In this document: one piece after another, positions 1-64,000 of the stretch | How positions within the stretch are numbered: the first letter of the stretch is position 1 | How the letters are laid out: every line of letters begins with the position of its first letter | Assembly (NCBI RefSeq): GCF_001655675.1 | Contig: NZ_LYRP01000012.1 | Coordinates: 124,001-188,000, forward strand | DNA length: 64,000 nt | Reading direction: 5' to 3' | DNA from: Mangrovibacter phragmitis | GTDB taxonomy: Bacteria > Pseudomonadota > Gammaproteobacteria > Enterobacterales > Enterobacteriaceae | The notes under the pieces: generated by a model | Databases searched by the model: none | What the model was told of the DNA's origin: nothing | What the model saw: the letters and a program-made list of their open reading frames with translations, nothing else | Position numbers and translations under genes: made by a program

Positions 1-787
1 GATAACCCGTTTTACGCAGGCTGATGTGGTGGTGGTCGGGCTGATTGGCGAACGGGGGCGTGAAGTCAGAGAGTTTATTGATGAAGCACTACAGGAAGAA
101 GGGCTGGCGAAATCCGTGGTGGTGGCCGCCCCTGCGGGTGAATCGCCACTGATGCGCATTCAGGCCACTGAATTATGCCACCGTATTGCCGCCTGGTTTC
201 GTGACCAGGGAAAAGATGTGCTGCTGATTGTCGATTCCCTGACCCGCTACGCCATGGCACAGCGGGAAATCGCGCTGTCTTTGGGCGAACCACCGGCAAC
301 CAAAGGCTACCCGCCTTCGGCTTTCGCCATGATCCCGCGCCTGGTTGAAAGCGCGGGGAACAGCACCAGTGCAGGCACCATGACCGCCATCTATACCGTA
401 CTTGCCGAAGGCGATGACCAGCAGGATCCGATTGTTGACTGCGCCCGTGCGGTGCTTGACGGACATATTGTGTTATCCCGCCAGCTTGCAGAAAGCGGCC
501 ACTACCCGGCCATTGATATCGGGCAATCCATTAGCCGTTGTATGAGCCAGATAACCGTGCGCGCCCATCAGGAAGCAGCCCGGGCATTTAAACAGACCTG
601 GGCTGCCTGGCAACAGGTAAAACCCCTGATTCCCCTGGGCGGCTATGTTGCCGGAGCAGACCCACTGGCAGACAAAGCCGTGAGTCTGGCTCCCGCTATC
701 GGGCGTTTTCTGCAACAGGATGTTAATGACGCGGTGGCTACCCTTCAGGCTATTCATGAACTCAGCACCCTGGTACAGGCAGGCTGA
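1..787 (+). CDS. lfiI: Lateral flagellar export ATPase LfiI (FliI), C-terminal part
   Basis: FliI-type ATPase that energises flagellar type III export at the cytoplasmic base of the lateral flagellum. The frame is open from base 2, so the N-terminal third with the P-loop lies outside the window. The visible part holds the Walker B stretch (DVLLIVDSLTRYA), the GERGREVREF motif, the A-P-A-G-E-S-P-L region and the FliI/YscN C-terminal domain (LSRQLAESGHYPAID). lfiJ follows after 18 bp, as in other flagellar export operons. The Flag-2 name is assigned from the whole locus; identity as a FliI-family ATPase is certain. Confidence 0.95.
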   Translation, partial: ITRFTQADVVVVGLIGERGREVREFIDEALQEEGLAKSVVVAAPAGESPLMRIQATELCHRIAAWFRDQGKDVLLIVDSLTRYAMAQREIALSLGEPPATKGYPPSAFAMIPRLVESAGNSTSAGTMTAIYTVLAEGDDQQDPIVDCARAVLDGHIVLSRQLAESGHYPAIDIGQSISRCMSQITVRAHQEAARAFKQTWAAWQQVKPLIPLGGYVAGADPLADKAVSLAPAIGRFLQQDVNDAVATLQAIHELSTLVQAG

Positions 788-805
788 TACTATGAGGTTG
801 ATACT

Positions 806-1240
806 ATGACCAACACACTGCATACCCTTGAACAATTACACCAGTTGCGCCGCCGTCAGTTAGACGAAATGAGCCGCGACTTTTCCCACCACCAGCAACA
901 GCAACAACGCCTCAAAACCACGCTGGATACGCTAACCCGCCTGGCAACGGAACTGCCCGTCACCACTTCGCCCAGCCCAGGCCAGTTGTGCAACCAGGTC
1001 AATTACCAGCGCACATTGCAACGGGTTATAGACGGGCAAACTCAGGCCCATGCTCTGGCGCAGTCAGAAACCCGCCGCCTGCAGGGGAAATTATTACTCG
1101 CGCGTAAAAAGCTCCAGGGGCTGGAAAGCCTGCTGGGCCAACACCGTGAACAACAACAGGAAACCCTGCGCCGTAAAGAACAACAGGTGACGGATGCCCT
1201 TGCTGCACAACATGTAAGACACCCAATGATGGGAGGGTAA
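806..1240 (+). CDS. lfiJ: Lateral flagellar export chaperone LfiJ (FliJ)
   Basis: A 144-aa protein in the FliJ position directly after the export ATPase. It is rich in Gln, Arg and Leu and has long heptad-like helical stretches (about residues 5-45 and 65-125), as expected for the coiled-coil stalk FliJ, which sits in the FliI hexamer and recycles export chaperones. The sequence itself is poorly conserved, so the call rests on position, length and coiled-coil character. It is the last plus-strand gene before a minus-strand block. Confidence 0.8.
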   Translation: MTNTLHTLEQLHQLRRRQLDEMSRDFSHHQQQQQRLKTTLDTLTRLATELPVTTSPSPGQLCNQVNYQRTLQRVIDGQTQAHALAQSETRRLQGKLLLARKKLQGLESLLGQHREQQQETLRRKEQQVTDALAAQHVRHPMMGG

Positions 1241-1287
1241 TACGCGGACGAGGTTTGTTTCATGAATGGCCCGCGCAACCCGGTTAT

Positions 1288-1953
1288 TTACATGGCATGT
1301 TTGATACCGCGTTTCAGCAGCAAATAATTCGCTGGTACGGAAATCACATAACCGACGAACATAGCCACTATCATCTGGCCCCAGAATGTGACTGAGCCGG
1401 TATCCGGTGCGCTGTTGACATCGCCTCTGCGAAAAAACCACAGGCAAATAAACATACCGGCCTGGAAAACCACCAGGGAAATCGTGTCGGCTTTGACCGC
1501 CTTGATTAAGGCTGCAACACGCGATTTTTCCCCCATTTCGCGCATAGGCAGATACTGAAACAAAATACCCAGTAAAAATGCCGCAACAAACGACACCAGA
1601 GTATGCCCAAAGAAGGCTGAACCGGCCAGGGTCACTTTGGTGAAAGCCGCAACAGGCGCAGCGATAATATCGCCAGTCACGCATCCTGCGCCACAGTGCG
1701 TAGCCGAGACACAAGCATCCCGCCAGCTTATTGTGTGGTGGTGTGCGGAGTGCGCACTGTGGTCATGAGTGTCAGTGCGCTTATGTGCTCCCAGCGCCTG
1801 CCAGACAAACCAACCAAAAACCGGCATATAAAGCCCTGTTACTGGCCAGGTGACAGACATCACTTTCATATGCTGAGGATGATGGCGAATATCCCAGGCA
1901 ATCCCCAGTGCGGTGCAAACACTTGCAATAATCATCAGACTGTATAAAAACAC
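1288..1953 (-). CDS. DUF4396-type integral membrane protein, cargo gene in the flagellar locus
   Basis: A multi-pass membrane protein of about 221 aa. The GTG at 1953 is chosen because a strong Shine-Dalgarno (AAGGAGGT) lies just upstream; an in-frame ATG at 1974 would put that site inside the gene. Hydrophobic segments alternate with a His-rich loop (DTHDHSAHSAHHH), followed by an H-C-G-A-G-C motif and a G-D-I-I segment, which I recognise as the DUF4396 pattern. The function of that family is not established; the His/Cys cluster suggests metal contact (inference). It sits between lfiJ and lfgN, where Flag-2 loci normally have nothing, so it is an accessory insertion unrelated to flagellar assembly as far as the sequence shows. 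Confidence 0.75.
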   Translation of the reverse strand: MFLYSLMIIASVCTALGIAWDIRHHPQHMKVMSVTWPVTGLYMPVFGWFVWQALGAHKRTDTHDHSAHSAHHHTISWRDACVSATHCGAGCVTGDIIAAPVAAFTKVTLAGSAFFGHTLVSFVAAFLLGILFQYLPMREMGEKSRVAALIKAVKADTISLVVFQAGMFICLWFFRRGDVNSAPDTGSVTFWGQMIVAMFVGYVISVPANYLLLKRGIKHAM

Positions 1954-2015
1954 GCAACCTCCTTCACTTAACATTTAAGTTTAGACGGTCTGCGTTTTTA
2001 TGCAGGCGGGCAGCT

Positions 2016-2456
2016 TCAGCGGTGCTGGTAGAGCCAGTTCTCCGGCTCGCTGGCATTGAGTATGCTTTGCACGATGTCGTACTGCATATTCAGCAAGGTG
2101 CCATTATACTGGTTCGCTGTCTGTGCCTCTCTGGCCTGTGTTTCTACCTGCTGCCATAAAGCTCTGCCCCTCTCCTGCCAGGCCGGGGGCAAATGGCGAA
2201 TCAGGCGCTGCACACCCTGATGATTAGTGCTTATCCCCAGAGCGCTTAACAACTTTTGCCGCGTGTTTCCGGTGCTGCTCAACTTATGGTACAGGCCAAA
2301 AATTTGCTGGTTGATGGTCTCCAGTTCCTCACTATTGCGTGCCAGGATTGCCTGACGCTGGCGGAGTAACAGAGCATTCAGGCCGCGCCAGGCTTTATAG
2401 TCCTGGCTGAGGTCGTACATGAACTGCTGCAAATACTGGCGGGCCTGGTTGTTCAT
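2016..2456 (-). CDS. lfgN: Lateral flagellar chaperone LfgN (FlgN)
   Basis: A 146-aa FlgN-like export chaperone for the hook-associated proteins FlgK and FlgL. The protein is almost wholly helical, with an N-terminal helix (QARQYLQQFMYDLSQDY) and a second one rich in Arg and Gln, matching the FlgN fold and length. The ATG at 2456 overlaps the lfgM stop in an ATGA junction, which decides the start over an upstream in-frame ATG at 2480 inside lfgM. It is last in the minus-strand lfgA-lfgM-lfgN operon. Confidence 0.88.
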   Translation of the reverse strand: MNNQARQYLQQFMYDLSQDYKAWRGLNALLLRQRQAILARNSEELETINQQIFGLYHKLSSTGNTRQKLLSALGISTNHQGVQRLIRHLPPAWQERGRALWQQVETQAREAQTANQYNGTLLNMQYDIVQSILNASEPENWLYQHR

Positions 2457-2734
2457 TGGCCCCCCTGGTGAAACTGGCACATTGCCTGGCTGAGTGCTTC
2501 AGGGTCGATACTGAACTCACCCTTAGCAATCGCTGCCTTCATTTCTTCAACTCGCGCCATATCTACCTCGGGCATGGCTTTTAGCGCTGCCAGCGCCCCT
2601 TCAGGAACCGGCTCATTTGCGGCAGATAACGGCATGATTGCCGCAATACTCTCTTCATTACCTGCCGCTTTTGCAGGCAGGCTTTCTGTCATCTGGCGGA
2701 TGACAAGCGGTTGTGAGCCGGTAATTTTCATCAT
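2453..2734 (-). CDS. lfgM: Anti-sigma-28 factor LfgM (FlgM)
   Basis: A 93-aa FlgM-family anti-sigma factor, expected to hold the lateral sigma factor LafS inactive until the hook is finished and then to be exported. The C-terminal half (DMARVEEMKAAIAKGEFSID) is the characteristic FlgM sigma-binding segment (V-x-x-I/M-K-x-A-I-x-x-G-x-Y/F). The ATG at 2734 has AGGAT upstream; the ATG at 2731 is an alternative. It lies between lfgA and lfgN, the standard flgAMN order. Confidence 0.9.
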   Translation of the reverse strand: MMKITGSQPLVIRQMTESLPAKAAGNEESIAAIMPLSAANEPVPEGALAALKAMPEVDMARVEEMKAAIAKGEFSIDPEALSQAMCQFHQGGQ

Positions 2735-2849
2735 TTTTATCCTGTCATAAAAAGCCATCACAAATCTGGCCTGGGCGGAAAAACAGTTTCCACTGTGGTA
2801 AACGAGGAAAACGGCCGGTCCGTTCAGAAACTTAAATATTCACTGCGGA

Positions 2850-3632
2850 TTATTCTTCTGTTTCTGCCACCACTTTTACCAGACCGGCACTTACCACCTG
2901 CGCCAGCACAATACGTTCGCTGGAAAGATTTTTGACCCGAATCATGCCACCGGCTCGCCCATTCTGGAGTGCCTCCCCCTGGGTACGGGCTTCAATTCCC
3001 TGCTGGCTGGCAACCAGTGTCACCTGCTGACCACGAGAAATAACCTGCGGTTTATCGACATGTTGCAGCGAAATAACCTGGCCTTCCCGCAACCGGCGCT
3101 TTACGGAAAATCCGCTAAGTTTCTCGATTTTCGTCTCATATCCCCCGCGAATAGCCACAATATTTTGCTTTTTCATCACCAGATCTTGCGCAGTAAGCAG
3201 ATGTTCCCGGGGCAAGGCGTGGCGGGCGGTGACAACAGGCAGGAGGATCTCGGGTTTGACTGTGACAGTGGTTTGCCAGCTCAGCGCGCCAGTGCAGCGC
3301 ACATTCACTTTCATCCGGCTGAAATCCTGAGCAGACAGACCACTTAACTGTGCTTCTGGTGGGGTGGCGCAGCGTGGGTAATTCGCTACATCCTGCAGGG
3401 CAAAGAGCGCAACGCGTAACTGCCAGTCTTGCCATTGCTGGCGTTTTGCTTGCTGGTTTACAGCCTGGTTTACCGCCTGGCGGGCGGCGGATTCAATCTG
3501 CAGGCGCGCGGAGGGCAGGCCATTTGCAGCAACCGTGGCGCAGGCGGAAAAAAGCCATAAAACAGCGGCGCTTACGGGGAAAAGAAACTTCCCATTGAGT
3601 GAAGAGGCTAAATGCAACTTACTGAAATACAT
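2850..3632 (-). CDS. lfgA: P-ring assembly chaperone LfgA (FlgA)
   Basis: A 260-aa periplasmic FlgA-type chaperone for P-ring assembly. An N-terminal hydrophobic signal (about residues 15-35, ending near ATVAA) precedes the mature protein. The C-terminal two-thirds is the FlgA/SAF-like domain: LPREHLLTAQDL, GYETKIEKLSGFSVKRRL and EGQVISLQHVDKPQVISRG, where the family has its membrane-ring interacting region. It is transcribed divergently from lfgB, and the 79-bp gap carries a sigma-54 promoter reading towards lfgB. Confidence 0.93.
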   Translation of the reverse strand: MYFSKLHLASSLNGKFLFPVSAAVLWLFSACATVAANGLPSARLQIESAARQAVNQAVNQQAKRQQWQDWQLRVALFALQDVANYPRCATPPEAQLSGLSAQDFSRMKVNVRCTGALSWQTTVTVKPEILLPVVTARHALPREHLLTAQDLVMKKQNIVAIRGGYETKIEKLSGFSVKRRLREGQVISLQHVDKPQVISRGQQVTLVASQQGIEARTQGEALQNGRAGGMIRVKNLSSERIVLAQVVSAGLVKVVAETEE

Positions 3633-3645
3633 AATATTAAATTCC

Positions 3646-3661
3646 TGGCACGATGATTGCT
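3646..3661 (+). promoter_or_regulatory. Sigma-54 (-24/-12) promoter of the lfgB operon
   Basis: The sequence TGGCACGATGATTGCT matches the sigma-54 consensus TGGCACG-N4-TTGCW at every defined position, with the required GG (3647-3648) and GC (3659-3660) ten bases apart. It lies about 50 bp before the lfgB start. Lateral flagellar middle genes are known to be driven by RpoN with LafK; lafK itself would be upstream of the window. The predicted start of transcription is near 3672. Confidence 0.88.
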
Positions 3662-3711
3662 ATTAAGAGTGTGAGGAAGCAACCAACCAGAAATAAACAA
3701 GGACATACTCA

Positions 3712-4062
3712 GTGAGTATTCATTTTGACAAAGCGTTAGGCATTCACCCCGAAGCCCTGGCTTTGCGAGTAACCCGGGCAGAAGTGCTTTCTGCCAACCT
3801 GGCGAATGTCGATACGCCGGGTTACCAGGCTAAAGATATTGATTTTGCCGCGCAGATGCAACGCGCAAATTCACCAGGATTACGCCACACCACGCCAGAA
3901 ACATTGTACCGCGTGCCTTACCAGCCTGCGGCAGATGGCAATACCGTGGCTCTGGATGTCGAACAGGCAGAATTTGCCAAAAACGCCCAGGCGTTTCATA
4001 TGAGCCTGACCTTCCTGAACATGAAGTTCGCTGGCCTGAAAAAGGCTATTGAAGAACGTTAA
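3712..4062 (+). CDS. lfgB: Proximal rod protein LfgB (FlgB)
   Basis: A 116-aa rod protein, usual FlgB length, starting at a GTG with AAGGA nine bases upstream. The flagellar axial-protein signature is clear near residue 28 (VLSANLANVDTPGYQAKDIDF), followed by a C-terminal helix with FHMSLTFLNMKFAGLKKAI. It forms the first part of the rod on the MS ring and is the first gene of the lfgB-L operon, driven by the sigma-54 promoter upstream. Confidence 0.95.
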   Translation: MSIHFDKALGIHPEALALRVTRAEVLSANLANVDTPGYQAKDIDFAAQMQRANSPGLRHTTPETLYRVPYQPAADGNTVALDVEQAEFAKNAQAFHMSLTFLNMKFAGLKKAIEER

Positions 4063-4082
4063 CCCGCAAGGTAACCCTGAAA

Positions 4083-4511
4083 ATGGCATTTGAAGCAATT
4101 TACCAAATATCCAGTTCAGCTATGACGGCCCAGACCGTACGGCTGAACACGATTGCCAGTAACCTGGCCAATGCAGAAACCCCGGCGGCAGCCGAAGACA
4201 GCACCTATAAGGCGCGACGTCCGGTGTTTGCCTCTGTCTACCATACGGCGCAGAACCCGCACCACAGCGCACTGCAAAGTGCCCGTGTACAGGTGCTGGA
4301 TGTTGTAGAAACCAGCGGTGCGCTCCAGCGTTACCAGCCCGGGCACCCACTGGCAGATAACGGCGGCTATGTCTGGTACCCCGAAATTAATGTGGTGGAA
4401 GAAATGGCCGACATGATGTCCGCTTCGCGGAACTTTGAAACCCATGTTGAAGTGCTGAACAACGTCAAAAGTATGCAGCAAAGCCTGTTGCGCCTGGGCG
4501 AGGCCAGCTGA
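4083..4511 (+). CDS. lfgC: Proximal rod protein LfgC (FlgC)
   Basis: A 142-aa FlgC-type rod protein with the N-terminal axial motif (RLNTIASNLANAETPAAAEDSTYKARR is the region, residues 22-48) and the C-terminal motif VVEEMADMMSASRNFETHVE. The usual N-A-x-T-P is expanded by a short Ala/Glu stretch, as is common in FlgC. It is 20 bp after lfgB and shares a TGATG junction with lfgD, so translation is coupled. Confidence 0.95.
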   Translation: MAFEAIYQISSSAMTAQTVRLNTIASNLANAETPAAAEDSTYKARRPVFASVYHTAQNPHHSALQSARVQVLDVVETSGALQRYQPGHPLADNGGYVWYPEINVVEEMADMMSASRNFETHVEVLNNVKSMQQSLLRLGEAS

Positions 4512-5182
4512 TGAATATCAACCAGACCAGCGCCACTACGCACACCACCAGCAATAATGTAGTGAGCAACAGCACCGCGTCATCCATGAACACCATGTTT
4601 ATGCAATTGCTGGTGGCACAAATACAAAACCAGGACCCACTCAACCCCACAGATGGTACCGAATATGTCAGCCAACTGGCACAGCTCACTCAGGTGCAGT
4701 CCATGGAAGTGATGTCGCAGTTAATGGCGAACAACACCGTGCTAATGGACAACCTCCAGACCCTGAGCACCGGCAATCTGGTAGGGCAACCCGTAATGGT
4801 TAATACCGACCGCTTTAGCTGCGATGGTGAAACCAGCGTAAATGGCCGCCTGACACTGGAACACCCGGCAAGTGTCGTGACAGTCATCGTCAAAGAGAGC
4901 AATGGCACTGAGCACAAGATTGAACTCGGCAGCCAGGGTGCAGGCCAGGTGGATTTCACTATCGACCCGGAAGAACTGGGCATTGAAGCCGGTGATGTCA
5001 CACTGAGTGTGGTCACTGACACCGGAGAAACCACTGCCCCTATTGAAATAGGCGGTGTTGTCACTAACGTGCGAATACCGCTCGATGGCAGCGCGACGCT
5101 GCTGAACATTGCCGGACTGGGAGAAGTGGCTTATCACAATATTACCCAGTTTGGCGCATCCACCCCACCACGCGCGGCATGA
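4511..5182 (+). CDS. lfgD: Hook cap / hook assembly protein LfgD (FlgD)
   Basis: A 223-aa FlgD, the scaffold that caps the growing hook. The conserved N-terminal motif (FMQLLVAQIQNQDPLNPTDG, residues 34-53, then TEYVSQLAQLTQVQSME) is diagnostic. The C-terminal half is beta-rich and acidic, as in the FlgD Ig/tudor-like domain. Its start codon overlaps the lfgC stop. Nothing unusual is seen. Confidence 0.95.
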   Translation: MNINQTSATTHTTSNNVVSNSTASSMNTMFMQLLVAQIQNQDPLNPTDGTEYVSQLAQLTQVQSMEVMSQLMANNTVLMDNLQTLSTGNLVGQPVMVNTDRFSCDGETSVNGRLTLEHPASVVTVIVKESNGTEHKIELGSQGAGQVDFTIDPEELGIEAGDVTLSVVTDTGETTAPIEIGGVVTNVRIPLDGSATLLNIAGLGEVAYHNITQFGASTPPRAA

Positions 5183-5212
5183 CGCCGCCCGTTAATACAG
5201 GACGTATTCTTT

Positions 5213-6409
5213 ATGAGTTTCAATGTTGCAATTTCTGGCCTGAATGCCATCAACGACCAGTTGGGCGCTATTTCCAATAACATCGCCAACTCCGGCACAG
5301 TGGGTTTTAAATCCGGCCGTGCGGAATTTGCCTCGCTGTATGCTTCCAGCCAGCCACTGGGCGTGGGAATTAGCGGCATGACGCAAAGTATTACCAAAGG
5401 CGGAAGCATTGCTTCCACCGGCAACAGCCTGGACCTGGCGATTGCCGGTAATGGCTTTTTTATGGTGCGTGATGCGAGCGGGAACACGGCGTTTACCCGT
5501 GCGGGGTATTTTGGTACTGATGCCAATGGTAATTTGGTGAACAACCTTGGTATGCAGCTACAGGGTAACCCGGTGGATGCCAACGGTAATCTGCAAACGG
5601 GTACAGTTTCCGGGCTGCAAATTAATAACAATGCCATTGCGGCCAAAAGCACCAGTAACCTCGATTTTACCGCTAACCTGGATGCCCGCGCTGAAGTACC
5701 GGAAGTGACGCCTTTCGACGCCGATAACAGCGAAAGCTGGAATAACGTGTATACCACGCAAGTGTACGATTCCCTGGGCCGGGAACATACGCTGAACCAG
5801 TATTATGTGAAAACTGACGATAACACCTGGGAAGTGTGGTACACCCTGAATGGCGAACCGGTCGATTCCCCGTCAGGCCCGCAAACGCTGTCATTTACCG
5901 AGCAGGGTACGCTGGCTTCCCCTACCTCTCCAGTCGATATTCAGGTGGATATCCCCGGAACTGCGCCGTTATCGCTGGCGGTGAACTACAACGGTTCCAC
6001 ACAGTTTGGTTCTGATTTTTCGGTCAGCAAAAACCAGGGCAATGGTTACGCTTCTGGCCAGTGTACCGGGCAAATGATTGACGACGAAGGTTTCGTGTAC
6101 GCCACTTACTCCAATGGCGAGCGCATGCTTCAGGGGCAACTGGTACTGGCAACCTTCACCAATCCGAACGGTTTATCCAGCCAGAATGGCACCACCTGGG
6201 TACACACCTCCAGCTCGGGTGATCCCATTATCGGCCAGCCCGGAACAGGGTTACTGGGCGGTATTGTTGCTGGCGCACTGGAGTCTTCCAATGTGGATTT
6301 AACCAATGAACTGGTCGGCCTGATGACCGCACAACGCAACTATCAGGCTAACACTAAAGTTATCAGCACCAATGACAATATGCTGAGCTCCCTGTTCCAG
6401 GCGGTGTAA
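5213..6409 (+). CDS. lfgE: Hook protein LfgE (FlgE)
   Basis: A 398-aa lateral hook protein. The N-terminal axial motif (INDQLGAISNNIANSGTVGF, residues 13-32) and the C-terminal one (NELVGLMTAQRNYQANTKV) bracket a variable core with LDLAIAGNGFFMVRD and FTRAGYFGTDANGNLVNN, both typical of FlgE/F/G. The length is near that of E. coli FlgE (about 400 aa). The lfgF start overlaps its stop (TAATG). Confidence 0.96.
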   Translation: MSFNVAISGLNAINDQLGAISNNIANSGTVGFKSGRAEFASLYASSQPLGVGISGMTQSITKGGSIASTGNSLDLAIAGNGFFMVRDASGNTAFTRAGYFGTDANGNLVNNLGMQLQGNPVDANGNLQTGTVSGLQINNNAIAAKSTSNLDFTANLDARAEVPEVTPFDADNSESWNNVYTTQVYDSLGREHTLNQYYVKTDDNTWEVWYTLNGEPVDSPSGPQTLSFTEQGTLASPTSPVDIQVDIPGTAPLSLAVNYNGSTQFGSDFSVSKNQGNGYASGQCTGQMIDDEGFVYATYSNGERMLQGQLVLATFTNPNGLSSQNGTTWVHTSSSGDPIIGQPGTGLLGGIVAGALESSNVDLTNELVGLMTAQRNYQANTKVISTNDNMLSSLFQAV

Positions 6410-7140
6410 TGGATAAGCTGATTTTTACCGCTGTCAGCGGGGCTTCGCGCAATTTATCCCGCCAGCAGATCCACGCCAATAACCTGGCTAACGTCAACAC
6501 CGCCGGGTTTCGACGCGACCTGGAAACGGCCAACAGCCAGTTGCTCACCGGCGCAGGTTACGCTTCACGCCAGTTGGTCAATACCGCAGCCAGTTCAGTG
6601 GAAATGGCGCCAGGCGCGTTACGTGAAACCGGGCGTGAGCTGGATATTGCCATTAAAGGCGAAGGGCTGATTGCGCTGGCTGCGGGTGACCGGGAAATCT
6701 ATACCCGTAACGGGCAAATTACCCTGGGGCCGGAAGGCGACCTGAGTATTAATGGCTACCCGGTTATTGGCGATAACGGCCCGATTATTCTGCCGCCTTT
6801 TTCTGCTCTGCACATTAGCGATGACGGCGTAATTTCGCTGGTGGCAGAAGACGGCAATATGGCAACGCCGCTGGATGTGGACCGTATCAAACTGGTGAGT
6901 GTTCCCGGTGCCGCGCTCAGCAAAAATGACGCAGGCTTCCTGGTGACCGCCGCACGGGAAAACCCACGCGATGAAGATATCGTCATAGCCAGCCGCCACC
7001 TGGAAAGCGCCAATGTCTCTGTGATGGATGAAATGCTGTCCAGCATTGCGCTGAACCGCCAGTTCGAGGCGCAAATCAAGATGATGAAAGCAGCGGAAGA
7101 ACTGGCGAATGCCGGAAACCGGTTATTACGCGGCGCATGA
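6409..7140 (+). CDS. lfgF: Proximal rod protein LfgF (FlgF)
   Basis: A 243-aa FlgF-type rod protein. The motif RQQIHANNLANVNTAGFRRD lies near residue 19, the middle carries LDIAIKGEGLIALAAGDREIYTRNG-like residues (split over 82-104), and the C-terminus has VSVMDEMLSSIALNRQFEAQ. It is slightly shorter than the paralogous LfgG and precedes it, the standard flgFG order. It is translationally coupled to lfgE. Confidence 0.95.
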   Translation: MDKLIFTAVSGASRNLSRQQIHANNLANVNTAGFRRDLETANSQLLTGAGYASRQLVNTAASSVEMAPGALRETGRELDIAIKGEGLIALAAGDREIYTRNGQITLGPEGDLSINGYPVIGDNGPIILPPFSALHISDDGVISLVAEDGNMATPLDVDRIKLVSVPGAALSKNDAGFLVTAARENPRDEDIVIASRHLESANVSVMDEMLSSIALNRQFEAQIKMMKAAEELANAGNRLLRGA

Positions 7141-7170
7141 TGCGCTGGCAAGAACAGAAAAGGATAAACA

Positions 7171-7956
7171 ATGAACCCCGCATTATGGATAAGTAAAACC
7201 GGCCTCGCCGCGCAGGATGCGCGCATGGCCGCCATCTCCAACAACCTGGCGAACGTCAACACCACGGGCTTTAAACGCGACCGGGTGATGTTTTCTGATT
7301 TGTTTTACCAGAACCAGCGCGCCCCAGGTGCGCTACTGGACCAGAACAATACCGCTCCAACCGGGATTCAGTACGGCAGCGGCGTCAAAGTCACTGGCAC
7401 CCAGAAAGAATTTACGGTGGGCAGCATTCAGAACACGGGCAAGGATCTGGATATTGCTATCTCCGGCCAGGGCTTTTTCCAGGTGGAAACCAGTGATGGC
7501 GATATTGCCTACACCCGGGCCGGAAACCTGCAGATTAACCCCGATGGCATGATAACCAACGCGCAGGGGCTGCCTCTGGTTCCGCAAATCGACCTGCCAG
7601 ATAACGTGCAGTCACTTCAGGTGGCGCGGGATGGCACCGTGAGCGCCATTGTTGCCGGAGAAACCGACCCGGTGGAGTTAGGGCAAATCACCCTGGTCAA
7701 CTTCGTGAATCCCGCGGGCCTCGAAGCGCTGGGCGGAAACCTGTACCGGGAAACCGCCGCCAGTGGCGATGCGGTAGAAGGTGTGCCTGGCGAAGACGCA
7801 TTTGGGCATCTGGAGCAAGGTTCACTGGAAGGCTCTAACGTGCAAGTGGTGGAAGAAATGGTGGACATGATAATGGTGCAACGGGCTTATGAAATGAACG
7901 CCAAAATGGTCTCTGCTGCTGATGACATGCTGAAGTTTGTTACCCAGGCGCTGTAG
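7171..7956 (+). CDS. lfgG: Distal rod protein LfgG (FlgG)
   Basis: A 261-aa FlgG, a length well conserved across bacteria. The N-terminal motif DARMAAISNNLANVNTTGFK, the core LDIAISGQGFFQVE and YTRAGNLQINPDG, and the C-terminal VVEEMVDMIMVQRAYEMNAK are all present. FlgG forms the distal rod that crosses the outer-membrane rings encoded just downstream (lfgH and lfgI). Confidence 0.97.
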   Translation: MNPALWISKTGLAAQDARMAAISNNLANVNTTGFKRDRVMFSDLFYQNQRAPGALLDQNNTAPTGIQYGSGVKVTGTQKEFTVGSIQNTGKDLDIAISGQGFFQVETSDGDIAYTRAGNLQINPDGMITNAQGLPLVPQIDLPDNVQSLQVARDGTVSAIVAGETDPVELGQITLVNFVNPAGLEALGGNLYRETAASGDAVEGVPGEDAFGHLEQGSLEGSNVQVVEEMVDMIMVQRAYEMNAKMVSAADDMLKFVTQAL

Positions 7957-7972
7957 CAAGAGGCTTAACGTG

Positions 7973-8641
7973 ATGAACAGAACAACCATGATGATAGCCG
8001 GTGCGGTGTTCTTGCTGGCGGGGTGCGAAAGCCAGACCCTGCTGGTCCATAAAGACGATGCCCAGTACGCACCCCCCGCTATGCCTGTCGAAACGCCCGC
8101 CAAACCCGCCAATGGCGGGTTATACAGTGCCGGATACAACTGGTCACTGGTGCAGGACCGCCGGGCTTACCGGGTGGGCGATATCCTGACTATCCGGCTG
8201 GATGAATCCACTCAGGCCAGCAAGCAGGCGCGTACCAATTTCGGCAAAAAGAACGACGTTTCGATTGGTATTCCGGAAGCTTTTGGCCAGTCTGCCGAAA
8301 AACTGGCGGGCTCGGTGGATGGCAGCCGTAATTTTAATGGCAACGCAACCAGCCAGCAGCAAAACAGCCTGCGCGGGGCGATTACGGTGGCGGTTTACAG
8401 TGTGCAACCCAACGGGGTACTCGCCATTCGGGGCGAAAAATGGCTCACCCTGAACCAGGGCGATGAATATATGCGGGTAACGGGCCTTGTCAGGGCGGAA
8501 GATATTGAGCCGGATAACTCCATCTCTTCCCAGCGTATCGCCAACGCGCGCATTGCTTATGCGGGCAGAGGCGCACTGAGTGACGCCAATTCCGCCGGGT
8601 GGCTGACCCGTTTCTTTAATCACCCACTGTTCCCTTTATAA
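7973..8641 (+). CDS. lfgH: L-ring lipoprotein LfgH (FlgH)
   Basis: A 222-aa outer-membrane lipoprotein that forms the L ring. The ATG at 7973 follows an AAGAGG ribosome site and gives a lipoprotein signal with lipobox LLAGC (Cys near residue 18); an in-frame start at 7937 would overlap lfgG and add a non-signal leader. Conserved blocks include [20 protein letters not shown] and VNGNQ-type residues replaced here by [20 protein letters not shown], then the [21 protein letters not shown] end, all typical of FlgH. Confidence 0.95.
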
Positions 8642-8651
8642 GGAAAATATC

Positions 8652-9746
8652 ATGAAAGGATTCAGGTCATTGGTATGCCTGCTGTTGATTACCCTAAGCG
8701 CCCGCGCCGAGCGGCTGGGCAACCTGGTCGATATCCAGGGAGTGCGCGGCAACCAACTGGTGGGCTACAGCCTGGTGGTTGGCCTGGATGGCACTGGCGA
8801 TAAAAACCAGGTGAAGTTCACCAGCCAGTCGGTCACCAATATGCTGCGCCAGTTTGGTGTACAAATGCCCGCTAATATTTCCCCAAAAGTAAAAAACGTC
8901 GCGGCCGTTGCGCTCAGCGCCACGTTGCCACCTGGGTATTCCCCCGGGCAGACCATTGATGTCACGGTGTCTTCTATTGGTGATGCCAAAAGCCTGCGTG
9001 GCGGCACCTTACTGTTAACCCAATTGCGCGGGGCTGATGGTGAGGTGTATGCGCTGGCACAAGGCAATGTGGTGGTGGGTGGCATGAAAGCCGAAGGCAA
9101 CAGCGGGTCCAGTGTCACCATGAATACCCCCACCGCCGGGCGCATTCCCAATGGCGCAACGGTTGAGCGCCCGGTTGAATCTGATTTCCACACCAGTGGG
9201 CAGGTTACCCTCAGCCTGAAGCGCCCGAGTTTCAGTACCGCCAATAATGTGGCGATGGCGCTCAACACGGCGTTTGGCGCGGGCACGGCCACCGCTCAGA
9301 GCGCGACCAATATCAGCGTGAATGCTCCGGCAGACAGCGCCAGCCGGGTGGCGTTTATGTCTGTGCTGGAGGATGTCCGGGTGAATGCCGGGAAAGTAGT
9401 ACCACGGGTAGTCTTTAACTCCCGCACCGGCACCGTGGTAATTGGCGACGGCGTGGTGGTGCGGGCTGCGGCTGTCTCTCACGGCAACCTCACGGTGACC
9501 ATTAACGAATCCACCCAGGTCAGCCAGCCGGGCGCACTGAGTCACGGCGCGACTGTAGCCGCACCGCAAAGCGAGATTGGAGTACGCCGTGACCGCGGCC
9601 AGATGGTCACTATCCCGGCAGGCACCAGCTTGCGCAGTATTGTGAACACGATTAACAGCCTGGGCGCAGCCCCAGACGACACCATGGCTATTTTACAGGC
9701 ACTGCATGAAGCCGGTGCGCTGGATGCTGAGCTGGTTGTGATTTAA
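8652..9746 (+). CDS. lfgI: P-ring protein LfgI (FlgI)
   Basis: A 364-aa periplasmic P-ring subunit of typical length. A short signal peptide ends at ARA (about residue 19), followed by the conserved start of the mature protein ([20 protein letters not shown]). Other family blocks are [40 protein letters not shown] at the C-terminus. It is 10 bp after lfgH. Confidence 0.97.
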
Positions 9747-9757
9747 GGAGAAGCGCC

Positions 9758-10063
9758 ATGATAACCCCATTAACCACGACCGCCGGTTCACCATTCAGCC
9801 CTGTTGCGGGTGAAGCCCGCCCACAAAATCTGGCGGAAGCCGCCAACCAGTTTGAAGCGATGTTTCTGCGCACGTTACTCAGCCAGATGCGCAGCGCCAG
9901 CACCGCACTGACTCAGGATTCGTTGTTTAACAGCAAACAGCAAACCCTGCTGCGCGAACTTTATGATGACCAACTGGCAAACCACCTGGCGGCGCAAGGT
10001 AGCGCGGGTATCAGCCGCCTGATCCTTGCGCAACTGGACGGGCAGAATCCGCCAGCAACTTAA
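9758..10063 (+). CDS. lfgJ: Single-domain rod cap protein LfgJ (FlgJ N-terminal type)
   Basis: A 101-aa protein with the FlgJ rod-binding domain (AANQFEAMFLRTLLSQMRSA and DDQLANHLAAQGSAGISRLI). It ends where the GH73 muramidase domain of the two-domain enteric FlgJ (about 313 aa) would begin, so it can cap the rod but cannot cut peptidoglycan. Single-domain FlgJ proteins are known in several lineages and use a separate hydrolase. A secreted NlpC/P60 gene ends this locus (23043-23861) and is a candidate partner (inference). Confidence 0.93.
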   Translation: MITPLTTTAGSPFSPVAGEARPQNLAEAANQFEAMFLRTLLSQMRSASTALTQDSLFNSKQQTLLRELYDDQLANHLAAQGSAGISRLILAQLDGQNPPAT

Positions 10064-10152
10064 GAACCGGGCCTGGCTTGCCGTTTTAACCAGATAACAG
10101 CGGGCTTCCCCGCAAGGGAATATGACGATTTTTCCACCCAGGAAAACCACGG

Positions 10153-11517
10153 ATGAACATGATCAATACCGCATACAGCGGGTTACAAACCGCCCAGATG
10201 GGCATGAACGTGACAGCGATGAATGTTGCCAATATGCTGACCCCGGGGTACAGCCGGCAAGGGATAGTGCAAAGCGCTGTCGGCCCTTATGGCACAGCTC
10301 AGGTTGGCAATGGTGTGCAGGTAGACAGCATTCGCCGCATATCGAGCCAGTATCTGGTAAGCCAGGTCTGGCACACCAGCAGCCAGGCCAGCTATTACCA
10401 AATCAACCAACAATATTTCAGTGCGCTGGAGCAGGTGATTGGCAATGACAGCACCAGCATTAGCAATGGTCTGGATGATTTTTTTAGCGCCCTGAGCGAG
10501 TTAACCACCCAGCCCGAATCCCCGGCGTTACGCCAGCAGTTTCTTAACCAGTCCCGTGCCCTGGCAACCCGTTTTAACAACACCCAGGACATGATTAATT
10601 CCCAGCGTACGTCAATTAACAGCCAGCGGGATGCTACGGTTTCTCAGGTGAATACTCTGACAACGGGTATTGCCGAGTACAACCAGAAAATCGCCGCCAT
10701 GGAAAGCGCAGGTGGTAACAGCAGTGTGCTGCGCGACCAGCGTGACGAGCTGGTCAGGGAATTAAGCCTGTTAACCGAAGTGAACGTGGTGGAAGACAGC
10801 CAGGGCTACTACAACGTCAGTATGAAAAGCGGGCAGCCACTGGTCAGTGGCACCACTGCCGGGCAGATGAGCAGTAGCCGTGACGAAAACGGCCTGCCGG
10901 TATTAAGCCTGCAATTTGCCGATCACCACTTTCCTTTGCCGCCTTCTCCAGGAGGGCAACTGGGGGCGTTGTACGATTACGAAACCGGAACGCTGAATGC
11001 CATGGAAACGGCACAGCAGGGCATGGCGGAAGCGCTGGCGCAGCAGGTGAACGAGCAACTGGCACAGGGCTACGACCTGAATGGCAACCCCGGCAAACCG
11101 TTGTTTTCGTTTGACCCAGGCAACCCGGCAGGCATGTTACAGGTTAATACCCTCAGCCCTGACGAGCTGGCGCTTTCCGGCGCGCCTGCTGAGCCAGGTA
11201 ACGGTGATAATCTGCAGTTCCTCCTGGCGATTCAGGAGAAAAAAATGGATCTCCCGGGGCTTGGCAATATGAGCCTGGCCGAAGGCAGCGCAGCGATGGT
11301 TTCAACGCTGGGCATCGCCAGCCGCAACAACCAGACGGAACTGACCGCCTCTCTCACCATTCTGGAACAGGCACTACAACAGCGCGATAACCTCAGCGCC
11401 GTCAACCAGGATGAGGAAGCCATCAACCTGCAAATTTACATGCAGGCTTATCAGTCCAATATGAAGGTCATTTCGGCAGGGAACCAACTGTTCAGTGATC
11501 TTCTCGGCCTTTTTTAA
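10153..11517 (+). CDS. lfgK: Hook-filament junction protein LfgK (FlgK, HAP1)
   Basis: A 454-aa hook-associated protein 1. The N-terminal signature is TAQMGMNVTAMNVANMLTPG followed by YSRQ, and the C-terminus has INLQIYMQAYQSNMKVISAG. It is shorter than E. coli FlgK (about 547 aa), consistent with loss of part of the exposed middle domain in the lateral system. An 89-bp gap separates it from lfgJ and contains a small GC hairpin near 10110, but transcription is probably continuous. Confidence 0.95.
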   Translation: MNMINTAYSGLQTAQMGMNVTAMNVANMLTPGYSRQGIVQSAVGPYGTAQVGNGVQVDSIRRISSQYLVSQVWHTSSQASYYQINQQYFSALEQVIGNDSTSISNGLDDFFSALSELTTQPESPALRQQFLNQSRALATRFNNTQDMINSQRTSINSQRDATVSQVNTLTTGIAEYNQKIAAMESAGGNSSVLRDQRDELVRELSLLTEVNVVEDSQGYYNVSMKSGQPLVSGTTAGQMSSSRDENGLPVLSLQFADHHFPLPPSPGGQLGALYDYETGTLNAMETAQQGMAEALAQQVNEQLAQGYDLNGNPGKPLFSFDPGNPAGMLQVNTLSPDELALSGAPAEPGNGDNLQFLLAIQEKKMDLPGLGNMSLAEGSAAMVSTLGIASRNNQTELTASLTILEQALQQRDNLSAVNQDEEAINLQIYMQAYQSNMKVISAGNQLFSDLLGLF

Positions 11518-11535
11518 CCAGGGAAGGAATGTTTC

Positions 11536-12456
11536 ATGCGGGTAAGCAGCCTGAATACCAAACAGATGATGTTGTCGCAAATGCACAGTAACAATATGAA
11601 AATGAGCCAGATTATGCAGCAGTTGTCGACACAAAAGCGGGTCAATGTTCCCTCCGACGATCCTATCGCCGCAACGCGTATCAACCAGTTGCAGCGGGAA
11701 CAATCCACCATTGCGCAGTACCAGGACAATATCACCCGGCTATCTGGTTCATTGTCGACCCAGGAGGCACAAGTACAAAGTGCCAGCGATCTGTTATGGG
11801 CGCTGAACGACACACTGTTGCAGGCAGCTAACGGCGCCAATGCAGATAAAAATATGCAGGGGCTTGGCCTGGAAATCAGTATGTTGCTTGATTCCCTGGT
11901 TGATACCGTGAATACCAAAAGCGCATCCGGCAGTTATGTGTTTGGCGGCACGAAAAACCAGACTGCCCCGATTCAGTGGGATGATGCCACAGAGCGTTGG
12001 GTATTTATGGGCAACCATAATTCCCGGGAAACCACGGTCGCCAACGGTGTTAATGTCACGGAAAATGTCCATCTGACTCAATGCCTGAGCCTGGGGGGAG
12101 ATGACCTGGGATTACTGAATGAGTTGTATACGCTAAGTGAAAAAATGCAAGACCCGGCAGTGTCACCCGCCAGTTACCAGCAGGATATTCAGAACCTGCT
12201 TGATGCACTCAGTGATGCCCAGGACGGAATTGGGGCGATTTTTACCGAGCTGGGTGGCCGCCAGAACCAACTGACTCTGCTGCAAAATGCGCATACTGAT
12301 GTCAGCATGGCGAACGGTCTGGTGCTGAGCGAACTGGCTGATGCGGATGTGGCGACATCGACCATTGAGCTGCAGCTCTATGTGAACGCGACCCAAATCA
12401 CCTTCAAGGCCTGGAACATGGTCAACCAGTTGTCTTTATTTAACACGATGGGGTAA
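11536..12456 (+). CDS. lfgL: Hook-filament junction protein LfgL (FlgL, HAP3)
   Basis: A 306-aa hook-associated protein 3, close to the usual 300-317 aa. The flagellin-like N-terminus (MRVSSLNTKQMMLSQMHSNN then LSTQKRVNVPSDDPIAATRI) and the C-terminal helix (LADADVATSTIELQLYVNAT) are conserved. It sits 18 bp after lfgK, and lafW begins 6 bp after its stop. Confidence 0.95.
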   Translation: MRVSSLNTKQMMLSQMHSNNMKMSQIMQQLSTQKRVNVPSDDPIAATRINQLQREQSTIAQYQDNITRLSGSLSTQEAQVQSASDLLWALNDTLLQAANGANADKNMQGLGLEISMLLDSLVDTVNTKSASGSYVFGGTKNQTAPIQWDDATERWVFMGNHNSRETTVANGVNVTENVHLTQCLSLGGDDLGLLNELYTLSEKMQDPAVSPASYQQDIQNLLDALSDAQDGIGAIFTELGGRQNQLTLLQNAHTDVSMANGLVLSELADADVATSTIELQLYVNATQITFKAWNMVNQLSLFNTMG

Positions 12457-12462
12457 CACACT

Positions 12463-13464
12463 ATGCAGGTCAGTTTATCCCCAGCTAAAACCCGGTTGAC
12501 GCAAACCGCGGCGGCGCACACCCACAAAATGCAGCAAGCCGCCCGTGTCAGCTCGCCTGCTCAGGTAACACCTGCGGCAGACTTTCCTGAACCGGCGCTA
12601 CTGTCGCGCAAACCTGCTCGCTACAACATTCAGCTCAATGCGCAACTGACGGCTATTCAGCAGGCCGAAGATTACCTGCAGGGCCTGGAAGGTGTATTGC
12701 TGCATTACCGCCACACTAAAGGCCAGCCCGGTAGTCCATCGCGTGATACCGCAGCACTGCAACAACAACTGGCACAGCGTCTGCAACGATCCGCCGGTAC
12801 AGTCGACCGGCAGTTGAACATCTCGCTGACCCGTGATTCACAAGTACACTTCAGTCTGGGATTCCCACGCGAAGTGTTCAGCCAGCCACAAGGCGAAACA
12901 CTGATCTTTGCCGCCGGAAAAGGGTACAAACAGCTGGCGGCGGTAACGTTGCCAGAAGCGGCGTCGCCCCGGCAAATTTTGGCGCACCTTAATGCCAGCC
13001 TGGGCAAGTTTGGCATTCATGGCGAGTTCAGCCCGCGCGGCGAGTGCCTGTTTACGGCGGATGAGTCGCGTTGGGACACGCTGAAAGGGTCATTGCGGGT
13101 ACGGGGGGAAGGGATACATTTTCCGGCAGACAGCTTTACGCTGTTATCGCCAGTTTCTCAGGCAAGCCCGGTTGACAGCCTGCAACAGTTAACCGGCCAG
13201 TGGGATAAACATGCGCGCCGGGAGGTTGAACAGGTGTTGCACCATATCACCCATCAGCAAACCACTCTGCGCCAGCATAAAGCCAGCGTCACTGAGCGGA
13301 TTCGCGAAATGTCACCGGCACTGACCACGCAACATGTTCAGCAAACAGCTCAGGGTGTCGGGCAGCAACTTGCCAGCAGCCGTAATCATTTTGAACAACT
13401 GGCCCGGTCGCTGGCGGCGCAGGCCAATATTCCCCAGGCCACTGTCAGGCATTTACTCGGGTAA
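12463..13464 (+). CDS. lafW: Lateral flagellar protein LafW, putative hook-associated
   Basis: A 333-aa protein in the position of lafW in E. coli 042-type Flag-2 loci, right after lfgL and ending the plus-strand run. It is hydrophilic and Gln-rich, with a helical segment at about 60-115 (LTAIQQAEDYLQGLEGVLLH) and a second helical region at about 255-333 that could form a coiled coil. No enzyme motif or signal peptide is visible. A hook-associated role is the published suggestion for LafW; the sequence does not prove it. Confidence 0.7.
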   Translation: MQVSLSPAKTRLTQTAAAHTHKMQQAARVSSPAQVTPAADFPEPALLSRKPARYNIQLNAQLTAIQQAEDYLQGLEGVLLHYRHTKGQPGSPSRDTAALQQQLAQRLQRSAGTVDRQLNISLTRDSQVHFSLGFPREVFSQPQGETLIFAAGKGYKQLAAVTLPEAASPRQILAHLNASLGKFGIHGEFSPRGECLFTADESRWDTLKGSLRVRGEGIHFPADSFTLLSPVSQASPVDSLQQLTGQWDKHARREVEQVLHHITHQQTTLRQHKASVTERIREMSPALTTQHVQQTAQGVGQQLASSRNHFEQLARSLAAQANIPQATVRHLLG

Positions 13465-13490
13465 CGCCAGGTTACCCGAAGTCGTGCGGC

Positions 13491-13955
13491 TTAGCGCGGT
13501 GGCAGGTAAATACCGCCGCTTTGCCAGACAAAGACACTTTGCCCGTCAATCACCAGCCGCCAGGTTTCAATTTCACGGCTGAGAAACAGATCCATCATGT
13601 TCTCCAGCATCAGATCATTTTTCTCTGTGGAGAACGCCACCGGGTGAAATTCGTAGAACCTGCGTTCGCCATCATTGCGCCGCATAATGAATTTACCCTG
13701 CATACGGAAGTTGTTGCCATCGGTACTGGCAAAGGTGGTAATCAATTCATTGTTAACAACTTTTGTTGTGAAATCATAGTGTTCACTTTTGCCCGAGCTG
13801 AGGTCATAGTAACCAAACGGGATAGTACCTTCCACGTTACCGCGCACCCCAACCCAGGTATACACGGCCCAACGATTCTGATACCACAGCAAGGCCACGA
13901 TTGCGCAAACCAGACCGATAAGCACACTAATTTTTAGCGCAGGTCGCCAGGTCAT
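13491..13955 (-). CDS. Single-pass membrane protein, probable ToxS-like partner of LafZ
   Basis: A 154-aa protein with one N-terminal membrane segment (about residues 8-23, ISVLIGLVCAIVALLW) and a soluble, beta-rich remainder that should lie in the periplasm. It overlaps the 3' end of the preceding lafZ-like regulator by 29 bp and so is translationally coupled to it. ToxR/TcpP-type regulators are often paired with a small membrane partner (ToxS/TcpH) encoded next to them; this gene has that architecture, but I see no direct sequence match. The partner role is inferred. Confidence 0.6.
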   Translation of the reverse strand: MTWRPALKISVLIGLVCAIVALLWYQNRWAVYTWVGVRGNVEGTIPFGYYDLSSGKSEHYDFTTKVVNNELITTFASTDGNNFRMQGKFIMRRNDGERRFYEFHPVAFSTEKNDLMLENMMDLFLSREIETWRLVIDGQSVFVWQSGGIYLPPR

Positions 13956-15012
13956 GCATTTCTCTCCGGGTTTCTTTCAAAATCAAATCATTAAGGCGTT
14001 CTGTATTCACCCGCCAGTGGTGAATCACCATTACATACTGTTGCTGGCTACACGGGCCTTTAACAATAAAACTGTAATTCAGGGATTGCCCCAGCGTCTG
14101 GTAATACACCGACATGCTGGCGGACTTCTCGCTCAGTTCAGAATTCAGCGTATAAAACGTTTTCTGTAACCGGGCGAACAGGTTGTCCTGCCTGCTGCCA
14201 CTCATATTTGGCTCTTCAATGCCATACAGGCGAATATTGCTGAACGCTTTTTCATTACTGCGATTAACATGTAAGTGCATATCATGGCGTTCTTGCCACC
14301 AGGTTTGCCCTGCAAGGAACACCAGCACCACGGCAGCAAACAATACTGACAGGTTAAGCGGGCTACGCAGCCAGCTTTTTTTAACCCGGACTTGCCGGGA
14401 ATGGTGGGGAGCCAACGCAACTGACGCGGCCGCTATTTCGGCTGGTGGCACCGCTGGCATAGCAGAGTCTTCCGCATGAGACTCACCCGGTGTCGCCACA
14501 GGCGCCTCTTGCTCAGGCACTTCAGATGACGGGGGTTCAGCGGAGTCATCGGCTGTTTGCATGGCGTTTGTAGCAACGTCCGCCCTGATAAGGTCAGTCT
14601 GTAACCCAACCAGGTCTGCGGATTGGAAGGACAACCTCTGATTATCCTCAGCGGGGTTACTTCGTGGCTGTACGTGACAATATTCTGCAGACAGCAAATA
14701 TCCACGCTTAGGTATAGTGCGGATAATGCGTTGTGTTTTGCCGTCATCTTCCAGAGCGGTTCGCAGGGCATGCACCGCGTTTGGCAGGCTGTTACTGCCT
14801 ATCACCCTGTCCACCCAGACCATATTGGTGATATCTTCGCGGCTCAGTACCTTGCCGGCATGTTCAACCAGCACAGTGAGCAGGCGAAACTGGTACTCGC
14901 CAAGCTTGCGTAATTCACCTGTGTGGGCGTTAACAAGCGCGTTCGCTGATTCATCGATTAACCAGTCATTGATAAAATAATCGTGTTTATCCATCTTAAA
15001 ACCAGTGGTCAC
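13927..15012 (-). CDS. lafZ: Membrane-anchored winged-helix regulator (ToxR/CadC type), LafZ-like
   Basis: A 361-aa transcription factor. Residues about 10-110 are an OmpR/CadC-type winged helix (HTGELRKLGEYQFRLLTVLV, GKVLSREDITNMVW, SLPNAVHALRTALEDDGK, IIRTIPKRGYLL). A Pro/Glu-rich linker leads to one membrane span (about 217-235) and a periplasmic domain, so it can read an envelope signal and bind DNA directly. Its place between lfgL/lafW and lafA matches lafZ of Flag-2 loci. The GTG at 15012 has AAGGGA upstream; the ATG at 14994 is an alternative start. Confidence 0.82.
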   Translation of the reverse strand: MTTGFKMDKHDYFINDWLIDESANALVNAHTGELRKLGEYQFRLLTVLVEHAGKVLSREDITNMVWVDRVIGSNSLPNAVHALRTALEDDGKTQRIIRTIPKRGYLLSAEYCHVQPRSNPAEDNQRLSFQSADLVGLQTDLIRADVATNAMQTADDSAEPPSSEVPEQEAPVATPGESHAEDSAMPAVPPAEIAAASVALAPHHSRQVRVKKSWLRSPLNLSVLFAAVVLVFLAGQTWWQERHDMHLHVNRSNEKAFSNIRLYGIEEPNMSGSRQDNLFARLQKTFYTLNSELSEKSASMSVYYQTLGQSLNYSFIVKGPCSQQQYVMVIHHWRVNTERLNDLILKETRREMHDLATCAKN

Positions 15013-15746
15013 AGACTATTCCCTTAAATGCATTTATTATCAGGTAAGCATGGCTCTTATGCGATTGCAACGCACCAGACAACGCAGAGCGCAACCAGGA
15101 ATAAAACATTACCGACTCACGGCACCAGACACGGCCTGCTATGGCAGGTGGGGTATCCACCGATTTACCGCCTCCATTTGGGGTTGCAAAAGGGTGGCGG
15201 AAAATATACTCAAAAATCATGAAAAAGTTAATAATATCGCTGAATATGAGCTACATATTGTTAACTAAACTATATGCCAAAATTATAACACAGTAATATA
15301 AACTATTCATAAAACAGAATAGATGAATAAGATAACCAAAGAGGGGGCCATTTTTATTCAACCTGTTACTCATACACAACTTTGCGTTAATAACCCCCGC
15401 CTTCCGGGGTTCTCGTTATGCTTAACCAAATTAAACCTCACCAGGCCAGGCAGGCACAACAACAGGCCTTTACATGATGTATTATTCTTATTCCTGGCAG
15501 GTAGTAATAAGAATTTTCTTGACAGGCCAACGGCACGGCGCGAGAAGAATTAAACAAATAGCGCAAAATTTACATTTTTTTATCTTTTGTTTGTTTTAAA
15601 AATAACACATAAAAATCATGATGTTATGTAGTAATGGAAAAATTTCCATTTTTGGAAAAAAAGAATTTAATTTCTGGCGAGAATATTCCGTTTTATCCCA
15701 GTGACAGGAATTTACCTGATAACCAGGTCACAAGGAGATAAAACTT
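15013..15746. promoter_or_regulatory. Long AT-rich regulatory region between lafZ and lafA
   Basis: This 734-bp divergent intergenic region has no convincing gene. It becomes very AT-rich between about 15200 and 15700. Two palindromes lie before lafA: ATAACA and TGTTAT arms at 15602-15627, and an 8-bp-arm palindrome (AATGGAAA / TTTCCATT) at 15633-15650. A clear sigma-28 promoter for lafA was looked for and not found. The palindromes are candidate binding sites for LafZ or another regulator. Confidence 0.45.
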
Positions 15747-16607
15747 ATGTCAATGTCCATTTTTACTAACGCTTCTTCCATGGCTGCTGTTAACGCAATG
15801 AACAAATCCAATAACATGCTCTCTACCGCCATGGAGCGTTTGGGTACAGGGAAACGTATTAACTCAGCGGCAGATGATGCGGCAGGGCTGCAGATTGCCA
15901 CCCGTTTACAGGGCCAGGTCAGTGGTATGGCTGTTGCACAACGTAATATCAGTGACGCCACCGCATTACTGCAAACAGGTGAAGGCGCATTTGATGAAAT
16001 GACCAATATTATGTACCGCATGAAGGACCTGGCAACCCAGGCATCGAACGATACTAACTCTTCAGCGGACCGCACAGCAATTCAGGCAGAACTGAACCAG
16101 TTGGGCATGGAGATGGGCAATATTATGTCCAACACGTCTTATGCCGGGGACAAACTGTTTGCTGAAGGAGGCAAGTTCGACAGCGAGCTGAATTTCCAGA
16201 TTGGCGCCAGCTCTGGCGAAGTGATGAAACTGGATATCTCAGACCAACTCGAAGGGTTGCGCGGTGCGCTGGAAAACCTGATCCCTGAAGATGCCGATAC
16301 CCCGGCCGTGGATGTCAGCAGTGCCGCCTCCGCCCAGGCGCTGATGGACACTCTGGAATCCGCTATTGATGATGTCAGCGCCATGCGTTCGACTTTTGGC
16401 GCCAACATCAACCGCCTGGGCCACTCCGCAGCGAACCTTGCGAACATGAAAGACAACACTGAGCTTGGCCTGGGCAACATTCGCGATGCTGACTTTGCGG
16501 CAGAAGCCACCAACATGACCCGCAACCAGATGCTGGCCCAAACCAGTATGTCGATGCTGCGCCAGTCCAACAGTATGTCTGGCATGGTGATGTCTCTGTT
16601 GGGCTAA
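15747..16607 (+). CDS. lafA: Lateral flagellin LafA
   Basis: A 286-aa flagellin with an AAGGAG ribosome site. The N-terminal D0/D1 region (TAMERLGTGKRINSAADDAA then GLQIATRLQGQVSGM) and the C-terminal D1/D0 region (RDADFAAEATNMTRNQMLAQ then SMLRQSNSMSGMVMSLLG) are conserved, joined by only about 90 residues. The exposed D2/D3 domains of polar or peritrichous FliC are therefore absent, as usual for lateral flagellins. A strong terminator follows, so lafA is a single-gene unit, consistent with high expression. Confidence 0.96.
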   Translation: MSMSIFTNASSMAAVNAMNKSNNMLSTAMERLGTGKRINSAADDAAGLQIATRLQGQVSGMAVAQRNISDATALLQTGEGAFDEMTNIMYRMKDLATQASNDTNSSADRTAIQAELNQLGMEMGNIMSNTSYAGDKLFAEGGKFDSELNFQIGASSGEVMKLDISDQLEGLRGALENLIPEDADTPAVDVSSAASAQALMDTLESAIDDVSAMRSTFGANINRLGHSAANLANMKDNTELGLGNIRDADFAAEATNMTRNQMLAQTSMSMLRQSNSMSGMVMSLLG

Positions 16608-16630
16608 TCCTTGCGTAACACACCGTTTCC

Positions 16631-16657
16631 AAACACCGCTTCGGCGGTGTTTTTTTT
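16631..16657 (+). terminator. Rho-independent terminator of lafA
   Basis: A 7-bp GC-rich stem (ACACCGC / GCGGTGT) with a TTCG tetraloop followed by eight T residues, 24 bp after the lafA stop. It separates the flagellin unit from the sigma-54 promoter of lafB. Confidence 0.93.
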
Positions 16658-16745
16658 ACCGCGTTACTTCCGCTTTCACAAAACAGGGGGAAATTCACCT
16701 TCCCCGCTAAAAATTCAACTATTTGATTTTAAATAAAAAATAAGT

Positions 16746-16761
16746 TGGCATGCGCTTTGCA
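16746..16761 (+). promoter_or_regulatory. Sigma-54 (-24/-12) promoter of the lafBCDEFSTU operon
   Basis: TGGCATGCGCTTTGCA fits the sigma-54 consensus with one mismatch in the -24 block (TGGCATG for TGGCACG); GG at 16747-16748 and GC at 16759-16760 are ten bases apart. It is 120 bp upstream of lafB. Together with the site before lfgB this indicates RpoN/LafK control of both structural operons, including the sigma-28 gene lafS. Confidence 0.85.
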
Positions 16762-16881
16762 ATCTATAAAACCATGAGGCGCAGGGTATTGCGGTAAAGC
16801 ACCGTAGTCGCACATGCCAGCACCCGGTGGAAAGGAAAGGACGCGCACCTGTTTTTATTGTTTTAAGGGAAAAAATTAACC

Positions 16882-18177
16882 ATGTCAGATTTACTCAGCC
16901 TTGATCCACAAACGCTGGCAACTCAACTGGCGTTTTACGATATCCAGCCCATGCAGAATGCGATTAAAACGCAAACCGCCACGCTGAATGCCCAGCAAAC
17001 CGCATTGCGGGCCTTGCGTACTGCGCTGACAGATTTTCGCACCGCCATTCAGGGTATGAACCAGGCGGGCCAGAGCATGTTGCAAACCCAGGCGACCACC
17101 AATATGGCAGGCATTGCCAACGTCACCACCACCGATGCGGCACAAAAAGGGACCTACAACATTGAAGTGGACCAGTTAGCCAGCGCCCATCAAACCGGTT
17201 ATGCCGGGCTGACGGACGAAGATATCCGCAATGCCAGCGGCACCATGACTATTGCGCTGGCAGGTGAAGAGCTGGATATCGACCTGTCTGAAATCGATTC
17301 CCTGGCCGACCTCGCCGCCGCTATCAACAACGCAGAAGATAACCCGGGAGTGACGGCTTCGCTGGTGCGCACAGATGGCAAGGTCATGCTGATGCTCAGC
17401 AGCGACGAAACCGGGGCAACCAATACGCTCGATGTACAAATCAGTGGTGATGACGCCACTCAGGCTTTGTTTGCCAACCCGGCTGAAATTTCCCCGGCTC
17501 AGGATGCTCAGTTTCGCATGGGCGAGGTGTCATTCACTCACAGCAGCAACACCATCGACAACCTGATTGACGGAGTCACTGTTGAATTAATTGGTGTTAC
17601 TGATGGGAAGCCACTCACCATTCATGTGGATACCGATATCGATGCCACTAAAGACCAGGTAAATACCTTCGTTGATTCCTGGAACACACTGATGACCTCG
17701 CTCAATACACTGACCTCAAACGGCGCAGACGGTGAGCGTGGCGCCCTGGCGGGCGACCCGACAATCAGTGCCCTGCAACGCGACCTGAATACATTGCTGC
17801 GCAGCGATATTGATGGTTTCACCATTGCGGATTTCGGTATCAGCGCTGACCGCAATGGCAAACTCAAAATCGACAATGACACCCTGACCAAACAACTGCA
17901 GTCCAACCCGCAATCAGTCACCACATTTTTCAATGGCCCGGACGGCATGCTCAGCAAGATGGATAAATCCCTCGACCGCTACCTCAACAGCACAGACGGC
18001 CTGCTGAAAAGCCGCCAGGAAACGCTGGATCGCCGCCAGGAAGAAATTGATCGCAAAAGCGAAAAAATGAATACCCGTTATGACAGCGCTTACAACCGCT
18101 ATCTGCGCCAGTTCACTCAGTTGCAGCAAGTCACGCTGCAAATGAACAGTACCATGAGCATGTTCGGCTTAGTTTAA
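16882..18177 (+). CDS. lafB: Lateral filament cap protein LafB (FliD, HAP2)
   Basis: A 431-aa FliD-type filament cap, near the family's usual length. The N-terminal FliD_N region (QNAIKTQTATLNAQQTALRA) and the middle IDNLIDGVTVELIG plus the FliD_C region (FGISADRNGKLKIDNDTLTK, then a Tyr/Arg/Gln-rich coiled coil and QFTQLQQVTLQMNSTMSMF) are present. It heads the operon under the second sigma-54 promoter. Confidence 0.95.
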   Translation: MSDLLSLDPQTLATQLAFYDIQPMQNAIKTQTATLNAQQTALRALRTALTDFRTAIQGMNQAGQSMLQTQATTNMAGIANVTTTDAAQKGTYNIEVDQLASAHQTGYAGLTDEDIRNASGTMTIALAGEELDIDLSEIDSLADLAAAINNAEDNPGVTASLVRTDGKVMLMLSSDETGATNTLDVQISGDDATQALFANPAEISPAQDAQFRMGEVSFTHSSNTIDNLIDGVTVELIGVTDGKPLTIHVDTDIDATKDQVNTFVDSWNTLMTSLNTLTSNGADGERGALAGDPTISALQRDLNTLLRSDIDGFTIADFGISADRNGKLKIDNDTLTKQLQSNPQSVTTFFNGPDGMLSKMDKSLDRYLNSTDGLLKSRQETLDRRQEEIDRKSEKMNTRYDSAYNRYLRQFTQLQQVTLQMNSTMSMFGLV

Positions 18178-18190
18178 GGAGGAACACCCG

Positions 18191-18586
18191 ATGTACCACA
18201 ACACAAAAGACTATTCAGACCACTATCAGGCATCTGACCTCGCGGTTCAGGTTGCCTCTGCCAACCCGCATCAACTGGTATTAATGCTGTTTGACGGCCT
18301 GCTGGATGAACTTGAACGTACTAAAAGCCACATTGTGGCGCGCCGTTTTGAACACAAAGCGGCCAGTGTGAACAAGTGTATCGATATCCTGAACGCCCTG
18401 ACCAGCGCACTGGATTTCGACAAAGGTGGCGATGTAGCGGCCAACTTATCCCGGCTGTATGACTACTGCGTTTATCGCCTCTACCACAGCAGCCACGCGT
18501 TATCGGTTGAGCAGGTTGATGAAGTCACCCTGATTCTCCGCCAGCTCCAGCAGGGGTGGCAACAAATGGGCCTGCCGCATGACTAA
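18191..18586 (+). CDS. lafC: Flagellin export chaperone LafC (FliS)
   Basis: A 131-aa FliS-type chaperone that keeps flagellin monomeric for export. The family pattern is clear: a Tyr-rich N-terminus (MYHNTKDYSDHYQ), NPHQLVLMLFDGLLDEL, ILNALTSALDFDKGGDVAAN and LSRLYDYCVYRL. It lies 13 bp after lafB and overlaps lafD by 8 bp. Confidence 0.95.
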   Translation: MYHNTKDYSDHYQASDLAVQVASANPHQLVLMLFDGLLDELERTKSHIVARRFEHKAASVNKCIDILNALTSALDFDKGGDVAANLSRLYDYCVYRLYHSSHALSVEQVDEVTLILRQLQQGWQQMGLPHD

Positions 18587-18884
18587 TCCACAGGCTATTT
18601 ACCACCTGGCGACTGCATTGCGCCAGGCCGCCAGCGCCCACAACTGGGCGCAGGTGATCCAGGTTGACCAGCAGATTGCCACATTACTGAGTGACCTTCA
18701 GGGGGCGACACTATCCCCCGCGCAAAGTAAGGCGATTGATGTACTGCAAACCACGCATCGTCGGGTGAATACCTGGTGCCATCAGCAAAGCGAAGTGCTG
18801 CGCGGAAAAATGGAGCAAACCCGCAACAACCGAGAAAGAGCGGCAGCGTATGCCACATTTATGGATGAAAAGGACTTAGGTTAA
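18579..18884 (+). CDS. lafD: Small FliT-like chaperone LafD
   Basis: A 101-aa helical protein in the fliT position directly after fliS. It starts inside the lafC stop region and ends one base into lafE, so the three genes are coupled. It has a short N-terminal helix (AIYHLATALRQAASAHNWAQ) and a C-terminal helix rich in Arg and Asn. FliT proteins diverge strongly, so the call is by position, length and helical content; a role as FliD chaperone is inferred. Confidence 0.7.
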   Translation: MTNPQAIYHLATALRQAASAHNWAQVIQVDQQIATLLSDLQGATLSPAQSKAIDVLQTTHRRVNTWCHQQSEVLRGKMEQTRNNRERAAAYATFMDEKDLG

Positions 18885-20029
18885 TGGCGTGGATATCGGC
18901 ACCGGAACAAGGGCAGCACTGGCAGGATTCCCCTTCACTGCCAGAAAACAGCCTGCCGGCATACTCCGGCACAATCGCTTCCGGCACTGAGCAGGTACCG
19001 GAAACATTCTCCCATCTGCTGTTCAGTATGGAACAGGGTATTTTCCCGGTAGCAGCGGAGTCTGTGCTGAATGCTCCTGTATGCCCACAGGAACCGCTCA
19101 TGGGCGTTAGCCTGAGTGATGAGCTAACTGCGCCCCGTGAAGTAGACCGGCTTCCGGGCACTTTGCTGCCTGCCAGTACTACAGTGCTCTCAGCGCCACA
19201 GGCCTCATTCGTGCCACCCATATCAGGCGTATTTTCTGTGGATGCAGCCCATATTCCTGCCGGTGAGCCAGAACGCTTTGCATCACTGGCTGTTACCGCA
19301 ACGCTGCCAGCCACACGACAAGAGGTTGCGTGGGAAGCAGCAGGACAACAACCTGTTACCCCCGGTGATACCCGGCAGGCTCCTCACCAGCCCCAGGCGA
19401 TGGAAACGATGACGACCATAGCCAGCATGGCAACACCGACAACCCAGGCAACATCAATGCCGGGCACCGGGCGTGACAACGCCAGTGTGGCCGGTCAACA
19501 CCAGGCGTCTGTCGCGCCGGCACAACCGCCCATTGCCGTAGCCAGTCAGCCGGAGCCAGTTGCAACCGATGCCAGCCAGCGGCCTGCTGCGACTACGCCC
19601 ACCCACCAGGTAAGTTCAGCGTACCAGCCGCAAACAGAACGGCTACAGGCCGCACTGGGTGCCAGGTTACAGATGCATATTGCTAACCGCACCCAAACCG
19701 CGCATATCCGGCTGGACCCGCCAGCACTTGGCAAAATCGACATTCACCTGCACCTGGAGCAGGGCCAGCTTCAGGTTGCACTGCACGCGCAACACGAAGA
19801 CGTTGCACGGGCGCTCAGGCTGGTCAGCCACGGTTTACAGGAGCAACTGGCGGCTGACACCACGCAACGCGTCAGTGTTCAGATATCGACAGGCCATGGT
19901 CACTCGCCACGCCAGCCACAGGATGAGAGAACCCATCATCACTCCGATGAGAGCACTCCGGGTGCAGGTGTACTTACCCGGCAGGCCTCAGAAACACAGC
20001 AGGATTCAACCATCCTCCTGACGATATAA
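18884..20029 (+). CDS. lafE: Hook-length control protein LafE (FliK)
   Basis: A 381-aa FliK-type molecular ruler. The N-terminal 240 residues are low-complexity, rich in Pro, Ala, Thr and Gln, as in FliK rulers. The C-terminal type III substrate-switch domain is conserved: AHIRLDPPALGKIDIHLHLE then QGQLQVALHAQHEDVARALR. It measures the lateral hook and switches export to filament proteins. It overlaps lafD by one base. Confidence 0.92.
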   Translation: MAWISAPEQGQHWQDSPSLPENSLPAYSGTIASGTEQVPETFSHLLFSMEQGIFPVAAESVLNAPVCPQEPLMGVSLSDELTAPREVDRLPGTLLPASTTVLSAPQASFVPPISGVFSVDAAHIPAGEPERFASLAVTATLPATRQEVAWEAAGQQPVTPGDTRQAPHQPQAMETMTTIASMATPTTQATSMPGTGRDNASVAGQHQASVAPAQPPIAVASQPEPVATDASQRPAATTPTHQVSSAYQPQTERLQAALGARLQMHIANRTQTAHIRLDPPALGKIDIHLHLEQGQLQVALHAQHEDVARALRLVSHGLQEQLAADTTQRVSVQISTGHGHSPRQPQDERTHHHSDESTPGAGVLTRQASETQQDSTILLTI

Positions 20030-20053
20030 CTCAGCGCAATAACAAGGAGCGTT

Positions 20054-20524
20054 ATGAAACTCAAAGTCATTTTAGGTGCGGTGATATTAGCCCTGTGTGT
20101 TGCCGTGGGCAGCGCCGCACTCACTCTGTTCGGGTTACAGCATATGGAAAACCGGCCTGACAGGAACGAACAGACTACTGGCGATGCCCGCCGCGCCCGT
20201 ACAGCTGATACCGTTGAATTTATTGAGATAACCAACCTGATTATCACCCTGAAAGGGATTCATGGTGAACCGCGTTATTTGTTACTGGAACAGGCACTGG
20301 TCACCTCGAACCCGGAGGATGCCCGGCGTACCCAGGCGTTACTGCCCGCGCTACGTGGCGCGGCTGTTGGCCTGCTTAATGGTCTGCCTTATCTGGATGT
20401 ACGGGCCATGCCAGTAGAAACGCTCACGCAGCAACTCACCGCGCGTTACGACGAGCAACTTCAGCAACTCAACACCAGCAAGCCTTTTGAGGATGTCATC
20501 ATCAGCAAAATGGTGTTCCAGTGA
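20054..20524 (+). CDS. lafF: Flagellar basal-body protein LafF (FliL)
   Basis: A 156-aa FliL-type protein with one N-terminal membrane helix (about residues 4-26) and a periplasmic domain containing the FliL pattern ITLKGIHGEPRYLLLEQALV. FliL surrounds the stator and supports motility on surfaces, which suits a lateral system. It precedes lafS with a 4-bp overlap of its stop with an in-frame GTG, although the better lafS start is downstream. Confidence 0.9.
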   Translation: MKLKVILGAVILALCVAVGSAALTLFGLQHMENRPDRNEQTTGDARRARTADTVEFIEITNLIITLKGIHGEPRYLLLEQALVTSNPEDARRTQALLPALRGAAVGLLNGLPYLDVRAMPVETLTQQLTARYDEQLQQLNTSKPFEDVIISKMVFQ

Positions 20525-20538
20525 ATAAGGACTACCGC

Positions 20539-21276
20539 ATGAACACAACAAATGGATTTACTGAAGCGGCTCTCACCCCCGCTCAGGAAGCGCAATACCT
20601 CAATGACTGGCTACCCCTGGTGCATAAAATTGTGAAACAGATCAGCTGGCAGGCCAGTGGGATTATCGATAAAGACGATATGGAACAAATTGCGTTGATG
20701 GGGCTGCTCGCTTCACTGCGTCGTTATGGCGTACCCGATGAGCAATTTCCCGGTTATGCCTCCCAGCGCATTCGTGGCGCGATTCTGGATGAATTGCGCC
20801 AACAGGACTGGCGCTCCCGGCGGCTACGCCAAAAAAACCACCAGCTCAGTGATGCTATCAGCCGTTTAGTCAGCAAACTGGGTTATGAACCGCGGGCAGA
20901 GGAAATTTGTGAACGCCTCAATATTTCTGCTGATGACTACATGGAATACCAGCAACTGGAATGCGCTAAAACGCTGCAAAGCCTGGATGAACTGTTGTCT
21001 TCATCAACCCATCACGCAGTGCTGGGAAATACCTTTTCCTCACGGAAACTGGACGATGAAATCGAGATTGCCGACCTGCTGCGCCATGCACTGAGCAGCC
21101 TGGAACCACGCGAACAACTTATTCTCACCCTCTATTACCAGCAAGAGATGAGCCTGAAAGAAATCGCGCTGACGCTCAACCTGACAGAAGCACGGGTTTG
21201 TCAGATAAACAAAAAACTTGCCTGGAAGATCCAACATTTTTTTGAGAAACAGACATGCAAAAATTTATCGGCTTAA
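20539..21276 (+). CDS. lafS: Lateral flagellar sigma-28 factor LafS (FliA)
   Basis: A 245-aa FliA-type sigma factor for late lateral genes, opposed by LfgM. Region 2 is visible as IDKDDMEQIALMGLLASLRR and FPGYASQRIRGAILDELRQQ then DWRSRRLRQ; region 4 as LEPREQLILTLYYQQEMSLK followed by EIALTLNLTEARVCQINKK. The ATG at 20539 is preferred because AAGGA lies seven bases upstream; an in-frame GTG at 20521 has no such site. It overlaps lafT by 22 bp. Confidence 0.95.
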   Translation: MNTTNGFTEAALTPAQEAQYLNDWLPLVHKIVKQISWQASGIIDKDDMEQIALMGLLASLRRYGVPDEQFPGYASQRIRGAILDELRQQDWRSRRLRQKNHQLSDAISRLVSKLGYEPRAEEICERLNISADDYMEYQQLECAKTLQSLDELLSSSTHHAVLGNTFSSRKLDDEIEIADLLRHALSSLEPREQLILTLYYQQEMSLKEIALTLNLTEARVCQINKKLAWKIQHFFEKQTCKNLSA

Positions 21277-22121
21277 TCGTCATTATGGTTTGTGTTGTCG
21301 GGGGATTCCTGATGTCTGGCGGCAGGATGGCCGCGTTCTGGCAACCCGGTGAAATCATTATTATTTTAGGGGCTGGTTTTGGCGCGACAATGCTTGCCAA
21401 CCCGCGCTCAGTTCTGCAGGAAATGTACCGCCAGTTTCGTGGTGTACTGCGTAAAAATGAATACACAGATGAATACCAGCGCCAGTTACTCATGCTGCTC
21501 TTCGAGCTGCTGGAACTGGTACAGGAAGGTGGCCTGAAGACGCTGGATGAACATATTGAAGTGCCAGAAAATAGCGCGTTATTTCAGAAATACCCACGCA
21601 TTATGCGTGACAAAGCGCTGGTCACATTTATTTCCGACAACTTTCGCCTGATGGCAATGGGAAAAATCAACGAACATGAACTGGAGGGCCTGCTCGAACA
21701 GGAGCTGGGCGCAATGGAAGAAAACCTGCTGTTGCCATCACGGTCGTTGCACCGCACTGCTGAAGCTATGCCGGGTTTTGGTATTTGTGCCGCTGTTCTG
21801 GGGATTATTATCACCATGCAGTCCATTGACGGTTCCATTGCGATAATTGGCGTGAAAGTGGCCGCCGCTCTGGTGGGGACTTTTCTTGGCGTGTTCTTCT
21901 GTTACTGCCTGATGGATCCACTGGCGAATGCGATGGAGCAACGCACGAAAAAACAGCTGTCTATTTTAGAGTGCGTCCGTACCGTGCTGGTCAACCATGT
22001 GGCCGGGAAACCCACCTTACTGGCGGTGGATGCCGGGCGAAAAATGTTGCCCATGGACGCCAAACCCACCTTCGCAACGCTGGATGGCTGGGTTAATGCA
22101 ATGCAGGATGACGCCGGATGA
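21255..22121 (+). CDS. lafT: Lateral stator protein LafT (MotA)
   Basis: A 288-aa MotA-family stator subunit, inner membrane, four spans. The family landmarks are present: the N-terminal GGFLMSGGRMAAFWQPGEII, the cytoplasmic torque-generating loop (IMRDKALVTFISDNFRLMAM), then TM3 with AEAMPGFGICAAVLGIIITM and TM4 with VAAALVGTFLGVFFCYCLMD, including the conserved prolines. It works with LafU, encoded 4 bp into its stop codon. Confidence 0.95.
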   Translation: MQKFIGLIVIMVCVVGGFLMSGGRMAAFWQPGEIIIILGAGFGATMLANPRSVLQEMYRQFRGVLRKNEYTDEYQRQLLMLLFELLELVQEGGLKTLDEHIEVPENSALFQKYPRIMRDKALVTFISDNFRLMAMGKINEHELEGLLEQELGAMEENLLLPSRSLHRTAEAMPGFGICAAVLGIIITMQSIDGSIAIIGVKVAAALVGTFLGVFFCYCLMDPLANAMEQRTKKQLSILECVRTVLVNHVAGKPTLLAVDAGRKMLPMDAKPTFATLDGWVNAMQDDAG

Positions 22122-23017
22122 AAAAGCACAATGGCCACAGTACCACAATCATAAAGCGTAGCGCCCGACGCAGCCATGCGAGTCACCATGGTGGTGCGTG
22201 GAAAGTTGCCTTTGCCGATTTTACCCTGGCCATGATGGCACTTTTTATGGTGTTGTGGATTATGGGGGCATCTACCGAAGAAGAGCGTCATGAGATAGTT
22301 GCTATGTTTTATACCGATACGCTGTTCGATATTTTTTCTTCCCGTGAAACACCGGCAGGCAGCGATACACTGCCGCTGTTCGACCCTGGCGGAAACCCGT
22401 TGCCAGTGGCGCAGGCTACTACAGCACCTGCTCTGGAGCCAGAAACGCCTCAGGCGCGGGAAGCACGTTCACAGCGGGAAATTGAGGAGCTGGCGCGTTT
22501 AATTGCGCAAATCACCTCGGCGTATAATGCCCAGTCTAACCTGCATATTGAAATCGTACCCCAGGGGTTACGTATTCTGATAACCGATGACCAGCAGCGG
22601 GAAATGTTCCAGCGCAGCAGCGCAATTCTGGCACCCTTCTTCCAGCGGTTGTTAAGCGAATTTGCCCCTGCACTGAACACCATTGAGCACAAAATCATGA
22701 TAACCGGCCATACCGATGCCACCCGGTATCGTGACCAGCAGCGCTATAACAACTGGAACCTCTCTGGTGACCGGGCGTTACAGGCGCGACGGGTACTGAC
22801 CGATGCCGGGCTGGACGAACAGCGCATTGTGCAGGTCAGTGGCATGGCCGACCAAATGTTGTTTCACCCCGAAGACCCGCACCATGCCGCGAACCGGCGC
22901 ATTGAAATTATGGTACTGACACATTCAGCGAGCGAAGCGCTGTACCAGTTTTTCGGCCACCACGGGAAAAACGTTGTGCGCCCCATTATTGATAAAATCA
23001 GCCAGGTCTCTGAATAA
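22118..23017 (+). CDS. lafU: Lateral stator protein LafU (MotB)
   Basis: A 299-aa MotB-type stator subunit. It has a basic N-terminus, one membrane helix with the ion-binding Asp at residue 34 (FADFTLAMMALFMVLWIMG) and an OmpA-like peptidoglycan-binding domain (MITGHTDATRYRD, NWNLSGDRALQARRVL, ANRRIEIMVL). The gene appears intact, unlike the truncated lafU remnant known in E. coli K-12. Whether H+ or Na+ drives it is not decidable by eye. Confidence 0.95.
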   Translation: MKKHNGHSTTIIKRSARRSHASHHGGAWKVAFADFTLAMMALFMVLWIMGASTEEERHEIVAMFYTDTLFDIFSSRETPAGSDTLPLFDPGGNPLPVAQATTAPALEPETPQAREARSQREIEELARLIAQITSAYNAQSNLHIEIVPQGLRILITDDQQREMFQRSSAILAPFFQRLLSEFAPALNTIEHKIMITGHTDATRYRDQQRYNNWNLSGDRALQARRVLTDAGLDEQRIVQVSGMADQMLFHPEDPHHAANRRIEIMVLTHSASEALYQFFGHHGKNVVRPIIDKISQVSE

Positions 23018-23042
23018 CCCGGCTTTCAGTAGAAAGGAGAGA

Positions 23043-23861
23043 ATGCTGTTTATGACAAGGAGCGTCACAAAACACCTGCCCGTACCGGCATCATTATTAC
23101 TGACCTGCCTGCTGTTCCTGCCACTGGATGCAATGGCGACAGGTAATGAAGAGCGGCGTAAACTGCACAATACTCGTAGCACTGCGACGAACAGCGTGGG
23201 CCAGGCCGGTGACGCCGTGCGGGCGCGCATGCGTAACCGGGACAAATTACTGGCAAAGCGCCAGTCCCGGCCCAGTGCAGTACCACCAACACCCGGCCAG
23301 CGGCAGCAACATGCCGCGAATCAACCCGTTGAGCGGGCGAAAAACCGGGAATTACTGGCGATGTATGCCAACTGGTTGCCCGGACAACATAGTGCGGCCC
23401 AATCCCCCGAAGACTCACGCTGGTCCACCGGGGGGCAGACACACACATTGCGCGAGCAGCACACCATTCACCATGTTGTGAACCGCCTGAAAGCACAACT
23501 GGGAAAGCCTTATGTCTGGGGCGGCCACTCACCAGAAAGTGGTTTTGATTGCAGTGGCCTGGTATGGTACGCCTTTAATCCGCTCCTGAACCGTAAATTA
23601 CCCCGCACTGCAAACGCCATGTATCAGGACCGGCAGCTCAACCCGGTTCACCGCCAGCAACTGCGTAAAGGCGATTTGGTATTTTTTAGTATCAAAACGC
23701 CCAATGCGGCAGACCATGTGGGGGTTTACCTGGGGGACGGGCAGTTTATTGAAGCGCCCCGCACCGGGAAGAATATTCGTATCAGCGAATTAAATAATGA
23801 CTTCTGGAAAGCAAAATACCTGGGAGCGCGCCGGGTTATCAAAGAATCAGTCCTGTTATAA
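23043..23861 (+). CDS. Secreted NlpC/P60 peptidoglycan endopeptidase
   Basis: A 272-aa protein with an N-terminal signal peptide (hydrophobic core LLLTCLLFLPLDAMA), a basic low-complexity linker (about 30-125) and a C-terminal NlpC/P60 domain. Catalytic elements are visible: Cys in SGFDCSGLVWY, His in NAADHVGVYLGDGQFIEAPR, plus the family's G-K-P-Y-V-W-G-G entry motif. It would cut peptidoglycan peptide stems. It starts 25 bp after lafU with AAGGAG upstream, so it is probably the last gene of the laf operon. LfgJ lacks a muramidase domain, so this enzyme may open the wall for the rod (inference). Its 3' end is duplicated at 25277. Confidence 0.9.
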   Translation: MLFMTRSVTKHLPVPASLLLTCLLFLPLDAMATGNEERRKLHNTRSTATNSVGQAGDAVRARMRNRDKLLAKRQSRPSAVPPTPGQRQQHAANQPVERAKNRELLAMYANWLPGQHSAAQSPEDSRWSTGGQTHTLREQHTIHHVVNRLKAQLGKPYVWGGHSPESGFDCSGLVWYAFNPLLNRKLPRTANAMYQDRQLNPVHRQQLRKGDLVFFSIKTPNAADHVGVYLGDGQFIEAPRTGKNIRISELNNDFWKAKYLGARRVIKESVLL

Positions 23862-23872
23862 ACAGAAAAAAA

Positions 23873-23893
23873 GCGTGAGCAACCTGCTCACGC
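23873..23893 (-). terminator. Hairpin terminator, copy 1 of 3
   Basis: A 9-bp stem (GCGTGAGCA / TGCTCACGC) twelve bases after the NlpC/P60 stop. Seven A residues precede it on the plus strand, so the U-run is on the minus-strand transcript; read from the plus strand it is a hairpin without a T-run. Near-identical copies occur at 24040 and 25413. Confidence 0.7.
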
Positions 23894-23958
23894 CCGAGTC
23901 TGATGACAAACCTTATGTCCGCACAGAACGAGAGGATGTCACCCAATAAAAAAACAAG

Positions 23959-24027
23959 GAAAATCAATTTATTGATTTTCGGCTGCTAACTAAAAAGAAG
24001 GAAAAACCACGTTTTTTCCTTCTTTTT
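23959..24027. repeat. Two perfect hairpins between terminator copies
   Basis: First, a 10-bp perfect palindrome arm pair (GAAAATCAAT / ATTGATTTTC) at 23959-23980 with a 2-base loop. Second, a 15-bp perfect stem (AAAAAGAAGGAAAAA and its complement) at 23992-24027 with a 6-base loop, which ends in T-runs on both strands and could stop transcription in either direction. No gene overlaps them. Confidence 0.7.
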
Positions 24028-24039
24028 CATCAATCTGAA

Positions 24040-24060
24040 GCGTGAGCAACCCGCTCACGC
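24040..24060. repeat. Hairpin terminator, copy 2 of 3 (no U-run)
   Basis: An 8-bp stem GCGTGAGC / GCTCACGC identical in stem and loop to copy 3, followed by the same CCCA. The A-run seen before copies 1 and 3 is replaced by AATCTGAA, so this copy has lost its terminator tail. Confidence 0.7.
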
Positions 24061-24492
24061 CCATGAGTTATCCGTACTGATGGTTTCCTTTCCTGAAAGG
24101 CTAACAACCCTTAAAAACAACAATAAGGAAATATGTTAGACAAGCATTAGATTAATGATTTCAATCATCCCGTACACAGCGCCATCCTCAACAATTGATA
24201 AATAAATCACCGTGAAAAATCCTAACCTGCTAATTGCATTGATTAAGCGCACAGTTCTTAAGCTAAATTTCGCTACTAATATAGCTCTTTACTCATCAAT
24301 TTCAGGCTGCATTACGAGCAGACAGGCTGGCACGAAGGAGCTGGTTGCACCCCGGCCGAGTTTTTGAAGGGTGTATAACAATCGTTCATGAGTCTGATTT
24401 TGCCATGATACACAACGCCCTTATGAATACCCCTCTCATACAGGTGCCATGTATGCGGTTCCTAATGGCTCGCGGATGGATAGAGGTTGTTG
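24061..24492. other. Intergenic region upstream of the hcp cassette
   Basis: This 432-bp AT-rich stretch has no gene I can support. It must hold the promoter of the 24493-25295 cassette, but no strong -10/-35 pair stands out. Short open frames near 24420 lack ribosome sites. Confidence 0.5.
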
Positions 24493-24768
24493 ATGGCGGT
24501 TTTACAAACACTTGCCCGTAGAGCGGCAAAAACAGTCTTTTTCATAGCGTCATCAATCGCTGTAGGGCGAACTTTAGGCCCTCCCGAAAATTGGGTTAGC
24601 ATCAATTTTGTTCATCAGCTTGGGAGGGCCATTTATGGCCCTGGAGATATCGGAGCAGATAATTTCTGGGATCTCATGTTTTACATTGATTTTCTCACTG
24701 TCATTTCAATTACGACTGTCATCTACATCGTAACAATGAAGTTAATAACCAAAATAAGGAAAAAGTGA
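24493..24768 (+). CDS. Small two-span membrane protein next to hcp
   Basis: A 91-aa protein with two hydrophobic segments (about 13-28 and 62-82) and a basic C-terminus. The ATG at 24493 has AGAGG six bases upstream; two TTG codons precede it in frame. A central GPPENWVSINFVHQLGRAIY stretch and DNFWDLMFYIDFL precede the second span. It is distantly similar in layout to the protein at 25008 (PE-x-W motif, then D-x-x-W-E/D-L before the second span). It ends one base before hcp. Its function is unknown; an association with type VI secretion is suggested only by the neighbour. Confidence 0.7.
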   Translation: MAVLQTLARRAAKTVFFIASSIAVGRTLGPPENWVSINFVHQLGRAIYGPGDIGADNFWDLMFYIDFLTVISITTVIYIVTMKLITKIRKK

Positions 24769-24769
24769 A

Positions 24770-25006
24770 ATGCCAATCCCTCCATATATGTGGCTTAAAG
24801 ACGACGGCGGCGCAGATATTAAAGGCTCCGTGGGCGTGCAAGACCGTGAAGGCAGTATTGAGATCATCGGCCTGAGCCACGGCATAAACCTCCCGGCAGA
24901 CAATGCTAACGGCAAAATAACCGGTACCCGCCAGCACTCATCCATGCGGATTGTTGACGGCAATATCATGTACACCGATGCATGGAATGAGCGTCCGACT
25001 GCGTAA
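24770..25006 (+). pseudogene. hcp: Hcp (type VI secretion tube) with a large internal deletion
   Basis: A 78-aa open frame. Residues 1-61 match the conserved start of Hcp (MPIPPYMWLKDDGGADIKGS, GSIEIIGLSHGINLPADNAN, TGTRQHSSM), and residues 62-78 match its extreme C-terminus (VDGNIMYTDAWNERPTA). Full Hcp is about 160 aa, so some 80 residues of the middle are gone in frame. The remainder cannot form the Hcp beta-barrel ring as known, so I class it as a remnant, although the frame is still open. It lies one base from each neighbour. No other T6SS gene is in the window. Confidence 0.85.
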
Positions 25007-25007
25007 G

Positions 25008-25295
25008 ATGAATTCCACCTCGAAGTTATTGGCTGTAATCAGGTATATCTGTCGCGCCATTCTTGTGCTGATTGCTTTCTTCTTCGCCAGCTTCATTTTT
25101 TCAGGCGTAGTAGAAGCGATGATTCCAGAAACGTGGATCGATTGGGTGCAAGGCTCGCTTAATTTTAGGCAAAGCATTGAAGGTTATTACGATGCATGGG
25201 AGTTAATCGCTTTTCTTATCAGCCTGCCAACGGCCATGCTGGCATCCTGGTTAACCTTCCGTCTATCTGGATATCTGCCTTTAATCCGCTCCTGA
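25008..25295 (+). CDS. Small two-span membrane protein after hcp, 3' end fused to a duplicated sequence
   Basis: A 95-aa protein starting one base after the hcp stop. Two hydrophobic segments (about 14-33 and 65-83) flank a segment with PETWIDWVQ and YDAWELIAFLISLP, giving the same layout as the protein at 24493. The last residues (after about residue 90) are encoded by the duplicated NlpC/P60 sequence that begins at 25277, so the native C-terminus has probably been replaced. Function unknown; a T6SS immunity or accessory role is only a guess from position. Confidence 0.65.
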   Translation: MNSTSKLLAVIRYICRAILVLIAFFFASFIFSGVVEAMIPETWIDWVQGSLNFRQSIEGYYDAWELIAFLISLPTAMLASWLTFRLSGYLPLIRS

Positions 25296-25408
25296 GCCGT
25301 AAATTACCCCGCATCGCAAACGCCTTGTATCAGCGAATTAAATAATACTTCTGGAAAGTAAAATACCTGGGAGCGCGCCGGGTTATCAAAGAATCAGTCC
25401 TGTTATAA
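25277..25408 (+). pseudogene. Partial second copy of the NlpC/P60 gene 3' end
   Basis: Bases 25277-25333 repeat 23571-23627, and 25334-25408 repeat about 23788-23861, with few mismatches and a one-base deletion in AATAATACTTC. The 150-160 bases between are missing, and the join falls on the shared heptamer GTATCAG present at both ends in the intact gene, which points to a short-homology deletion. The copy has no start and cannot encode the catalytic domain. The following terminator is also copied. Confidence 0.9.
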
Positions 25409-25412
25409 ACAG

Positions 25413-25440
25413 AAAAAAAGCGTGAGCAACCCGCTCACGC
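25413..25440 (-). terminator. Rho-independent terminator of the pectin operon, copy 3 of 3
   Basis: Stem GCGTGAGC / GCTCACGC (25420-25427, 25433-25440) followed on the minus strand by seven T residues. It lies about 85 bp beyond the stop of the minus-strand PL2 lyase and so probably ends the pectin operon, although its sequence came with the NlpC/P60 duplication. Confidence 0.8.
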
Positions 25441-25525
25441 CCATCACCACATTCCGTGTGATAAAGAGTAACGCCAGGAATCACCAGCCTGACGTTACCC
25501 GGGGATATCATCACCGTTGTTACGG

Positions 25526-27229
25526 TTACTTTTTCCCGTTCGGTTGCAATTGCTCACCGACTTTCAGCCGTAACAACTCATCATCCCGGGTTGAAACACG
25601 GGCACTGCCATCAGGCATCCGGTAAGCACCTTCAGTAAACCCGGCACCGTTAATAAATGGCGCAACAGCGTCGGGTTTATTCTGCCGCGCGGCTTCCAGC
25701 GCCAGAATGGCGTAAGGGTCGATACTGTCGATGCTGGCATACTGCATATCCGGGCTATTCATAAAGAAGCCATGATGCAGGTTATGGGCAATAATGTTGT
25801 CTGCGACCTTTTCAGCCACTGCCAGGTATTGTTTATCCTGGGTGGCACGCCACAAATCAATCAGAGCAAAAATTGCGTATGGTTCACGATTACGGGTATT
25901 CAGGTCTAATTTCGCTTTCCCCGACACCACGCCAATATCGCCCAGGCCTCTTGCCAGGGCAATGCCCCGTGCGACAGCCCACAATTCCGGGTCTGGCGCA
26001 ATGGCATAAGCGCGTGCGTAAGAAAGGAGAAACTCACTGCCTGCCGGGTAGGGCGTCAGTACTGTGCCTTTTTTGCCATAATAGCCATCCCGCGGGAGTG
26101 TATAACCCGACAAATCTGTGCCATTAGCCAGCATCGGCCGGAATGTATTGTCGCGGGCGTCATACGCGTATTTGGCAAAGGCTTTCAGCCCGTCCACTGT
26201 CCATGTTTTTAGTGTATCGCCTTCCGCCCCCAGGTCCGCTGCCAGTTGCAGTTGCATCAGGGCATTTTCAGAATAAAGGGTACTGGTTCGCCCTTTAAGC
26301 AGCATATTGCCTTCCAGGGCATCCGGCCCAAACTCCGGGCCAAACTGGCGCTGAGCGCGGTCGCCATATTTGGAATGAGTGTCACTGTCATCGGTGGTTT
26401 CCGCCCGCTTTAACGCCTGGGTAAACTGGTAAACCCCAAGGCCGGTTTGCTTATCGCGCGGTAGTACATATTGCTGTGCCAGGCGCAGCGCCCAGGTCAG
26501 CGCTTCGGGCTCGTGGTTATATTTGGCAAGCAATGAAGCAGAATAGATAAGGTCATTGCCCGCATTTAAAAAACTGAGCCCTTTAGTGGCGAAAAATGGC
26601 GGTTGCTGGGTGAAATCATTGCGCCATAATTTTCCCATTGGTTTACCGTATTCACCGTGACGGCTGGTCTCCAGGGCTTTCCAGTCGTATACATGGGCAT
26701 TCCAGAAAGCATGAATAAACCGAACTGTTGCGGGTTTATCTACCTGAAACATCAACGAATAAAAGGGATAGGCATTCTTGAGTTCATGCACCAACTCTTT
26801 CTCGCTCGGCCCTTCGGGTTGCAAGGTTTTTAAGTCTACAAAACGGTGCCCGCCCCAGAAAAGCAAACCACTTTTATCCTGGTAATGATCAAAATAGTAA
26901 CGCACCAGGGTTTGCGCCCGCTCAGCATAGCGTGGGTCGCCGGTGAGCTGCGTTAACCCCACCAGTACCCGCATAAAGTTTTGCTGGGCTGAAAAATTGG
27001 ATAGCACAGCATGGCGGCCATCAGGGAAAACCCATTCCAGCTGCTGGCCGGTTCGCGGGGCTACACCATCCGCCAGCAGAGGAGAAGGCGTATCACCATG
27101 GTAGTGATCGGCCGCTTTATCCAGCACCGTATCGGCATACTGTTTTACCACATCAATGCGCGAAGCAGCCTGTACCTGAACCGCGACCAGGCTGGCACAA
27201 CATAATGCAGCCAAAGACTGTTTTTTCAT
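25526..27229 (-). CDS. pelX: Periplasmic exo-pectate lyase, polysaccharide lyase family 2 (PelW/PelX/PL2 type)
   Basis: A 567-aa protein with a cleavable signal (MKKQSLAALCCASLVAVQVQA). It matches the PL2 exopolygalacturonate lyases of Dickeya and Yersinia in length and in blocks such as GQQLEWVFPDGRHAVLSNFS, LLFWGGHRFVDLKTLQPEGP and KYGDRAQRQFGPEFG. These enzymes release unsaturated digalacturonate from chain ends by beta-elimination. The signal suggests the PelX-like periplasmic form rather than cytoplasmic PelW. The ATG at 27229 follows AAGGA; pemA ends 10 bp upstream, so this is the last gene of the operon. Confidence 0.88.
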   Translation of the reverse strand: MKKQSLAALCCASLVAVQVQAASRIDVVKQYADTVLDKAADHYHGDTPSPLLADGVAPRTGQQLEWVFPDGRHAVLSNFSAQQNFMRVLVGLTQLTGDPRYAERAQTLVRYYFDHYQDKSGLLFWGGHRFVDLKTLQPEGPSEKELVHELKNAYPFYSLMFQVDKPATVRFIHAFWNAHVYDWKALETSRHGEYGKPMGKLWRNDFTQQPPFFATKGLSFLNAGNDLIYSASLLAKYNHEPEALTWALRLAQQYVLPRDKQTGLGVYQFTQALKRAETTDDSDTHSKYGDRAQRQFGPEFGPDALEGNMLLKGRTSTLYSENALMQLQLAADLGAEGDTLKTWTVDGLKAFAKYAYDARDNTFRPMLANGTDLSGYTLPRDGYYGKKGTVLTPYPAGSEFLLSYARAYAIAPDPELWAVARGIALARGLGDIGVVSGKAKLDLNTRNREPYAIFALIDLWRATQDKQYLAVAEKVADNIIAHNLHHGFFMNSPDMQYASIDSIDPYAILALEAARQNKPDAVAPFINGAGFTEGAYRMPDGSARVSTRDDELLRLKVGEQLQPNGKK

Positions 27230-27239
27230 TGCGATATCC

Positions 27240-28325
27240 TTAGTCAAAAAGGGCTGCATCCCAGCCAGAGAAAATAGCGTGTAGTTGATAATGTGAGGCC
27301 AGCTCCGGCGCTAATTGATAATGTTCGCCCCCACGCCCGGCTCCGGGGCCTGTATTGTTCATTTCGTAAAAACGGCTGTCCTCAGGATAAAACCAGACCT
27401 GTTCACCCTGTTTATCTTTGCCGGACATTTTGTCCCAGCCATAGATATGGTCATCTATTTGGCACTGTATAAAGACGGCTGTGCCAATGGCATGGGGATC
27501 TGCGTAGCGGCCATCTGCAAAAGTCGTTGTGGGGTGCCACGGGCGACCAAGAGCAAAGCTTCCGGCGGGTACTCCTGGCTCTTTCGTCAGATGGCTGTGC
27601 ATGAAAATAAGCCCGTAAGGTTTGTCATCCGGGGTGCTGGGTGCCGTGATATACCCCAGCGGCGGGGCGATATCACTACGATTGCGGGCAATAATGGTAC
27701 AGCGGTCAAACACCGCAATACCGCCGCCAAAAATAAAGTCCACATGGCCGCTAATTTCGCAGTCAGTAAAATAGCTGCGGCTGCCATTCTTGCTGTAGAA
27801 CGTGTCCTGGTAACCTTCCAGGCGCACTTTGCGAAACCGCGCCTTGTCAATATTCTTGCCAACCATTAATGCTACAGCCTGGGTGTCTTTCAGCTTGTTG
27901 GGATCGTCTGCCGGTAACGCACTGTTTGCCGGGAAATCAAAGCTGTTGCGCACTGTCAGGTTTTCCAGTGTTACACCCGAAGCCGCCACCTCAACAGTAC
28001 TGGTGCGGAACGTTCCCAGTTTTTTACCCGCGGCATCCAGAGCACCTGCTGGCGTGTTGGCTTCAATAATCGTGTTCTCCCGGGATTCGCCCACTAACGT
28101 GACGGGTTTAGTGATCACCAGACGCTCATGCCAGACACCATTCTGAATTAAAATACGCCAGGGTTTACCCTGCTCTGGCGCAGCCTGAAGCGCCGCCTGG
28201 AGAGAATGGTAATGGTTGCTACCTGGTGTGGAAGACACAATGGCGTCCCAGGGGCTGGCATGAACCATCCCACTCGCCATCATTGCCATCGCGAAGCAGG
28301 TGGCAGGCAAAAATGAACGTGTCAT
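27240..28325 (-). CDS. pemA: Pectin methylesterase, CE8 family
   Basis: A 361-aa secreted pectinesterase that removes methyl groups from pectin so that lyases can act. After a signal peptide (to about residue 23, MVHA) the CE8 parallel beta-helix follows. Active-site blocks are QAVALMVGKNIDKARFRKVR then EGYQDTFYSKNGSRSYF, HVDFIFGGGIAVFDRC (catalytic Asp) and ALGRPWHPTTTF (Arg and Trp of the family). It lies between paeY and the PL2 lyase with 10-20 bp gaps. Confidence 0.93.
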   Translation of the reverse strand: MTRSFLPATCFAMAMMASGMVHASPWDAIVSSTPGSNHYHSLQAALQAAPEQGKPWRILIQNGVWHERLVITKPVTLVGESRENTIIEANTPAGALDAAGKKLGTFRTSTVEVAASGVTLENLTVRNSFDFPANSALPADDPNKLKDTQAVALMVGKNIDKARFRKVRLEGYQDTFYSKNGSRSYFTDCEISGHVDFIFGGGIAVFDRCTIIARNRSDIAPPLGYITAPSTPDDKPYGLIFMHSHLTKEPGVPAGSFALGRPWHPTTTFADGRYADPHAIGTAVFIQCQIDDHIYGWDKMSGKDKQGEQVWFYPEDSRFYEMNNTGPGAGRGGEHYQLAPELASHYQLHAIFSGWDAALFD

Positions 28326-28344
28326 AAGCTCAGTTCCTCCATTC

Positions 28345-29934
28345 TCAGGGTTGTAATTGCGTAGCGAGAGATTTCAATTGCGGGTTTTCCCGAATCAACC
28401 CGGCGACCAGGGCAGCAATGGTTTCTGCGCCTTTTTGCTGAAAGTGGGTCGTGTCAGGGTTTGCCAGCGTGCCGCTGGTTTGTGTCTGGTACCAGGGGTA
28501 ACGGGCAGGATCAACCGCCAGCCAGTAAGTCTGCCAGTCCTGTGGGTGCTGGTTAGCCAGGGCGAGTGTCGCCGCTTCCAGATCAAGCAAAGGCACTGCG
28601 TTATCTGCCGCGGTTTTACGCACACTGGCAATATAGTCGCCACTGAACAGGTAGCCCGGTTTTGCCGGGGTGTGATGGCTGCTGACTACTGGTTGGGCAT
28701 CGCCGTTTACAAAAGCCGTTTTCCCCCGGGCGTTTTTGACTCTGGCGGTTGGGGTAAGCAGTACAGGGTGTGCGCCCTGAGCCCGCGCCAGTGTGATATA
28801 ACGCTCAAGAGAGGTTTGGTAGGACATCTCCGGATGCCCTTCCGGGAACTGGCGTTCCCCTTTGTTGTTATTGGGGTAGGTACACAGGTTTTTGACATCG
28901 GCTGCGCCACGCAGTGGTTTGCCGCTGTTACAGTTCTGGTCGTTATGCCCGTGAGCAATCAGCACATAGTCGCCAGCGCGCATAAAACGCGCCATTTGTT
29001 GGTACCAACCTTCATTATAAAAATCCCGGCTGGAACGCCCGGCACGGGCGCCATTGAGCACTACCACGCCGCTATCTGGCGCAAATTGTTGCTCAAAAAC
29101 CTGGCCCCAGCCCATGCGCGGCAGGCGGCTGACTTCATAGGTTGCGGCCGTTGAATCACTGACAATCATTACCCGGGTTTTCGCCGCCAGAATGGCCACT
29201 CTCTCTTTTACAGCACGCGCATAATCAAAGGGTTCATATGGCCCGGCATTTTGCAGGCCCACCAGCGGGCGGAAACTGATATCTGTGAGGATAGTGCCTG
29301 CGGCTTCACCACTGTTATTGTCATAACCGCGGTTATGGTTGATAACGGCCAGAATCTGGCTCATCCCATCGCCCGGTTGCATTGGCAAAGTGACGGGATT
29401 TATATGCTGCGGTACCAACCCCACCTGCACCAGGGCATCATGCATTCCGGCCTGAAAACGCGCTAAAGGGGCTGCCAGTTGTGCTGTGTCGAGGGCAATA
29501 CCTTTAGCCATGATCCATTGTTGCGGCCCGATATACCCGGTAGCCGTGGCAATTTCCGACACCATGCGGTCAGTAAACGGTGTGATATTGGCGATATTGG
29601 TTCGGCTGGCATCCAGCACAGGGAGCAATGACGCCATGCAGCGCGCCCGTGGCTGGTCATTATGCAGGCAATCCTGGCTGGTGACCCCTTCCCAGGGATG
29701 AGTGTTAATAGCGGAAAGACGTAAAGGGGCGCTTAACCCCTGAGCATCCAGTTGATAGCGGCCTTCATTATCCGTGACAGCAGTACGTTGCAGCCCGTAG
29801 CTGTCAGTGACAGTGACGGTGACCGCGCGAAAAGGCTGTTCAGCTATCACCATCCCTTCCAGTACCGGTGCTGCGGTGGCTGATAATGCCGGCCCGCATA
29901 GCCCGGCACAGAGTAAAAATTGACGCGCTTTCAT
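28345..29934 (-). CDS. paeY: Pectin acetylesterase, CE12 (PaeY type)
   Basis: A 529-aa secreted SGNH-type esterase with a signal peptide (to about residue 21). The N-terminal third carries a carboxypeptidase-regulatory-like stretch; the C-terminal domain holds the SGNH blocks: nucleophile Ser in MIVSDSTAATYE, LNGARAGRSSRDFYNEG, GHNDQN and PDTTHFQQKGAETIA with the catalytic Asp and His. It matches PaeY of Dickeya, which deacetylates pectin together with methylesterase. It is third of five genes in the operon. Confidence 0.9.
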   Translation of the reverse strand: MKARQFLLCAGLCGPALSATAAPVLEGMVIAEQPFRAVTVTVTDSYGLQRTAVTDNEGRYQLDAQGLSAPLRLSAINTHPWEGVTSQDCLHNDQPRARCMASLLPVLDASRTNIANITPFTDRMVSEIATATGYIGPQQWIMAKGIALDTAQLAAPLARFQAGMHDALVQVGLVPQHINPVTLPMQPGDGMSQILAVINHNRGYDNNSGEAAGTILTDISFRPLVGLQNAGPYEPFDYARAVKERVAILAAKTRVMIVSDSTAATYEVSRLPRMGWGQVFEQQFAPDSGVVVLNGARAGRSSRDFYNEGWYQQMARFMRAGDYVLIAHGHNDQNCNSGKPLRGAADVKNLCTYPNNNKGERQFPEGHPEMSYQTSLERYITLARAQGAHPVLLTPTARVKNARGKTAFVNGDAQPVVSSHHTPAKPGYLFSGDYIASVRKTAADNAVPLLDLEAATLALANQHPQDWQTYWLAVDPARYPWYQTQTSGTLANPDTTHFQQKGAETIAALVAGLIRENPQLKSLATQLQP

Positions 29935-29978
29935 ACTCTATTTCCTGTTCAAAGCGGGTGCGAACACCCGCTGGTGAG

Positions 29979-30728
29979 TTAGAAGGTGTAAGTAACGCCG
30001 GTTTTCAGGAGTGCCTCGCGCCCGCCTTCCTGAGCGCTTTTCGCCACATCCTGGGCACCCACATTCAATTGCCATGCAGGGTTTACTTGCCAGTCAATAT
30101 ATATATCTTGTTGATAATCATGCTTTTTGTTATCTGTCAGGACATAATCAGCTTTGTGCCAGTAGGCCTTGTAACGTAGCGCCAGGTTTTCCAACAGTTG
30201 ATACCGGGCACCTACTTCGTAGCGGTGACGATGGCGGTTGAGTTGCTCCCCTTTCCCGGCCCGGCCACGCGCAAGTTTGCGGTAGTCGTAACGGTATTGG
30301 GTGTATAACGACAACGGTTCTGCCGCTTGCCAGGCCAGCATCAGCCCCGGAGTGTAGCGGGCTCCGGCTGTCTGGCTGTCGCCCATCTCACCTGGCGTTC
30401 CTTCACCGCTGGTTCCCCCGGAATAAAAGCGGGCCTGCAAACTGGGGCTGAGTGTTAGTTGATTATTTAAATGGAAATGGTAACCAGAGAAGAATGAATA
30501 GGAATTAGAAACCACTTCATCAAACGCGGTATCTTTATTTTTCCCATAGAAATCGATTTTTATTTTAAACCAGGCATCTCCTTGCTCATGCAACAGGCCA
30601 AAGTTGTCACTGTGAATCCGGTTTTCAGTTGCATAACTGTGCTCATAAAAAAAGTATGTTTCCGCTGCTGAAGTGACAGACGGTAAAAAAAACAGGCCGG
30701 ACAGCCCCAGAGTAATGATTTTTTTCAT
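29979..30728 (-). CDS. KdgM-family oligogalacturonate porin (second copy)
   Basis: A 249-aa outer-membrane protein with a signal peptide (to about residue 21, TSAA) and alternating aromatic beta strands ending in YTF. The start of the mature protein (AETYFFYEHSYATENRIHSD) and LYTQYRYDYRKLARG match the KdgM family, which lets pectin oligomers enter the periplasm. It lies 26 bp after a second KdgM-like gene; the two differ widely in sequence, so they are old paralogs and may prefer different oligomers. Confidence 0.88.
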   Translation of the reverse strand: MKKIITLGLSGLFFLPSVTSAAETYFFYEHSYATENRIHSDNFGLLHEQGDAWFKIKIDFYGKNKDTAFDEVVSNSYSFFSGYHFHLNNQLTLSPSLQARFYSGGTSGEGTPGEMGDSQTAGARYTPGLMLAWQAAEPLSLYTQYRYDYRKLARGRAGKGEQLNRHRHRYEVGARYQLLENLALRYKAYWHKADYVLTDNKKHDYQQDIYIDWQVNPAWQLNVGAQDVAKSAQEGGREALLKTGVTYTF

Positions 30729-30754
30729 TATTAATTCCCTATATATGAATAAAC

Positions 30755-31582
30755 TCAGTCGAATAAATAATTAAACCCGATTTTGTATTGCTGCTGGCGT
30801 GACTTAGAGTTACCAGAAACTGTAACGTCATCGACTTCAATATAGGGACGAAACTGTTTGAAATACCTTACTGCGATTTTGAACTGATGCTCGGTATCAG
30901 TCTTCTTACCGTTATAAACAGCATACTTATTGGCAGTGAATACACCGTTTTTATAACTCCATGAATCATTAATGTTATCGCCAATAAAGTAGTTATACAC
31001 ATAACTCAGTTGCAGATGAGGAATCCCCGAATAACTGATACCACCATCCAGGCGGTGACGGCCAGTATCTGAGCGGGAACGGTAGACTTCACCAGCATGC
31101 CCGTATTTATCGGACTGGCTTATGGTGCTGTAGCGGTAATCACGCGTGAGTTTTTTCAATTCATAACGATAACGCCCATAGACTGACCATTCCTTGTTAA
31201 TAGAATAACTTAGTTTGGCTCCTGGTTGATAAGTCAGCGAGGTATTACCAAAGGCAAACTCCATTGAAGGTGTCAGTGTGGCTTTACGTTCTAACAGCTT
31301 AATGTCTTTCTGAAGAACAATGCCGCCAGAGCCACCCTGCATATCATCATAGGCGACATCATAATTGCGGCTACTGCCCGCAGAGGTGCCAAACTTAATT
31401 TCGAAATGCCATAGTTCGGGTGTTTTATGGATAAGTTTCAACGTATCATGGTGACGCCTGTCTGTTGTTTTGAATTTATGTTCATACTGGAAAGTTGTTC
31501 TGCCATCTGCAGCCAGTAATGAACAGGGAATACAACCAACCAGAATACCGATTGTGAGTTTATTTATGATACAACCTTTCAT
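30755..31582 (-). CDS. KdgM-family oligogalacturonate porin (first copy)
   Basis: A 275-aa outer-membrane protein, first gene of the minus-strand pectin operon. It has a signal peptide (to about residue 25, SLLAA), a KdgM-like start of the mature chain (FQYEHKFKTTDRRHHDTLKL), a VYGRYRYELKKLTRDYRY block shared with the next gene and a C-terminal FNYLFD with terminal aromatic residue pattern. Entry of oligogalacturonates is the expected role. A KdgR-like box lies 230 bp upstream. Confidence 0.88.
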   Translation of the reverse strand: MKGCIINKLTIGILVGCIPCSLLAADGRTTFQYEHKFKTTDRRHHDTLKLIHKTPELWHFEIKFGTSAGSSRNYDVAYDDMQGGSGGIVLQKDIKLLERKATLTPSMEFAFGNTSLTYQPGAKLSYSINKEWSVYGRYRYELKKLTRDYRYSTISQSDKYGHAGEVYRSRSDTGRHRLDGGISYSGIPHLQLSYVYNYFIGDNINDSWSYKNGVFTANKYAVYNGKKTDTEHQFKIAVRYFKQFRPYIEVDDVTVSGNSKSRQQQYKIGFNYLFD

Positions 31583-31702
31583 GACATCCTCTTTTATTGT
31601 CGGAAAGGGTGCTTACGCACCAGGAATATCATAAATCCCAGAGGTGTTTTTATAGTTATATGACTCATGCTGTGCTCAGTGAATGGCACAGCTAATAATA
31701 AA

Positions 31703-31734
31703 CTCGCCCGGCACCTGAGCCGGAAAGCAGCGAG
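31703..31734 (-). promoter_or_regulatory. Attenuator-like hairpin in the leader of the pectin operon
   Basis: Read on the minus strand, CTCGC, then CCGGC-TCAGGT-GCCGG, then GCGAG form a two-part stem followed by TTTATTATT. It lies between the KdgR-like box and the first porin gene, about 120 bp before the start codon. It could stop or slow transcription in the leader. This is a shape-based call without known relatives. Confidence 0.45.
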
Positions 31735-31813
31735 GTTTTGTTATTTTGACTACGGGTGATTAGTCAGGTTTTCAGAAACCTCTTTACGATTTTTGACCTG
31801 CACATGATGCATC

Positions 31814-31835
31814 AAAAGAAACGACGTTTTAATTT
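31814..31835. promoter_or_regulatory. KdgR-like operator upstream of the pectin operon
   Basis: The sequence AAAGAAACGACGTTTTAATT fits the near-palindromic KdgR box (GAAAC and GTTTY arms with AT-rich ends). KdgR is the known repressor of pectin genes in Dickeya, Pectobacterium and Yersinia. A poorer CRP-like match (TGTGA-N6-TCAAC) lies at 31870-31885 on the promoter-distal side. The position, 230 bp from the first porin gene, implies a long leader. Confidence 0.65.
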
Positions 31836-32057
31836 AAAAATCACAATATTTCACTTTTGTTTTTGCATTTGTGACGGTGCTCAACATTAAATAACGGCCG
31901 GGGTTGTTTTTATTCCGGGTTCTTTTAATGACAATGTGCCATGAAATGAATATTTACCTTCAGTCATCATTTCCGGTAGCAAAGACTGAGGAAGTACCAA
32001 AAAATGCCGATATATACTTAACTGTATGCCAACTACCCGGTCCACCAAGGAGGCACC

Positions 32058-33644
32058 ATGCGTACCTGGTTCGATAAACTGACAGGCAAGAACAAACCGC
32101 CCCGGTTTATGAAGAGCTGGGCCCCGGAGCGGGAAGCGATTTACCACTGGATGGCGACCTGGCAATGTAGCCAGCACCACGAAGAGATGGCCTTGCCCGA
32201 TGAGCCGCCTGCTGAAGATGAGAGCTTGCGCTGGGCACCCGGGGCGCTGGATGGCACCCTGGCGTGGCATACCGGGCAACCCGACGATGTACGCCAGAAA
32301 GTCGCCCAGAGTATTCATGCACTCCAGGCCGTACTGGCTGTGCCATCCGACGAAACGGCAATGCAGGGACTGTATCGTTTGCTGAACGAAGGTTATCCAC
32401 TGAGCTATATCGATGCCCTGTTGCAAGAAATCGCTAACACGCGAACCATTGCCGCTGAACGCCTGCGCTGGCTTGCTGAGTGGCTGGCAACAGAAGCACC
32501 AGACCGCAATGTGGTGAAAGTCGCCATGGCTTTGTTGATGTTTTTCCCCGGCGAGCGGAGTGTATCAATCCTGACCACGCTGGGCGCGCATGATGAGTTT
32601 ACGCTCTATGCTGTCGTCGCATTACGCGCCATGTTAAGCCAGGAAGAATACGCACAGGTCTGGTTTACACTGGCGCAACAGGCTGAAGGATGGGGGCGCA
32701 TTCATCTGATTGAGCGCTTACCCACTCCACTTCCCGATGAGATTCGCCACTGGCTGCTGCGCGAAGGTTATAGCAATACCGTCATGAATGAATACACCGC
32801 CTGGCATTGTGCCAGTGGTGGAGATTTACCCCGGGCATTGCAGGAAGAACAGGACGAAGCACTGCTATTGGGTGCGGCGGGCATTATTCAGGCTCTGATT
32901 GCTGGCGGCCCCGCCCGTGATATGCGTAATTATGACGACAACGACCTGCTGTGTACCCGCTGGTTACAGCGAATACACACTCTGCCGCCTGCCGATTTAC
33001 ACTATTATCTGTGTGCCAGTGCTATTGCCAACTGGGCCGCACGCCAGGCAGAAGAAGATACCGACAACGCGCCACGCTGGCTGGATTTACGCCATCTGGC
33101 CGTAGATGTACTGGCTAACCCCGGCTGGGCAGAGTGCATTAGCGAAGAATTTGACCAGCCGGACTGGTCACGCTTTTATCTGGCAGTACAGGCAAGCCAG
33201 TGCCGGGGAGAAGACCCCTGGCCCAAAGTTTATGAACGCCAGAGCCGTTTTCCGAATGAAAGCCACTGGTATACGCTGCTGCAAACTCACGCCAGAGAGC
33301 GGGCCAGCATGGTTCAGGCGCTGGCAGAACAGCAATTGAACCTGGCGCAGATAGCCAGCGGCCCTTCTCTTGAGGTGGGGATTGGCACGGGCTGGCATGA
33401 TCACCATGTACTGGATGGCATCTTATATGGGTTGCAACGTTTCCCGGGGGTGGGCTGGTCACTGGTGGATGCAGGGCTATACAGCCCATTGATTCATAAC
33501 CGCAGTGTCGCTCTGCAAGTGCTTGAAGCCTGGTCATTACCCGACGATACGCGCTGGCGGCTGGAGCATTTATTACGTGTTGAGCCAGACGATGAACTGC
33601 GTCTGCGTATTAGTGAGCAACTGGCCACATTATCCACCGCATAA
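32058..33644 (+). CDS. Large soluble protein of unknown function, helical-repeat-like
   Basis: A 528-aa protein with an excellent ribosome site (AAGGAGG, six bases before ATG). It has no signal peptide or membrane span and is rich in Trp, Leu and Glu. Repeated helical pairs with the feel of HEAT/armadillo units run through it (for example TIAAERLRWLAEWLATEAPD, HNRSVALQVLEAWSLPDDTR and WRLEHLLRVEPDDELRLRIS). I do not recognise a named family or catalytic motif. It stands alone between the pectin operon (opposite strand) and a flavodoxin-like gene. Confidence 0.75.
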   Translation: MRTWFDKLTGKNKPPRFMKSWAPEREAIYHWMATWQCSQHHEEMALPDEPPAEDESLRWAPGALDGTLAWHTGQPDDVRQKVAQSIHALQAVLAVPSDETAMQGLYRLLNEGYPLSYIDALLQEIANTRTIAAERLRWLAEWLATEAPDRNVVKVAMALLMFFPGERSVSILTTLGAHDEFTLYAVVALRAMLSQEEYAQVWFTLAQQAEGWGRIHLIERLPTPLPDEIRHWLLREGYSNTVMNEYTAWHCASGGDLPRALQEEQDEALLLGAAGIIQALIAGGPARDMRNYDDNDLLCTRWLQRIHTLPPADLHYYLCASAIANWAARQAEEDTDNAPRWLDLRHLAVDVLANPGWAECISEEFDQPDWSRFYLAVQASQCRGEDPWPKVYERQSRFPNESHWYTLLQTHARERASMVQALAEQQLNLAQIASGPSLEVGIGTGWHDHHVLDGILYGLQRFPGVGWSLVDAGLYSPLIHNRSVALQVLEAWSLPDDTRWRLEHLLRVEPDDELRLRISEQLATLSTA

Positions 33645-33833
33645 CATTTTGTGCGGTTTCTCTGACGGGCAACGGGTACCCGGTTTGTGTGCCAGCCAGC
33701 ATACGCTCTGATACGGGTGTTGAGGTAAGTATCCGGGGCAGGTAAAGCCCGGATAAAAGTGAGTTTGTATTCTGTCTGTTCCTGCGTTATATCCTTTTAG
33801 CAAAGTGTTAATCATCCTCATGACGGAGAGACC

Positions 33834-34385
33834 ATGACTAAAGTTGCAGTGGTTTATTATTCTGGCTATGGACACACCAAACTGGTAGCTGAAAACGTTG
33901 CCGAAGGTGCTCAGGCGGAACTTATCGAAATTGACCAGGAAGGCAATATTCCTGAAGCCGCATGGGACACGCTGCAGGCTGCAGACGCCATTATTTTTGG
34001 TGCGCCGACCTATATGGGTTCAGCTCCATGGCAGTTTAAGAAATTCGCCGACGCCAGCTCCAAACCCTGGTTCACCCGTGCCTGGCAGGACAAAGTGTTC
34101 GGTGGTTTCACTAACAGCGCCAGCCTGAATGGCGACAAACAAGTCACCATGATTGCCATGCAAACCCTCGCTGCGCAACATGGCGGGATTTGGGTAAGCC
34201 TGGGCCAGTTGCCAGCAAATACCCTGGCATCCACCCGTGACGATGTGAACAACCTGGGTGGCTCCGCAGGCCCGCTGGTACAGTCTCCTTCTGATGCTGG
34301 CGCGGATAAAATTCCGGCAGGTGATTTGGAAACTGTTCGCCTGTACGGCGCCCGTGTTGCCTCTATCGCTGCACGCCTGAAATAA
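33834..34385 (+). CDS. Flavodoxin-fold NAD(P)H:quinone reductase-like protein (WrbA-related)
   Basis: A 183-aa flavodoxin-like protein. The FMN phosphate loop is visible at the N-terminus (VVYYSGYGHTKLVAENVAEG), as are the second FMN loop (IIFGAPTYMGSAPWQFKKFA) and the W-x-x-K-V-F-G-G-F-T block typical of WrbA and related flavin reductases. It is cytoplasmic and probably reduces quinones or another acceptor with NAD(P)H. It is close to the usual length (180-200 aa). The native substrate is not known. Confidence 0.88.
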   Translation: MTKVAVVYYSGYGHTKLVAENVAEGAQAELIEIDQEGNIPEAAWDTLQAADAIIFGAPTYMGSAPWQFKKFADASSKPWFTRAWQDKVFGGFTNSASLNGDKQVTMIAMQTLAAQHGGIWVSLGQLPANTLASTRDDVNNLGGSAGPLVQSPSDAGADKIPAGDLETVRLYGARVASIAARLK

Positions 34386-34524
34386 GCCACATCACTTGAT
34401 GTAATCCTCTGGCGCGGTAATCTGATGCCGGGGGATTACGTATTTGGATACAGCCTCCACAGTTGCACTTACATTGCTAAAGTGAACTGAACAATCGCAC
34501 CAGCCAGGGTGAACTGCCCCCGTT

Positions 34525-35135
34525 CTGCCAGTACTGAGCAAATTGCGCGCCGTGTCAGCCACACTGCTTTCTCTCACCAACTGCGCCCGGCGCCCGCAGG
34601 GGGCACTGGCCCCCTGCACCCCCTCTTGTGGCCGGCAAAATCGCCGCTTCGCGGACATTCGGCTTACCCCGGCGGCCTGTTCGGGTACCGCTCCGGGTCG
34701 GCTTCCTGCCTCCCGTCGCTCTGCCTGCGTCCTGCAGGCAGCCCCGGCCCGCCAGGCACGCCTCAACGATTTAGAGGCCACACCCCACACCCGCCTGTCA
34801 TATCTCAGCAAAAAACACACAAAGACATACCATGCACAGAACATACAGCCACTCAGCACAACACAAACTATCCGCTACTTGCAGCGAGGGTTGTGTCGCG
34901 TAAGACCGGTGAACCGCAGAAAGGAAGACAAGGTTATTCCGCCCGGATGGCGGAATAAGGCGAACCGAGGCATGGATGCCGAGTCGAGCCGGCCGCAGGC
35001 TGACTGCCCGGAGGTGAACGCAGTGCGCAGCACCGGTCGCCCGCGAAAACGGGGATTGCAAAGGGGGCGAGCCCCCTTTAGCCCGTTCACAGGCTGTGAA
35101 GCCACATTGAGCGCATCACTTCAGGTGAACGGAAC
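34525..35135. repeat. ~610-bp hairpin-rich non-coding repeat, copy 1
   Basis: This stretch recurs at 35190-35796 with few differences. It contains several strong hairpins: GCAGGGGGC-ACTG-GCCCCCTGC near 34595, CTGCCTGC-GTCCT-GCAGGCAG near 34721, TTATTCCGCC-CGGAT-GGCGGAATAA near 34933, GGCAT-GG-ATGCC near 34971 and AAAGGGGGC-GA-GCCCCCTTT near 35061. Open frames on both strands lack ribosome sites and have unusual composition. It ends in AGGTGAACGGAAC. No transposase or terminal inverted repeat is seen. It may be a mobile non-coding element or a structured RNA. Confidence 0.85.
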
Positions 35136-35189
35136 TTCCACCACACTGGTAACAGGTTCAGTAAACAGTACTCAACCACAGTAAAATGA

Positions 35190-35796
35190 TCTGCCAGCAC
35201 AGAGCCAGTTGCGCGCCGTGTCCATCACACTGCTTTTTCTCACCACCAGCGCCCGGCGCCCGCAGGGGGCACTGGCCCCACCCCCTTTTGTGGCCGGCAA
35301 AATCGCCGCTGCGCGGACATTCGGCTTACCCCGGCGGCCTGTTCGGGTACCGCTCCGGGTCGGCTTCCTGCCTCCCGTCGCTCTGCCTGCGTCCTGCAGG
35401 CAGCCCCGGCCCGCCAGGCACGCCTCAACGATTTAGAGGCCACACCCCACACCCGCCTGTCATATCTCAGCAAAAAACACACAAAGACATACCATGCACA
35501 GAACATACAGCCACTCAGCACAACACAAACTATCCGCTACTTGCAGCGGGGACAGTTCGCGTAAGACCGGTGAACCGGAGAAAGGAAGACAAGGTTATTC
35601 CGCCCGGATGGCGGAATAAGGCGAAACGAGGCATGGATGCCGAGTCGAGCCGGCCGCAGGCTGACTGCCCGGAGGTGAACGCAGTGCGCAGCACCGGTCG
35701 CCCGCGAAAACGGGGATTGCAAAGGGGGCGAGCCCCCTTTAGCCCGTTCACAGGCTGTGAAGCCGCATTGAGCGCATCACTTCAGGTGAACGGAAC
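35190..35796. repeat. ~610-bp hairpin-rich non-coding repeat, copy 2
   Basis: Direct repeat of 34525-35135, 54 bp downstream of it and in the same orientation. The differences are mainly at the first 100 bases (shortened CCCCAC region, which breaks the first hairpin's flank) and around 35551 (GGACAGTTCG in place of GGTTGTGTCG). The paired stems TTATTCCGCC/GGCGGAATAA and AAAGGGGGC/GCCCCCTTT are unchanged. It is followed by further copies of its terminal motif. Confidence 0.85.
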
Positions 35797-35890
35797 CCGC
35801 TACACTGACACACTGCAAGTGAACGGAAACAACCACGCTGCAAGTGAACGGAACAGTCACCGTACTGGCACCACTGCAAGCGAACAAAAA
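35783..35890. repeat. Short direct repeats of (A/G)AGTGAACGGAAC type
   Basis: The motif CAGGTGAACGGAAC that ends both large repeats is followed by CAAGTGAACGGAAA (about 35815), CAAGTGAACGGAAC (about 35840) and a degenerate CAAGCGAACAAAA (about 35873). Similar sites, AAGTGAACTGAAC (34483) and GGGTGAACTGCC (34508), lie just before copy 1. The spacing is irregular (25-33 bp). Confidence 0.65.
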
Positions 35891-35911
35891 ACCGCCCACG
35901 GGCAAAAAACA

Positions 35912-37276
35912 CTACTCACTCTCCAACACCATCTCCGCATTCGCCACATCATCCCGGCGCGACTTCGTCGACAGAAAATAGAGATAACCCGCCACCATAA
36001 AGGCAATAAACAACCCACCAATTTCCGGGTTAAACCACAGCATCGCCACCAAGCAAATCACGGAACAAACCAGCGCAATCGCCGGGATAACCGGGTAACC
36101 CGGCGCACGATAACTGCGTTCCAGTTCCGGTGCGCTACGGCGCAGGCGAAACAGGCTCAGCATACTCATGATATACATCACAATGGCACCGAACACGGCC
36201 ATGGTTATCATGGCGGCGGTCAGGCTCATACCCTGCAGATTTACGCCATCACAGAAAATCGCGATGATACCAATCACACCACCGGCCAGAATTGCACGAT
36301 GCGGTGTCTGGAAGCGGGACAGTTTTGCCAGACCATGAGGCAGGTAACCGGCACGGGCCAGAGCAAAGAACTGGCGGGAATAACCAAGAATAATCCCGTG
36401 GAAACTGGCAATCAGGCCAAACAGGCCAATCCACACCAGCATATGCATCCAGCTGGAGTGTTCGCCAACAATCATTTTCATTGCCTGCGGCAGTGGGTCG
36501 TTAATGTCGGACAGTTTACGCCAGTCACCTGCGCCGCCTGCCAGCAACATCACACCAATCGCCAGTACCACCAGAGTAAGAATGCCGGTGATATAGGCGC
36601 GGGGAATGGTGCGTTTCGGGTCTTTCGCTTCTTCTGCGGCCATTGCAGCCCCTTCAATCGCCAGGAAGAACCAGATAGCGAAAGGAATGGCGGCAAACAT
36701 CCCGGAAACAGAACTCAGTGAGAAACCATCGCTGCCTGCCCAGCCATGGGCAACAAAATTACTCATGGTAAACCCAGGGGAAACCACGCCCATAAACACC
36801 AGCAGTTCGATAACCGCCAGAATGGTGACCACCAGTTCGAACATGGCCGCCAGTTTTACGCCCAGAATATTCAGCCCCATAAAGACAATATACGCGCCCA
36901 CCGCCGCATATTTCGGATCCAGCCCGGGGAACTGCACATTCAGGTAAGCCCCTATCGCCATGGCAATAGCGGGTGGTGCAAAGACAAACTCAATCAGAGT
37001 TGCCATGCCTGCAATCAGGCCGCCCGTATCGCCAAAGGCTTTACGGCTGTAGGCAAACGGGCCACCGGCCTGTGGAATGGCGGTGGTCAGCTCGGTAAAG
37101 CTGAAAATAAAACAGGTATACATTGCAGCAATAAACAATGTGGTAATCAAAAACCCCAGTGTGCCTGCCACTCCCCAACCATAGCTCCAGCCAAAATACT
37201 CTCCGGATATGACCAGACCCACGGCAATACCCCACAAGTGCAGGGCGCCCAGTGTGGGCTTAAGTTTTGTCGTCAT
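35912..37276 (-). CDS. eat: Ethanolamine/amino-alcohol permease (APC superfamily, Eat type)
   Basis: A 454-aa inner-membrane transporter with about 12 spans. The N-terminal block (LWGIAVGLVISGEYFGWSYG) and AIPQAGGPFAYSRKAFGDTG, then FFLAIEGAAMAAEEAKDPKR, match the ethanolamine permease branch of the amino acid-polyamine-organocation family. It is divergent from a kinase gene, with a large inverted repeat between them. Transport of ethanolamine or 1-amino-2-propanol is expected from family and neighbours. No ammonia-lyase (eut) genes are present nearby. Confidence 0.88.
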   Translation of the reverse strand: MTTKLKPTLGALHLWGIAVGLVISGEYFGWSYGWGVAGTLGFLITTLFIAAMYTCFIFSFTELTTAIPQAGGPFAYSRKAFGDTGGLIAGMATLIEFVFAPPAIAMAIGAYLNVQFPGLDPKYAAVGAYIVFMGLNILGVKLAAMFELVVTILAVIELLVFMGVVSPGFTMSNFVAHGWAGSDGFSLSSVSGMFAAIPFAIWFFLAIEGAAMAAEEAKDPKRTIPRAYITGILTLVVLAIGVMLLAGGAGDWRKLSDINDPLPQAMKMIVGEHSSWMHMLVWIGLFGLIASFHGIILGYSRQFFALARAGYLPHGLAKLSRFQTPHRAILAGGVIGIIAIFCDGVNLQGMSLTAAMITMAVFGAIVMYIMSMLSLFRLRRSAPELERSYRAPGYPVIPAIALVCSVICLVAMLWFNPEIGGLFIAFMVAGYLYFLSTKSRRDDVANAEMVLESE

Positions 37277-37305
37277 ATTTGTATCCCCGTCAGTTATCGT
37301 CGTTG

Positions 37306-37433
37306 TGTGAACGCGTTATTTTGTGAACGTCTTATTTTGCGAATGTTGGTGCGTTTGCTCTCTGATAATGCCGCCAGTGCGGTGGGGAAAACTTGACATC
37401 AGCGCGTCGATTCTTGCGCGCTGATGTCAAGTT
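37306..37433. promoter_or_regulatory. Inverted repeat and three 16-bp-spaced repeats between eat and the kinase
   Basis: Three units beginning TGTGAACG / TGTGAACG / TGCGAATG start at 37306, 37322 and 37338, a period of exactly 16 bp. Then a perfect 17-bp inverted repeat (AACTTGACATCAGCGCG and its complement, 37390-37406 and 37417-37433) with a 10-base spacer. No T-run follows, so it is not a standard terminator. In a divergent promoter region this is most likely an operator, perhaps for the AraC-type regulator at 38743. Confidence 0.7.
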
Positions 37434-37550
37434 GACGGGGAAAAGCGGCGGGAATAGTGGTCTGGGTCAATTTTTGCGGCTGTAGTGTCAAGCACGGCAA
37501 GGGGAAATAACTTCATGCTGAATGCACCCTGAACCAGACGGACAATATTC

Positions 37551-38558
37551 ATGAGCGCAAAACAGTATGACACCCTGGACAACACAACTCTGACACGACT
37601 GGCGCAGCAGGCACTGCGCCGTTACCCGGCACCATTGCAGGGTGAACTTCGCCTGTTATGCCGTTCTGAAAACGCCACCTTTGTCGTGACTGCCGGGGGA
37701 AAACGCTATGCCCTGCGCCTGCACCGTGGCGATTACCATGAAAAAGTGGATATCGAAAGCGAGCTGTTGTGGCTGGATGCCCTGCGCGAAGCCGGTATTC
37801 CGGTGCCAGAGGCACTGGTTGACTGTGAAGGTGTGCGGGTACAAACATTGCCGCTGGCAGGCGGGCAGGTACGCCATGCTGTTTTATTTCACTGGATTGA
37901 AGGCGACATGCCAGACACCGGCGTGGATCCCAGAGCTTTCCGCCAGTTGGGGGAAATTACCGCACGGTTGCACCAGCACAGCAGGCAGTGGCGCAAACCG
38001 GAAGGTTTTCGGCGTATTTTGTGGGACCACCCTTCAATGGTTAGCCCGGAAGGGCACTGGGGCGACTGGCGCGATGCACAAGGGCTTACCCACCACAACC
38101 ATGACGTGGTGGATGCAGCCCTGGCGCGTATTCGCCATCAACTCAATGAATATGGCCGGGATCAGGCGCGATTTGGGCTGATCCATGCCGATCTGCGCCT
38201 CACCAATTTATTGCTCTGGCAGGGTGAAACCCGGGTGATTGACTTTGATGATTGCGGCATGGGCTGGTACCTCCATGACCTGGCTGCCGCTATTAGTTTT
38301 GTTGAGCACCACCCGCGGGCTGAAGCCTGGGTGGAGAACTGGCTCGCCGGTTATGAACGAGTGGCGCATATTTCTGACGCGGATATGGCGGTGGTTCCCG
38401 CCTTACTGATGCAGCGGCGTATACAGCTTACTGCCTGGGTGGCCTCTCATGCACAAACAGAAATGGCACAAAGCCTCGGGAGTGAATGGGTTGGGCATAC
38501 CGTGCGTTTGTGCCACCGTTTTATGGAAGAAGACGCCCTGTTGCCTGTTGGGGCATAA
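37551..38558 (+). CDS. APH-fold small-molecule kinase (candidate amino-alcohol kinase)
   Basis: A 335-aa kinase of the aminoglycoside/choline kinase superfamily, near SrkA and homoserine kinase II. The catalytic loop (GLIHADLRLTNLLLW, with His-x-Asp and Asn) and the metal-binding DFDDCGMGWYLHDLA are intact; the N-terminal lobe has ALRLHRGDYHEKVDIESELL. The substrate is not given by sequence. Because it is divergent from an ethanolamine-type permease, an ATP:amino-alcohol phosphotransferase role is plausible; such a kinase plus phospho-lyase route was described in Erwinia carotovora. The lyase is not in this window. Confidence 0.75.
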   Translation: MSAKQYDTLDNTTLTRLAQQALRRYPAPLQGELRLLCRSENATFVVTAGGKRYALRLHRGDYHEKVDIESELLWLDALREAGIPVPEALVDCEGVRVQTLPLAGGQVRHAVLFHWIEGDMPDTGVDPRAFRQLGEITARLHQHSRQWRKPEGFRRILWDHPSMVSPEGHWGDWRDAQGLTHHNHDVVDAALARIRHQLNEYGRDQARFGLIHADLRLTNLLLWQGETRVIDFDDCGMGWYLHDLAAAISFVEHHPRAEAWVENWLAGYERVAHISDADMAVVPALLMQRRIQLTAWVASHAQTEMAQSLGSEWVGHTVRLCHRFMEEDALLPVGA

Positions 38559-38742
38559 CGTTTGCTGCAGTAACCCTTGTGATGCACAGTAATGACCAGG
38601 TGCACTACGAGTGGGCAGCCTGGCTCCCGGGCGCGCACCAGCAGGGGCTTCTGGCTGCTAACTGATTGATTCTGTTTAACCCCATAAGTGGTACGAATAT
38701 TGCTCTCACTTATCCCATTCATTAACAGGTAAAGGTGAAGCA

Positions 38743-39822
38743 ATGATGACAACGCCTTCGCTGCATTCGGCGCTCTCTGGTTCGCTTAACAGCGCAGCAG
38801 GGGGAAATATGGGGGTTTTATCTGCCGCCGCCTCTGGTCTGGGTGATTTCATTAGCCAGTACGGTGGCGATGCAGACCGGGTGTTTGGTATCAGTGGTGT
38901 CGACCCCGAACTGCTTGCCAGCCCTACACTCAGCCTCGGGTTGGTGAATTACTGCCGGGTAATGGAAGAAGCTGCGCATAACTCAGGTTTTGATAATTTC
39001 GGTTTACACTACGGACGGCAGTTTAAACCGCAGTCATTAGGCCTGATTGGCTATATCGGTTTGTGTTCCGGCACACTGGAACAGGCGCTGCATAACGTGG
39101 CAAACGCGTTTCCGTATCACCAGCACGACACCTTAGTGCGCATGGTGGATAAAGGCGATTGCTGGCGGCTGGATTACCAGGTACGCCATGGTGCAATTCT
39201 TGCCCGTCGCCAGGATGCCGAACTGACGTTAGGCATGTTTATGAACCTGATTCGCCATGCTATGGGTCCGCACTGGGCACCACGGGAAGTACATTTTGAG
39301 CACCCACGCCCGGAACAGTGGCACGAACACTGTAAACTGTTCGATGCGCCGGTGTATTTTGAGCAGCCTTTTAACTCACTGATAATCCCTAAACGCGAGC
39401 TTTCCCGGACCATGCCAGACAGCGACCCTATGTTGCTGCTGGTAATGCAGGATGCCATTCGCCGCCTGAACAACCGGGTGCCCAACCAGGGCATTGTTGA
39501 CCAGACGCGCACGCAAGTGCACCTGCAACTGGCTATGGGTGAACCGGTTCTTGACGATGTCGCGGAAAAAATGGGCCTGTCTTGTGGTTCATTGCAACGC
39601 CGGTTACGTGAGCAGGGCGTGAGTTTTACCACGCTGGTGGATAAAGTTCGTTGTGAAATGGCGACACACTATTTACAACAGAACCAGTTACCGGTGTCGG
39701 AGATGGCACTGTTACTGGGGTATTCAGAAGTGAGCGCGTTTTCCCGCGCGTTCCGTCGTTGGTTTGGGGTAAGCCCACGCCAGTGGCGTAAAGGTGAGCA
39801 GGTTCTGGCTTATCGGGAATGA
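38743..39822 (+). CDS. AraC-family regulator with an Arabinose_bd-type (PF12625) N-terminal domain
   Basis: A 359-aa regulator. Residues about 30-215 resemble the PF12625 ligand domain of OruR/ArgR-like AraC proteins (SLGLVNYCRVMEEAAHNSGF, QSLGLIGYIGLCSGTLEQAL). The C-terminal 100 residues are the AraC double helix-turn-helix (DDVAEKMGLSCGSLQRRLRE and SEMALLLGYSEVSAFSRAFR, then RWFGVSPRQWRK). It follows the kinase gene by 185 bp in the same direction and probably controls the permease-kinase unit. Confidence 0.88.
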   Translation: MMTTPSLHSALSGSLNSAAGGNMGVLSAAASGLGDFISQYGGDADRVFGISGVDPELLASPTLSLGLVNYCRVMEEAAHNSGFDNFGLHYGRQFKPQSLGLIGYIGLCSGTLEQALHNVANAFPYHQHDTLVRMVDKGDCWRLDYQVRHGAILARRQDAELTLGMFMNLIRHAMGPHWAPREVHFEHPRPEQWHEHCKLFDAPVYFEQPFNSLIIPKRELSRTMPDSDPMLLLVMQDAIRRLNNRVPNQGIVDQTRTQVHLQLAMGEPVLDDVAEKMGLSCGSLQRRLREQGVSFTTLVDKVRCEMATHYLQQNQLPVSEMALLLGYSEVSAFSRAFRRWFGVSPRQWRKGEQVLAYRE

Positions 39823-39938
39823 TAAAGCGCCGGGAAGCGTGGGTTCTTACCTGTCGGTGTGGCTGTTATTCGGGGAAGTGTACTAAAAGAAAAACTGTGG
39901 CATTAATGCAAGCGTGCCAGTTGAGACGCGATAAAAAA

Positions 39939-39981
39939 ATGCGTCCGGGGCTGTTAGTCACAAGGACACCCCCGGACGCAT
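39939..39981 (-). terminator. Rho-independent terminator of the 47-aa small gene
   Basis: A perfect 12-bp stem (ATGCGTCCGGGG / CCCCGGACGCAT) with a 19-base loop, followed on the minus strand by seven T residues (39933-39939). It lies 8 bp after the stop of the minus-strand small gene and also faces the end of the AraC gene. Confidence 0.9.
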
Positions 39982-39989
39982 CAATTCAC

Positions 39990-40133
39990 TTATTCACTTT
40001 GGTTGAGATGGCGGTGCCGCCCGGAGCCATGTTTTACAATGGTGGCGGTATTATCGTGAATGACCAGTTTGCGGTGGTTCGACAACCAATGATCCTGCCC
40101 TAATAACTGACGTGCCTGACGATTCGTCTTCAT
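39990..40133 (-). CDS. Small basic protein, 47 aa, unknown function
   Basis: A short open frame starting MKTNRQARQLLGQDHWLSNH and rich in His, Arg and Asn, with no membrane span. A strong ribosome site (AAGGAG, five bases before ATG) and a perfect terminator just behind the stop make it a convincing single-gene unit. I do not recognise it; the R-Q-L-L-G start faintly recalls HemP-type small proteins, but the rest does not match. Confidence 0.65.
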   Translation of the reverse strand: MKTNRQARQLLGQDHWLSNHRKLVIHDNTATIVKHGSGRHRHLNQSE

Positions 40134-40227
40134 GCATTCTCCTTACGTTGTTCAAAGATGTTAAGGATACTTCGTGTTATCAGAGCGCCTGGCCGGAACC
40201 AGGCGCGGCCTTACTGTTATGCGACGC

Positions 40228-40698
40228 TTACTCCTGGTGTTCAAGTGCTTTACTGTTGCTGTTTGTAATCGCAATCCGCTGTGGTTTTTCCTCTTCCGGA
40301 ATTTCCTGCAGCAGACTGATAGTGAGTAACCCCTCGTTCAGAGCCGCTCCGGTGACGGTGACACTGTCTGGCAGGCTGAAGCTTGAACGGAAGCTGGCGC
40401 GGCTGATTCCGCGATGAATCCAGCTTTCTTCACTGCCGCCTTTTTCTTCTTCATGTTTACCGGAAATAGTGAGCTGCCCGCCTGTGGTTTCAATTTGCAG
40501 TTCGTGTTCTTTCCAGCCTGGGACACTCAGAATTAAGTCGTAACGGTTATCGCCAGTGCGTTTGATATCGTAGGAAGGTGCGCCACTAAGCGGTGTATCG
40601 CCAGTCAGCTGGCTGAACAACCGGTCAATACGGTTGAAGCGGTCAGGGAACAGTGAATCTGAAAGCAATGGGAATAAAGACAAAGCATTACGTGCCAT
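40228..40698 (-). CDS. Small heat-shock protein (Hsp20/IbpA family)
   Basis: A 156-aa alpha-crystallin-type holdase. The ATG at 40698 is chosen because AGGAGG lies seven bases before it; an in-frame start at 40722 has none. The alpha-crystallin domain spans about residues 40-130 with SYDIKRTGDNRYDLILSVPG and the A-x-L-x-x-G-L-L-x-I pattern (GAALNEGLLTISL); the C-terminal I-x-I anchor is RIAIT. It is longer and more divergent than IbpA/IbpB (about 137-142 aa), so it is a paralog of those. Confidence 0.92.
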   Translation of the reverse strand: MARNALSLFPLLSDSLFPDRFNRIDRLFSQLTGDTPLSGAPSYDIKRTGDNRYDLILSVPGWKEHELQIETTGGQLTISGKHEEEKGGSEESWIHRGISRASFRSSFSLPDSVTVTGAALNEGLLTISLLQEIPEEEKPQRIAITNSNSKALEHQE

Positions 40699-40835
40699 GA
40701 TTAACCTCCTGAACATAGTCAATATTCAAAAAGCAGTTCATGTTTTGTGGTGGGGGTTGTGCCCTCTCCGCAATGAAATATAGGGTGCCTGGCGTTTTTT
40801 TCAACCCCAGGAAAGTGAAATTTTTTTGTCGCCAG

Positions 40836-40856
40836 CCCCGGCCTTGCTGGCCGGGG
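40836..40856. repeat. GC-rich hairpin between the lipase-like and Hsp20 genes
   Basis: An 8-bp perfect stem CCCCGGCC / GGCCGGGG with a 5-base loop, 13 bp beyond the stop of the minus-strand hydrolase gene. On the minus strand it is followed by CTGGCGAC and then seven A residues, not a T-run; on the plus strand seven T residues lie before it. It may still end transcription or protect the 3' end. Confidence 0.5.
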
Positions 40857-40868
40857 ATGTGAGCACAA

Positions 40869-42011
40869 TTATTGTTTGGCAGATAGCGCGTGAATCACAA
40901 ACGGCACGGAGTCACGTAAGGACGGGTTAACCGTTCCACTGTGGTCCAGTCCAGGATATTCACGGATTTCAACATCTGTTCCGGCCGCTTTCACCGCACT
41001 GGCGAAGTGCTGCTGCATGGCGGTGGGCACATTGATGTCATTGCCGCCAATGCCAATAAAGACCGGGTGGTTGATATGCAGGGTTGGGTAGCGCAGTGTG
41101 GGGGTTTGCTCAACCAGAACCGACTGGATCGCGGGTTTCAGGCTGTTGGCCGCATTGAGTTTTTCAGCCATCACTGCCTGGGTCAGCGGTGTGATGCACA
41201 GCTTACGGGCCTCATTGAGTAACGGCAGGGCTTTTTGCTGAAAATCGTTTTCCGGTTTCAGTGCCGGGTTGTGGTCGGCAGCGGAAAGGTAAATATAAAA
41301 CGCATAAGGAATTTTTGGGTCCCCGCCATCCCCGGTTGATTCTCCGGTGAAGAGTTTATCGGCAGAAAGCGTGTCATCAAAAAAAGGTGTGCCGGTTAAC
41401 ACGGTGGCGCGTACGTGCAATTCCGGCGCGTAGTCAGGCTGCCAGCCTGCACTGGAAAAGGCCGCATGCGCCCCCTGAGACTGCCCAACCAGCACCAGTT
41501 TGTTAGCCAGCGGAAAGTTTTTCAGTGCCGCCCGCACGCTGTCCAGCACACTCCAGGCTTCTGCCCGTGCGTTCAGGTAATGGTGTAAACCGGAAGATCC
41601 CAACCCGGCATAATCGGGTGCAACCACTGCGAACCCCAGCGATAACCAGGTATTCAGGTACTGGCTGTCTCTGGCGGTACGTGGGTTCAGTGATGGCGCG
41701 CAATCCCGGCCCACACCCACTGTTCCGTGTGTCCAGACCACCACCGGCCAGCCACCGTCTGGCATTTTGCCATGGGGAATAAACAGTGCGGCGGTGTCTT
41801 CGCGCGGGGTTTTCCCATCCACACCACTGACCGAGCGGTAGGTTATCAGGTATTGTTCGGCGGCTTCCTGCAAACCGTGGTCGGCAGGCAGTGCGACTTT
41901 GTTCACCAGCTCACCGGCAGTGGTATCGGGTGCGGCGGCATAAGCCAGTGAAAAGGTGAAAGGTAATAATGCAGGCAGCGCCCAGCGCGCCAGTGAGCGA
42001 GGTATCAACAT
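40869..42011 (-). CDS. Secreted alpha/beta-hydrolase, lipase-like
   Basis: A 380-aa exported hydrolase with a signal peptide ending at AYA (about residue 26). It has the alpha/beta-hydrolase elements: oxyanion region WPVVVWTHGTVGVGRDCAPS, nucleophile elbow GQSQGAHAA, an Asp in GGNDINVP and a His near the C-terminus (LDHSGTV). It resembles secretory lipase/feruloyl-type esterases of unknown substrate. It is a single gene, on the same strand as but separate from the sgb genes. Confidence 0.85.
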   Translation of the reverse strand: MLIPRSLARWALPALLPFTFSLAYAAAPDTTAGELVNKVALPADHGLQEAAEQYLITYRSVSGVDGKTPREDTAALFIPHGKMPDGGWPVVVWTHGTVGVGRDCAPSLNPRTARDSQYLNTWLSLGFAVVAPDYAGLGSSGLHHYLNARAEAWSVLDSVRAALKNFPLANKLVLVGQSQGAHAAFSSAGWQPDYAPELHVRATVLTGTPFFDDTLSADKLFTGESTGDGGDPKIPYAFYIYLSAADHNPALKPENDFQQKALPLLNEARKLCITPLTQAVMAEKLNAANSLKPAIQSVLVEQTPTLRYPTLHINHPVFIGIGGNDINVPTAMQQHFASAVKAAGTDVEIREYPGLDHSGTVNPSLRDSVPFVIHALSAKQ

Positions 42012-42130
42012 AGCGTGTTCCCTGTTTGTGGCTACAAGACCGCCACCTGGCAGTCAGTTTCAGGGGGTAAGTGTAGCGAAATTAACCTGATGATGCCGTC
42101 TTTCTGCAAGGAATATTGCTTATTCCTGGT

Positions 42131-42166
42131 CACGACTGGCCTGGTTGTCGTTCCAGGACAGTCGTG
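42131..42166 (-). other. Strong hairpin beyond sgbE, possible operon end
   Basis: An 8-bp outer stem (CACGACTG / CAGTCGTG) and a 5-bp inner stem (CCTGG / CCAGG) 22 bp after the sgbE stop. No T-run follows on the minus strand, so it is not a standard intrinsic terminator, but it is the only structure at the operon end. Confidence 0.45.
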
Positions 42167-42188
42167 TTGTGCGTGATGGTGTTGGCGA

Positions 42189-42884
42189 TTATTGCCCGTA
42201 GTAGGCATTTTTCCCGTGTTTGCGTAAATAGTGTTTATCCAGCAGGGTTTGCTGCATATCCGGTAATTGTGGGGCAAGCTGGCGCGAGAACAACCCCATA
42301 TATGCGCACTCTTCCAGTACCACCGCGTTATGAACGGCATCTGCGGCATCTTTTCCCCAGGCGAATGGGCCATGGGAATGCACCAGCACGGCCGGAACCT
42401 GCAGAGGATCAAGGTTGCGCTGTTCAAACGTTTCGATAATCACATTACCGGTTTGCAGTTCGTAATCCTGCGCGATTTCAGCATCATGCATCAGCCGGGT
42501 ACAGGGTACTGCGCCGTAGAAATAGTCTGCCTGGGTGGTGCCCCAGGCGGGTAAATCCAGGCCAGCCTGCGACCAGATTGTCGCATGGCGGGAATGGGTA
42601 TGCACAATGCCGCCAATGCCCGGAAAACGGCGGTACAACGCCAGGTGGGTGGCAGTATCAGAAGAGGGTTTCTTTTTCCCTTCCACCACTGCGCCAGTTT
42701 CCAGATCAACCACCACCATGTCATCGGCAGTCATCACGTCATACTCTACGCCTGAGGGTTTGATAATCACCACACCCTGCTCGCGGCAGACAGCGCTGAC
42801 ATTTCCCCAGGTAAATGTGACCAGCTGGTGTTCAGGAAGCGCCAGGTTGGCAGCCAGCACTTCATCTTTTAACTGTTCTAACAT
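42189..42884 (-). CDS. sgbE: L-ribulose-5-phosphate 4-epimerase SgbE (YiaS)
   Basis: A 231-aa AraD/UlaF/SgbE epimerase that turns L-ribulose 5-phosphate into D-xylulose 5-phosphate, the last step feeding the pentose phosphate pathway. The class II aldolase-like metal site is visible ([13 protein letters not shown] and [14 protein letters not shown]), with TWGNVSAV and KPSGVEYD in the N-terminal half. It overlaps sgbU by 7 bp and is the last gene of the yia-sgb operon, which decides SgbE over AraD. Confidence 0.93.
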
Positions 42885-43738
42885 GGGAATCCTCCTTCCT
42901 GCATACGTTGTTCAATCCACTGGCGAGCCTGAATAATTTCCAGCACCGGCTCCTGGGCTTTCTCTGTCCACATCTCAATTAAAAAGGCACCGCGATAATT
43001 CAGTTCTGCAAGGGTTTTGAAGATGCCGACAAAATCGACACAGCCCTGGCCAAAGGGCACATCACGAAATTGCCCCGGGCTTTCAGCGGTGACCGCCAGC
43101 GTGTCTTTCAGGTGAATGGCGGCAATGCGGTTAATCCCCAGGCGGAGCTCACTGGCAACGTCATTTCCCCAGGCACTGAGGTTGCCAACATCCGGGTAAA
43201 CACTGAACCAGGGTGAGGCAAGTAAGTCGTCCCATTTTTTCCATTTGGTAATGGAGTTCATGAACTCGGTGTCCATGATTTCCACAGCCAGCATCACCTG
43301 TGCGGCGGCTGCCTGCTCAACAGCCCAGGCCATGCCTTCAGTGAAATAACGCAGTGTGGTTTCATCGTGGGTTTCGTAATAGACGTCATACCCGGCTAAC
43401 TGGATGGTGCGGATCCCCAGGTCGCGTGCCAGCCTGATAGCCTGGGTCATAATGGTTCTGGCACGCTGGCGAATGGCTTCATCTTTGCTGCCAAAAGGGA
43501 AACGGCGGTGCGCGGACAGGCACATCGATGGTATGGATACACCGGTTTCCAGCATGGACTCCACCAGAGCGGCTCGCTGGCTGGCAGACCACTCCAGGCG
43601 GGATAAACGCTCATCGGTTTCATCGACTGACATCTCGACAAAATCAAAACCACAGCTTTTCGCCAGCACTAACCTTTCCGGCCAGGTGAGGTTTTTAGGT
43701 AAGGCCTTTTCATAAATACCGAGTGGATGCTGGCGCAT
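42878..43738 (-). CDS. sgbU: L-ribulose-5-phosphate (xylulose) 3-epimerase SgbU (YiaR)
   Basis: A 286-aa UlaE/SgbU-type TIM-barrel epimerase, L-xylulose 5-phosphate to L-ribulose 5-phosphate. Metal and substrate blocks include [34 protein letters not shown] and FLIEMW. The ATG at 43738 shares TAATG with the sgbH stop; an upstream in-frame ATG at 43753 would lie inside sgbH. Length matches the family (about 284-286 aa). Confidence 0.93.
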
Positions 43739-44391
43739 TATTTGCTCCCCCAAATAGTCTGAATTTGTTGGTGAAAGGCACTGGCAACAGCGGGCGGGTT
43801 GGGATTTTCAACCAGCGCACGCCCGGCAATAAATGCGCGCACTGCGATATCACGGAACAGGTGCAGGTCGTCAGGTGTGATGCCGCCGGTAATTGACAGT
43901 TCCAGGCCAATATCCGAGAGGGTTTTCATGCGGTTAAGATCTGTCTCACTCCAGGTTTGGCCGCTGGCCTGAGCATCCCGGCCGCGGTGATAAATCGCCT
44001 GGCGAATACCGGCTTTATACCAGGCGCGGGCATCATCGAAAGTCCAGTTGCCAAATAGCTCAATCTGAATATCGCCCTGATGCTGTTTAGCAACGGATAA
44101 TGCTTTTTCCACCGTCGCCAGGGGGGCGGCACAAATCACGGTCATCCAGTTGGCACCCGCGGTCATTGCTTGTTGGGCCAGCGTTTCTCCGGCGTCGGCC
44201 ACTTTCCAGTCGGCTACCACGATTTTTTCCGGGCAACGAGCCCGTAATTCACGCACCGCATGCAACCCTTCAGACAGGCATAAAATGGTGCCAGCCTCAA
44301 TAATGTCCACATGGTGATGCAGCTTTTCCACATCCTGGAGTGCTGATGCCAGGCTGGTATGGTCCAGGGCCAGTTGTAACAAGGGTTTCAT
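43738..44391 (-). CDS. sgbH: 3-keto-L-gulonate-6-phosphate decarboxylase SgbH (YiaQ)
   Basis: A 217-aa orotidine-decarboxylase-fold enzyme that converts 3-keto-L-gulonate 6-phosphate to L-xylulose 5-phosphate with release of CO2. The active-site pattern (VVADWKVADAGETLAQQAMT with Asp-x-Lys-x-x-Asp) and SITGGITPDDLHLFRDI near the C-terminus are conserved. It overlaps lyxK by 4 bp (ATGA). Confidence 0.95.
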   Translation of the reverse strand: MKPLLQLALDHTSLASALQDVEKLHHHVDIIEAGTILCLSEGLHAVRELRARCPEKIVVADWKVADAGETLAQQAMTAGANWMTVICAAPLATVEKALSVAKQHQGDIQIELFGNWTFDDARAWYKAGIRQAIYHRGRDAQASGQTWSETDLNRMKTLSDIGLELSITGGITPDDLHLFRDIAVRAFIAGRALVENPNPPAVASAFHQQIQTIWGSK

Positions 44392-45917
44392 GCGTTAGAT
44401 TCCTTAGCACGTTGAGATGCGGCGCAGCGAGCGTGAAACTGCTGTATGGCATCAATCAGATATTGGTAATGCTGGTATTTATGTTGATAGCGCGCGTGAG
44501 CGTCCCGGTCCGGGGTCAGGCGCTGAATGGGGTTATCCAGGTGCTGGCAGGCAACCTGAAATGAGGGATACACGCCACTACCCACCAGGGCGGCGAGTGC
44601 GGCGCCAAGGCAGCCGGTTTCTTCCACCTGGGGTAACTCCACGGTTAATCCGCTTATGTCGGCAAACATCTGCATCCAGACGGCTGAATGTGCCGGGCCA
44701 CCGGTTATGCGTAAGGTGCGGGCTTCGGTAAAACGGGTTTGCATACGGTTCAGGTGAGCCATATGGCTGAAAACCACACCTTCATAGACGGCCTGCAGCA
44801 GGTGAGCCCGCTGGTGAATCGCCTGTAACCCATAGAACCCGGCGGTCATTTCCAGACCGGCGTTGCTGCCATACAGAAATGGCAGAAAGTAGACATCTGA
44901 ACCGGCCTTCGGCAGGCTGGCAACCGCGTTATTAATCTCATCAAAAGAGAGTGAGCCCCACTGGTTCGTGAGCCATTCAAGATTGCCGGATGATGTGGGG
45001 CTGGCCTCATGGACAATATAGAGACCCGGGTCGGCGTAACGGCCATAGACATAACGGTGAGCTTCGTTGGGATGAATCCCGGATGTCACACCGCTGGTAA
45101 CGGCCCAGGTTCCCATAACGGCATTGAGTGTGTGTTCATCCTGTAATCCGGCACAGAGTGCGGTGGAAACCACATCAAACAGCCCCCCCACTACAGGCGT
45201 ACCTGCAGCGAGACCGGTCAGGGAGGCGGCATGAGCGGTGATTTCCCCGCATATTTCTGCCGGGCCAACAATTGGCGGTAGAGCGGGCATGATTTCTTCA
45301 ATACCCAGCATTTGCGCCAGTTTGGGGTCATATTCACCCCGCGCCATGTGGTACAGGTTCGATTCGGAAATATTGGTTTCTTCTGCGCTTTTTACCCCTG
45401 TCAGGCACCAGCGCAGATAATCGTGGCCCATCATCACGCAGCCAATGTTCTGGTAGCGGTGTGGCTCATGGTCCTTAATCCAGCGCAATAATGATGCCGG
45501 GTGGCCGGTCCATAATGTCTGACGGGTTTCAGGATAGAGCCGTTCAGGCATACCTTCCTGTTGCCACTGGCGTACTTGCGCCATAGCCCGGCGGTCTGAG
45601 GAGAGAATGGCGTTGCCGAGAGGCTGATTCTGCTTATCGAGCAGAAACAGCCCCTTACCCTGAGCAGAAATACCAATCGCCTGAATCCGTGAGCCATTTA
45701 CCTCTGCCCGGGTCAGTAACTGGCGAATGGTACTGGCACACTGCTCCCATAACGCGTGCATATCGCGCTCAGCGTATCCTGGTTGTGGGTTGAGGGTGGT
45801 CAGTACGCCACGCTGGATATAGCGTTCTTTGCCAGCGCGGTCATATAATCCGGCTTTCAGATAGGTGCCGCCGCAATCAATACCCAGCCATAAAGGCTCA
45901 CTGTGTTCTCTCATCAT
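44388..45917 (-). CDS. lyxK: L-xylulose / 3-keto-L-gulonate kinase LyxK (YiaP)
   Basis: A 509-aa FGGY-family sugar kinase. The N-terminal phosphate-binding motif (LWLGIDCGGTYLKAGLYD) and the C-terminal FGGY motif (RTLRITGGPAHSAVWMQMFA, then TVELPQVEETGCLGAALAA) are intact. In the yia pathway it phosphorylates 3-keto-L-gulonate (and L-xylulose), giving the substrate of SgbH, its downstream neighbour. Start ATG at 45917, with a second ATG next to it. Confidence 0.92.
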   Translation of the reverse strand: MMREHSEPLWLGIDCGGTYLKAGLYDRAGKERYIQRGVLTTLNPQPGYAERDMHALWEQCASTIRQLLTRAEVNGSRIQAIGISAQGKGLFLLDKQNQPLGNAILSSDRRAMAQVRQWQQEGMPERLYPETRQTLWTGHPASLLRWIKDHEPHRYQNIGCVMMGHDYLRWCLTGVKSAEETNISESNLYHMARGEYDPKLAQMLGIEEIMPALPPIVGPAEICGEITAHAASLTGLAAGTPVVGGLFDVVSTALCAGLQDEHTLNAVMGTWAVTSGVTSGIHPNEAHRYVYGRYADPGLYIVHEASPTSSGNLEWLTNQWGSLSFDEINNAVASLPKAGSDVYFLPFLYGSNAGLEMTAGFYGLQAIHQRAHLLQAVYEGVVFSHMAHLNRMQTRFTEARTLRITGGPAHSAVWMQMFADISGLTVELPQVEETGCLGAALAALVGSGVYPSFQVACQHLDNPIQRLTPDRDAHARYQHKYQHYQYLIDAIQQFHARCAASQRAKESNA

Positions 45918-45954
45918 TGCTACTCGTTTATGCGCGCCGTAGCGCGCAGGCGTC

Positions 45955-47277
45955 TCAAATAGTGGATTTATTAGCTACACCCTGGTGTGTTGGGTGAGTT
46001 TCATCGTTGTCGCATTTGGCAGGCAGGAGAAGCGCCAGAATGGCAGACAGCAGCAGTGAAACGGCCAGGCAATACACACCGGCATCTTTGCTGTAGAGGG
46101 TTATCAACACGCCAACTGCATAAGGGCCGCAGAAACCACCGAGATTACCCAGGGCATTAATGACGCCACGCGCGCCACCGGCCATTTCGGCGTTGAACAG
46201 GCGGGCCGGAATGGTCCAGAACACGCCCGCGGCGGATTGCAGGAAGAAACCGCAGCCAATCAATGCCAGGTACGACAACCAGACATGCTGTTTCAACGTG
46301 ACGGACAGAAACATGCACAGGGCAAAACCCAGCAACGGCAGGAAAACGAATAATTTACGTTTGCCAGTGTGGTCAGACAGAGAGGAGAACAGGAACATAC
46401 CCGCCATCGCGGCAACGAAAGGCAGCACTGCCAGTAAACCGACCTCGCTCATGCTACTGTGAGTCAGGCTTTTGAGAATGCTGGGTAACCACAACGTGTA
46501 ACCGTAAATTCCGGTCTGGTAGAAGAAGTTCAGGGCAATTAACTGCCAGATAGTTTTGTCTGCCAGCACCCGTTTCAGTGAGGCATTGCGCACCTGTTTG
46601 CCAGCAATTGCCGCCTGTTCCTCTTTCAGTGTCCGGATTAACCACTGCTTTTCAGCCCCGGATATCCAGCGGGCTTCTTCAGGCCGGTCGCTTACGGTGA
46701 GTGACCACAGGATAAGCACGGCAACAGAGAACAATCCTTCAATAATGAACAGCCAGCGCCAGTCCAGGACAGTAATGAGCCAGCCTGAAAGCGGAGCGGT
46801 GATAATGCCAGCAATAGGAACGAACATAATGACGATAGCGTTAGCTCGCCCACGCTCTGCGTCCGGGAACCAGTTACTGACCATTGTCAGTACTACCGGC
46901 AACATCCCGCCTTCAGCCACCCCCAGCAGGAAGCGCAAGGCAAGTAACTGGTACTGATTAGTAATCAACCCGGTAAGAATGGATAAAATAGCCCAGGCAA
47001 CCAGAGACCAGCCAATAAAGCGCTTGCCGCTACCATGTACCGCTATTTTTCCGCCAGGCACCTGCAGAAATAAATAACCGATAAAGAAAATACCACCGGC
47101 AAGCCCTGCCATGCTGGCCGAAATACCTAATTCACTATCCATTCCACCTGGCATGGCAAAGGCAATATTTACCCGGTCCATATAAGAAATAATACAGGCG
47201 ATTAATATAGGTGGGATAATTCTCAACCAGCGCTGGCGGGGAATATGTTGAGATTGTAGGGTACGGGTCGTGTTCAT
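45955..47277 (-). CDS. yiaX2: MFS sugar-acid transporter (YiaX2-like)
   Basis: A 440-aa major-facilitator transporter with 12 hydrophobic segments. The anion:cation symporter subfamily signature is seen near the start (IACIISYMDRVNIAFAMPGG) and in LRFLLGVAEGGMLPVVLTMV. In E. coli this operon carries the YiaMNO TRAP transporter instead; Klebsiella carries yiaX1 and yiaX2 here, with X2 a transporter. The present order K-L-(X1 remnant)-X2-P-Q-R-S matches the Klebsiella type. The likely substrate is a keto-gulonate or ascorbate breakdown product. Confidence 0.88.
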   Translation of the reverse strand: MNTTRTLQSQHIPRQRWLRIIPPILIACIISYMDRVNIAFAMPGGMDSELGISASMAGLAGGIFFIGYLFLQVPGGKIAVHGSGKRFIGWSLVAWAILSILTGLITNQYQLLALRFLLGVAEGGMLPVVLTMVSNWFPDAERGRANAIVIMFVPIAGIITAPLSGWLITVLDWRWLFIIEGLFSVAVLILWSLTVSDRPEEARWISGAEKQWLIRTLKEEQAAIAGKQVRNASLKRVLADKTIWQLIALNFFYQTGIYGYTLWLPSILKSLTHSSMSEVGLLAVLPFVAAMAGMFLFSSLSDHTGKRKLFVFLPLLGFALCMFLSVTLKQHVWLSYLALIGCGFFLQSAAGVFWTIPARLFNAEMAGGARGVINALGNLGGFCGPYAVGVLITLYSKDAGVYCLAVSLLLSAILALLLPAKCDNDETHPTHQGVANKSTI

Positions 47278-47372
47278 AATATTATTCTCTTAGTCGTCGT
47301 GAGATAACACGCTGTGGCCTGAGTTTATTCAGGCCACTGAGGTATTCTGTTGTTATTATGTTTTTGCCTGGT

Positions 47373-47526
47373 TTAAAGCACAGCCTCCGCCGTGCCCAGA
47401 CCACGAATATCTGCACTGCCAGCCAGTTGACGCCAAAAACTGGCTTCGTCATTCTCATTTTTTATAGTGTAATGAAGGTGCGCAAGGGTACGCACCAACA
47501 ATATAACCCGGGTGTTGGCTATTCAT
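47373..47526 (-). pseudogene. yiaX1: 5' remnant of a yiaX1-like (DUF4862) gene, frameshifted
   Basis: An ATG at 47526 with AAGGA upstream begins MNSQHPGYIVGAYPCAPSLH, the start I recognise for DUF4862 proteins. After about 23 codons the frame meets a stop, but a +1 shift continues with ENDEASFWRQLAGSADIRGL, the next conserved stretch, then ends at 47373. The remaining ~270 codons are absent. It fills the gap between yiaL and the MFS gene, exactly where yiaX1 lies in Klebsiella. Confidence 0.75.
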
Positions 47527-47575
47527 TGTAGTGGTTCCTTATTATTTGCTGTAATTCAGTAAATAAATAACAAGG

Positions 47576-49052
<1,477 letters not shown>

Positions 49053-49105
49053 TCCTGAACTCCTTCGGTTTGTGGGAATGGCGTGAATGAATTTTTAGCT
49101 GTAAA

Positions 49106-49132
49106 TTTCATATTGTGGAATCTGATTTCAAA
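49106..49132. promoter_or_regulatory. IclR-type operator at the dlgD / plaR promoter
   Basis: The core TGGAATCTGATTTCA (49116-49130) is a 15-bp palindrome of the IclR-family type (TGRAAT-N3-ATTTCA). The wider 27-bp block matches, in inverse orientation, 20 of 27 bases at 50341-50367 in front of the ABC transporter. It lies 54 bp upstream of dlgD and about 150 bp upstream of the regulator gene. Confidence 0.75.
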
Positions 49133-49278
49133 TATAACTATCAAAAAATGAGATGTCAAAGCATGAATGAAAACTAAAAATAAAGTAAATTCAGTGTGTT
49201 AATAATTTATTGCACAGATCGTGAACTGAAACACACTTTGCGCTACGATCAGAAAACGATAAAAGCAGGATGAGAGAC

Positions 49279-50094
49279 ATGAGTGAAAAAAGAGCGAATG
49301 CGGCCCTGGATAAAGAGCGGCCCGCAGGCAGCCAGAGTTTGTTTCGTGGCTTGCAATTAATTGAAATTTTGAGCAATTACCCAAATGGCTGTCCGTTGGC
49401 CCACCTCTCGGAACTGGCACAACTGAACAAGAGCACCGTGCACCGTCTGCTGCAGGGGTTGCAGTCTTGCGGCTATGTGACGGCTGCGCCAGCGGCCGGG
49501 AGCTACCGGCTGACCACTAAATTTATTTCTGTGGGGCAAAAAGCACTGTCATCCCTGAACATTATTCATGTTGCCGCACCCCACCTGGAAACCCTCAACC
49601 TGGAAACGGGTGAGACCGTGAACTTCTCAACACGGGAAGATGACCACTCGATTTTGATTTATAAGCTGGAACCCACGACCGGTATGTTGCGTACCCGGGC
49701 GTATATTGGGCAGCAGCAACCGCTGTATTGCTCGGCAATGGGGAAAATTTACCTCGCCTTTGGGCAGGAAGATTACGTACAAAAGTATTGGGAAATACAC
49801 CAGCCACAAATTCAGTCGCTGACGCGCAACACGATTACCCGGCTGGGAGATATGTACCAGGAACTGGCGTCCATTCGCGATAAAAACATGGCCATGGACC
49901 GTGAAGAAAACGAACTGGGAGTATCCTGTATTGCTGTGCCAGTGTTTGATATTCACCAACGGGTGCCTTACGCGATTTCTATCTCGTTATCCACTTCCCG
50001 TTTAAAGCAGATTGGTGAAAGGAACCTGTTGAAACCACTCCAAAAAACAGCACAGGCTATTTCCCAGGAGTTGGGGTTTAACGCACAGCTATAG
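49279..50094 (+). CDS. yiaJ: IclR-family regulator YiaJ (PlaR)
   Basis: A 271-aa IclR-type regulator divergent from dlgD. The N-terminal winged helix (SLFRGLQLIEILSNYPNGCP, LNKSTVHRLLQGLQSCGYV) is followed by the IclR effector domain (SAMGKIYLAFG, NELGVSCIAVPVFDIHQRVP). The ATG at 49279 has AGGA eight bases upstream; an ATG at 49270 is an alternative. In E. coli YiaJ (PlaR) controls the yia operon in answer to ascorbate-type compounds; the same is expected here, and probably also for the adjacent ABC operon. Confidence 0.92.
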   Translation: MSEKRANAALDKERPAGSQSLFRGLQLIEILSNYPNGCPLAHLSELAQLNKSTVHRLLQGLQSCGYVTAAPAAGSYRLTTKFISVGQKALSSLNIIHVAAPHLETLNLETGETVNFSTREDDHSILIYKLEPTTGMLRTRAYIGQQQPLYCSAMGKIYLAFGQEDYVQKYWEIHQPQIQSLTRNTITRLGDMYQELASIRDKNMAMDREENELGVSCIAVPVFDIHQRVPYAISISLSTSRLKQIGERNLLKPLQKTAQAISQELGFNAQL

Positions 50095-50340
50095 TGCTTT
50101 GCCTGACAGTCTCTTTTCCTGCTGTAACATACCGGCGCAGTATGTCGTTTTGCATACTGCCCTTGCATGGCTATTGCTGATATTTTGCTACTAATAATTA
50201 GCTGAATAACCTTCTTATTCGCACGATTTAATAAGTGCGCTCCTCGTCACATTTTAGATAAATAAAAATAACTAATTGATAATATTGATTATTTATTTAT
50301 TCACCTTCCGTGATATTTCATGTTTACTTTTTATTGTGAA

Positions 50341-50367
50341 TTTGAAATTTGATTTCGCATATTGAAA
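50341..50367 (+). promoter_or_regulatory. Second IclR-type operator, in front of the ABC transporter operon
   Basis: The core TGAAATTTGATTTCG (50343-50357) follows the IclR-type palindrome, and the 27-bp block shares 20 bases with the dlgD operator on the opposite strand. It is 75-100 bp upstream of the ABC ATPase start, in an AT-rich 347-bp intergenic region that holds no gene. Confidence 0.72.
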
Positions 50368-50441
50368 CACTGGTGCGTTTTTTTTCGATCCTGATGTGAA
50401 AAAAAACTTTGTTAGCGGGTCACCCATGAAGAGGCATCGCT

Positions 50442-51983
50442 ATGAATCAAATTCGGGCCCAGCAACCCACGCTGGAAATGCAGCATATTGTGAAACGCTT
50501 TGGCGGCAACCCCGCAGTCAATGATGTCAGCCTTCATGTTATGCCTGGCGAGGTCCTTGCGCTGCTTGGTGAAAATGGCGCGGGAAAATCAACATTAATC
50601 AAAGTGCTGGCGGGCGTTTATTCCCGTGATAGTGGCGACATTCTGTTTAAAGGCCAGTCTATCTCTTCTGCCGCAGCAATTAAGAGTGCCACACAACAAC
50701 CTATCGCATTTATCCATCAGGATCTTGGCCTGGTGGATTGGATGACGGTTGCGGAAAACATGGCGCTGGTCATGGGGTTTCCGCGCAAACTGGGGCTGAT
50801 TCGCTGGCGTGAAATTGAACGCCGTGCTCGCCAGGCACTCCTGGATGTGGGAATAGATATTGACCCACAGGCCAGGGTTTTTGAGTTATCGCGCACTGAA
50901 AAATCCCTGCTGGCGATTGCGCGTGCCGTCGCCGTTAACGCGGAGTTACTGGTGCTGGATGAACCCACCGCCTCATTGCCTGCCAATGATGTTCGCCACC
51001 TGTTCAGTGTTATTGCCCGTTTAAGGGAAAAGAATGTCGGGATGATTTATGTCACGCACCGCCTTGACGAAGTGATTGAGATTGCCGACCGGGTGTGTGT
51101 GATGCGTGACGGATGCTATGTCGCAGGAGGGATGACGGCAGACTATACCGTGCGTGGTCTGGTGGAATTAATTGTGGGCGAGCAAACGGCGCAAGAACAG
51201 CGTGAACCTTTACCTGAAGGGCGCTCCCCGGTACTGGCGCTGGAAAATGTCCAGGTTGGGGAGACCGGCCCGGTGAGTTTCACATTGCAGCCAGGAGAAA
51301 TGCTGGCCCTGGCCGGGCTGCGTGGGGCAGGCCAGGAAGAAATTGGTCGTCTGTTGTTTGGGCTGCGCCAGCGTGAAGGCGGCAAAATCCAGTTTTGTGC
51401 ACAGCCTTATGCTGCCAGAAACCCACGGGAAGCAATGGCGCGGGGCGTTTCTTTAGTTGCCGGAGACCGGACAGGCGAAAGCCTGGTGATGTCGATGTCG
51501 GTGCGGGAAAACCTGTTTATGAACCCCTGCGCCAGCGGTCATCGGGTGCTGTCCCGCTACGGCGGGCGTGAGGAAATTGGCGAAAGCTGGTGGAAAGTAC
51601 AGCTATTCGATGTCCGTCCGAAGGATGTCAACATTGATATCAGTGCGTTATCCGGAGGTAACCAGCAGAAAGTGGTGATGGCTCGCTGGATGCATCTGGC
51701 GACACCGTTGTTGATTCTGGAAGACCCAACGGCGGGTGTGGATGTCGGAGCCCGGGCGGAGATTTATCACCTGTTGAATAAATCATTGGGCGAGGGCGTG
51801 GCAGTACTGGTTATCTCAAATGATTTCGAGGAGATAGCGCATATCTGCAACCGGGCACTGGTGTTTAACCGGGGGCGTGTTGTGGGTGAACTGCGCAATC
51901 AGGATGTGACGTTTGCGAATTTATTGGCACTGGCGTCTGCCAGTTCTGAAGTCACTAAAGGGCAAGAAGATTATGTCGAATAA
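50442..51983 (+). CDS. Sugar ABC transporter ATP-binding protein (RbsA-like, two domains)
   Basis: A 513-aa tandem ATPase of the carbohydrate-uptake (CUT2) class. The first domain has Walker A GENGAGKST and Walker B LLVLDEPTAS, with a degenerate signature (ELSRTEKSLL). The second has a degenerate Walker A (GLRGAGQEE) and a good signature (LSGGNQQKVVMARW). This asymmetry is normal for RbsA-type proteins. It overlaps the permease start by 11 bp. The sugar is not identified; the shared operator suggests a sugar acid linked to the yia pathway. Confidence 0.92.
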   Translation: MNQIRAQQPTLEMQHIVKRFGGNPAVNDVSLHVMPGEVLALLGENGAGKSTLIKVLAGVYSRDSGDILFKGQSISSAAAIKSATQQPIAFIHQDLGLVDWMTVAENMALVMGFPRKLGLIRWREIERRARQALLDVGIDIDPQARVFELSRTEKSLLAIARAVAVNAELLVLDEPTASLPANDVRHLFSVIARLREKNVGMIYVTHRLDEVIEIADRVCVMRDGCYVAGGMTADYTVRGLVELIVGEQTAQEQREPLPEGRSPVLALENVQVGETGPVSFTLQPGEMLALAGLRGAGQEEIGRLLFGLRQREGGKIQFCAQPYAARNPREAMARGVSLVAGDRTGESLVMSMSVRENLFMNPCASGHRVLSRYGGREEIGESWWKVQLFDVRPKDVNIDISALSGGNQQKVVMARWMHLATPLLILEDPTAGVDVGARAEIYHLLNKSLGEGVAVLVISNDFEEIAHICNRALVFNRGRVVGELRNQDVTFANLLALASASSEVTKGQEDYVE

Positions 51984-53082
51984 AACATCGGTAAAATCCA
52001 CCGCGTTGGAGCAGCGCGTCAGTCTGTCCCGTGACGGCGTCAGCCCCTGGATGATGCAGGTCGTCACGCGCTATGGCTTGTTATTATTGTGCGTGGTGTT
52101 GACGCTGGTGTTCTCCCTGACAACACCCTCGTTTGCGTCCATGCTGACATTGCAGGCTATTCTTGCCAGCAAATCCAAAATCGCCCTACTGGCGCTGGCC
52201 GCCACCATTCCGATGATTGTGGGCAAAATCGACTTGAATGTTGGGTTTGGCATTGTGTTGTGGCACATCCTCGCTATCACGTTGCAGGTGCAATACGGGT
52301 TTTCCTGGGAAATGGCCATTGTGATTGTGCTGATTATCTCAGCATTGTATGGCCTGCTTAACGGTATTCTGGTGGCGCTGGCCGATATCGACAGCTTTGT
52401 TGCCACACTGGGCTCTGGCACGGTGCTGTATGCGGTTGCCCTGTGGCACTCCGGTGGGCGGCAAATCGTTGGCGACCTTCCGGATGCTTTTATTGCTATC
52501 GACCACGCTGAAATCTTTGGTATTCCGGTTGCCGCGTTTTATGTCGTGGTCGTGGCGGTGTGCCTGTGGTTGTTAACCGAACACACGCCAATGGGGCGCT
52601 GCATGTACGCGGTGGGCGGAAATCCGGCAGCGGCGCGGCTTAATGGTATTCCGGTGAATCTGTATGTGATGGGTTCATTTATTGCATCCAGTGTCCTGAC
52701 TGGTTTTTGCGGGGTACTGATTGCCTCAGAACAAGGTGTCGGCCAGGCCAGTGTAGGTATGGATTACCTGTTACCGGCACTGGTGGGCGCATTTTTAGGT
52801 AGTACCACCATTCGCCCGGGCCGGGTGAATGTGTGGGGCACTGTGGTTGGCATTTGTATTTTGGCGATTGGCATTGCCGGGATCCAGCAATTTGGCGGGG
52901 CGTTCTGGGTTGAACCTCTGTTCAATGGTGCCACGTTGTTACTCTCCATTACGCTTGCCGGTTACGCACAGCGCCGCCGTATGGCGAATCAGAAAGCCGT
53001 TCAACGGCGACAAACGACAGGTAGTGCGCAGCCTGCGCAACTGTCCACACCTTCCGACGCTAATCATGTCGTTAAATCATAA
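51973..53082 (+). CDS. Sugar ABC transporter permease (RbsC-like)
   Basis: A 369-aa CUT2-type permease with 8-10 hydrophobic spans. The ATG at 51973 overlaps the ATPase stop region; a longer frame to 51913 lies inside the ATPase gene. The family pattern (PLARL-type loop as GRCMYAVGGNPAAARLNGIP, and GVLIASEQGVGQASVGMDYL) is clear. The last 35 residues form a basic, polar cytoplasmic tail. It follows the ATPase without a gap and precedes the binding protein. Confidence 0.92.
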   Translation: MSNKTSVKSTALEQRVSLSRDGVSPWMMQVVTRYGLLLLCVVLTLVFSLTTPSFASMLTLQAILASKSKIALLALAATIPMIVGKIDLNVGFGIVLWHILAITLQVQYGFSWEMAIVIVLIISALYGLLNGILVALADIDSFVATLGSGTVLYAVALWHSGGRQIVGDLPDAFIAIDHAEIFGIPVAAFYVVVVAVCLWLLTEHTPMGRCMYAVGGNPAAARLNGIPVNLYVMGSFIASSVLTGFCGVLIASEQGVGQASVGMDYLLPALVGAFLGSTTIRPGRVNVWGTVVGICILAIGIAGIQQFGGAFWVEPLFNGATLLLSITLAGYAQRRRMANQKAVQRRQTTGSAQPAQLSTPSDANHVVKS

Positions 53083-53094
53083 GGGGTATTTTTC

Positions 53095-54195
53095 ATGAAA
53101 TATCGTTTGTTTGCATTGGGTTTGAGCTTTGCTTTGTTCAGCCAGGGGCCAGCTTTTGCGGATGATTTTATGTCTCAGGTGAAAGCGGCAGTTGCCAGCG
53201 CGACCGCACCAGTGACGAAGTGGGACGGGCCAACAACCGGGCCAGTATTGCAAAAAAATAAGAAAATTATTTTTATTGCCTCCGATATGAAAAATGGCGG
53301 AGTGCAGGGAGTACAGCAGGGGCTGAGTGAAGCGGCGAAAGTGGCAGGCTGGCACCTGGAAACTCTGGATGGCGCGGGTTCGGTAAAGGATCAGTTATCT
53401 GCGCTCAACCAGGCAATCGCCCAGAAACCCGATGGCATAGTGATTGGTGGCTGGAACCCTAACGTCGCGAAAATTCCACTCGACCATGCGGCAAAACTGG
53501 GCATTGTGTTAATCGGCTGGCATGCCATTCCACAGCCCGGCCCGGTTGAGAAATACCACCTGTTTTACAATGTAACCTCAGATTCTAATGACGTCGCCCG
53601 GATTGCTGCCGATTATGCGATTGCACGTTCTGATGGCAAAGCACAAGTTGTGATTCTGACCGACTCGCTGTACCAAATTGCGCTGGATAAAGCCAATGTG
53701 ATGAAAGCGGAAATTGGCAAATGTGCTTCCTGCAAAGTGCTGGAGTTTATTGATACGCCACTGTCTGATACCTCCAGCCGTATGCCGTCGATGACATTCA
53801 GCTTGTTGCAGAAATACGGTGACAAATACCAGTACACACTGGCGATTAACGACCTCTATTTTGATTTTATGGCACCCGCGTTGAGAACAGCGAACAAAGG
53901 AGGGAAAAACGCGCCCTTTAACATTTCAGCTGGTGACGGCTCCATTACGGCGTATCAGCGCATACGTACCAGTAACAGCCAGCTTGCCACGGTACCTGAG
54001 CCCTTGAAGCTGCATGGCTGGCAAGTACTGGATGAGTTTAACCGTGCTTTTGCCGGGCAGAAGCCCTCTGGCTATGTCACGCCGGCACACCTCGTGACGA
54101 AAGAGAATATTGATAAAGATGGCGGGCAAAACAATATGTATGACCCACAGAATGACTACCAGGGTCATTACAAAGCAATTTGGGGAGTCAAATAA
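53095..54195 (+). CDS. Periplasmic sugar-binding protein
   Basis: A 366-aa type I periplasmic binding protein. The signal peptide ends at AFA (about residue 22). The fold pattern is typical: IIFIASDMKNGGVQGVQQGL, LNQAIAQKPDGIVIGGWNPN, KLGIVLIGWHAIPQPGPV. Unusually for this class it has a Cys pair (KCASCK, about 204-207) that may form a disulfide. It would deliver its ligand to the ATPase-permease pair encoded just upstream. Confidence 0.9.
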   Translation: MKYRLFALGLSFALFSQGPAFADDFMSQVKAAVASATAPVTKWDGPTTGPVLQKNKKIIFIASDMKNGGVQGVQQGLSEAAKVAGWHLETLDGAGSVKDQLSALNQAIAQKPDGIVIGGWNPNVAKIPLDHAAKLGIVLIGWHAIPQPGPVEKYHLFYNVTSDSNDVARIAADYAIARSDGKAQVVILTDSLYQIALDKANVMKAEIGKCASCKVLEFIDTPLSDTSSRMPSMTFSLLQKYGDKYQYTLAINDLYFDFMAPALRTANKGGKNAPFNISAGDGSITAYQRIRTSNSQLATVPEPLKLHGWQVLDEFNRAFAGQKPSGYVTPAHLVTKENIDKDGGQNNMYDPQNDYQGHYKAIWGVK

Positions 54196-54206
54196 GCGAG
54201 GCGGGT

Positions 54207-55061
54207 ATGCAGGTAACATGGTCAGGGGATCTGGAACGGTTATGCTCGCCCGCTCAGTGGGCGGAAGGCCCTGTCTGGCTTGAACAGGAACAGGCCGTGG
54301 TATTCAGTGATGTAAAAGGCAACCGTATGTTTCGTTGGTCTTCCGGTCACGGTGTACAGTTATGGCGGGCATCGGCGAATTATGCCAATGGCAACGCAGT
54401 TGATACTGAAGGCCGGGTGGTGACTTGTGAACATGGTCGTCGTGGTATCAGCCGCACGGAGCGGAACGGTGATGTGACACTACTGGTTGATAAACTGGAA
54501 GGGAAACGCCTGAATTCTCCCAATGATGTCGCCGTGCGTTCCGATGGTACGATTTGGTTTACTGATCCGCCCTATGGCATTGTCGGCGATGATGAGGGCT
54601 ATAAGTCGGAAAGCCAGGTGATTGGGTGTTATGTCTACTGTTTCGACCCGCGTGATAACAGCCTGACTATTGCAACCAGTGATACCCAGCGGCCCAATGG
54701 TATTGCTTTTTCACCCGATGAGCGCCTGCTGTATATTGCCGATATGTCTGTTGTTGATTTCCCCGGCCAGGGACGCCGGGAACTCCGGGAATATAAAGTC
54801 GTTGGTAACCGGCTGGAAAACGGGCGTCGTCTGGCTGAGGTCGCACCAGGTTTTCCGGATGGCTTTTGTGTGGACCGCTACGGGCATATTTTTTGTAGTT
54901 GTGCCGATGGCGTTATCATTTTTTCAGCACAAGGGGAACAAATAAACAAAATTCAGGTACCTGAGCGGGTGTCCAACTGTGTGCTGGGTGGGGTTGCGCA
55001 GGATATTTTGTTTATTACGGCGACAACATCGCTCTACAGTCTGCGGTTGCAATATTTATAG
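54207..55061 (+). CDS. SMP-30/gluconolactonase-family lactonase
   Basis: A 284-aa six-bladed propeller enzyme. The metal ligands of the family are visible: Glu in WAEGPVWLEQ, Asn in LNSPNDVAVR, Asn in QRPNGIAFSPDE and Asp in FPDGFCVDRYG. It should open a sugar-acid lactone. The ATG at 54207 follows GAGGCGGG; a TTG in frame at 54180 lies inside the binding-protein gene. As the last gene of the ABC operon it indicates that the transported compound is, or becomes, a lactone (inference). No signal peptide is present. Confidence 0.88.
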   Translation: MQVTWSGDLERLCSPAQWAEGPVWLEQEQAVVFSDVKGNRMFRWSSGHGVQLWRASANYANGNAVDTEGRVVTCEHGRRGISRTERNGDVTLLVDKLEGKRLNSPNDVAVRSDGTIWFTDPPYGIVGDDEGYKSESQVIGCYVYCFDPRDNSLTIATSDTQRPNGIAFSPDERLLYIADMSVVDFPGQGRRELREYKVVGNRLENGRRLAEVAPGFPDGFCVDRYGHIFCSCADGVIIFSAQGEQINKIQVPERVSNCVLGGVAQDILFITATTSLYSLRLQYL

Positions 55062-55487
55062 CGGTTTATAGCAATATTAGATGGAATCAACTCTTCCGGC
55101 AGCGCGGGGGCATCTGTCTCCGTACTGCCGCTAAAACGTAACTTCCTCTGTGTTTCTTCATCATCTGACTATGTGTAGTGCCAGGCTGGATCAGCCCACT
55201 TTTTTATTAGTAAAACCAATGAAACCACAATGACTGATCGCTCGCATCAATAAGTGATCAATATTCACACTGATTACGCCTGGTAAGATTTATAACTTAT
55301 GAATAAACAAGACATTTTTTGATATTTTAAGAAAAACCGTATGGATAAAACAGAATTTATTATCTATGTTGAATAGACAAATATTTAAGAAAATGAAATA
55401 TCGGCCGATAACCATTTAATCTAGCTGGGTGGCCGATGGCATGGATTAGCAGGAACACCCTGTTCCAGGCACAAAGGATACTGAAAA
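55062..55487. other. Intergenic region after the lactonase gene
   Basis: A 426-bp AT-rich region. A CGGCAG / CTGCCG inverted repeat at about 55097-55132 may end the ABC operon, although it has no T-run. The rest presumably carries the promoter of the gene at 55488. No gene is supported here. Confidence 0.5.
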
Positions 55488-55892
55488 GTGAAATCTGACC
55501 GTTTGTCACAACATTCCCAACAGGGATTCCCCGCAGTTCCCGTTCCACCTGTAGTGGACGCTATTGCTGTGCGCCTTGCCTGGGTTACGCGGGGTGATGA
55601 ACACCAGGTTGCCGGGTTACTGGCGCAGCCTTATTTACATGGGCAGGTGATTCAGAGCGACCAGGAGCAACTTCTGGTGCAATTTCCGTTCTTTTCTGCA
55701 GTCCACTCCGGGATGACCACCAATGACTACACTCTGGCACTGGTGAATTTGTGGCTGGCAATTGAAGCACAGTACAGCATGGGTAACGTGCTTGCGGAAG
55801 ATGTGCTTAACGGACTAAAGGCAGCAATGACAATCACGCGCCAACGTGATTGTCAGAGAAAATATAGCGGTATTACGGTATCCATGGAGTGA
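55488..55892 (+). CDS. Hypothetical protein, 134 aa
   Basis: A soluble protein starting at GTG with AAGGAT nine bases upstream. It has no signal peptide. The centre (RGDEHQVAGLLAQPYLHGQV then FFSAVHSGMTTNDYTLALVN) suggests a small mixed alpha/beta fold with a C-terminal helix. I do not recognise it. It converges on the OxyR-like gene, with only 27 bp between the two stops, so it may or may not be related to it. Confidence 0.6.
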   Translation: MKSDRLSQHSQQGFPAVPVPPVVDAIAVRLAWVTRGDEHQVAGLLAQPYLHGQVIQSDQEQLLVQFPFFSAVHSGMTTNDYTLALVNLWLAIEAQYSMGNVLAEDVLNGLKAAMTITRQRDCQRKYSGITVSME

Positions 55893-55919
55893 TAATCGGT
55901 TCACCCGGTTATGCGATGG

Positions 55920-56831
55920 TCATGCGGTAATACTGTCGGCCTGTAAATACTTCTCCATATGTTTCGCAATAATGTTGCGCAGCATTTCATACTTCTTACG
56001 CATCGGGTCGCTACGGTGAAACACCAGCACCATTTTGCGTGTGGGTTCTGGTGCCACGCAGCGTAAGTATTTCACTTCATCGCGGGTTTCTTCCTGAGTG
56101 GAAAGCAGTGGGAAGAAAGCGATTCCCTTGTTAAACGCCACACTGCGGCGCAGTGTCTCAAGATGCATGGCGATAAACCGGTTATCCGGTTCCAGCTCAA
56201 ACTGATAGCAATACCGCAAGATTTGGTTGTGCAGGCAGTTGCCGTCATCCAGCATCAGTATTTTGTTATTTTTGAGATGGTCCATGTTGATTTCATCGAA
56301 CCGGGCATAAGGGTGTTTGTGGCTGACACCCAGTACCAGTGGTTCTTCAAACAACGGTAATTCAACATACTTACTGGTTTCTTTGCTGGCCATGACAATC
56401 GCACATTCAATGGCGTCGGATTCCAGCATTGCCAAAAGGTGCTGGGTTTGCGCTTCATGAATTTCCATTTCAACTTCCGGGAAGTTTTCCCGGCATAACG
56501 TATTCATATGGGAAAAAATGTACGGCGCAAGGGTTGGAATGATACCGATATCCAGTGTTTGAGACAGGCTGTTCTGGCTACTGTTCGCCATGTTTTTCAG
56601 CGCTTCAATTTCCCGCAGAATCACCTGAGTTTGCTCCACCAGGCGCAACCCGGTTTGTGTGAAACGAATTTTACGGGTAGTGCGCTCCAGTAATTGTAAT
56701 CCCAGTTCATTTTCCAGCTTACGTAACTGGGCGCTGAGTGTTGGTTGGCTCACGTTACAGGCTTCGGCTGCACGCTGAAAATGGCGGTATTTAGCCAGGG
56801 CAACAAGGTACTCTAAATTACGAATGTTCAT
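55920..56831 (-). CDS. OxyR-like LysR-family regulator with both redox cysteines
   Basis: A 303-aa LysR regulator very close to OxyR in its helix-turn-helix (MNIRNLEYLVALAKYRHFQR, SQPTLSAQLRKLENELGLQL) and effector domain (IGIIPTLAPYIF, HEAQTQHLLAML, HLETLRRSVAFNKGIAFFP). Cys199 and Cys208, the pair that forms the disulfide in E. coli OxyR, are at the same residue numbers (GNCLHNQILRYC). His198, next to the peroxide-reactive Cys in OxyR, is Asn here, and Arg201-Asp202 are His-Asn. It could be a peroxide or other redox sensor; E. coli-type oxyR itself is a different, more typical sequence. Confidence 0.85.
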   Translation of the reverse strand: MNIRNLEYLVALAKYRHFQRAAEACNVSQPTLSAQLRKLENELGLQLLERTTRKIRFTQTGLRLVEQTQVILREIEALKNMANSSQNSLSQTLDIGIIPTLAPYIFSHMNTLCRENFPEVEMEIHEAQTQHLLAMLESDAIECAIVMASKETSKYVELPLFEEPLVLGVSHKHPYARFDEINMDHLKNNKILMLDDGNCLHNQILRYCYQFELEPDNRFIAMHLETLRRSVAFNKGIAFFPLLSTQEETRDEVKYLRCVAPEPTRKMVLVFHRSDPMRKKYEMLRNIIAKHMEKYLQADSITA

Positions 56832-57561
56832 TTTTTTCCCCGGGTTGCAAATGCTGACGTTGTACGGGTAGATTTATATAATCTGTTTGGTTGTGATGCC
56901 TTGTTATTATTCTTAACTCGGTCATTTCTCCCCCATGAATTGCATGAGAACTAATACTTTTTTATTATTCTTCCACTAAATCCTGTCATTCTCTTATGAA
57001 CAAAAAGTGCGGATTAATCTTTGTTCACAATAATGGCAAGCACTGTTGTTAATTTCATAAAAATTTCACCACGATAATACTTGTGTAATAACGTAAGTGT
57101 TCAGGTCTGTTAAACCGCGCGTCAGGCCAATCTCAAGTGAGCGGCTGGATAAGCACGCCAGTCTGGCTCTCATTTTCATTCCCGGAAGAAGTAACAGATT
57201 CTGTTGCAATGCCTTTTTATCCCATCGCTACATAGCCCGGGGTTTTTCGGTTTCTGAAAACCGTTTTACACCCTTGCGCTGAAACGCTGGTACGGACTGG
57301 TAACCAGTCAGCCCTTCCCTGCAGCTGGTCACATATTTGTTATAAAGAGCATCCTGCCAGCATTCGGTAACCCATAATGAGGGTTTACCTGGTCGTACAT
57401 ACTTTACGCCCAGGTGAAAACTATCGTATCCGCAAAATAATGTGACATGGAACAATATTTACCGTAGTGGTTAATAGCAATATTGCGTTTATTTTGACCT
57501 TAATCAAACTCACATTTTATGACAGTTAACGGTATACAAAAATTTTAAGCATGATTGTTTA
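56832..57561. other. Intergenic region between the OxyR-like gene and bcsZ
   Basis: A 730-bp region with no convincing gene. It holds the promoter of the OxyR-like gene on one side and the 3' end of the cellulose operon on the other. A 7-bp-arm inverted repeat (GAACAAA / TTTGTTC, about 56998-57026) lies about 170 bp upstream of the regulator gene. A 75-aa minus-strand frame at 57228-57455 starts at TTG, lacks a ribosome site and resembles nothing I know. Confidence 0.5.
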
Positions 57562-58572
57562 TCATCCTTTTAAAGATGCTGCAAATAAAGAGAGCATATG
57601 GAGTGCAGATAAATAGTAACCTTCGCCAGGGTGCAGTGATTTATCCATTTGATGATAATCTCCCATGGTTAAGTCTCGTACCGCCAGTATTCCGCCAGAC
57701 ATATCGTAAGTTGCCTGACTGTTGCCAGAAACGTCTACCCAGGCAGGGGTTGAATTCCGGGTATAGCTGGACCAAAAGTGGCGGAAATTTTCTGTCGCGC
57801 CAGGTTTAACATCACCCAGGCTGAGGTATAACGGAATACGAATGGCATCATAACTAAAACGGGCAGGCCAGTTTTTGGCGGGTGAGACATCACCGTTGTC
57901 TTTGACAAACACCCAGTCGCTGGGGAGTTGGGTTTTGCCAAAGCGCGCTTTGTCCAGTAGTGCCAGGCTGGACTGCTTCAGTTTCAGCCATACTGAATTG
58001 TGGCTGGCTTTCCAGAAGCTTTCCCAGGCCGGGAAGATAAAGTAAGACGGGTTAACAATATAGCCGTCGTCACGCACAAAACCCTCCAGCCCCGGTAACA
58101 GCAATGTCTGGTTGTCTTCCTCAATTACCAGGCAGTTGATAAGCGCATCCTGAATATGTGATGAGGCGTCGGTCCAGCTCTGCTCATGCCATTTTTCGCC
58201 AGCGAGCAGTAGCGCCCAGGCTATCAGTGTATCGCCATCGCTGGCGTTGTTGGTATCGGTCACTTTGTTGACGGCCGGGTCATAGCGCCAGGCGAACAAC
58301 CACAACGAAGGGCGTAATAAGGTGTGTTCAGTCCAGCCCCAAATGCGCTCAAAAGCCGGGCGGTCGTTATTCATAACGGCCAGTAACATGCCGTATCCCT
58401 GGCCTTCAGAATGGCTGATGTTGCCATTTTCACGGTCGATAATGCGCCCGTCCTGATTCAGGTAATTGTGTTTAAACACCGCCCAGTTGTTTTCCTGAGC
58501 GGACGCGGCGAAAGAGCTCATGGTCAGCGAGAGCAGTAATAGCCATGGCGAGAACCAGATCGCTTTTAACAT
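57562..58572 (-). CDS. bcsZ: Endo-1,4-beta-glucanase BcsZ (GH8 cellulase)
   Basis: A 336-aa periplasmic GH8 cellulase with a signal peptide ending near SFAASA (about residue 22). The catalytic Glu lies in ISHSEGQGYGMLLAV and family blocks follow in NASDGDTLIAWALLLAGEKW and GYIVNPSYFIFPAWESF. BcsZ trims nascent cellulose and is a normal member of bcs operons. The ATG at 58572 starts the signal peptide; the frame extends upstream to 58656 without one. It is the last gene of the operon. Confidence 0.93.
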   Translation of the reverse strand: MLKAIWFSPWLLLLSLTMSSFAASAQENNWAVFKHNYLNQDGRIIDRENGNISHSEGQGYGMLLAVMNNDRPAFERIWGWTEHTLLRPSLWLFAWRYDPAVNKVTDTNNASDGDTLIAWALLLAGEKWHEQSWTDASSHIQDALINCLVIEEDNQTLLLPGLEGFVRDDGYIVNPSYFIFPAWESFWKASHNSVWLKLKQSSLALLDKARFGKTQLPSDWVFVKDNGDVSPAKNWPARFSYDAIRIPLYLSLGDVKPGATENFRHFWSSYTRNSTPAWVDVSGNSQATYDMSGGILAVRDLTMGDYHQMDKSLHPGEGYYLSALHMLSLFAASLKG

Positions 58573-58680
58573 GATAGAGAATGTTCCTTTAGAAAACGCA
58601 TATTGCTTTGTGGAACGCCGCCCGCAAAGGGCAGCGTATTCAGCGTACAGGGACACAACAGACTGTTTCGCCGCCAGAGG

Positions 58681-59610
58681 TTACATAACGGCTTCAGCCT
58701 GTGCCCCGGTAACAGGTTTACGTGCCAGGCTGATATCATTTTGCAGCCACTGACGGAAAGTTTCACCCGTTGCCTGATGGCGCAGCCCATATTCAACAAA
58801 GGCTTTCATATAGCCAATTTTGTCGCCGCAATCATGAGATTTACCCACCAGGCTGTAAGCTTCGACAGTAGATTCTGTCAGTAGCATATCAATGGCATCG
58901 GTGAGCTGGATTTCGCCGCCCGCGCCAACCGGTGTTTTATGCAGCAACGGCCAGATTGCTTTAGACAGGACATAACGGCCAACAACCGCCATATCGGATG
59001 GGGCGTCTTCTGTGGCCGGTTTTTCCACCATGCCCAGAATGCGGCCAAAAGCGCCTGCGCTCAGGTTCTTTCCACCACAATCGACCACACCGTAACGGGA
59101 CACATCTTCATGTCTGACGCGCTCAATCATTAACTGGCTGGCACCCGTCGCCGTGAAGCGCTGGATCATCGCGGCAAGGTTATCCTGCGCCAGGTTGCAG
59201 TGGCTGTCGTCAATCAGGACATCTGGCAGCACGACAACGAAATCATCATCACCCACCAGTGGCTGTGCACACAGCACGGCATGGCCCAGGCCTTTCGCCT
59301 GGCCCTGGCGCACATGCATGATGTTCATGCCAGCCGGGCAAATGGTACGCACTTCTTCCAGTAACTGATTTTTTACGCGTTGTACCAGCAGGGATTCGAG
59401 TTCAAAAGAGGTATCAAAGTGGTTTTCAATCGCGTTTTTGGATGAGTGAGTGACCAGGATGATTTCCCGGATGCCACTGGCATAACACTCCTGCACGATG
59501 TACTGGATAAGGGGCTTATCCACAATCGGCAGCATTTCTTTAGGGATGGCTTTGGTTGCAGGCAGCATACGCGTACCAAGACCTGCAACAGGAATCACAG
59601 CCTTTAACAT
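58681..59610 (-). CDS. GalU-type UTP-glucose-1-phosphate uridylyltransferase in the cellulose operon
   Basis: A 309-aa nucleotidyltransferase that makes UDP-glucose, the substrate of cellulose synthase. The signature loop [20 protein letters not shown], the [16 protein letters not shown] block, [14 protein letters not shown] and [20 protein letters not shown] are all intact. It is close in length to E. coli GalU (302 aa) and GalF. It lies between a cyclase gene and bcsZ, so it is probably a dedicated paralog serving cellulose; the housekeeping galU should be elsewhere. Confidence 0.9.
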
Positions 59611-59735
59611 TCTCGTTTCCTCTGTGTTAGCGCAGCAATACACGTCGTAATTCAGGCTGATGGCAACCTGAGTTACAGAGTGTGCACAATTTAACTATTT
59701 ATTTTTATTAACTATTTCGTCGTTAACGATTGACA

Positions 59736-60689
59736 TCAGACCGACCCGACAATGCTGTGCGAGTCCGCTGTTGAGACAATTTGGTAATTAATAAAGTCGT
59801 CTCCACCCAGTGCTTTTACCTTATACAGCGCGGTATCTGCGGCCTTTAACACGGATGCAAAGTTGGTCCCGTGCCTGGGCCAGGTAGCGACGCCAATGCT
59901 GACAGACAGCGCCACCTGGTGACCAATAGTCTGCAGGTACATGGGCAGACGGGTTTGCTCAATAATCCGTTGCAGCAATAACCCGGCATCATGTTCGTCA
60001 GTCCCGTCAATAAAGGTCAGTGCGAACTCATCACCGCCCAGGCGGCCAAGCAGAGTGGTGTTGCTGATGCACTGTTTCACCCGGCTGATAAAGTGGCGTA
60101 AAACTTCATCGCCTGCGGCATGGCCCAGCTCATCGTTGATGGTTTTAAAATTATCTAAATCAAGAATGGCGACGACGGTTTCGGCACCGCTGGCCTGGGC
60201 CGCACGAAATTTTTTCCGGCTACGGATGTAATACCCCTGGCGATTCAACGTTCTGGTTAATGCATCGTTGTGCGCCCGGTAATGCAACCGTTCACGTATG
60301 GTGACATGGTGCGTGATATCAAAACACACCAGGATAAAAGCAAAAACATCACCACGTTCATCGCAACGCGGCAGTAACGTGACATCGAGCCAGAGTGGTT
60401 CGTTGTTTTTCTTGCGCAGAAAAACTTCGCCCTGCCATTTTTCACCTGTCAGCCGCGAGACTTTCAGCCCAGCCAGTAGCGAAGATGTGTAGTGCTCTTC
60501 GCCGGGCTGGAAAAGTGGGGCGTCCAGCACGTCATCTCTGTCGTATCCGGTCAGCGCGTAATAGCCTGGGTTGGCATAGCTCACCTTGCCCTGAGCATCG
60601 AGCACCAGGGAGATAAAGGCATCCTCTTCCATATAACTGATACTACCGAGTTCAAGTTTCCTTCCTGAAACAGTGAGTTCATTCAACAT
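59736..60689 (-). CDS. PAS-GGDEF diguanylate cyclase in the cellulose operon
   Basis: A 317-aa protein that should make cyclic di-GMP. A PAS domain spans about residues 20-130 (VSYANPGYYALTGYDRDDVL), and the GGDEF domain about 140-310 with an intact GGDEF at 218-222 (LGRLGGDEFALTF). The RxxD product-inhibition site expected just before it is replaced by SNTT. No membrane span is present. The ATG at 60689 has AGGTGA seven bases upstream. Local cyclic di-GMP would activate BcsA of the same operon (family knowledge). Confidence 0.9.
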   Translation of the reverse strand: MLNELTVSGRKLELGSISYMEEDAFISLVLDAQGKVSYANPGYYALTGYDRDDVLDAPLFQPGEEHYTSSLLAGLKVSRLTGEKWQGEVFLRKKNNEPLWLDVTLLPRCDERGDVFAFILVCFDITHHVTIRERLHYRAHNDALTRTLNRQGYYIRSRKKFRAAQASGAETVVAILDLDNFKTINDELGHAAGDEVLRHFISRVKQCISNTTLLGRLGGDEFALTFIDGTDEHDAGLLLQRIIEQTRLPMYLQTIGHQVALSVSIGVATWPRHGTNFASVLKAADTALYKVKALGGDDFINYQIVSTADSHSIVGSV

Positions 60690-60787
60690 TATGGTCACCT
60701 GAAAGTTGATATGGCGGAATGCCTTTACCCCACGAAAAGTCACGGGCCGGTCTCAACCTGCCCGTTGATGTTGTGGAGAGAGGGGGA

Positions 60788-61246
60788 TTATTCCGTCATG
60801 GCGTAACGAAAAATTAAAACATCTTCAGTGGTGTTTTCTTTCCAGCGCACTGGCACGCTATTGCCTGCGCCCTGGGAAACCAGCCACTGCGAGTACGCGC
60901 CTTCCAGTACATAAGCACTGGCCCGGCGCCATTGCGCTTCATCGCGGGATTCCGGGGCATGCGGCCAGGCACAATGGATCAAAATCAGTTCACGTTGTGC
61001 TGGCGCCATTTTTACAAAGCCCCAGTTGAACAGTTCCAGCACATGGTTAATGTGTTGTTCCAGTTCATTCACCGTATTTGACGGGTCTATGGGATACCAT
61101 TGCGCCAGCATGCCGCCGATACGGCGCAGCGTGTCCGGGTCTTTGTCCTGCTGGCTGTTGGTGAATTCGTTAAAGAACAGATACACCAGGTCGTGCCAGC
61201 CAGCCTGATAGTTACGCTGTAAATAGGTATCCTGATTGCTAAACAT
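60788..61246 (-). CDS. bcsD: Cellulose synthase subunit BcsD
   Basis: A 152-aa BcsD-type protein. BcsD forms a ring in the periplasm of Komagataeibacter that helps order cellulose glucans, and occurs in bcs operons of the bcsABCD type in enterobacteria. The call rests on length, position right after bcsC (16 bp) and the sequence (NWGFVKMAPAQRELILIHCA and RASAYVLEGAYSQWLVSQ). The ATG at 61246 is chosen over an upstream ATG at 61282 that lies in bcsC. No signal peptide is seen. Confidence 0.82.
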   Translation of the reverse strand: MFSNQDTYLQRNYQAGWHDLVYLFFNEFTNSQQDKDPDTLRRIGGMLAQWYPIDPSNTVNELEQHINHVLELFNWGFVKMAPAQRELILIHCAWPHAPESRDEAQWRRASAYVLEGAYSQWLVSQGAGNSVPVRWKENTTEDVLIFRYAMTE

Positions 61247-61262
61247 GTTTATATCCCACCGA

Positions 61263-64000
61263 TTAATTGTCTTGATCGACATAATATTTAAAATAAATCA
61301 GAGCTTTACCTTCGTTGTAACTGCCAAAGGTGTCATACCCCAGGTTTGCGCCCAGTGCGATGTTGTCATTCAGGCGATAACGGGCGTCCACACCGAGGGT
61401 GTAGCCGATACCGTTTTTCGCGGTTGCTTTGTAAACGCTGTCCACATCGTCATCTGAGCTGGCATAGCTTTCGAGTGTTGACTGCAGGCTGCTGTGGCCT
61501 GGGTAGTAATCACTCTGATCCTGTTTATAAGACTGGTAGCCGACGGAGCCACTCAGTGTCATGTCCCAGTCACCCCAGTGGCGGCTGAATGTCACAGGTA
61601 ATGTCAGCGACATATAATCCTGCGGGCTGAAGTAACCGCCCTGGCCGGTGGTGAAGTAACTGAGGTTGCGCTGGAAATCCATGTAGTTAACGTTCACGCC
61701 CATACGCAATTCGCTTTCTGGCGTTTGATACAGGCGAATATAGCTGCCTGCCATTGCGTTAACAGAATGGTTCGTGGGGACGTTGGTACCCAGGTAAGTG
61801 TCAAAGCCGAGTTTGGTATACAGGCCGACCAGGTCATTATCCCAGGCATACTGTGCGGAGACGCCGTTACGGGTAATGGCACCCCATTTTTCGCCAGTGG
61901 TTTTATCTTTGGCGCCCACGTAAGACAGCAGGCTGTCTGTGACTGCGCGGCGTTCAGCTTTCAAATCCAGCGAGCTGTGGTCAGTCAGTTGTGGCTTCCA
62001 CTCCACGCCACCAACCAGCCGTGTCATCTGGCCGCCAGTAGGCGTGCTGCCAACATCCAGTTTGTAGCTGTCGCCGCTCAGGGATAAATGGGTTTCCACC
62101 CCGTTGGCCTGCTGGCTGCCCTGGCTGTCTGCATTGGTGGATGTAGTGCTGGTGGAGGTTGCCGCCGCCAGTTTCGCCGCATGGCTGATAGCGCCATAAC
62201 CAAAGCGGTTAGCGGATTCCCCCGACATTTCTCCGGCATTCAGCGTGACCGGTGCCACATCCAGGCTCAGGCGGGCATTGCTGTCGCCCAGCGTACCGGA
62301 AACGGTCATCGGGGCTTTGACTTCAGTCAGTTGGCCCAGCCCCGCCTCGCCGTTACGGGAACGAATTGAGACTGCCCCACCAGTCCAGGTTGCGGCTTTC
62401 TCTTGCAGAAAGCGCATCATACTGTCGATGTCATTCAGTGCGGTCAGTTGGGTTTGCTGCGCGGTTGATGGTATTGACAGCACGCTGTTGATGGCATCGT
62501 CGCCATTGCTGACATCATCGGACTGTATACGCCATCGTGCCGTGCGTAACAGTGACATCGCCTGCTGGTTTTGACCTTGTGCGGCAGCAACATGGGCGGC
62601 AAGCAGTAGATAGTCGGTGTTCTGGTTTGGTTCCAGTTGAGAGAAATACTGCTTCGCTTTGTCGCTGTCGTTACGCGCCAGTGACAGCCAGACTTCGCCG
62701 GTGAGCGCCTGCCTGTCCTGTGGGGATTTACGCAGCACATACTGATAGATTTCATCGGCTTTATCAGTCATATGGTCTGCCTGGTAAATCCGTGCAACGG
62801 TCAGCAACAAGTCAGTATTGGTCGGGTTATTGCGCAGGGCTGGCATCACCAGATCCCAGGCGGCACGGATTTTATTGTGTGCACGCAGGGTATCCGCCTG
62901 GGTTATCAGGTTGGCGAGGCGGATACGGTCTATTTCTTCCTGGCTGGAAGCGTTTTGCAATGCCGGGGCGTTAAGTACGCTTTCCGCTTGCGCAAACAGC
63001 CCGGCCTGGTTGAGTACGCGGATCTGGCTGGCGTAATCGGCCAGTGAACCCTGTAACCCCTGCGCCTGGCTGTTACGTACCAGTGCCAGCGCACCGGCGC
63101 TGTCGCCAGCCTGCATTAATAATTCGGCAAGGCGGCCAGCATCCACAGGCGCTTGTGGCGGCGTTCTGGAAAGTATACGCAGGCTGTTGAGTGCCGCCGC
63201 GCGGTTGCCTTGTTTAATATAGTTCTGGGCAATATCCAGCTGGCGGTTCAGCAAAATGCGGCTGTTAAGCGCCCGCATATCATCGCTGAAATGGGCAGTG
63301 GGTACCTGTGACATCAGGCTTTGGGCTTTGGACCAGTTGTCATCTTCGACAAAATAGACCGCTGACGCATACAGTGCATCGTTATGCTGGGTTGCTGTCA
63401 GGCCACTTTGTTGTGGCAGGGCAGACATGATTACTGCGGCGCGTTGCTTTTCACCACTTTGGCGTAATAAGCGGGCGTAATCGAGCTTAAGCCAGGCATT
63501 TTGCGGGTATTTCGCCACCGCAGCCTGCAAAATTTGCATCGCCTGGGATGTGTTCCCCCCTTTGATGGCTGCTTCGGCAGCTTTGCGCTGCTCATCGCCG
63601 TTATCACCCCAACTGGCATAACGGGTGCGCAGGCGGGCGGGCAGGGTACGCAGAATTTGCGCCGCTTCGGTCTCTTTATGCTCTTGTTTGAGGATCCAGA
63701 ACAGGCTGGTGCGCGCGGTGGTGTTCTGCGGGTGTTCGTCCAGTAACTGGCGGTAGACCTGCTCAGCGTCAGACAGTTTTCCCTGGCGGCGGTAAATGTC
63801 CGCACGCAGCATATCGGCGGCCTGGCGCTGGTCAGTTGACGTTCCCTGGGCATTGTCCAGCCGGTTTAATGCTTCAGCATACTGCCCTTTTTGGGTCATT
63901 GAGCGGGCCAGATTCAGTGTGCCATAAAAATGGGCGTTGTCTGCGTCTTTGGTCCACTGGGCGTCATTGGTATTGCCGGTGTCTTGTGCTGAAGCCTGGC
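61263..64000 (-). CDS. bcsC: Cellulose export outer-membrane protein BcsC, N-terminus beyond the window
   Basis: The frame is open through the window end, so only the last 912 or so residues are visible. The N-terminal part is a chain of TPR repeats in the periplasm (MTQKGQYAEALNRLDNAQGT, KYPQNAWLKLDYARLLRQSG). The C-terminal part (from about 62300 down to 61263) is the BcsC outer-membrane barrel (YNEGKALIYFKYYVDQDN at the end). It lets the glucan chain cross the outer membrane. bcsA and bcsB should lie further upstream, beyond 64000. Confidence 0.95.
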   Translation of the reverse strand, partial: QASAQDTGNTNDAQWTKDADNAHFYGTLNLARSMTQKGQYAEALNRLDNAQGTSTDQRQAADMLRADIYRRQGKLSDAEQVYRQLLDEHPQNTTARTSLFWILKQEHKETEAAQILRTLPARLRTRYASWGDNGDEQRKAAEAAIKGGNTSQAMQILQAAVAKYPQNAWLKLDYARLLRQSGEKQRAAVIMSALPQQSGLTATQHNDALYASAVYFVEDDNWSKAQSLMSQVPTAHFSDDMRALNSRILLNRQLDIAQNYIKQGNRAAALNSLRILSRTPPQAPVDAGRLAELLMQAGDSAGALALVRNSQAQGLQGSLADYASQIRVLNQAGLFAQAESVLNAPALQNASSQEEIDRIRLANLITQADTLRAHNKIRAAWDLVMPALRNNPTNTDLLLTVARIYQADHMTDKADEIYQYVLRKSPQDRQALTGEVWLSLARNDSDKAKQYFSQLEPNQNTDYLLLAAHVAAAQGQNQQAMSLLRTARWRIQSDDVSNGDDAINSVLSIPSTAQQTQLTALNDIDSMMRFLQEKAATWTGGAVSIRSRNGEAGLGQLTEVKAPMTVSGTLGDSNARLSLDVAPVTLNAGEMSGESANRFGYGAISHAAKLAAATSTSTTSTNADSQGSQQANGVETHLSLSGDSYKLDVGSTPTGGQMTRLVGGVEWKPQLTDHSSLDLKAERRAVTDSLLSYVGAKDKTTGEKWGAITRNGVSAQYAWDNDLVGLYTKLGFDTYLGTNVPTNHSVNAMAGSYIRLYQTPESELRMGVNVNYMDFQRNLSYFTTGQGGYFSPQDYMSLTLPVTFSRHWGDWDMTLSGSVGYQSYKQDQSDYYPGHSSLQSTLESYASSDDDVDSVYKATAKNGIGYTLGVDARYRLNDNIALGANLGYDTFGSYNEGKALIYFKYYVDQDN

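Follow-up and report, generated by a model that had tools for sequence, protein, structure and literature searches.

Organisation of the locus

The window, a 64,000-nucleotide stretch of the Mangrovibacter phragmitis genome, contains an intact NlpC/P60 gene at the 3′ end of a flagellar locus and a pectin operon on the opposite strand, separated by terminator-like hairpins, a short non-coding repeat, and a block of DNA with an hcp pseudogene (Table 1). The NlpC/P60 domain was identified on the longer reading frame 22974-23861 (Pfam PF00877, E 5.4e-32), and orthologs occur in M. plantisponsor (G001; 87%) and in a third Mangrovibacter species (G002; 83%).

Table 1 Features between the NlpC/P60 gene and the pectin operon (window coordinates)
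Feature	Coordinates	Strand	Remarks
NlpC/P60 gene, copy 1, intact	23043-23861	+	start at 23043 or 23052
Duplicated stretch, copy 1 (NlpC 3′ part and hairpin)	23571-23895	+	repeat comparison
Intrinsic-terminator-like hairpin, left copy	23871-23895	-	left target-site duplication of the mobile element
Non-autonomous mobile element with YPAL-like ends	23896-24037	+	~143 bp; one of 50 genome copies
Middle hairpin	24038-24062		right target-site duplication; 24/25 nt as in left copy
Left part of block, common to M. plantisponsor	24063-24347		94% over 24042-24347
Small ORF	24487-24768	+	membrane-protein-like by eye, without family match
hcp/tssD pseudogene	24770-25006	+	in-frame internal deletion; PF05638 residues 6-62
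ORF entering copy 2	25008-25295	+	scanned as 24951-25295, without supported family match
Remnant of insertion sequence with rve-type (IS3-like) transposase	25214-25282	-	~69 bp, directly before copy 2
Copy 2, NlpC 3′ end	25277-25417	+	158 bp deleted between GTATCAG heptamers; repeat comparison
Terminator-like hairpin adjoining pectin operon	25418-25442	-	T-tract on minus strand
Periplasmic pectate lyase (PL2), nearest pectin-operon gene	25526-27259	-	PF06917, E 2e-206

Repeat comparison and heptamer positions confirmed that the end of the NlpC/P60 gene is duplicated with an internal deletion, as the initial annotation had claimed. Positions 23571-23627 recur at 25277-25333 (57 nt, 93%), 23779-23798 at 25327-25346 (20 nt, 100%), and 23800-23895 at 25347-25442 (96 nt, 98%), lengths that exclude a chance origin. 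Since GTATCAG lies at 23621, 23779, and 25327, copy 2 lacks the 158 bp between the first two heptamers. The three annotated terminator copies are real as hairpins (27 nt at 23871, 24038, and 25418, with 89, 100, and 100% identity to the reference), but the middle one was not called as a terminator. Nor do the outer two suit termination of NlpC/P60, as had been proposed: the T-tracts of 23871-23895 and 25418-25442 both lie on the minus strand, and these hairpins therefore suit leftward transcripts from the pectin operon. Copy 2 of the NlpC end carries a single hairpin in the repeat comparison, and the middle hairpin, previously counted with the NlpC duplication and insertion, belongs to the separate insertion of a repeat present in 50 copies. 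The duplicated NlpC end and the three hairpins are thus probably the products of two separate events.

A multicopy element between duplicated hairpins

The sequence between the left and middle hairpins is a non-coding element of 141-144 bp with 50 copies in the genome, counted at up to three mismatches to a 37-base core pattern (reversed control, 0); this count misses truncated copies, for example in L210 and L211. Many further copies in M. plantisponsor and the third species were among the matches listed. A consensus was built from 47 of the 50 copies, leaving out L065, L094, and L098, whose left end was not recognised. The terminal inverted repeats are imperfect (GAGTCTGATGA / TTCAGATTGATGA) and are clearer in another genus (TCAGACTGATGACAAA / TTAGATTGCTGACAAA). 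An Rfam search over window positions 22000-27000 gave only sub-threshold matches to an AT-rich stem, and no autonomous element was recognised on inspection near stray left ends in this genome.

Of the 50 copies, 34 are bracketed by a repeat of the flanking sequence, compared with 2 of 2,450 mismatched flank pairs, and the duplicated flank is usually a terminator hairpin. When larger gaps were allowed, duplications were found for 35/50 copies in this genome (control 4/2,450), 18/20 in other genera (control 3/380; rows chosen from a longer match list), 9/13 copies of the Yersinia palindromic sequence YPAL (control 1/156; those with both ends recognised among 30 loci), and 2/4 exact-end matches to a third family in G005 and G144 (control 0/12). 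No clear duplication accompanies 15-16 of the 50 copies. A stem of at least five pairs lies inside 62 of the 64 duplications, and for 34 of the 35 duplications in this genome both edges fall no more than 3 nt from those of a hairpin that passes the set score, a property shared by 804 of 20,000 random window stretches.

These hairpins could reflect an ordinary palindrome-preferring DDE transposase that makes a fixed duplication of about 22 bp, the match to the hairpin edge being incidental. The median duplication and the median hairpin are both 22 nt, and the 14-26 nt spread includes decayed cases, as this explanation would allow. Exact duplications of 15 (L075), 19 (L076), 24 (L090), and 25 nt (L088), and of 26 nt in YPAL (L185), nevertheless track the hairpin, as does the near-universal coincidence of edges, and we regard a fixed length as unlikely. 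Duplication length correlates with hairpin length (rho 0.57, n = 64; rho 0.46, n = 34), a correlation that is partly built in because hairpin length was taken within the duplication ±3 nt.

The inserted block and its decay

The annotated hcp cassette is present between the NlpC copies, but its hcp gene is a pseudogene, with 78 residues compared with 163 in another Hcp of the same genome and a TIGR03344 score of 38.8 bits against a cut-off of 58.9. Rather than the full-length domain of a functional T6SS Hcp, Pfam T6SS_HCP covers residues 6-62 only; the deletion was read from the protein strings, as an alignment of both hcp genes left the gap unplaced. The insertion-sequence remnant before copy 2 is without a Pfam match itself and is 96% identical to G001:C10:226317-226386, a stretch inside an insertion sequence of M. 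plantisponsor that is directly followed by an rve-domain ORF (L038:404-697).

Comparison of the junction in M. plantisponsor and the third species supports insertion at the 3′ end of the flagellar locus followed by decay, as initially proposed. Both NlpC copies and the left part of the block are also present in M. plantisponsor, where, however, the deletion in copy 2 is a different one, with CCTGGG at the join, and the insertion-sequence remnant is longer, so that decay was independent in the two species. No hcp gene was seen in the examined parts of that block, which is split over two contigs. The third species has one NlpC gene and lacks both the hcp block and the pectin operon; the predicted empty site, with NlpC and the pectin operon but no block, was not found among the three Mangrovibacter species searched.

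Insertion by recombination, as first suggested, is plausible. A block that now contains the hcp pseudogene would have been placed between NlpC/P60 and the pectin operon separately from the mobile element, with one copy of the NlpC 3′ end and terminator on either side of the block. Recombination inside the NlpC end would be its likeliest route of entry, and copy 2 would then have decayed differently in the two species through deletions between short repeats. Reading by eye the ORFs of the block here, some of which were also scanned, and of part of the M. plantisponsor block, which is split over two contigs, revealed no tyrosine or serine integrase.

Within each species, the two NlpC copies carry matching alleles at two sites, a pattern that would fit gene conversion and also separate duplications. 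Two of the varying sites, by grouping the copies by species, favour an independent duplication of the NlpC end in each species. We consider this improbable, given that the two species have in common the left part of the block, a difference in the hairpin loop next to the mobile element, the boundary CCCATCACC on the right, and the insertion-sequence piece before copy 2.

Empty sites and related elements

Empty sites were sought at seven loci with good duplications among ten shown. L090 and L086 have a single-hairpin empty site with both flanks aligned in both congeners. L107 is likewise empty in M. plantisponsor and also in the third species, where its left flank is less clean, and L101 has a single hairpin in both, with only one flank aligning. 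L092 is filled in M. plantisponsor, while the third species lacks the element but has rearranged flanks; L088 is filled in both, and L100 is filled in M. plantisponsor and holds a truncated copy in the third species. The repeat is therefore a bacterial MITE: short, multicopy, and non-coding, with terminal inverted repeats, target duplications, and empty sites.

The closest known repeat is YPAL (RU-2), which also lies as a non-coding sequence between duplicated hairpins (9/13 copies with both ends). Its left end, AGxCTGxTGACAAACC, is nearly the same as that of the element and its right end is similar, whereas it is longer (167-168 bp) and unrelated in inner sequence. As the ends are alike but the 168-bp YPAL body has no match in this genome (G000) or in the third species, the element is YPAL-like rather than YPAL. 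Rfam RF02770 (Ysr224) matches one YPAL copy. Many YPAL targets reportedly overlap terminator-like sequences, as described by De Gregorio in 2006. In the third family (243-305 bp), the ends resemble those of the element and the inner sequence is different. YPAL is entered as without terminal inverted repeats in Table 1 of PMC2229807. ERIC (RU-1) is likewise an enterobacterial non-coding MITE, but sections of PMC2229807 and PMC2759123 give it TA termini and TA duplications, and the element shows neither.

Ends of the same type, TCAGA(C/T)TGxTGACAAA, occur in IS1182-family insertion sequences. The IS1182 copy at L262 has two unlike ends, and the two RU-2/YPAL ends (letters from a section of PMC2759123) match them with scores of 21 and 16 (shuffles ≤11 and ≤13); the Mangrovibacter element ends reach best scores of 15 and 13 against IS1182 ends (shuffles ≤11 and ≤10), although several pairs of insertion-sequence and element ends score no better than shuffles. 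ORFs at L262 match the IS1182 transposase NF033551 (E 1.8e-59 and 9.7e-64), while L269 has an open 475-aa transposase frame, ends of like type, and AACCTGCTTTTTCAAGCAGGTT on both sides. Across 11 IS1182 loci, both ends were found in four, one end in six, and none in one. The hairpin is duplicated at two of the four two-ended loci (L262 and L269), and the hairpins on the two sides are unlike at L268 and L274. A hairpin also lies directly inside at least one IS1182 end when read by eye. The window element differs in having no transposase gene, which the copies at L262 and L269 carry. The likeness of the ends suggests that the same transposase may serve the element and IS1182.

A search of the three Mangrovibacter genomes with part of the L262 transposase returned no IS1182 element with these ends at E ≤ 1e-30. 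The NF033551 profile gave only sub-cut-off pieces, in this genome with no end-like string nearby and in M. plantisponsor with only unpaired end-like strings at 2-3 mismatches nearby; the third species gave none. An IS1202-type origin had been considered for the long duplications and was abandoned when IS1182 copies whose ends fit came to light.

Conservation across genera of the right part of the element (~90 bp, including a perfect stem of 15 bp), together with the terminator-like hairpins that as a rule adjoin the copies read, could indicate a duplicated regulatory or terminator RNA, selected beside terminators and not transposed. Hairpins that differ from site to site and are duplicated at the edges of the element, and sister species with empty sites, are, however, marks of transposition, and other inner sequences carry alike ends, making this very improbable. 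Still less credible is that the middle hairpin is a third copy from NlpC recombination and the 143 bp island DNA: the three hairpins, all inside a 1.6-kb stretch, do resemble one another at 89-100%, but the genome-wide pattern contradicts this origin, since the ~143 bp occurs 50 times, usually with a duplicated hairpin of some other sequence around it, copy 2 has one hairpin only, and single-hairpin empty sites exist at several other loci in congeners.

Proposed route of transposition

We consider it probable that the element is a YPAL-like non-autonomous element moved by IS1182-type transposases with duplication of the hairpin, and that the NlpC/hcp block is a separate event. The element would insert into intrinsic-terminator hairpins, leaving one hairpin copy on each side, most likely through an IS1182-family transposase acting in trans on TCAGA(C/T)TGxTGACAAA-type ends. 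The transposase would most likely attach the element at the feet of a hairpin extruded from the target as a cruciform. Repair would copy the single-stranded hairpin at both joints, so that duplication length would equal hairpin length. The outer A-tract and T-tract would remain outside the element; a stop signal could therefore persist in each direction, presumably sparing the host.

Sections of PMC5678879 propose structure-dependent transposition for IS1272, a member of the IS1182 family, draw stem-loop duplication as one outcome (alternative 6b, Fig. 13 legend), and cite a review for palindrome-targeting IS1182 members. According to the same sections, IS1272 of S. aureus resembles the element in choosing its target by structure rather than sequence, but it replaces the target stem-loop and leaves no duplication, whereas here the stem-loop is duplicated.

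On balance we lean towards a single enterobacterial superfamily comprising YPAL, the 143-bp family (Mangrovibacter and Klebsiella), the 243-305-bp family, and full IS1182, in which hairpin structure would pick the target and set the duplication length, and the terminator would be rebuilt on each side as a safe-site strategy. If true, this would account for elements accumulating at gene ends with little burden on the host. The similarity of the ends implicates IS1182 transposases as the likely machinery behind YPAL and its relatives, and the 64 natural duplications supply data on the stem-loop-duplicating branch of the structure-dependent model. Sections of PMC2229807 (2007) describe links between such bacterial repeats and insertion-sequence ends as mostly not sought or found. 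IS1182 is not named in the titles or abstract openings of the 17 papers found to contain the word YPAL, and we make no claim that the link is unpublished. When a terminator in an enterobacterial genome is found duplicated, an element of this kind should be looked for before the duplication is put down to a rearrangement.

At blastn sensitivity the element had no match in an E. coli collection or a phage collection. Ten matches lie in plasmid records (nine from Klebsiella, one from Providencia), and two stretches with the core pattern were found in viral contigs.

Duplicated hairpins around a short repeat

The initial annotation described the end of an NlpC/P60 gene recurring, with its terminators, on both sides of a decayed insertion. 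A repeat search bore out this map of repeats, finding the hairpin three times, and placed a 158-bp internal deletion in copy 2, joined at GTATCAG. The observation thus stands and the interpretation was half right; the noteworthy repeat is one that the annotation left unnamed. A DNA search of the same genome with the NlpC-repeat stretch returned dozens of ~145-bp matches inside 23890-24045. The likely reading is that a non-autonomous element of ~143 bp was inserted with duplication of hairpins by an IS1182-type transposase, and that the NlpC-flanked block is a separate event.

Features of the window and of fetched loci
Feature	Location	Remark
NlpC/P60 end, copy 1	window 23571-23895	
Left hairpin	window 23871-23895	
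Element	window 23896-24037	
Right hairpin	window 24038-24062	
NlpC/P60 end, copy 2	window 25277-25442	
Protein of 528 aa	window 32058-33644	
Third-family copies	L219, L224, L218, L225	genomes G005, G144; like ends, other inner sequence
YPAL copy	L184 1560-1666, minus strand	matched by Rfam Ysr224 (Yersinia sRNA 224)
YPAL-like copy	L264 from 368	viral contig
Block cargo, M. plantisponsor	L038 3699-7405	contig G001:C10

A pattern count gave 50 element copies in this genome (22 forward, 28 reverse) and 0 in the reversed control. Matches also occur in two congeners and, more distantly, in other genera; family-wide, 19/149 genomes match at E<=0.001, although in the three or four with the poorest scores the match is short and close to chance level. 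As a rule the element is bracketed by a duplicated terminator-like hairpin, with a sequence that varies from site to site. A flanking repeat (score >=10, anchored edges) was found at 34/50 copies, against only 2/2,450 left and right flanks paired across different sites, and its edges lie within 3 nt of the hairpin edges in 34/35 cases versus 804/20,000 random stretches. Repeat length, 14 to 26 across four element groups, tracks hairpin length (rho 0.57, n = 64), a correlation in part built in by the way of measuring. At 21/35 sites there is at least one tract (>=5 in 8) of the kind expected for intrinsic terminators, A-rich on the left side or T-rich on the right side; neither is present at 14/35.

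Seven sites were traced into the two congeners, G001, taken to be Mangrovibacter plantisponsor, and G002. Single-hairpin empty sites with both flanks aligned were recovered in both species for L090 and L086 and in G001 for L107, while L088 is occupied in all three species. These filled and empty sites suggest that the element moved both before and after the species diverged. G001 shares the window's own copy, down to the single base by which the loops of its two hairpins differ.

Related repeats and a candidate mobiliser

The Y. pestis repeat RU-2, given in PMC2759123 and stated there to be related to YPAL (Yersinia palindromic repeats), has a start and an end both much like those of the element. 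RU-2 matched 9 of 149 family genomes, with no match in this one; in 13 RU-2/YPAL copies both ends could be recognised, and 9 of these have duplicated flanks, which are hairpins with few exceptions. The exact shared left end was found in 6 genomes of a set of the same size (149) and not in this genome, whose ends differ by at least one base. In G005 and G144, all four exact-end matches carry another body of 243-305 bp; this third family has a duplicated hairpin at two of four copies and no Rfam match at the gathering threshold. Since Ysr224 matches a YPAL copy, the repeat makes up at least part of this sRNA family. The YPAL-like copy in L264 is apparently interrupted by an insertion, whose start, by eye, resembles an IS110-type gene.

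Searching viral contigs with the shared end gave nine stretches and led to L262, which measures ~1.58 kb end to end and has a duplicated hairpin in its flanks. Its two ORFs match the IS1182 transposase model, each in part, so the gene looks broken. Relatives of the first ORF (E<=1e-30) were found in 7/198 family genomes and in none of the three Mangrovibacter genomes; in these three genomes IS1182 was seen only as pieces, without paired ends of such type. Another IS1182 locus, L269, has an open 475-aa frame and carries a 22-nt hairpin, AACCTGCTTTTTCAAGCAGGTT, in both of its flanks. Both ends were found at 4/11 IS1182 loci examined and the duplicated hairpin at only 2 of these 4; at L268 and L274, which have both ends, the hairpins on the two sides are unlike each other. 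This count, together with hcp not being seen in G001, slightly lowers our confidence in the overall reading.

The two RU-2 ends match the two L262 ends beyond all shuffles, and Mangrovibacter ends match IS ends above all shuffles in some comparisons and not in others. By eye, the terminal repeat passes straight into a hairpin in the IS ends inspected and at the element's right end; this inner hairpin starts with CAAAG in several IS ends and the G067 copy, and with AAAAAG in the Mangrovibacter consensus. On the evidence of IS1272, PMC5678879 makes the case for a transposase that recognises stem-loops; a figure legend there lists stem-loop duplication among the outcomes, and the element copies look like that outcome. 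PMC9208149 names ten IS families that are over-represented where genes converge; IS1182 is one of them, and this supports the IS1182 reading weakly.

The NlpC-flanked block

The copy-1 gene contains an NlpC/P60 domain, follows a MotB/OmpA-type gene and is faced by a PL2 pectate lyase gene. Both hairpins flanking the block have a T-tract on the left-going strand and so probably arrived with the pectin operon; we infer that the operon came first, then the block. The simplest idea for the doubled NlpC end is recombination with a molecule bearing that end.

The initial annotation had proposed an insertion that an empty site in relatives might reveal, and the relatives agree in part. G001 has both copies: copy 1, the element and hairpins on one contig, and copy 2 adjoining the pectin operon (pectate lyase matching at 94%) on another. 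At this place G002 has neither hcp nor the pectin operon, its NlpC gene being followed by a different hairpin and then the next shared gene. A piece of an rve-type IS lies directly 5' of copy 2 in both this genome and G001; the copy 2 deletion junctions are unlike, GTATCAG here versus CCTGGG in G001. No hcp was seen in the fetched parts of the G001 block.

Elsewhere in the window, the 528-aa protein is common to G002 and without Pfam match. The fetched parts of the G001 block hold IS elements, which flank a DarT-like ADP-ribosyltransferase adjoining an ADP-ribosylglycohydrolase and a UvrD-like protein, a defence-like cargo at the same site.
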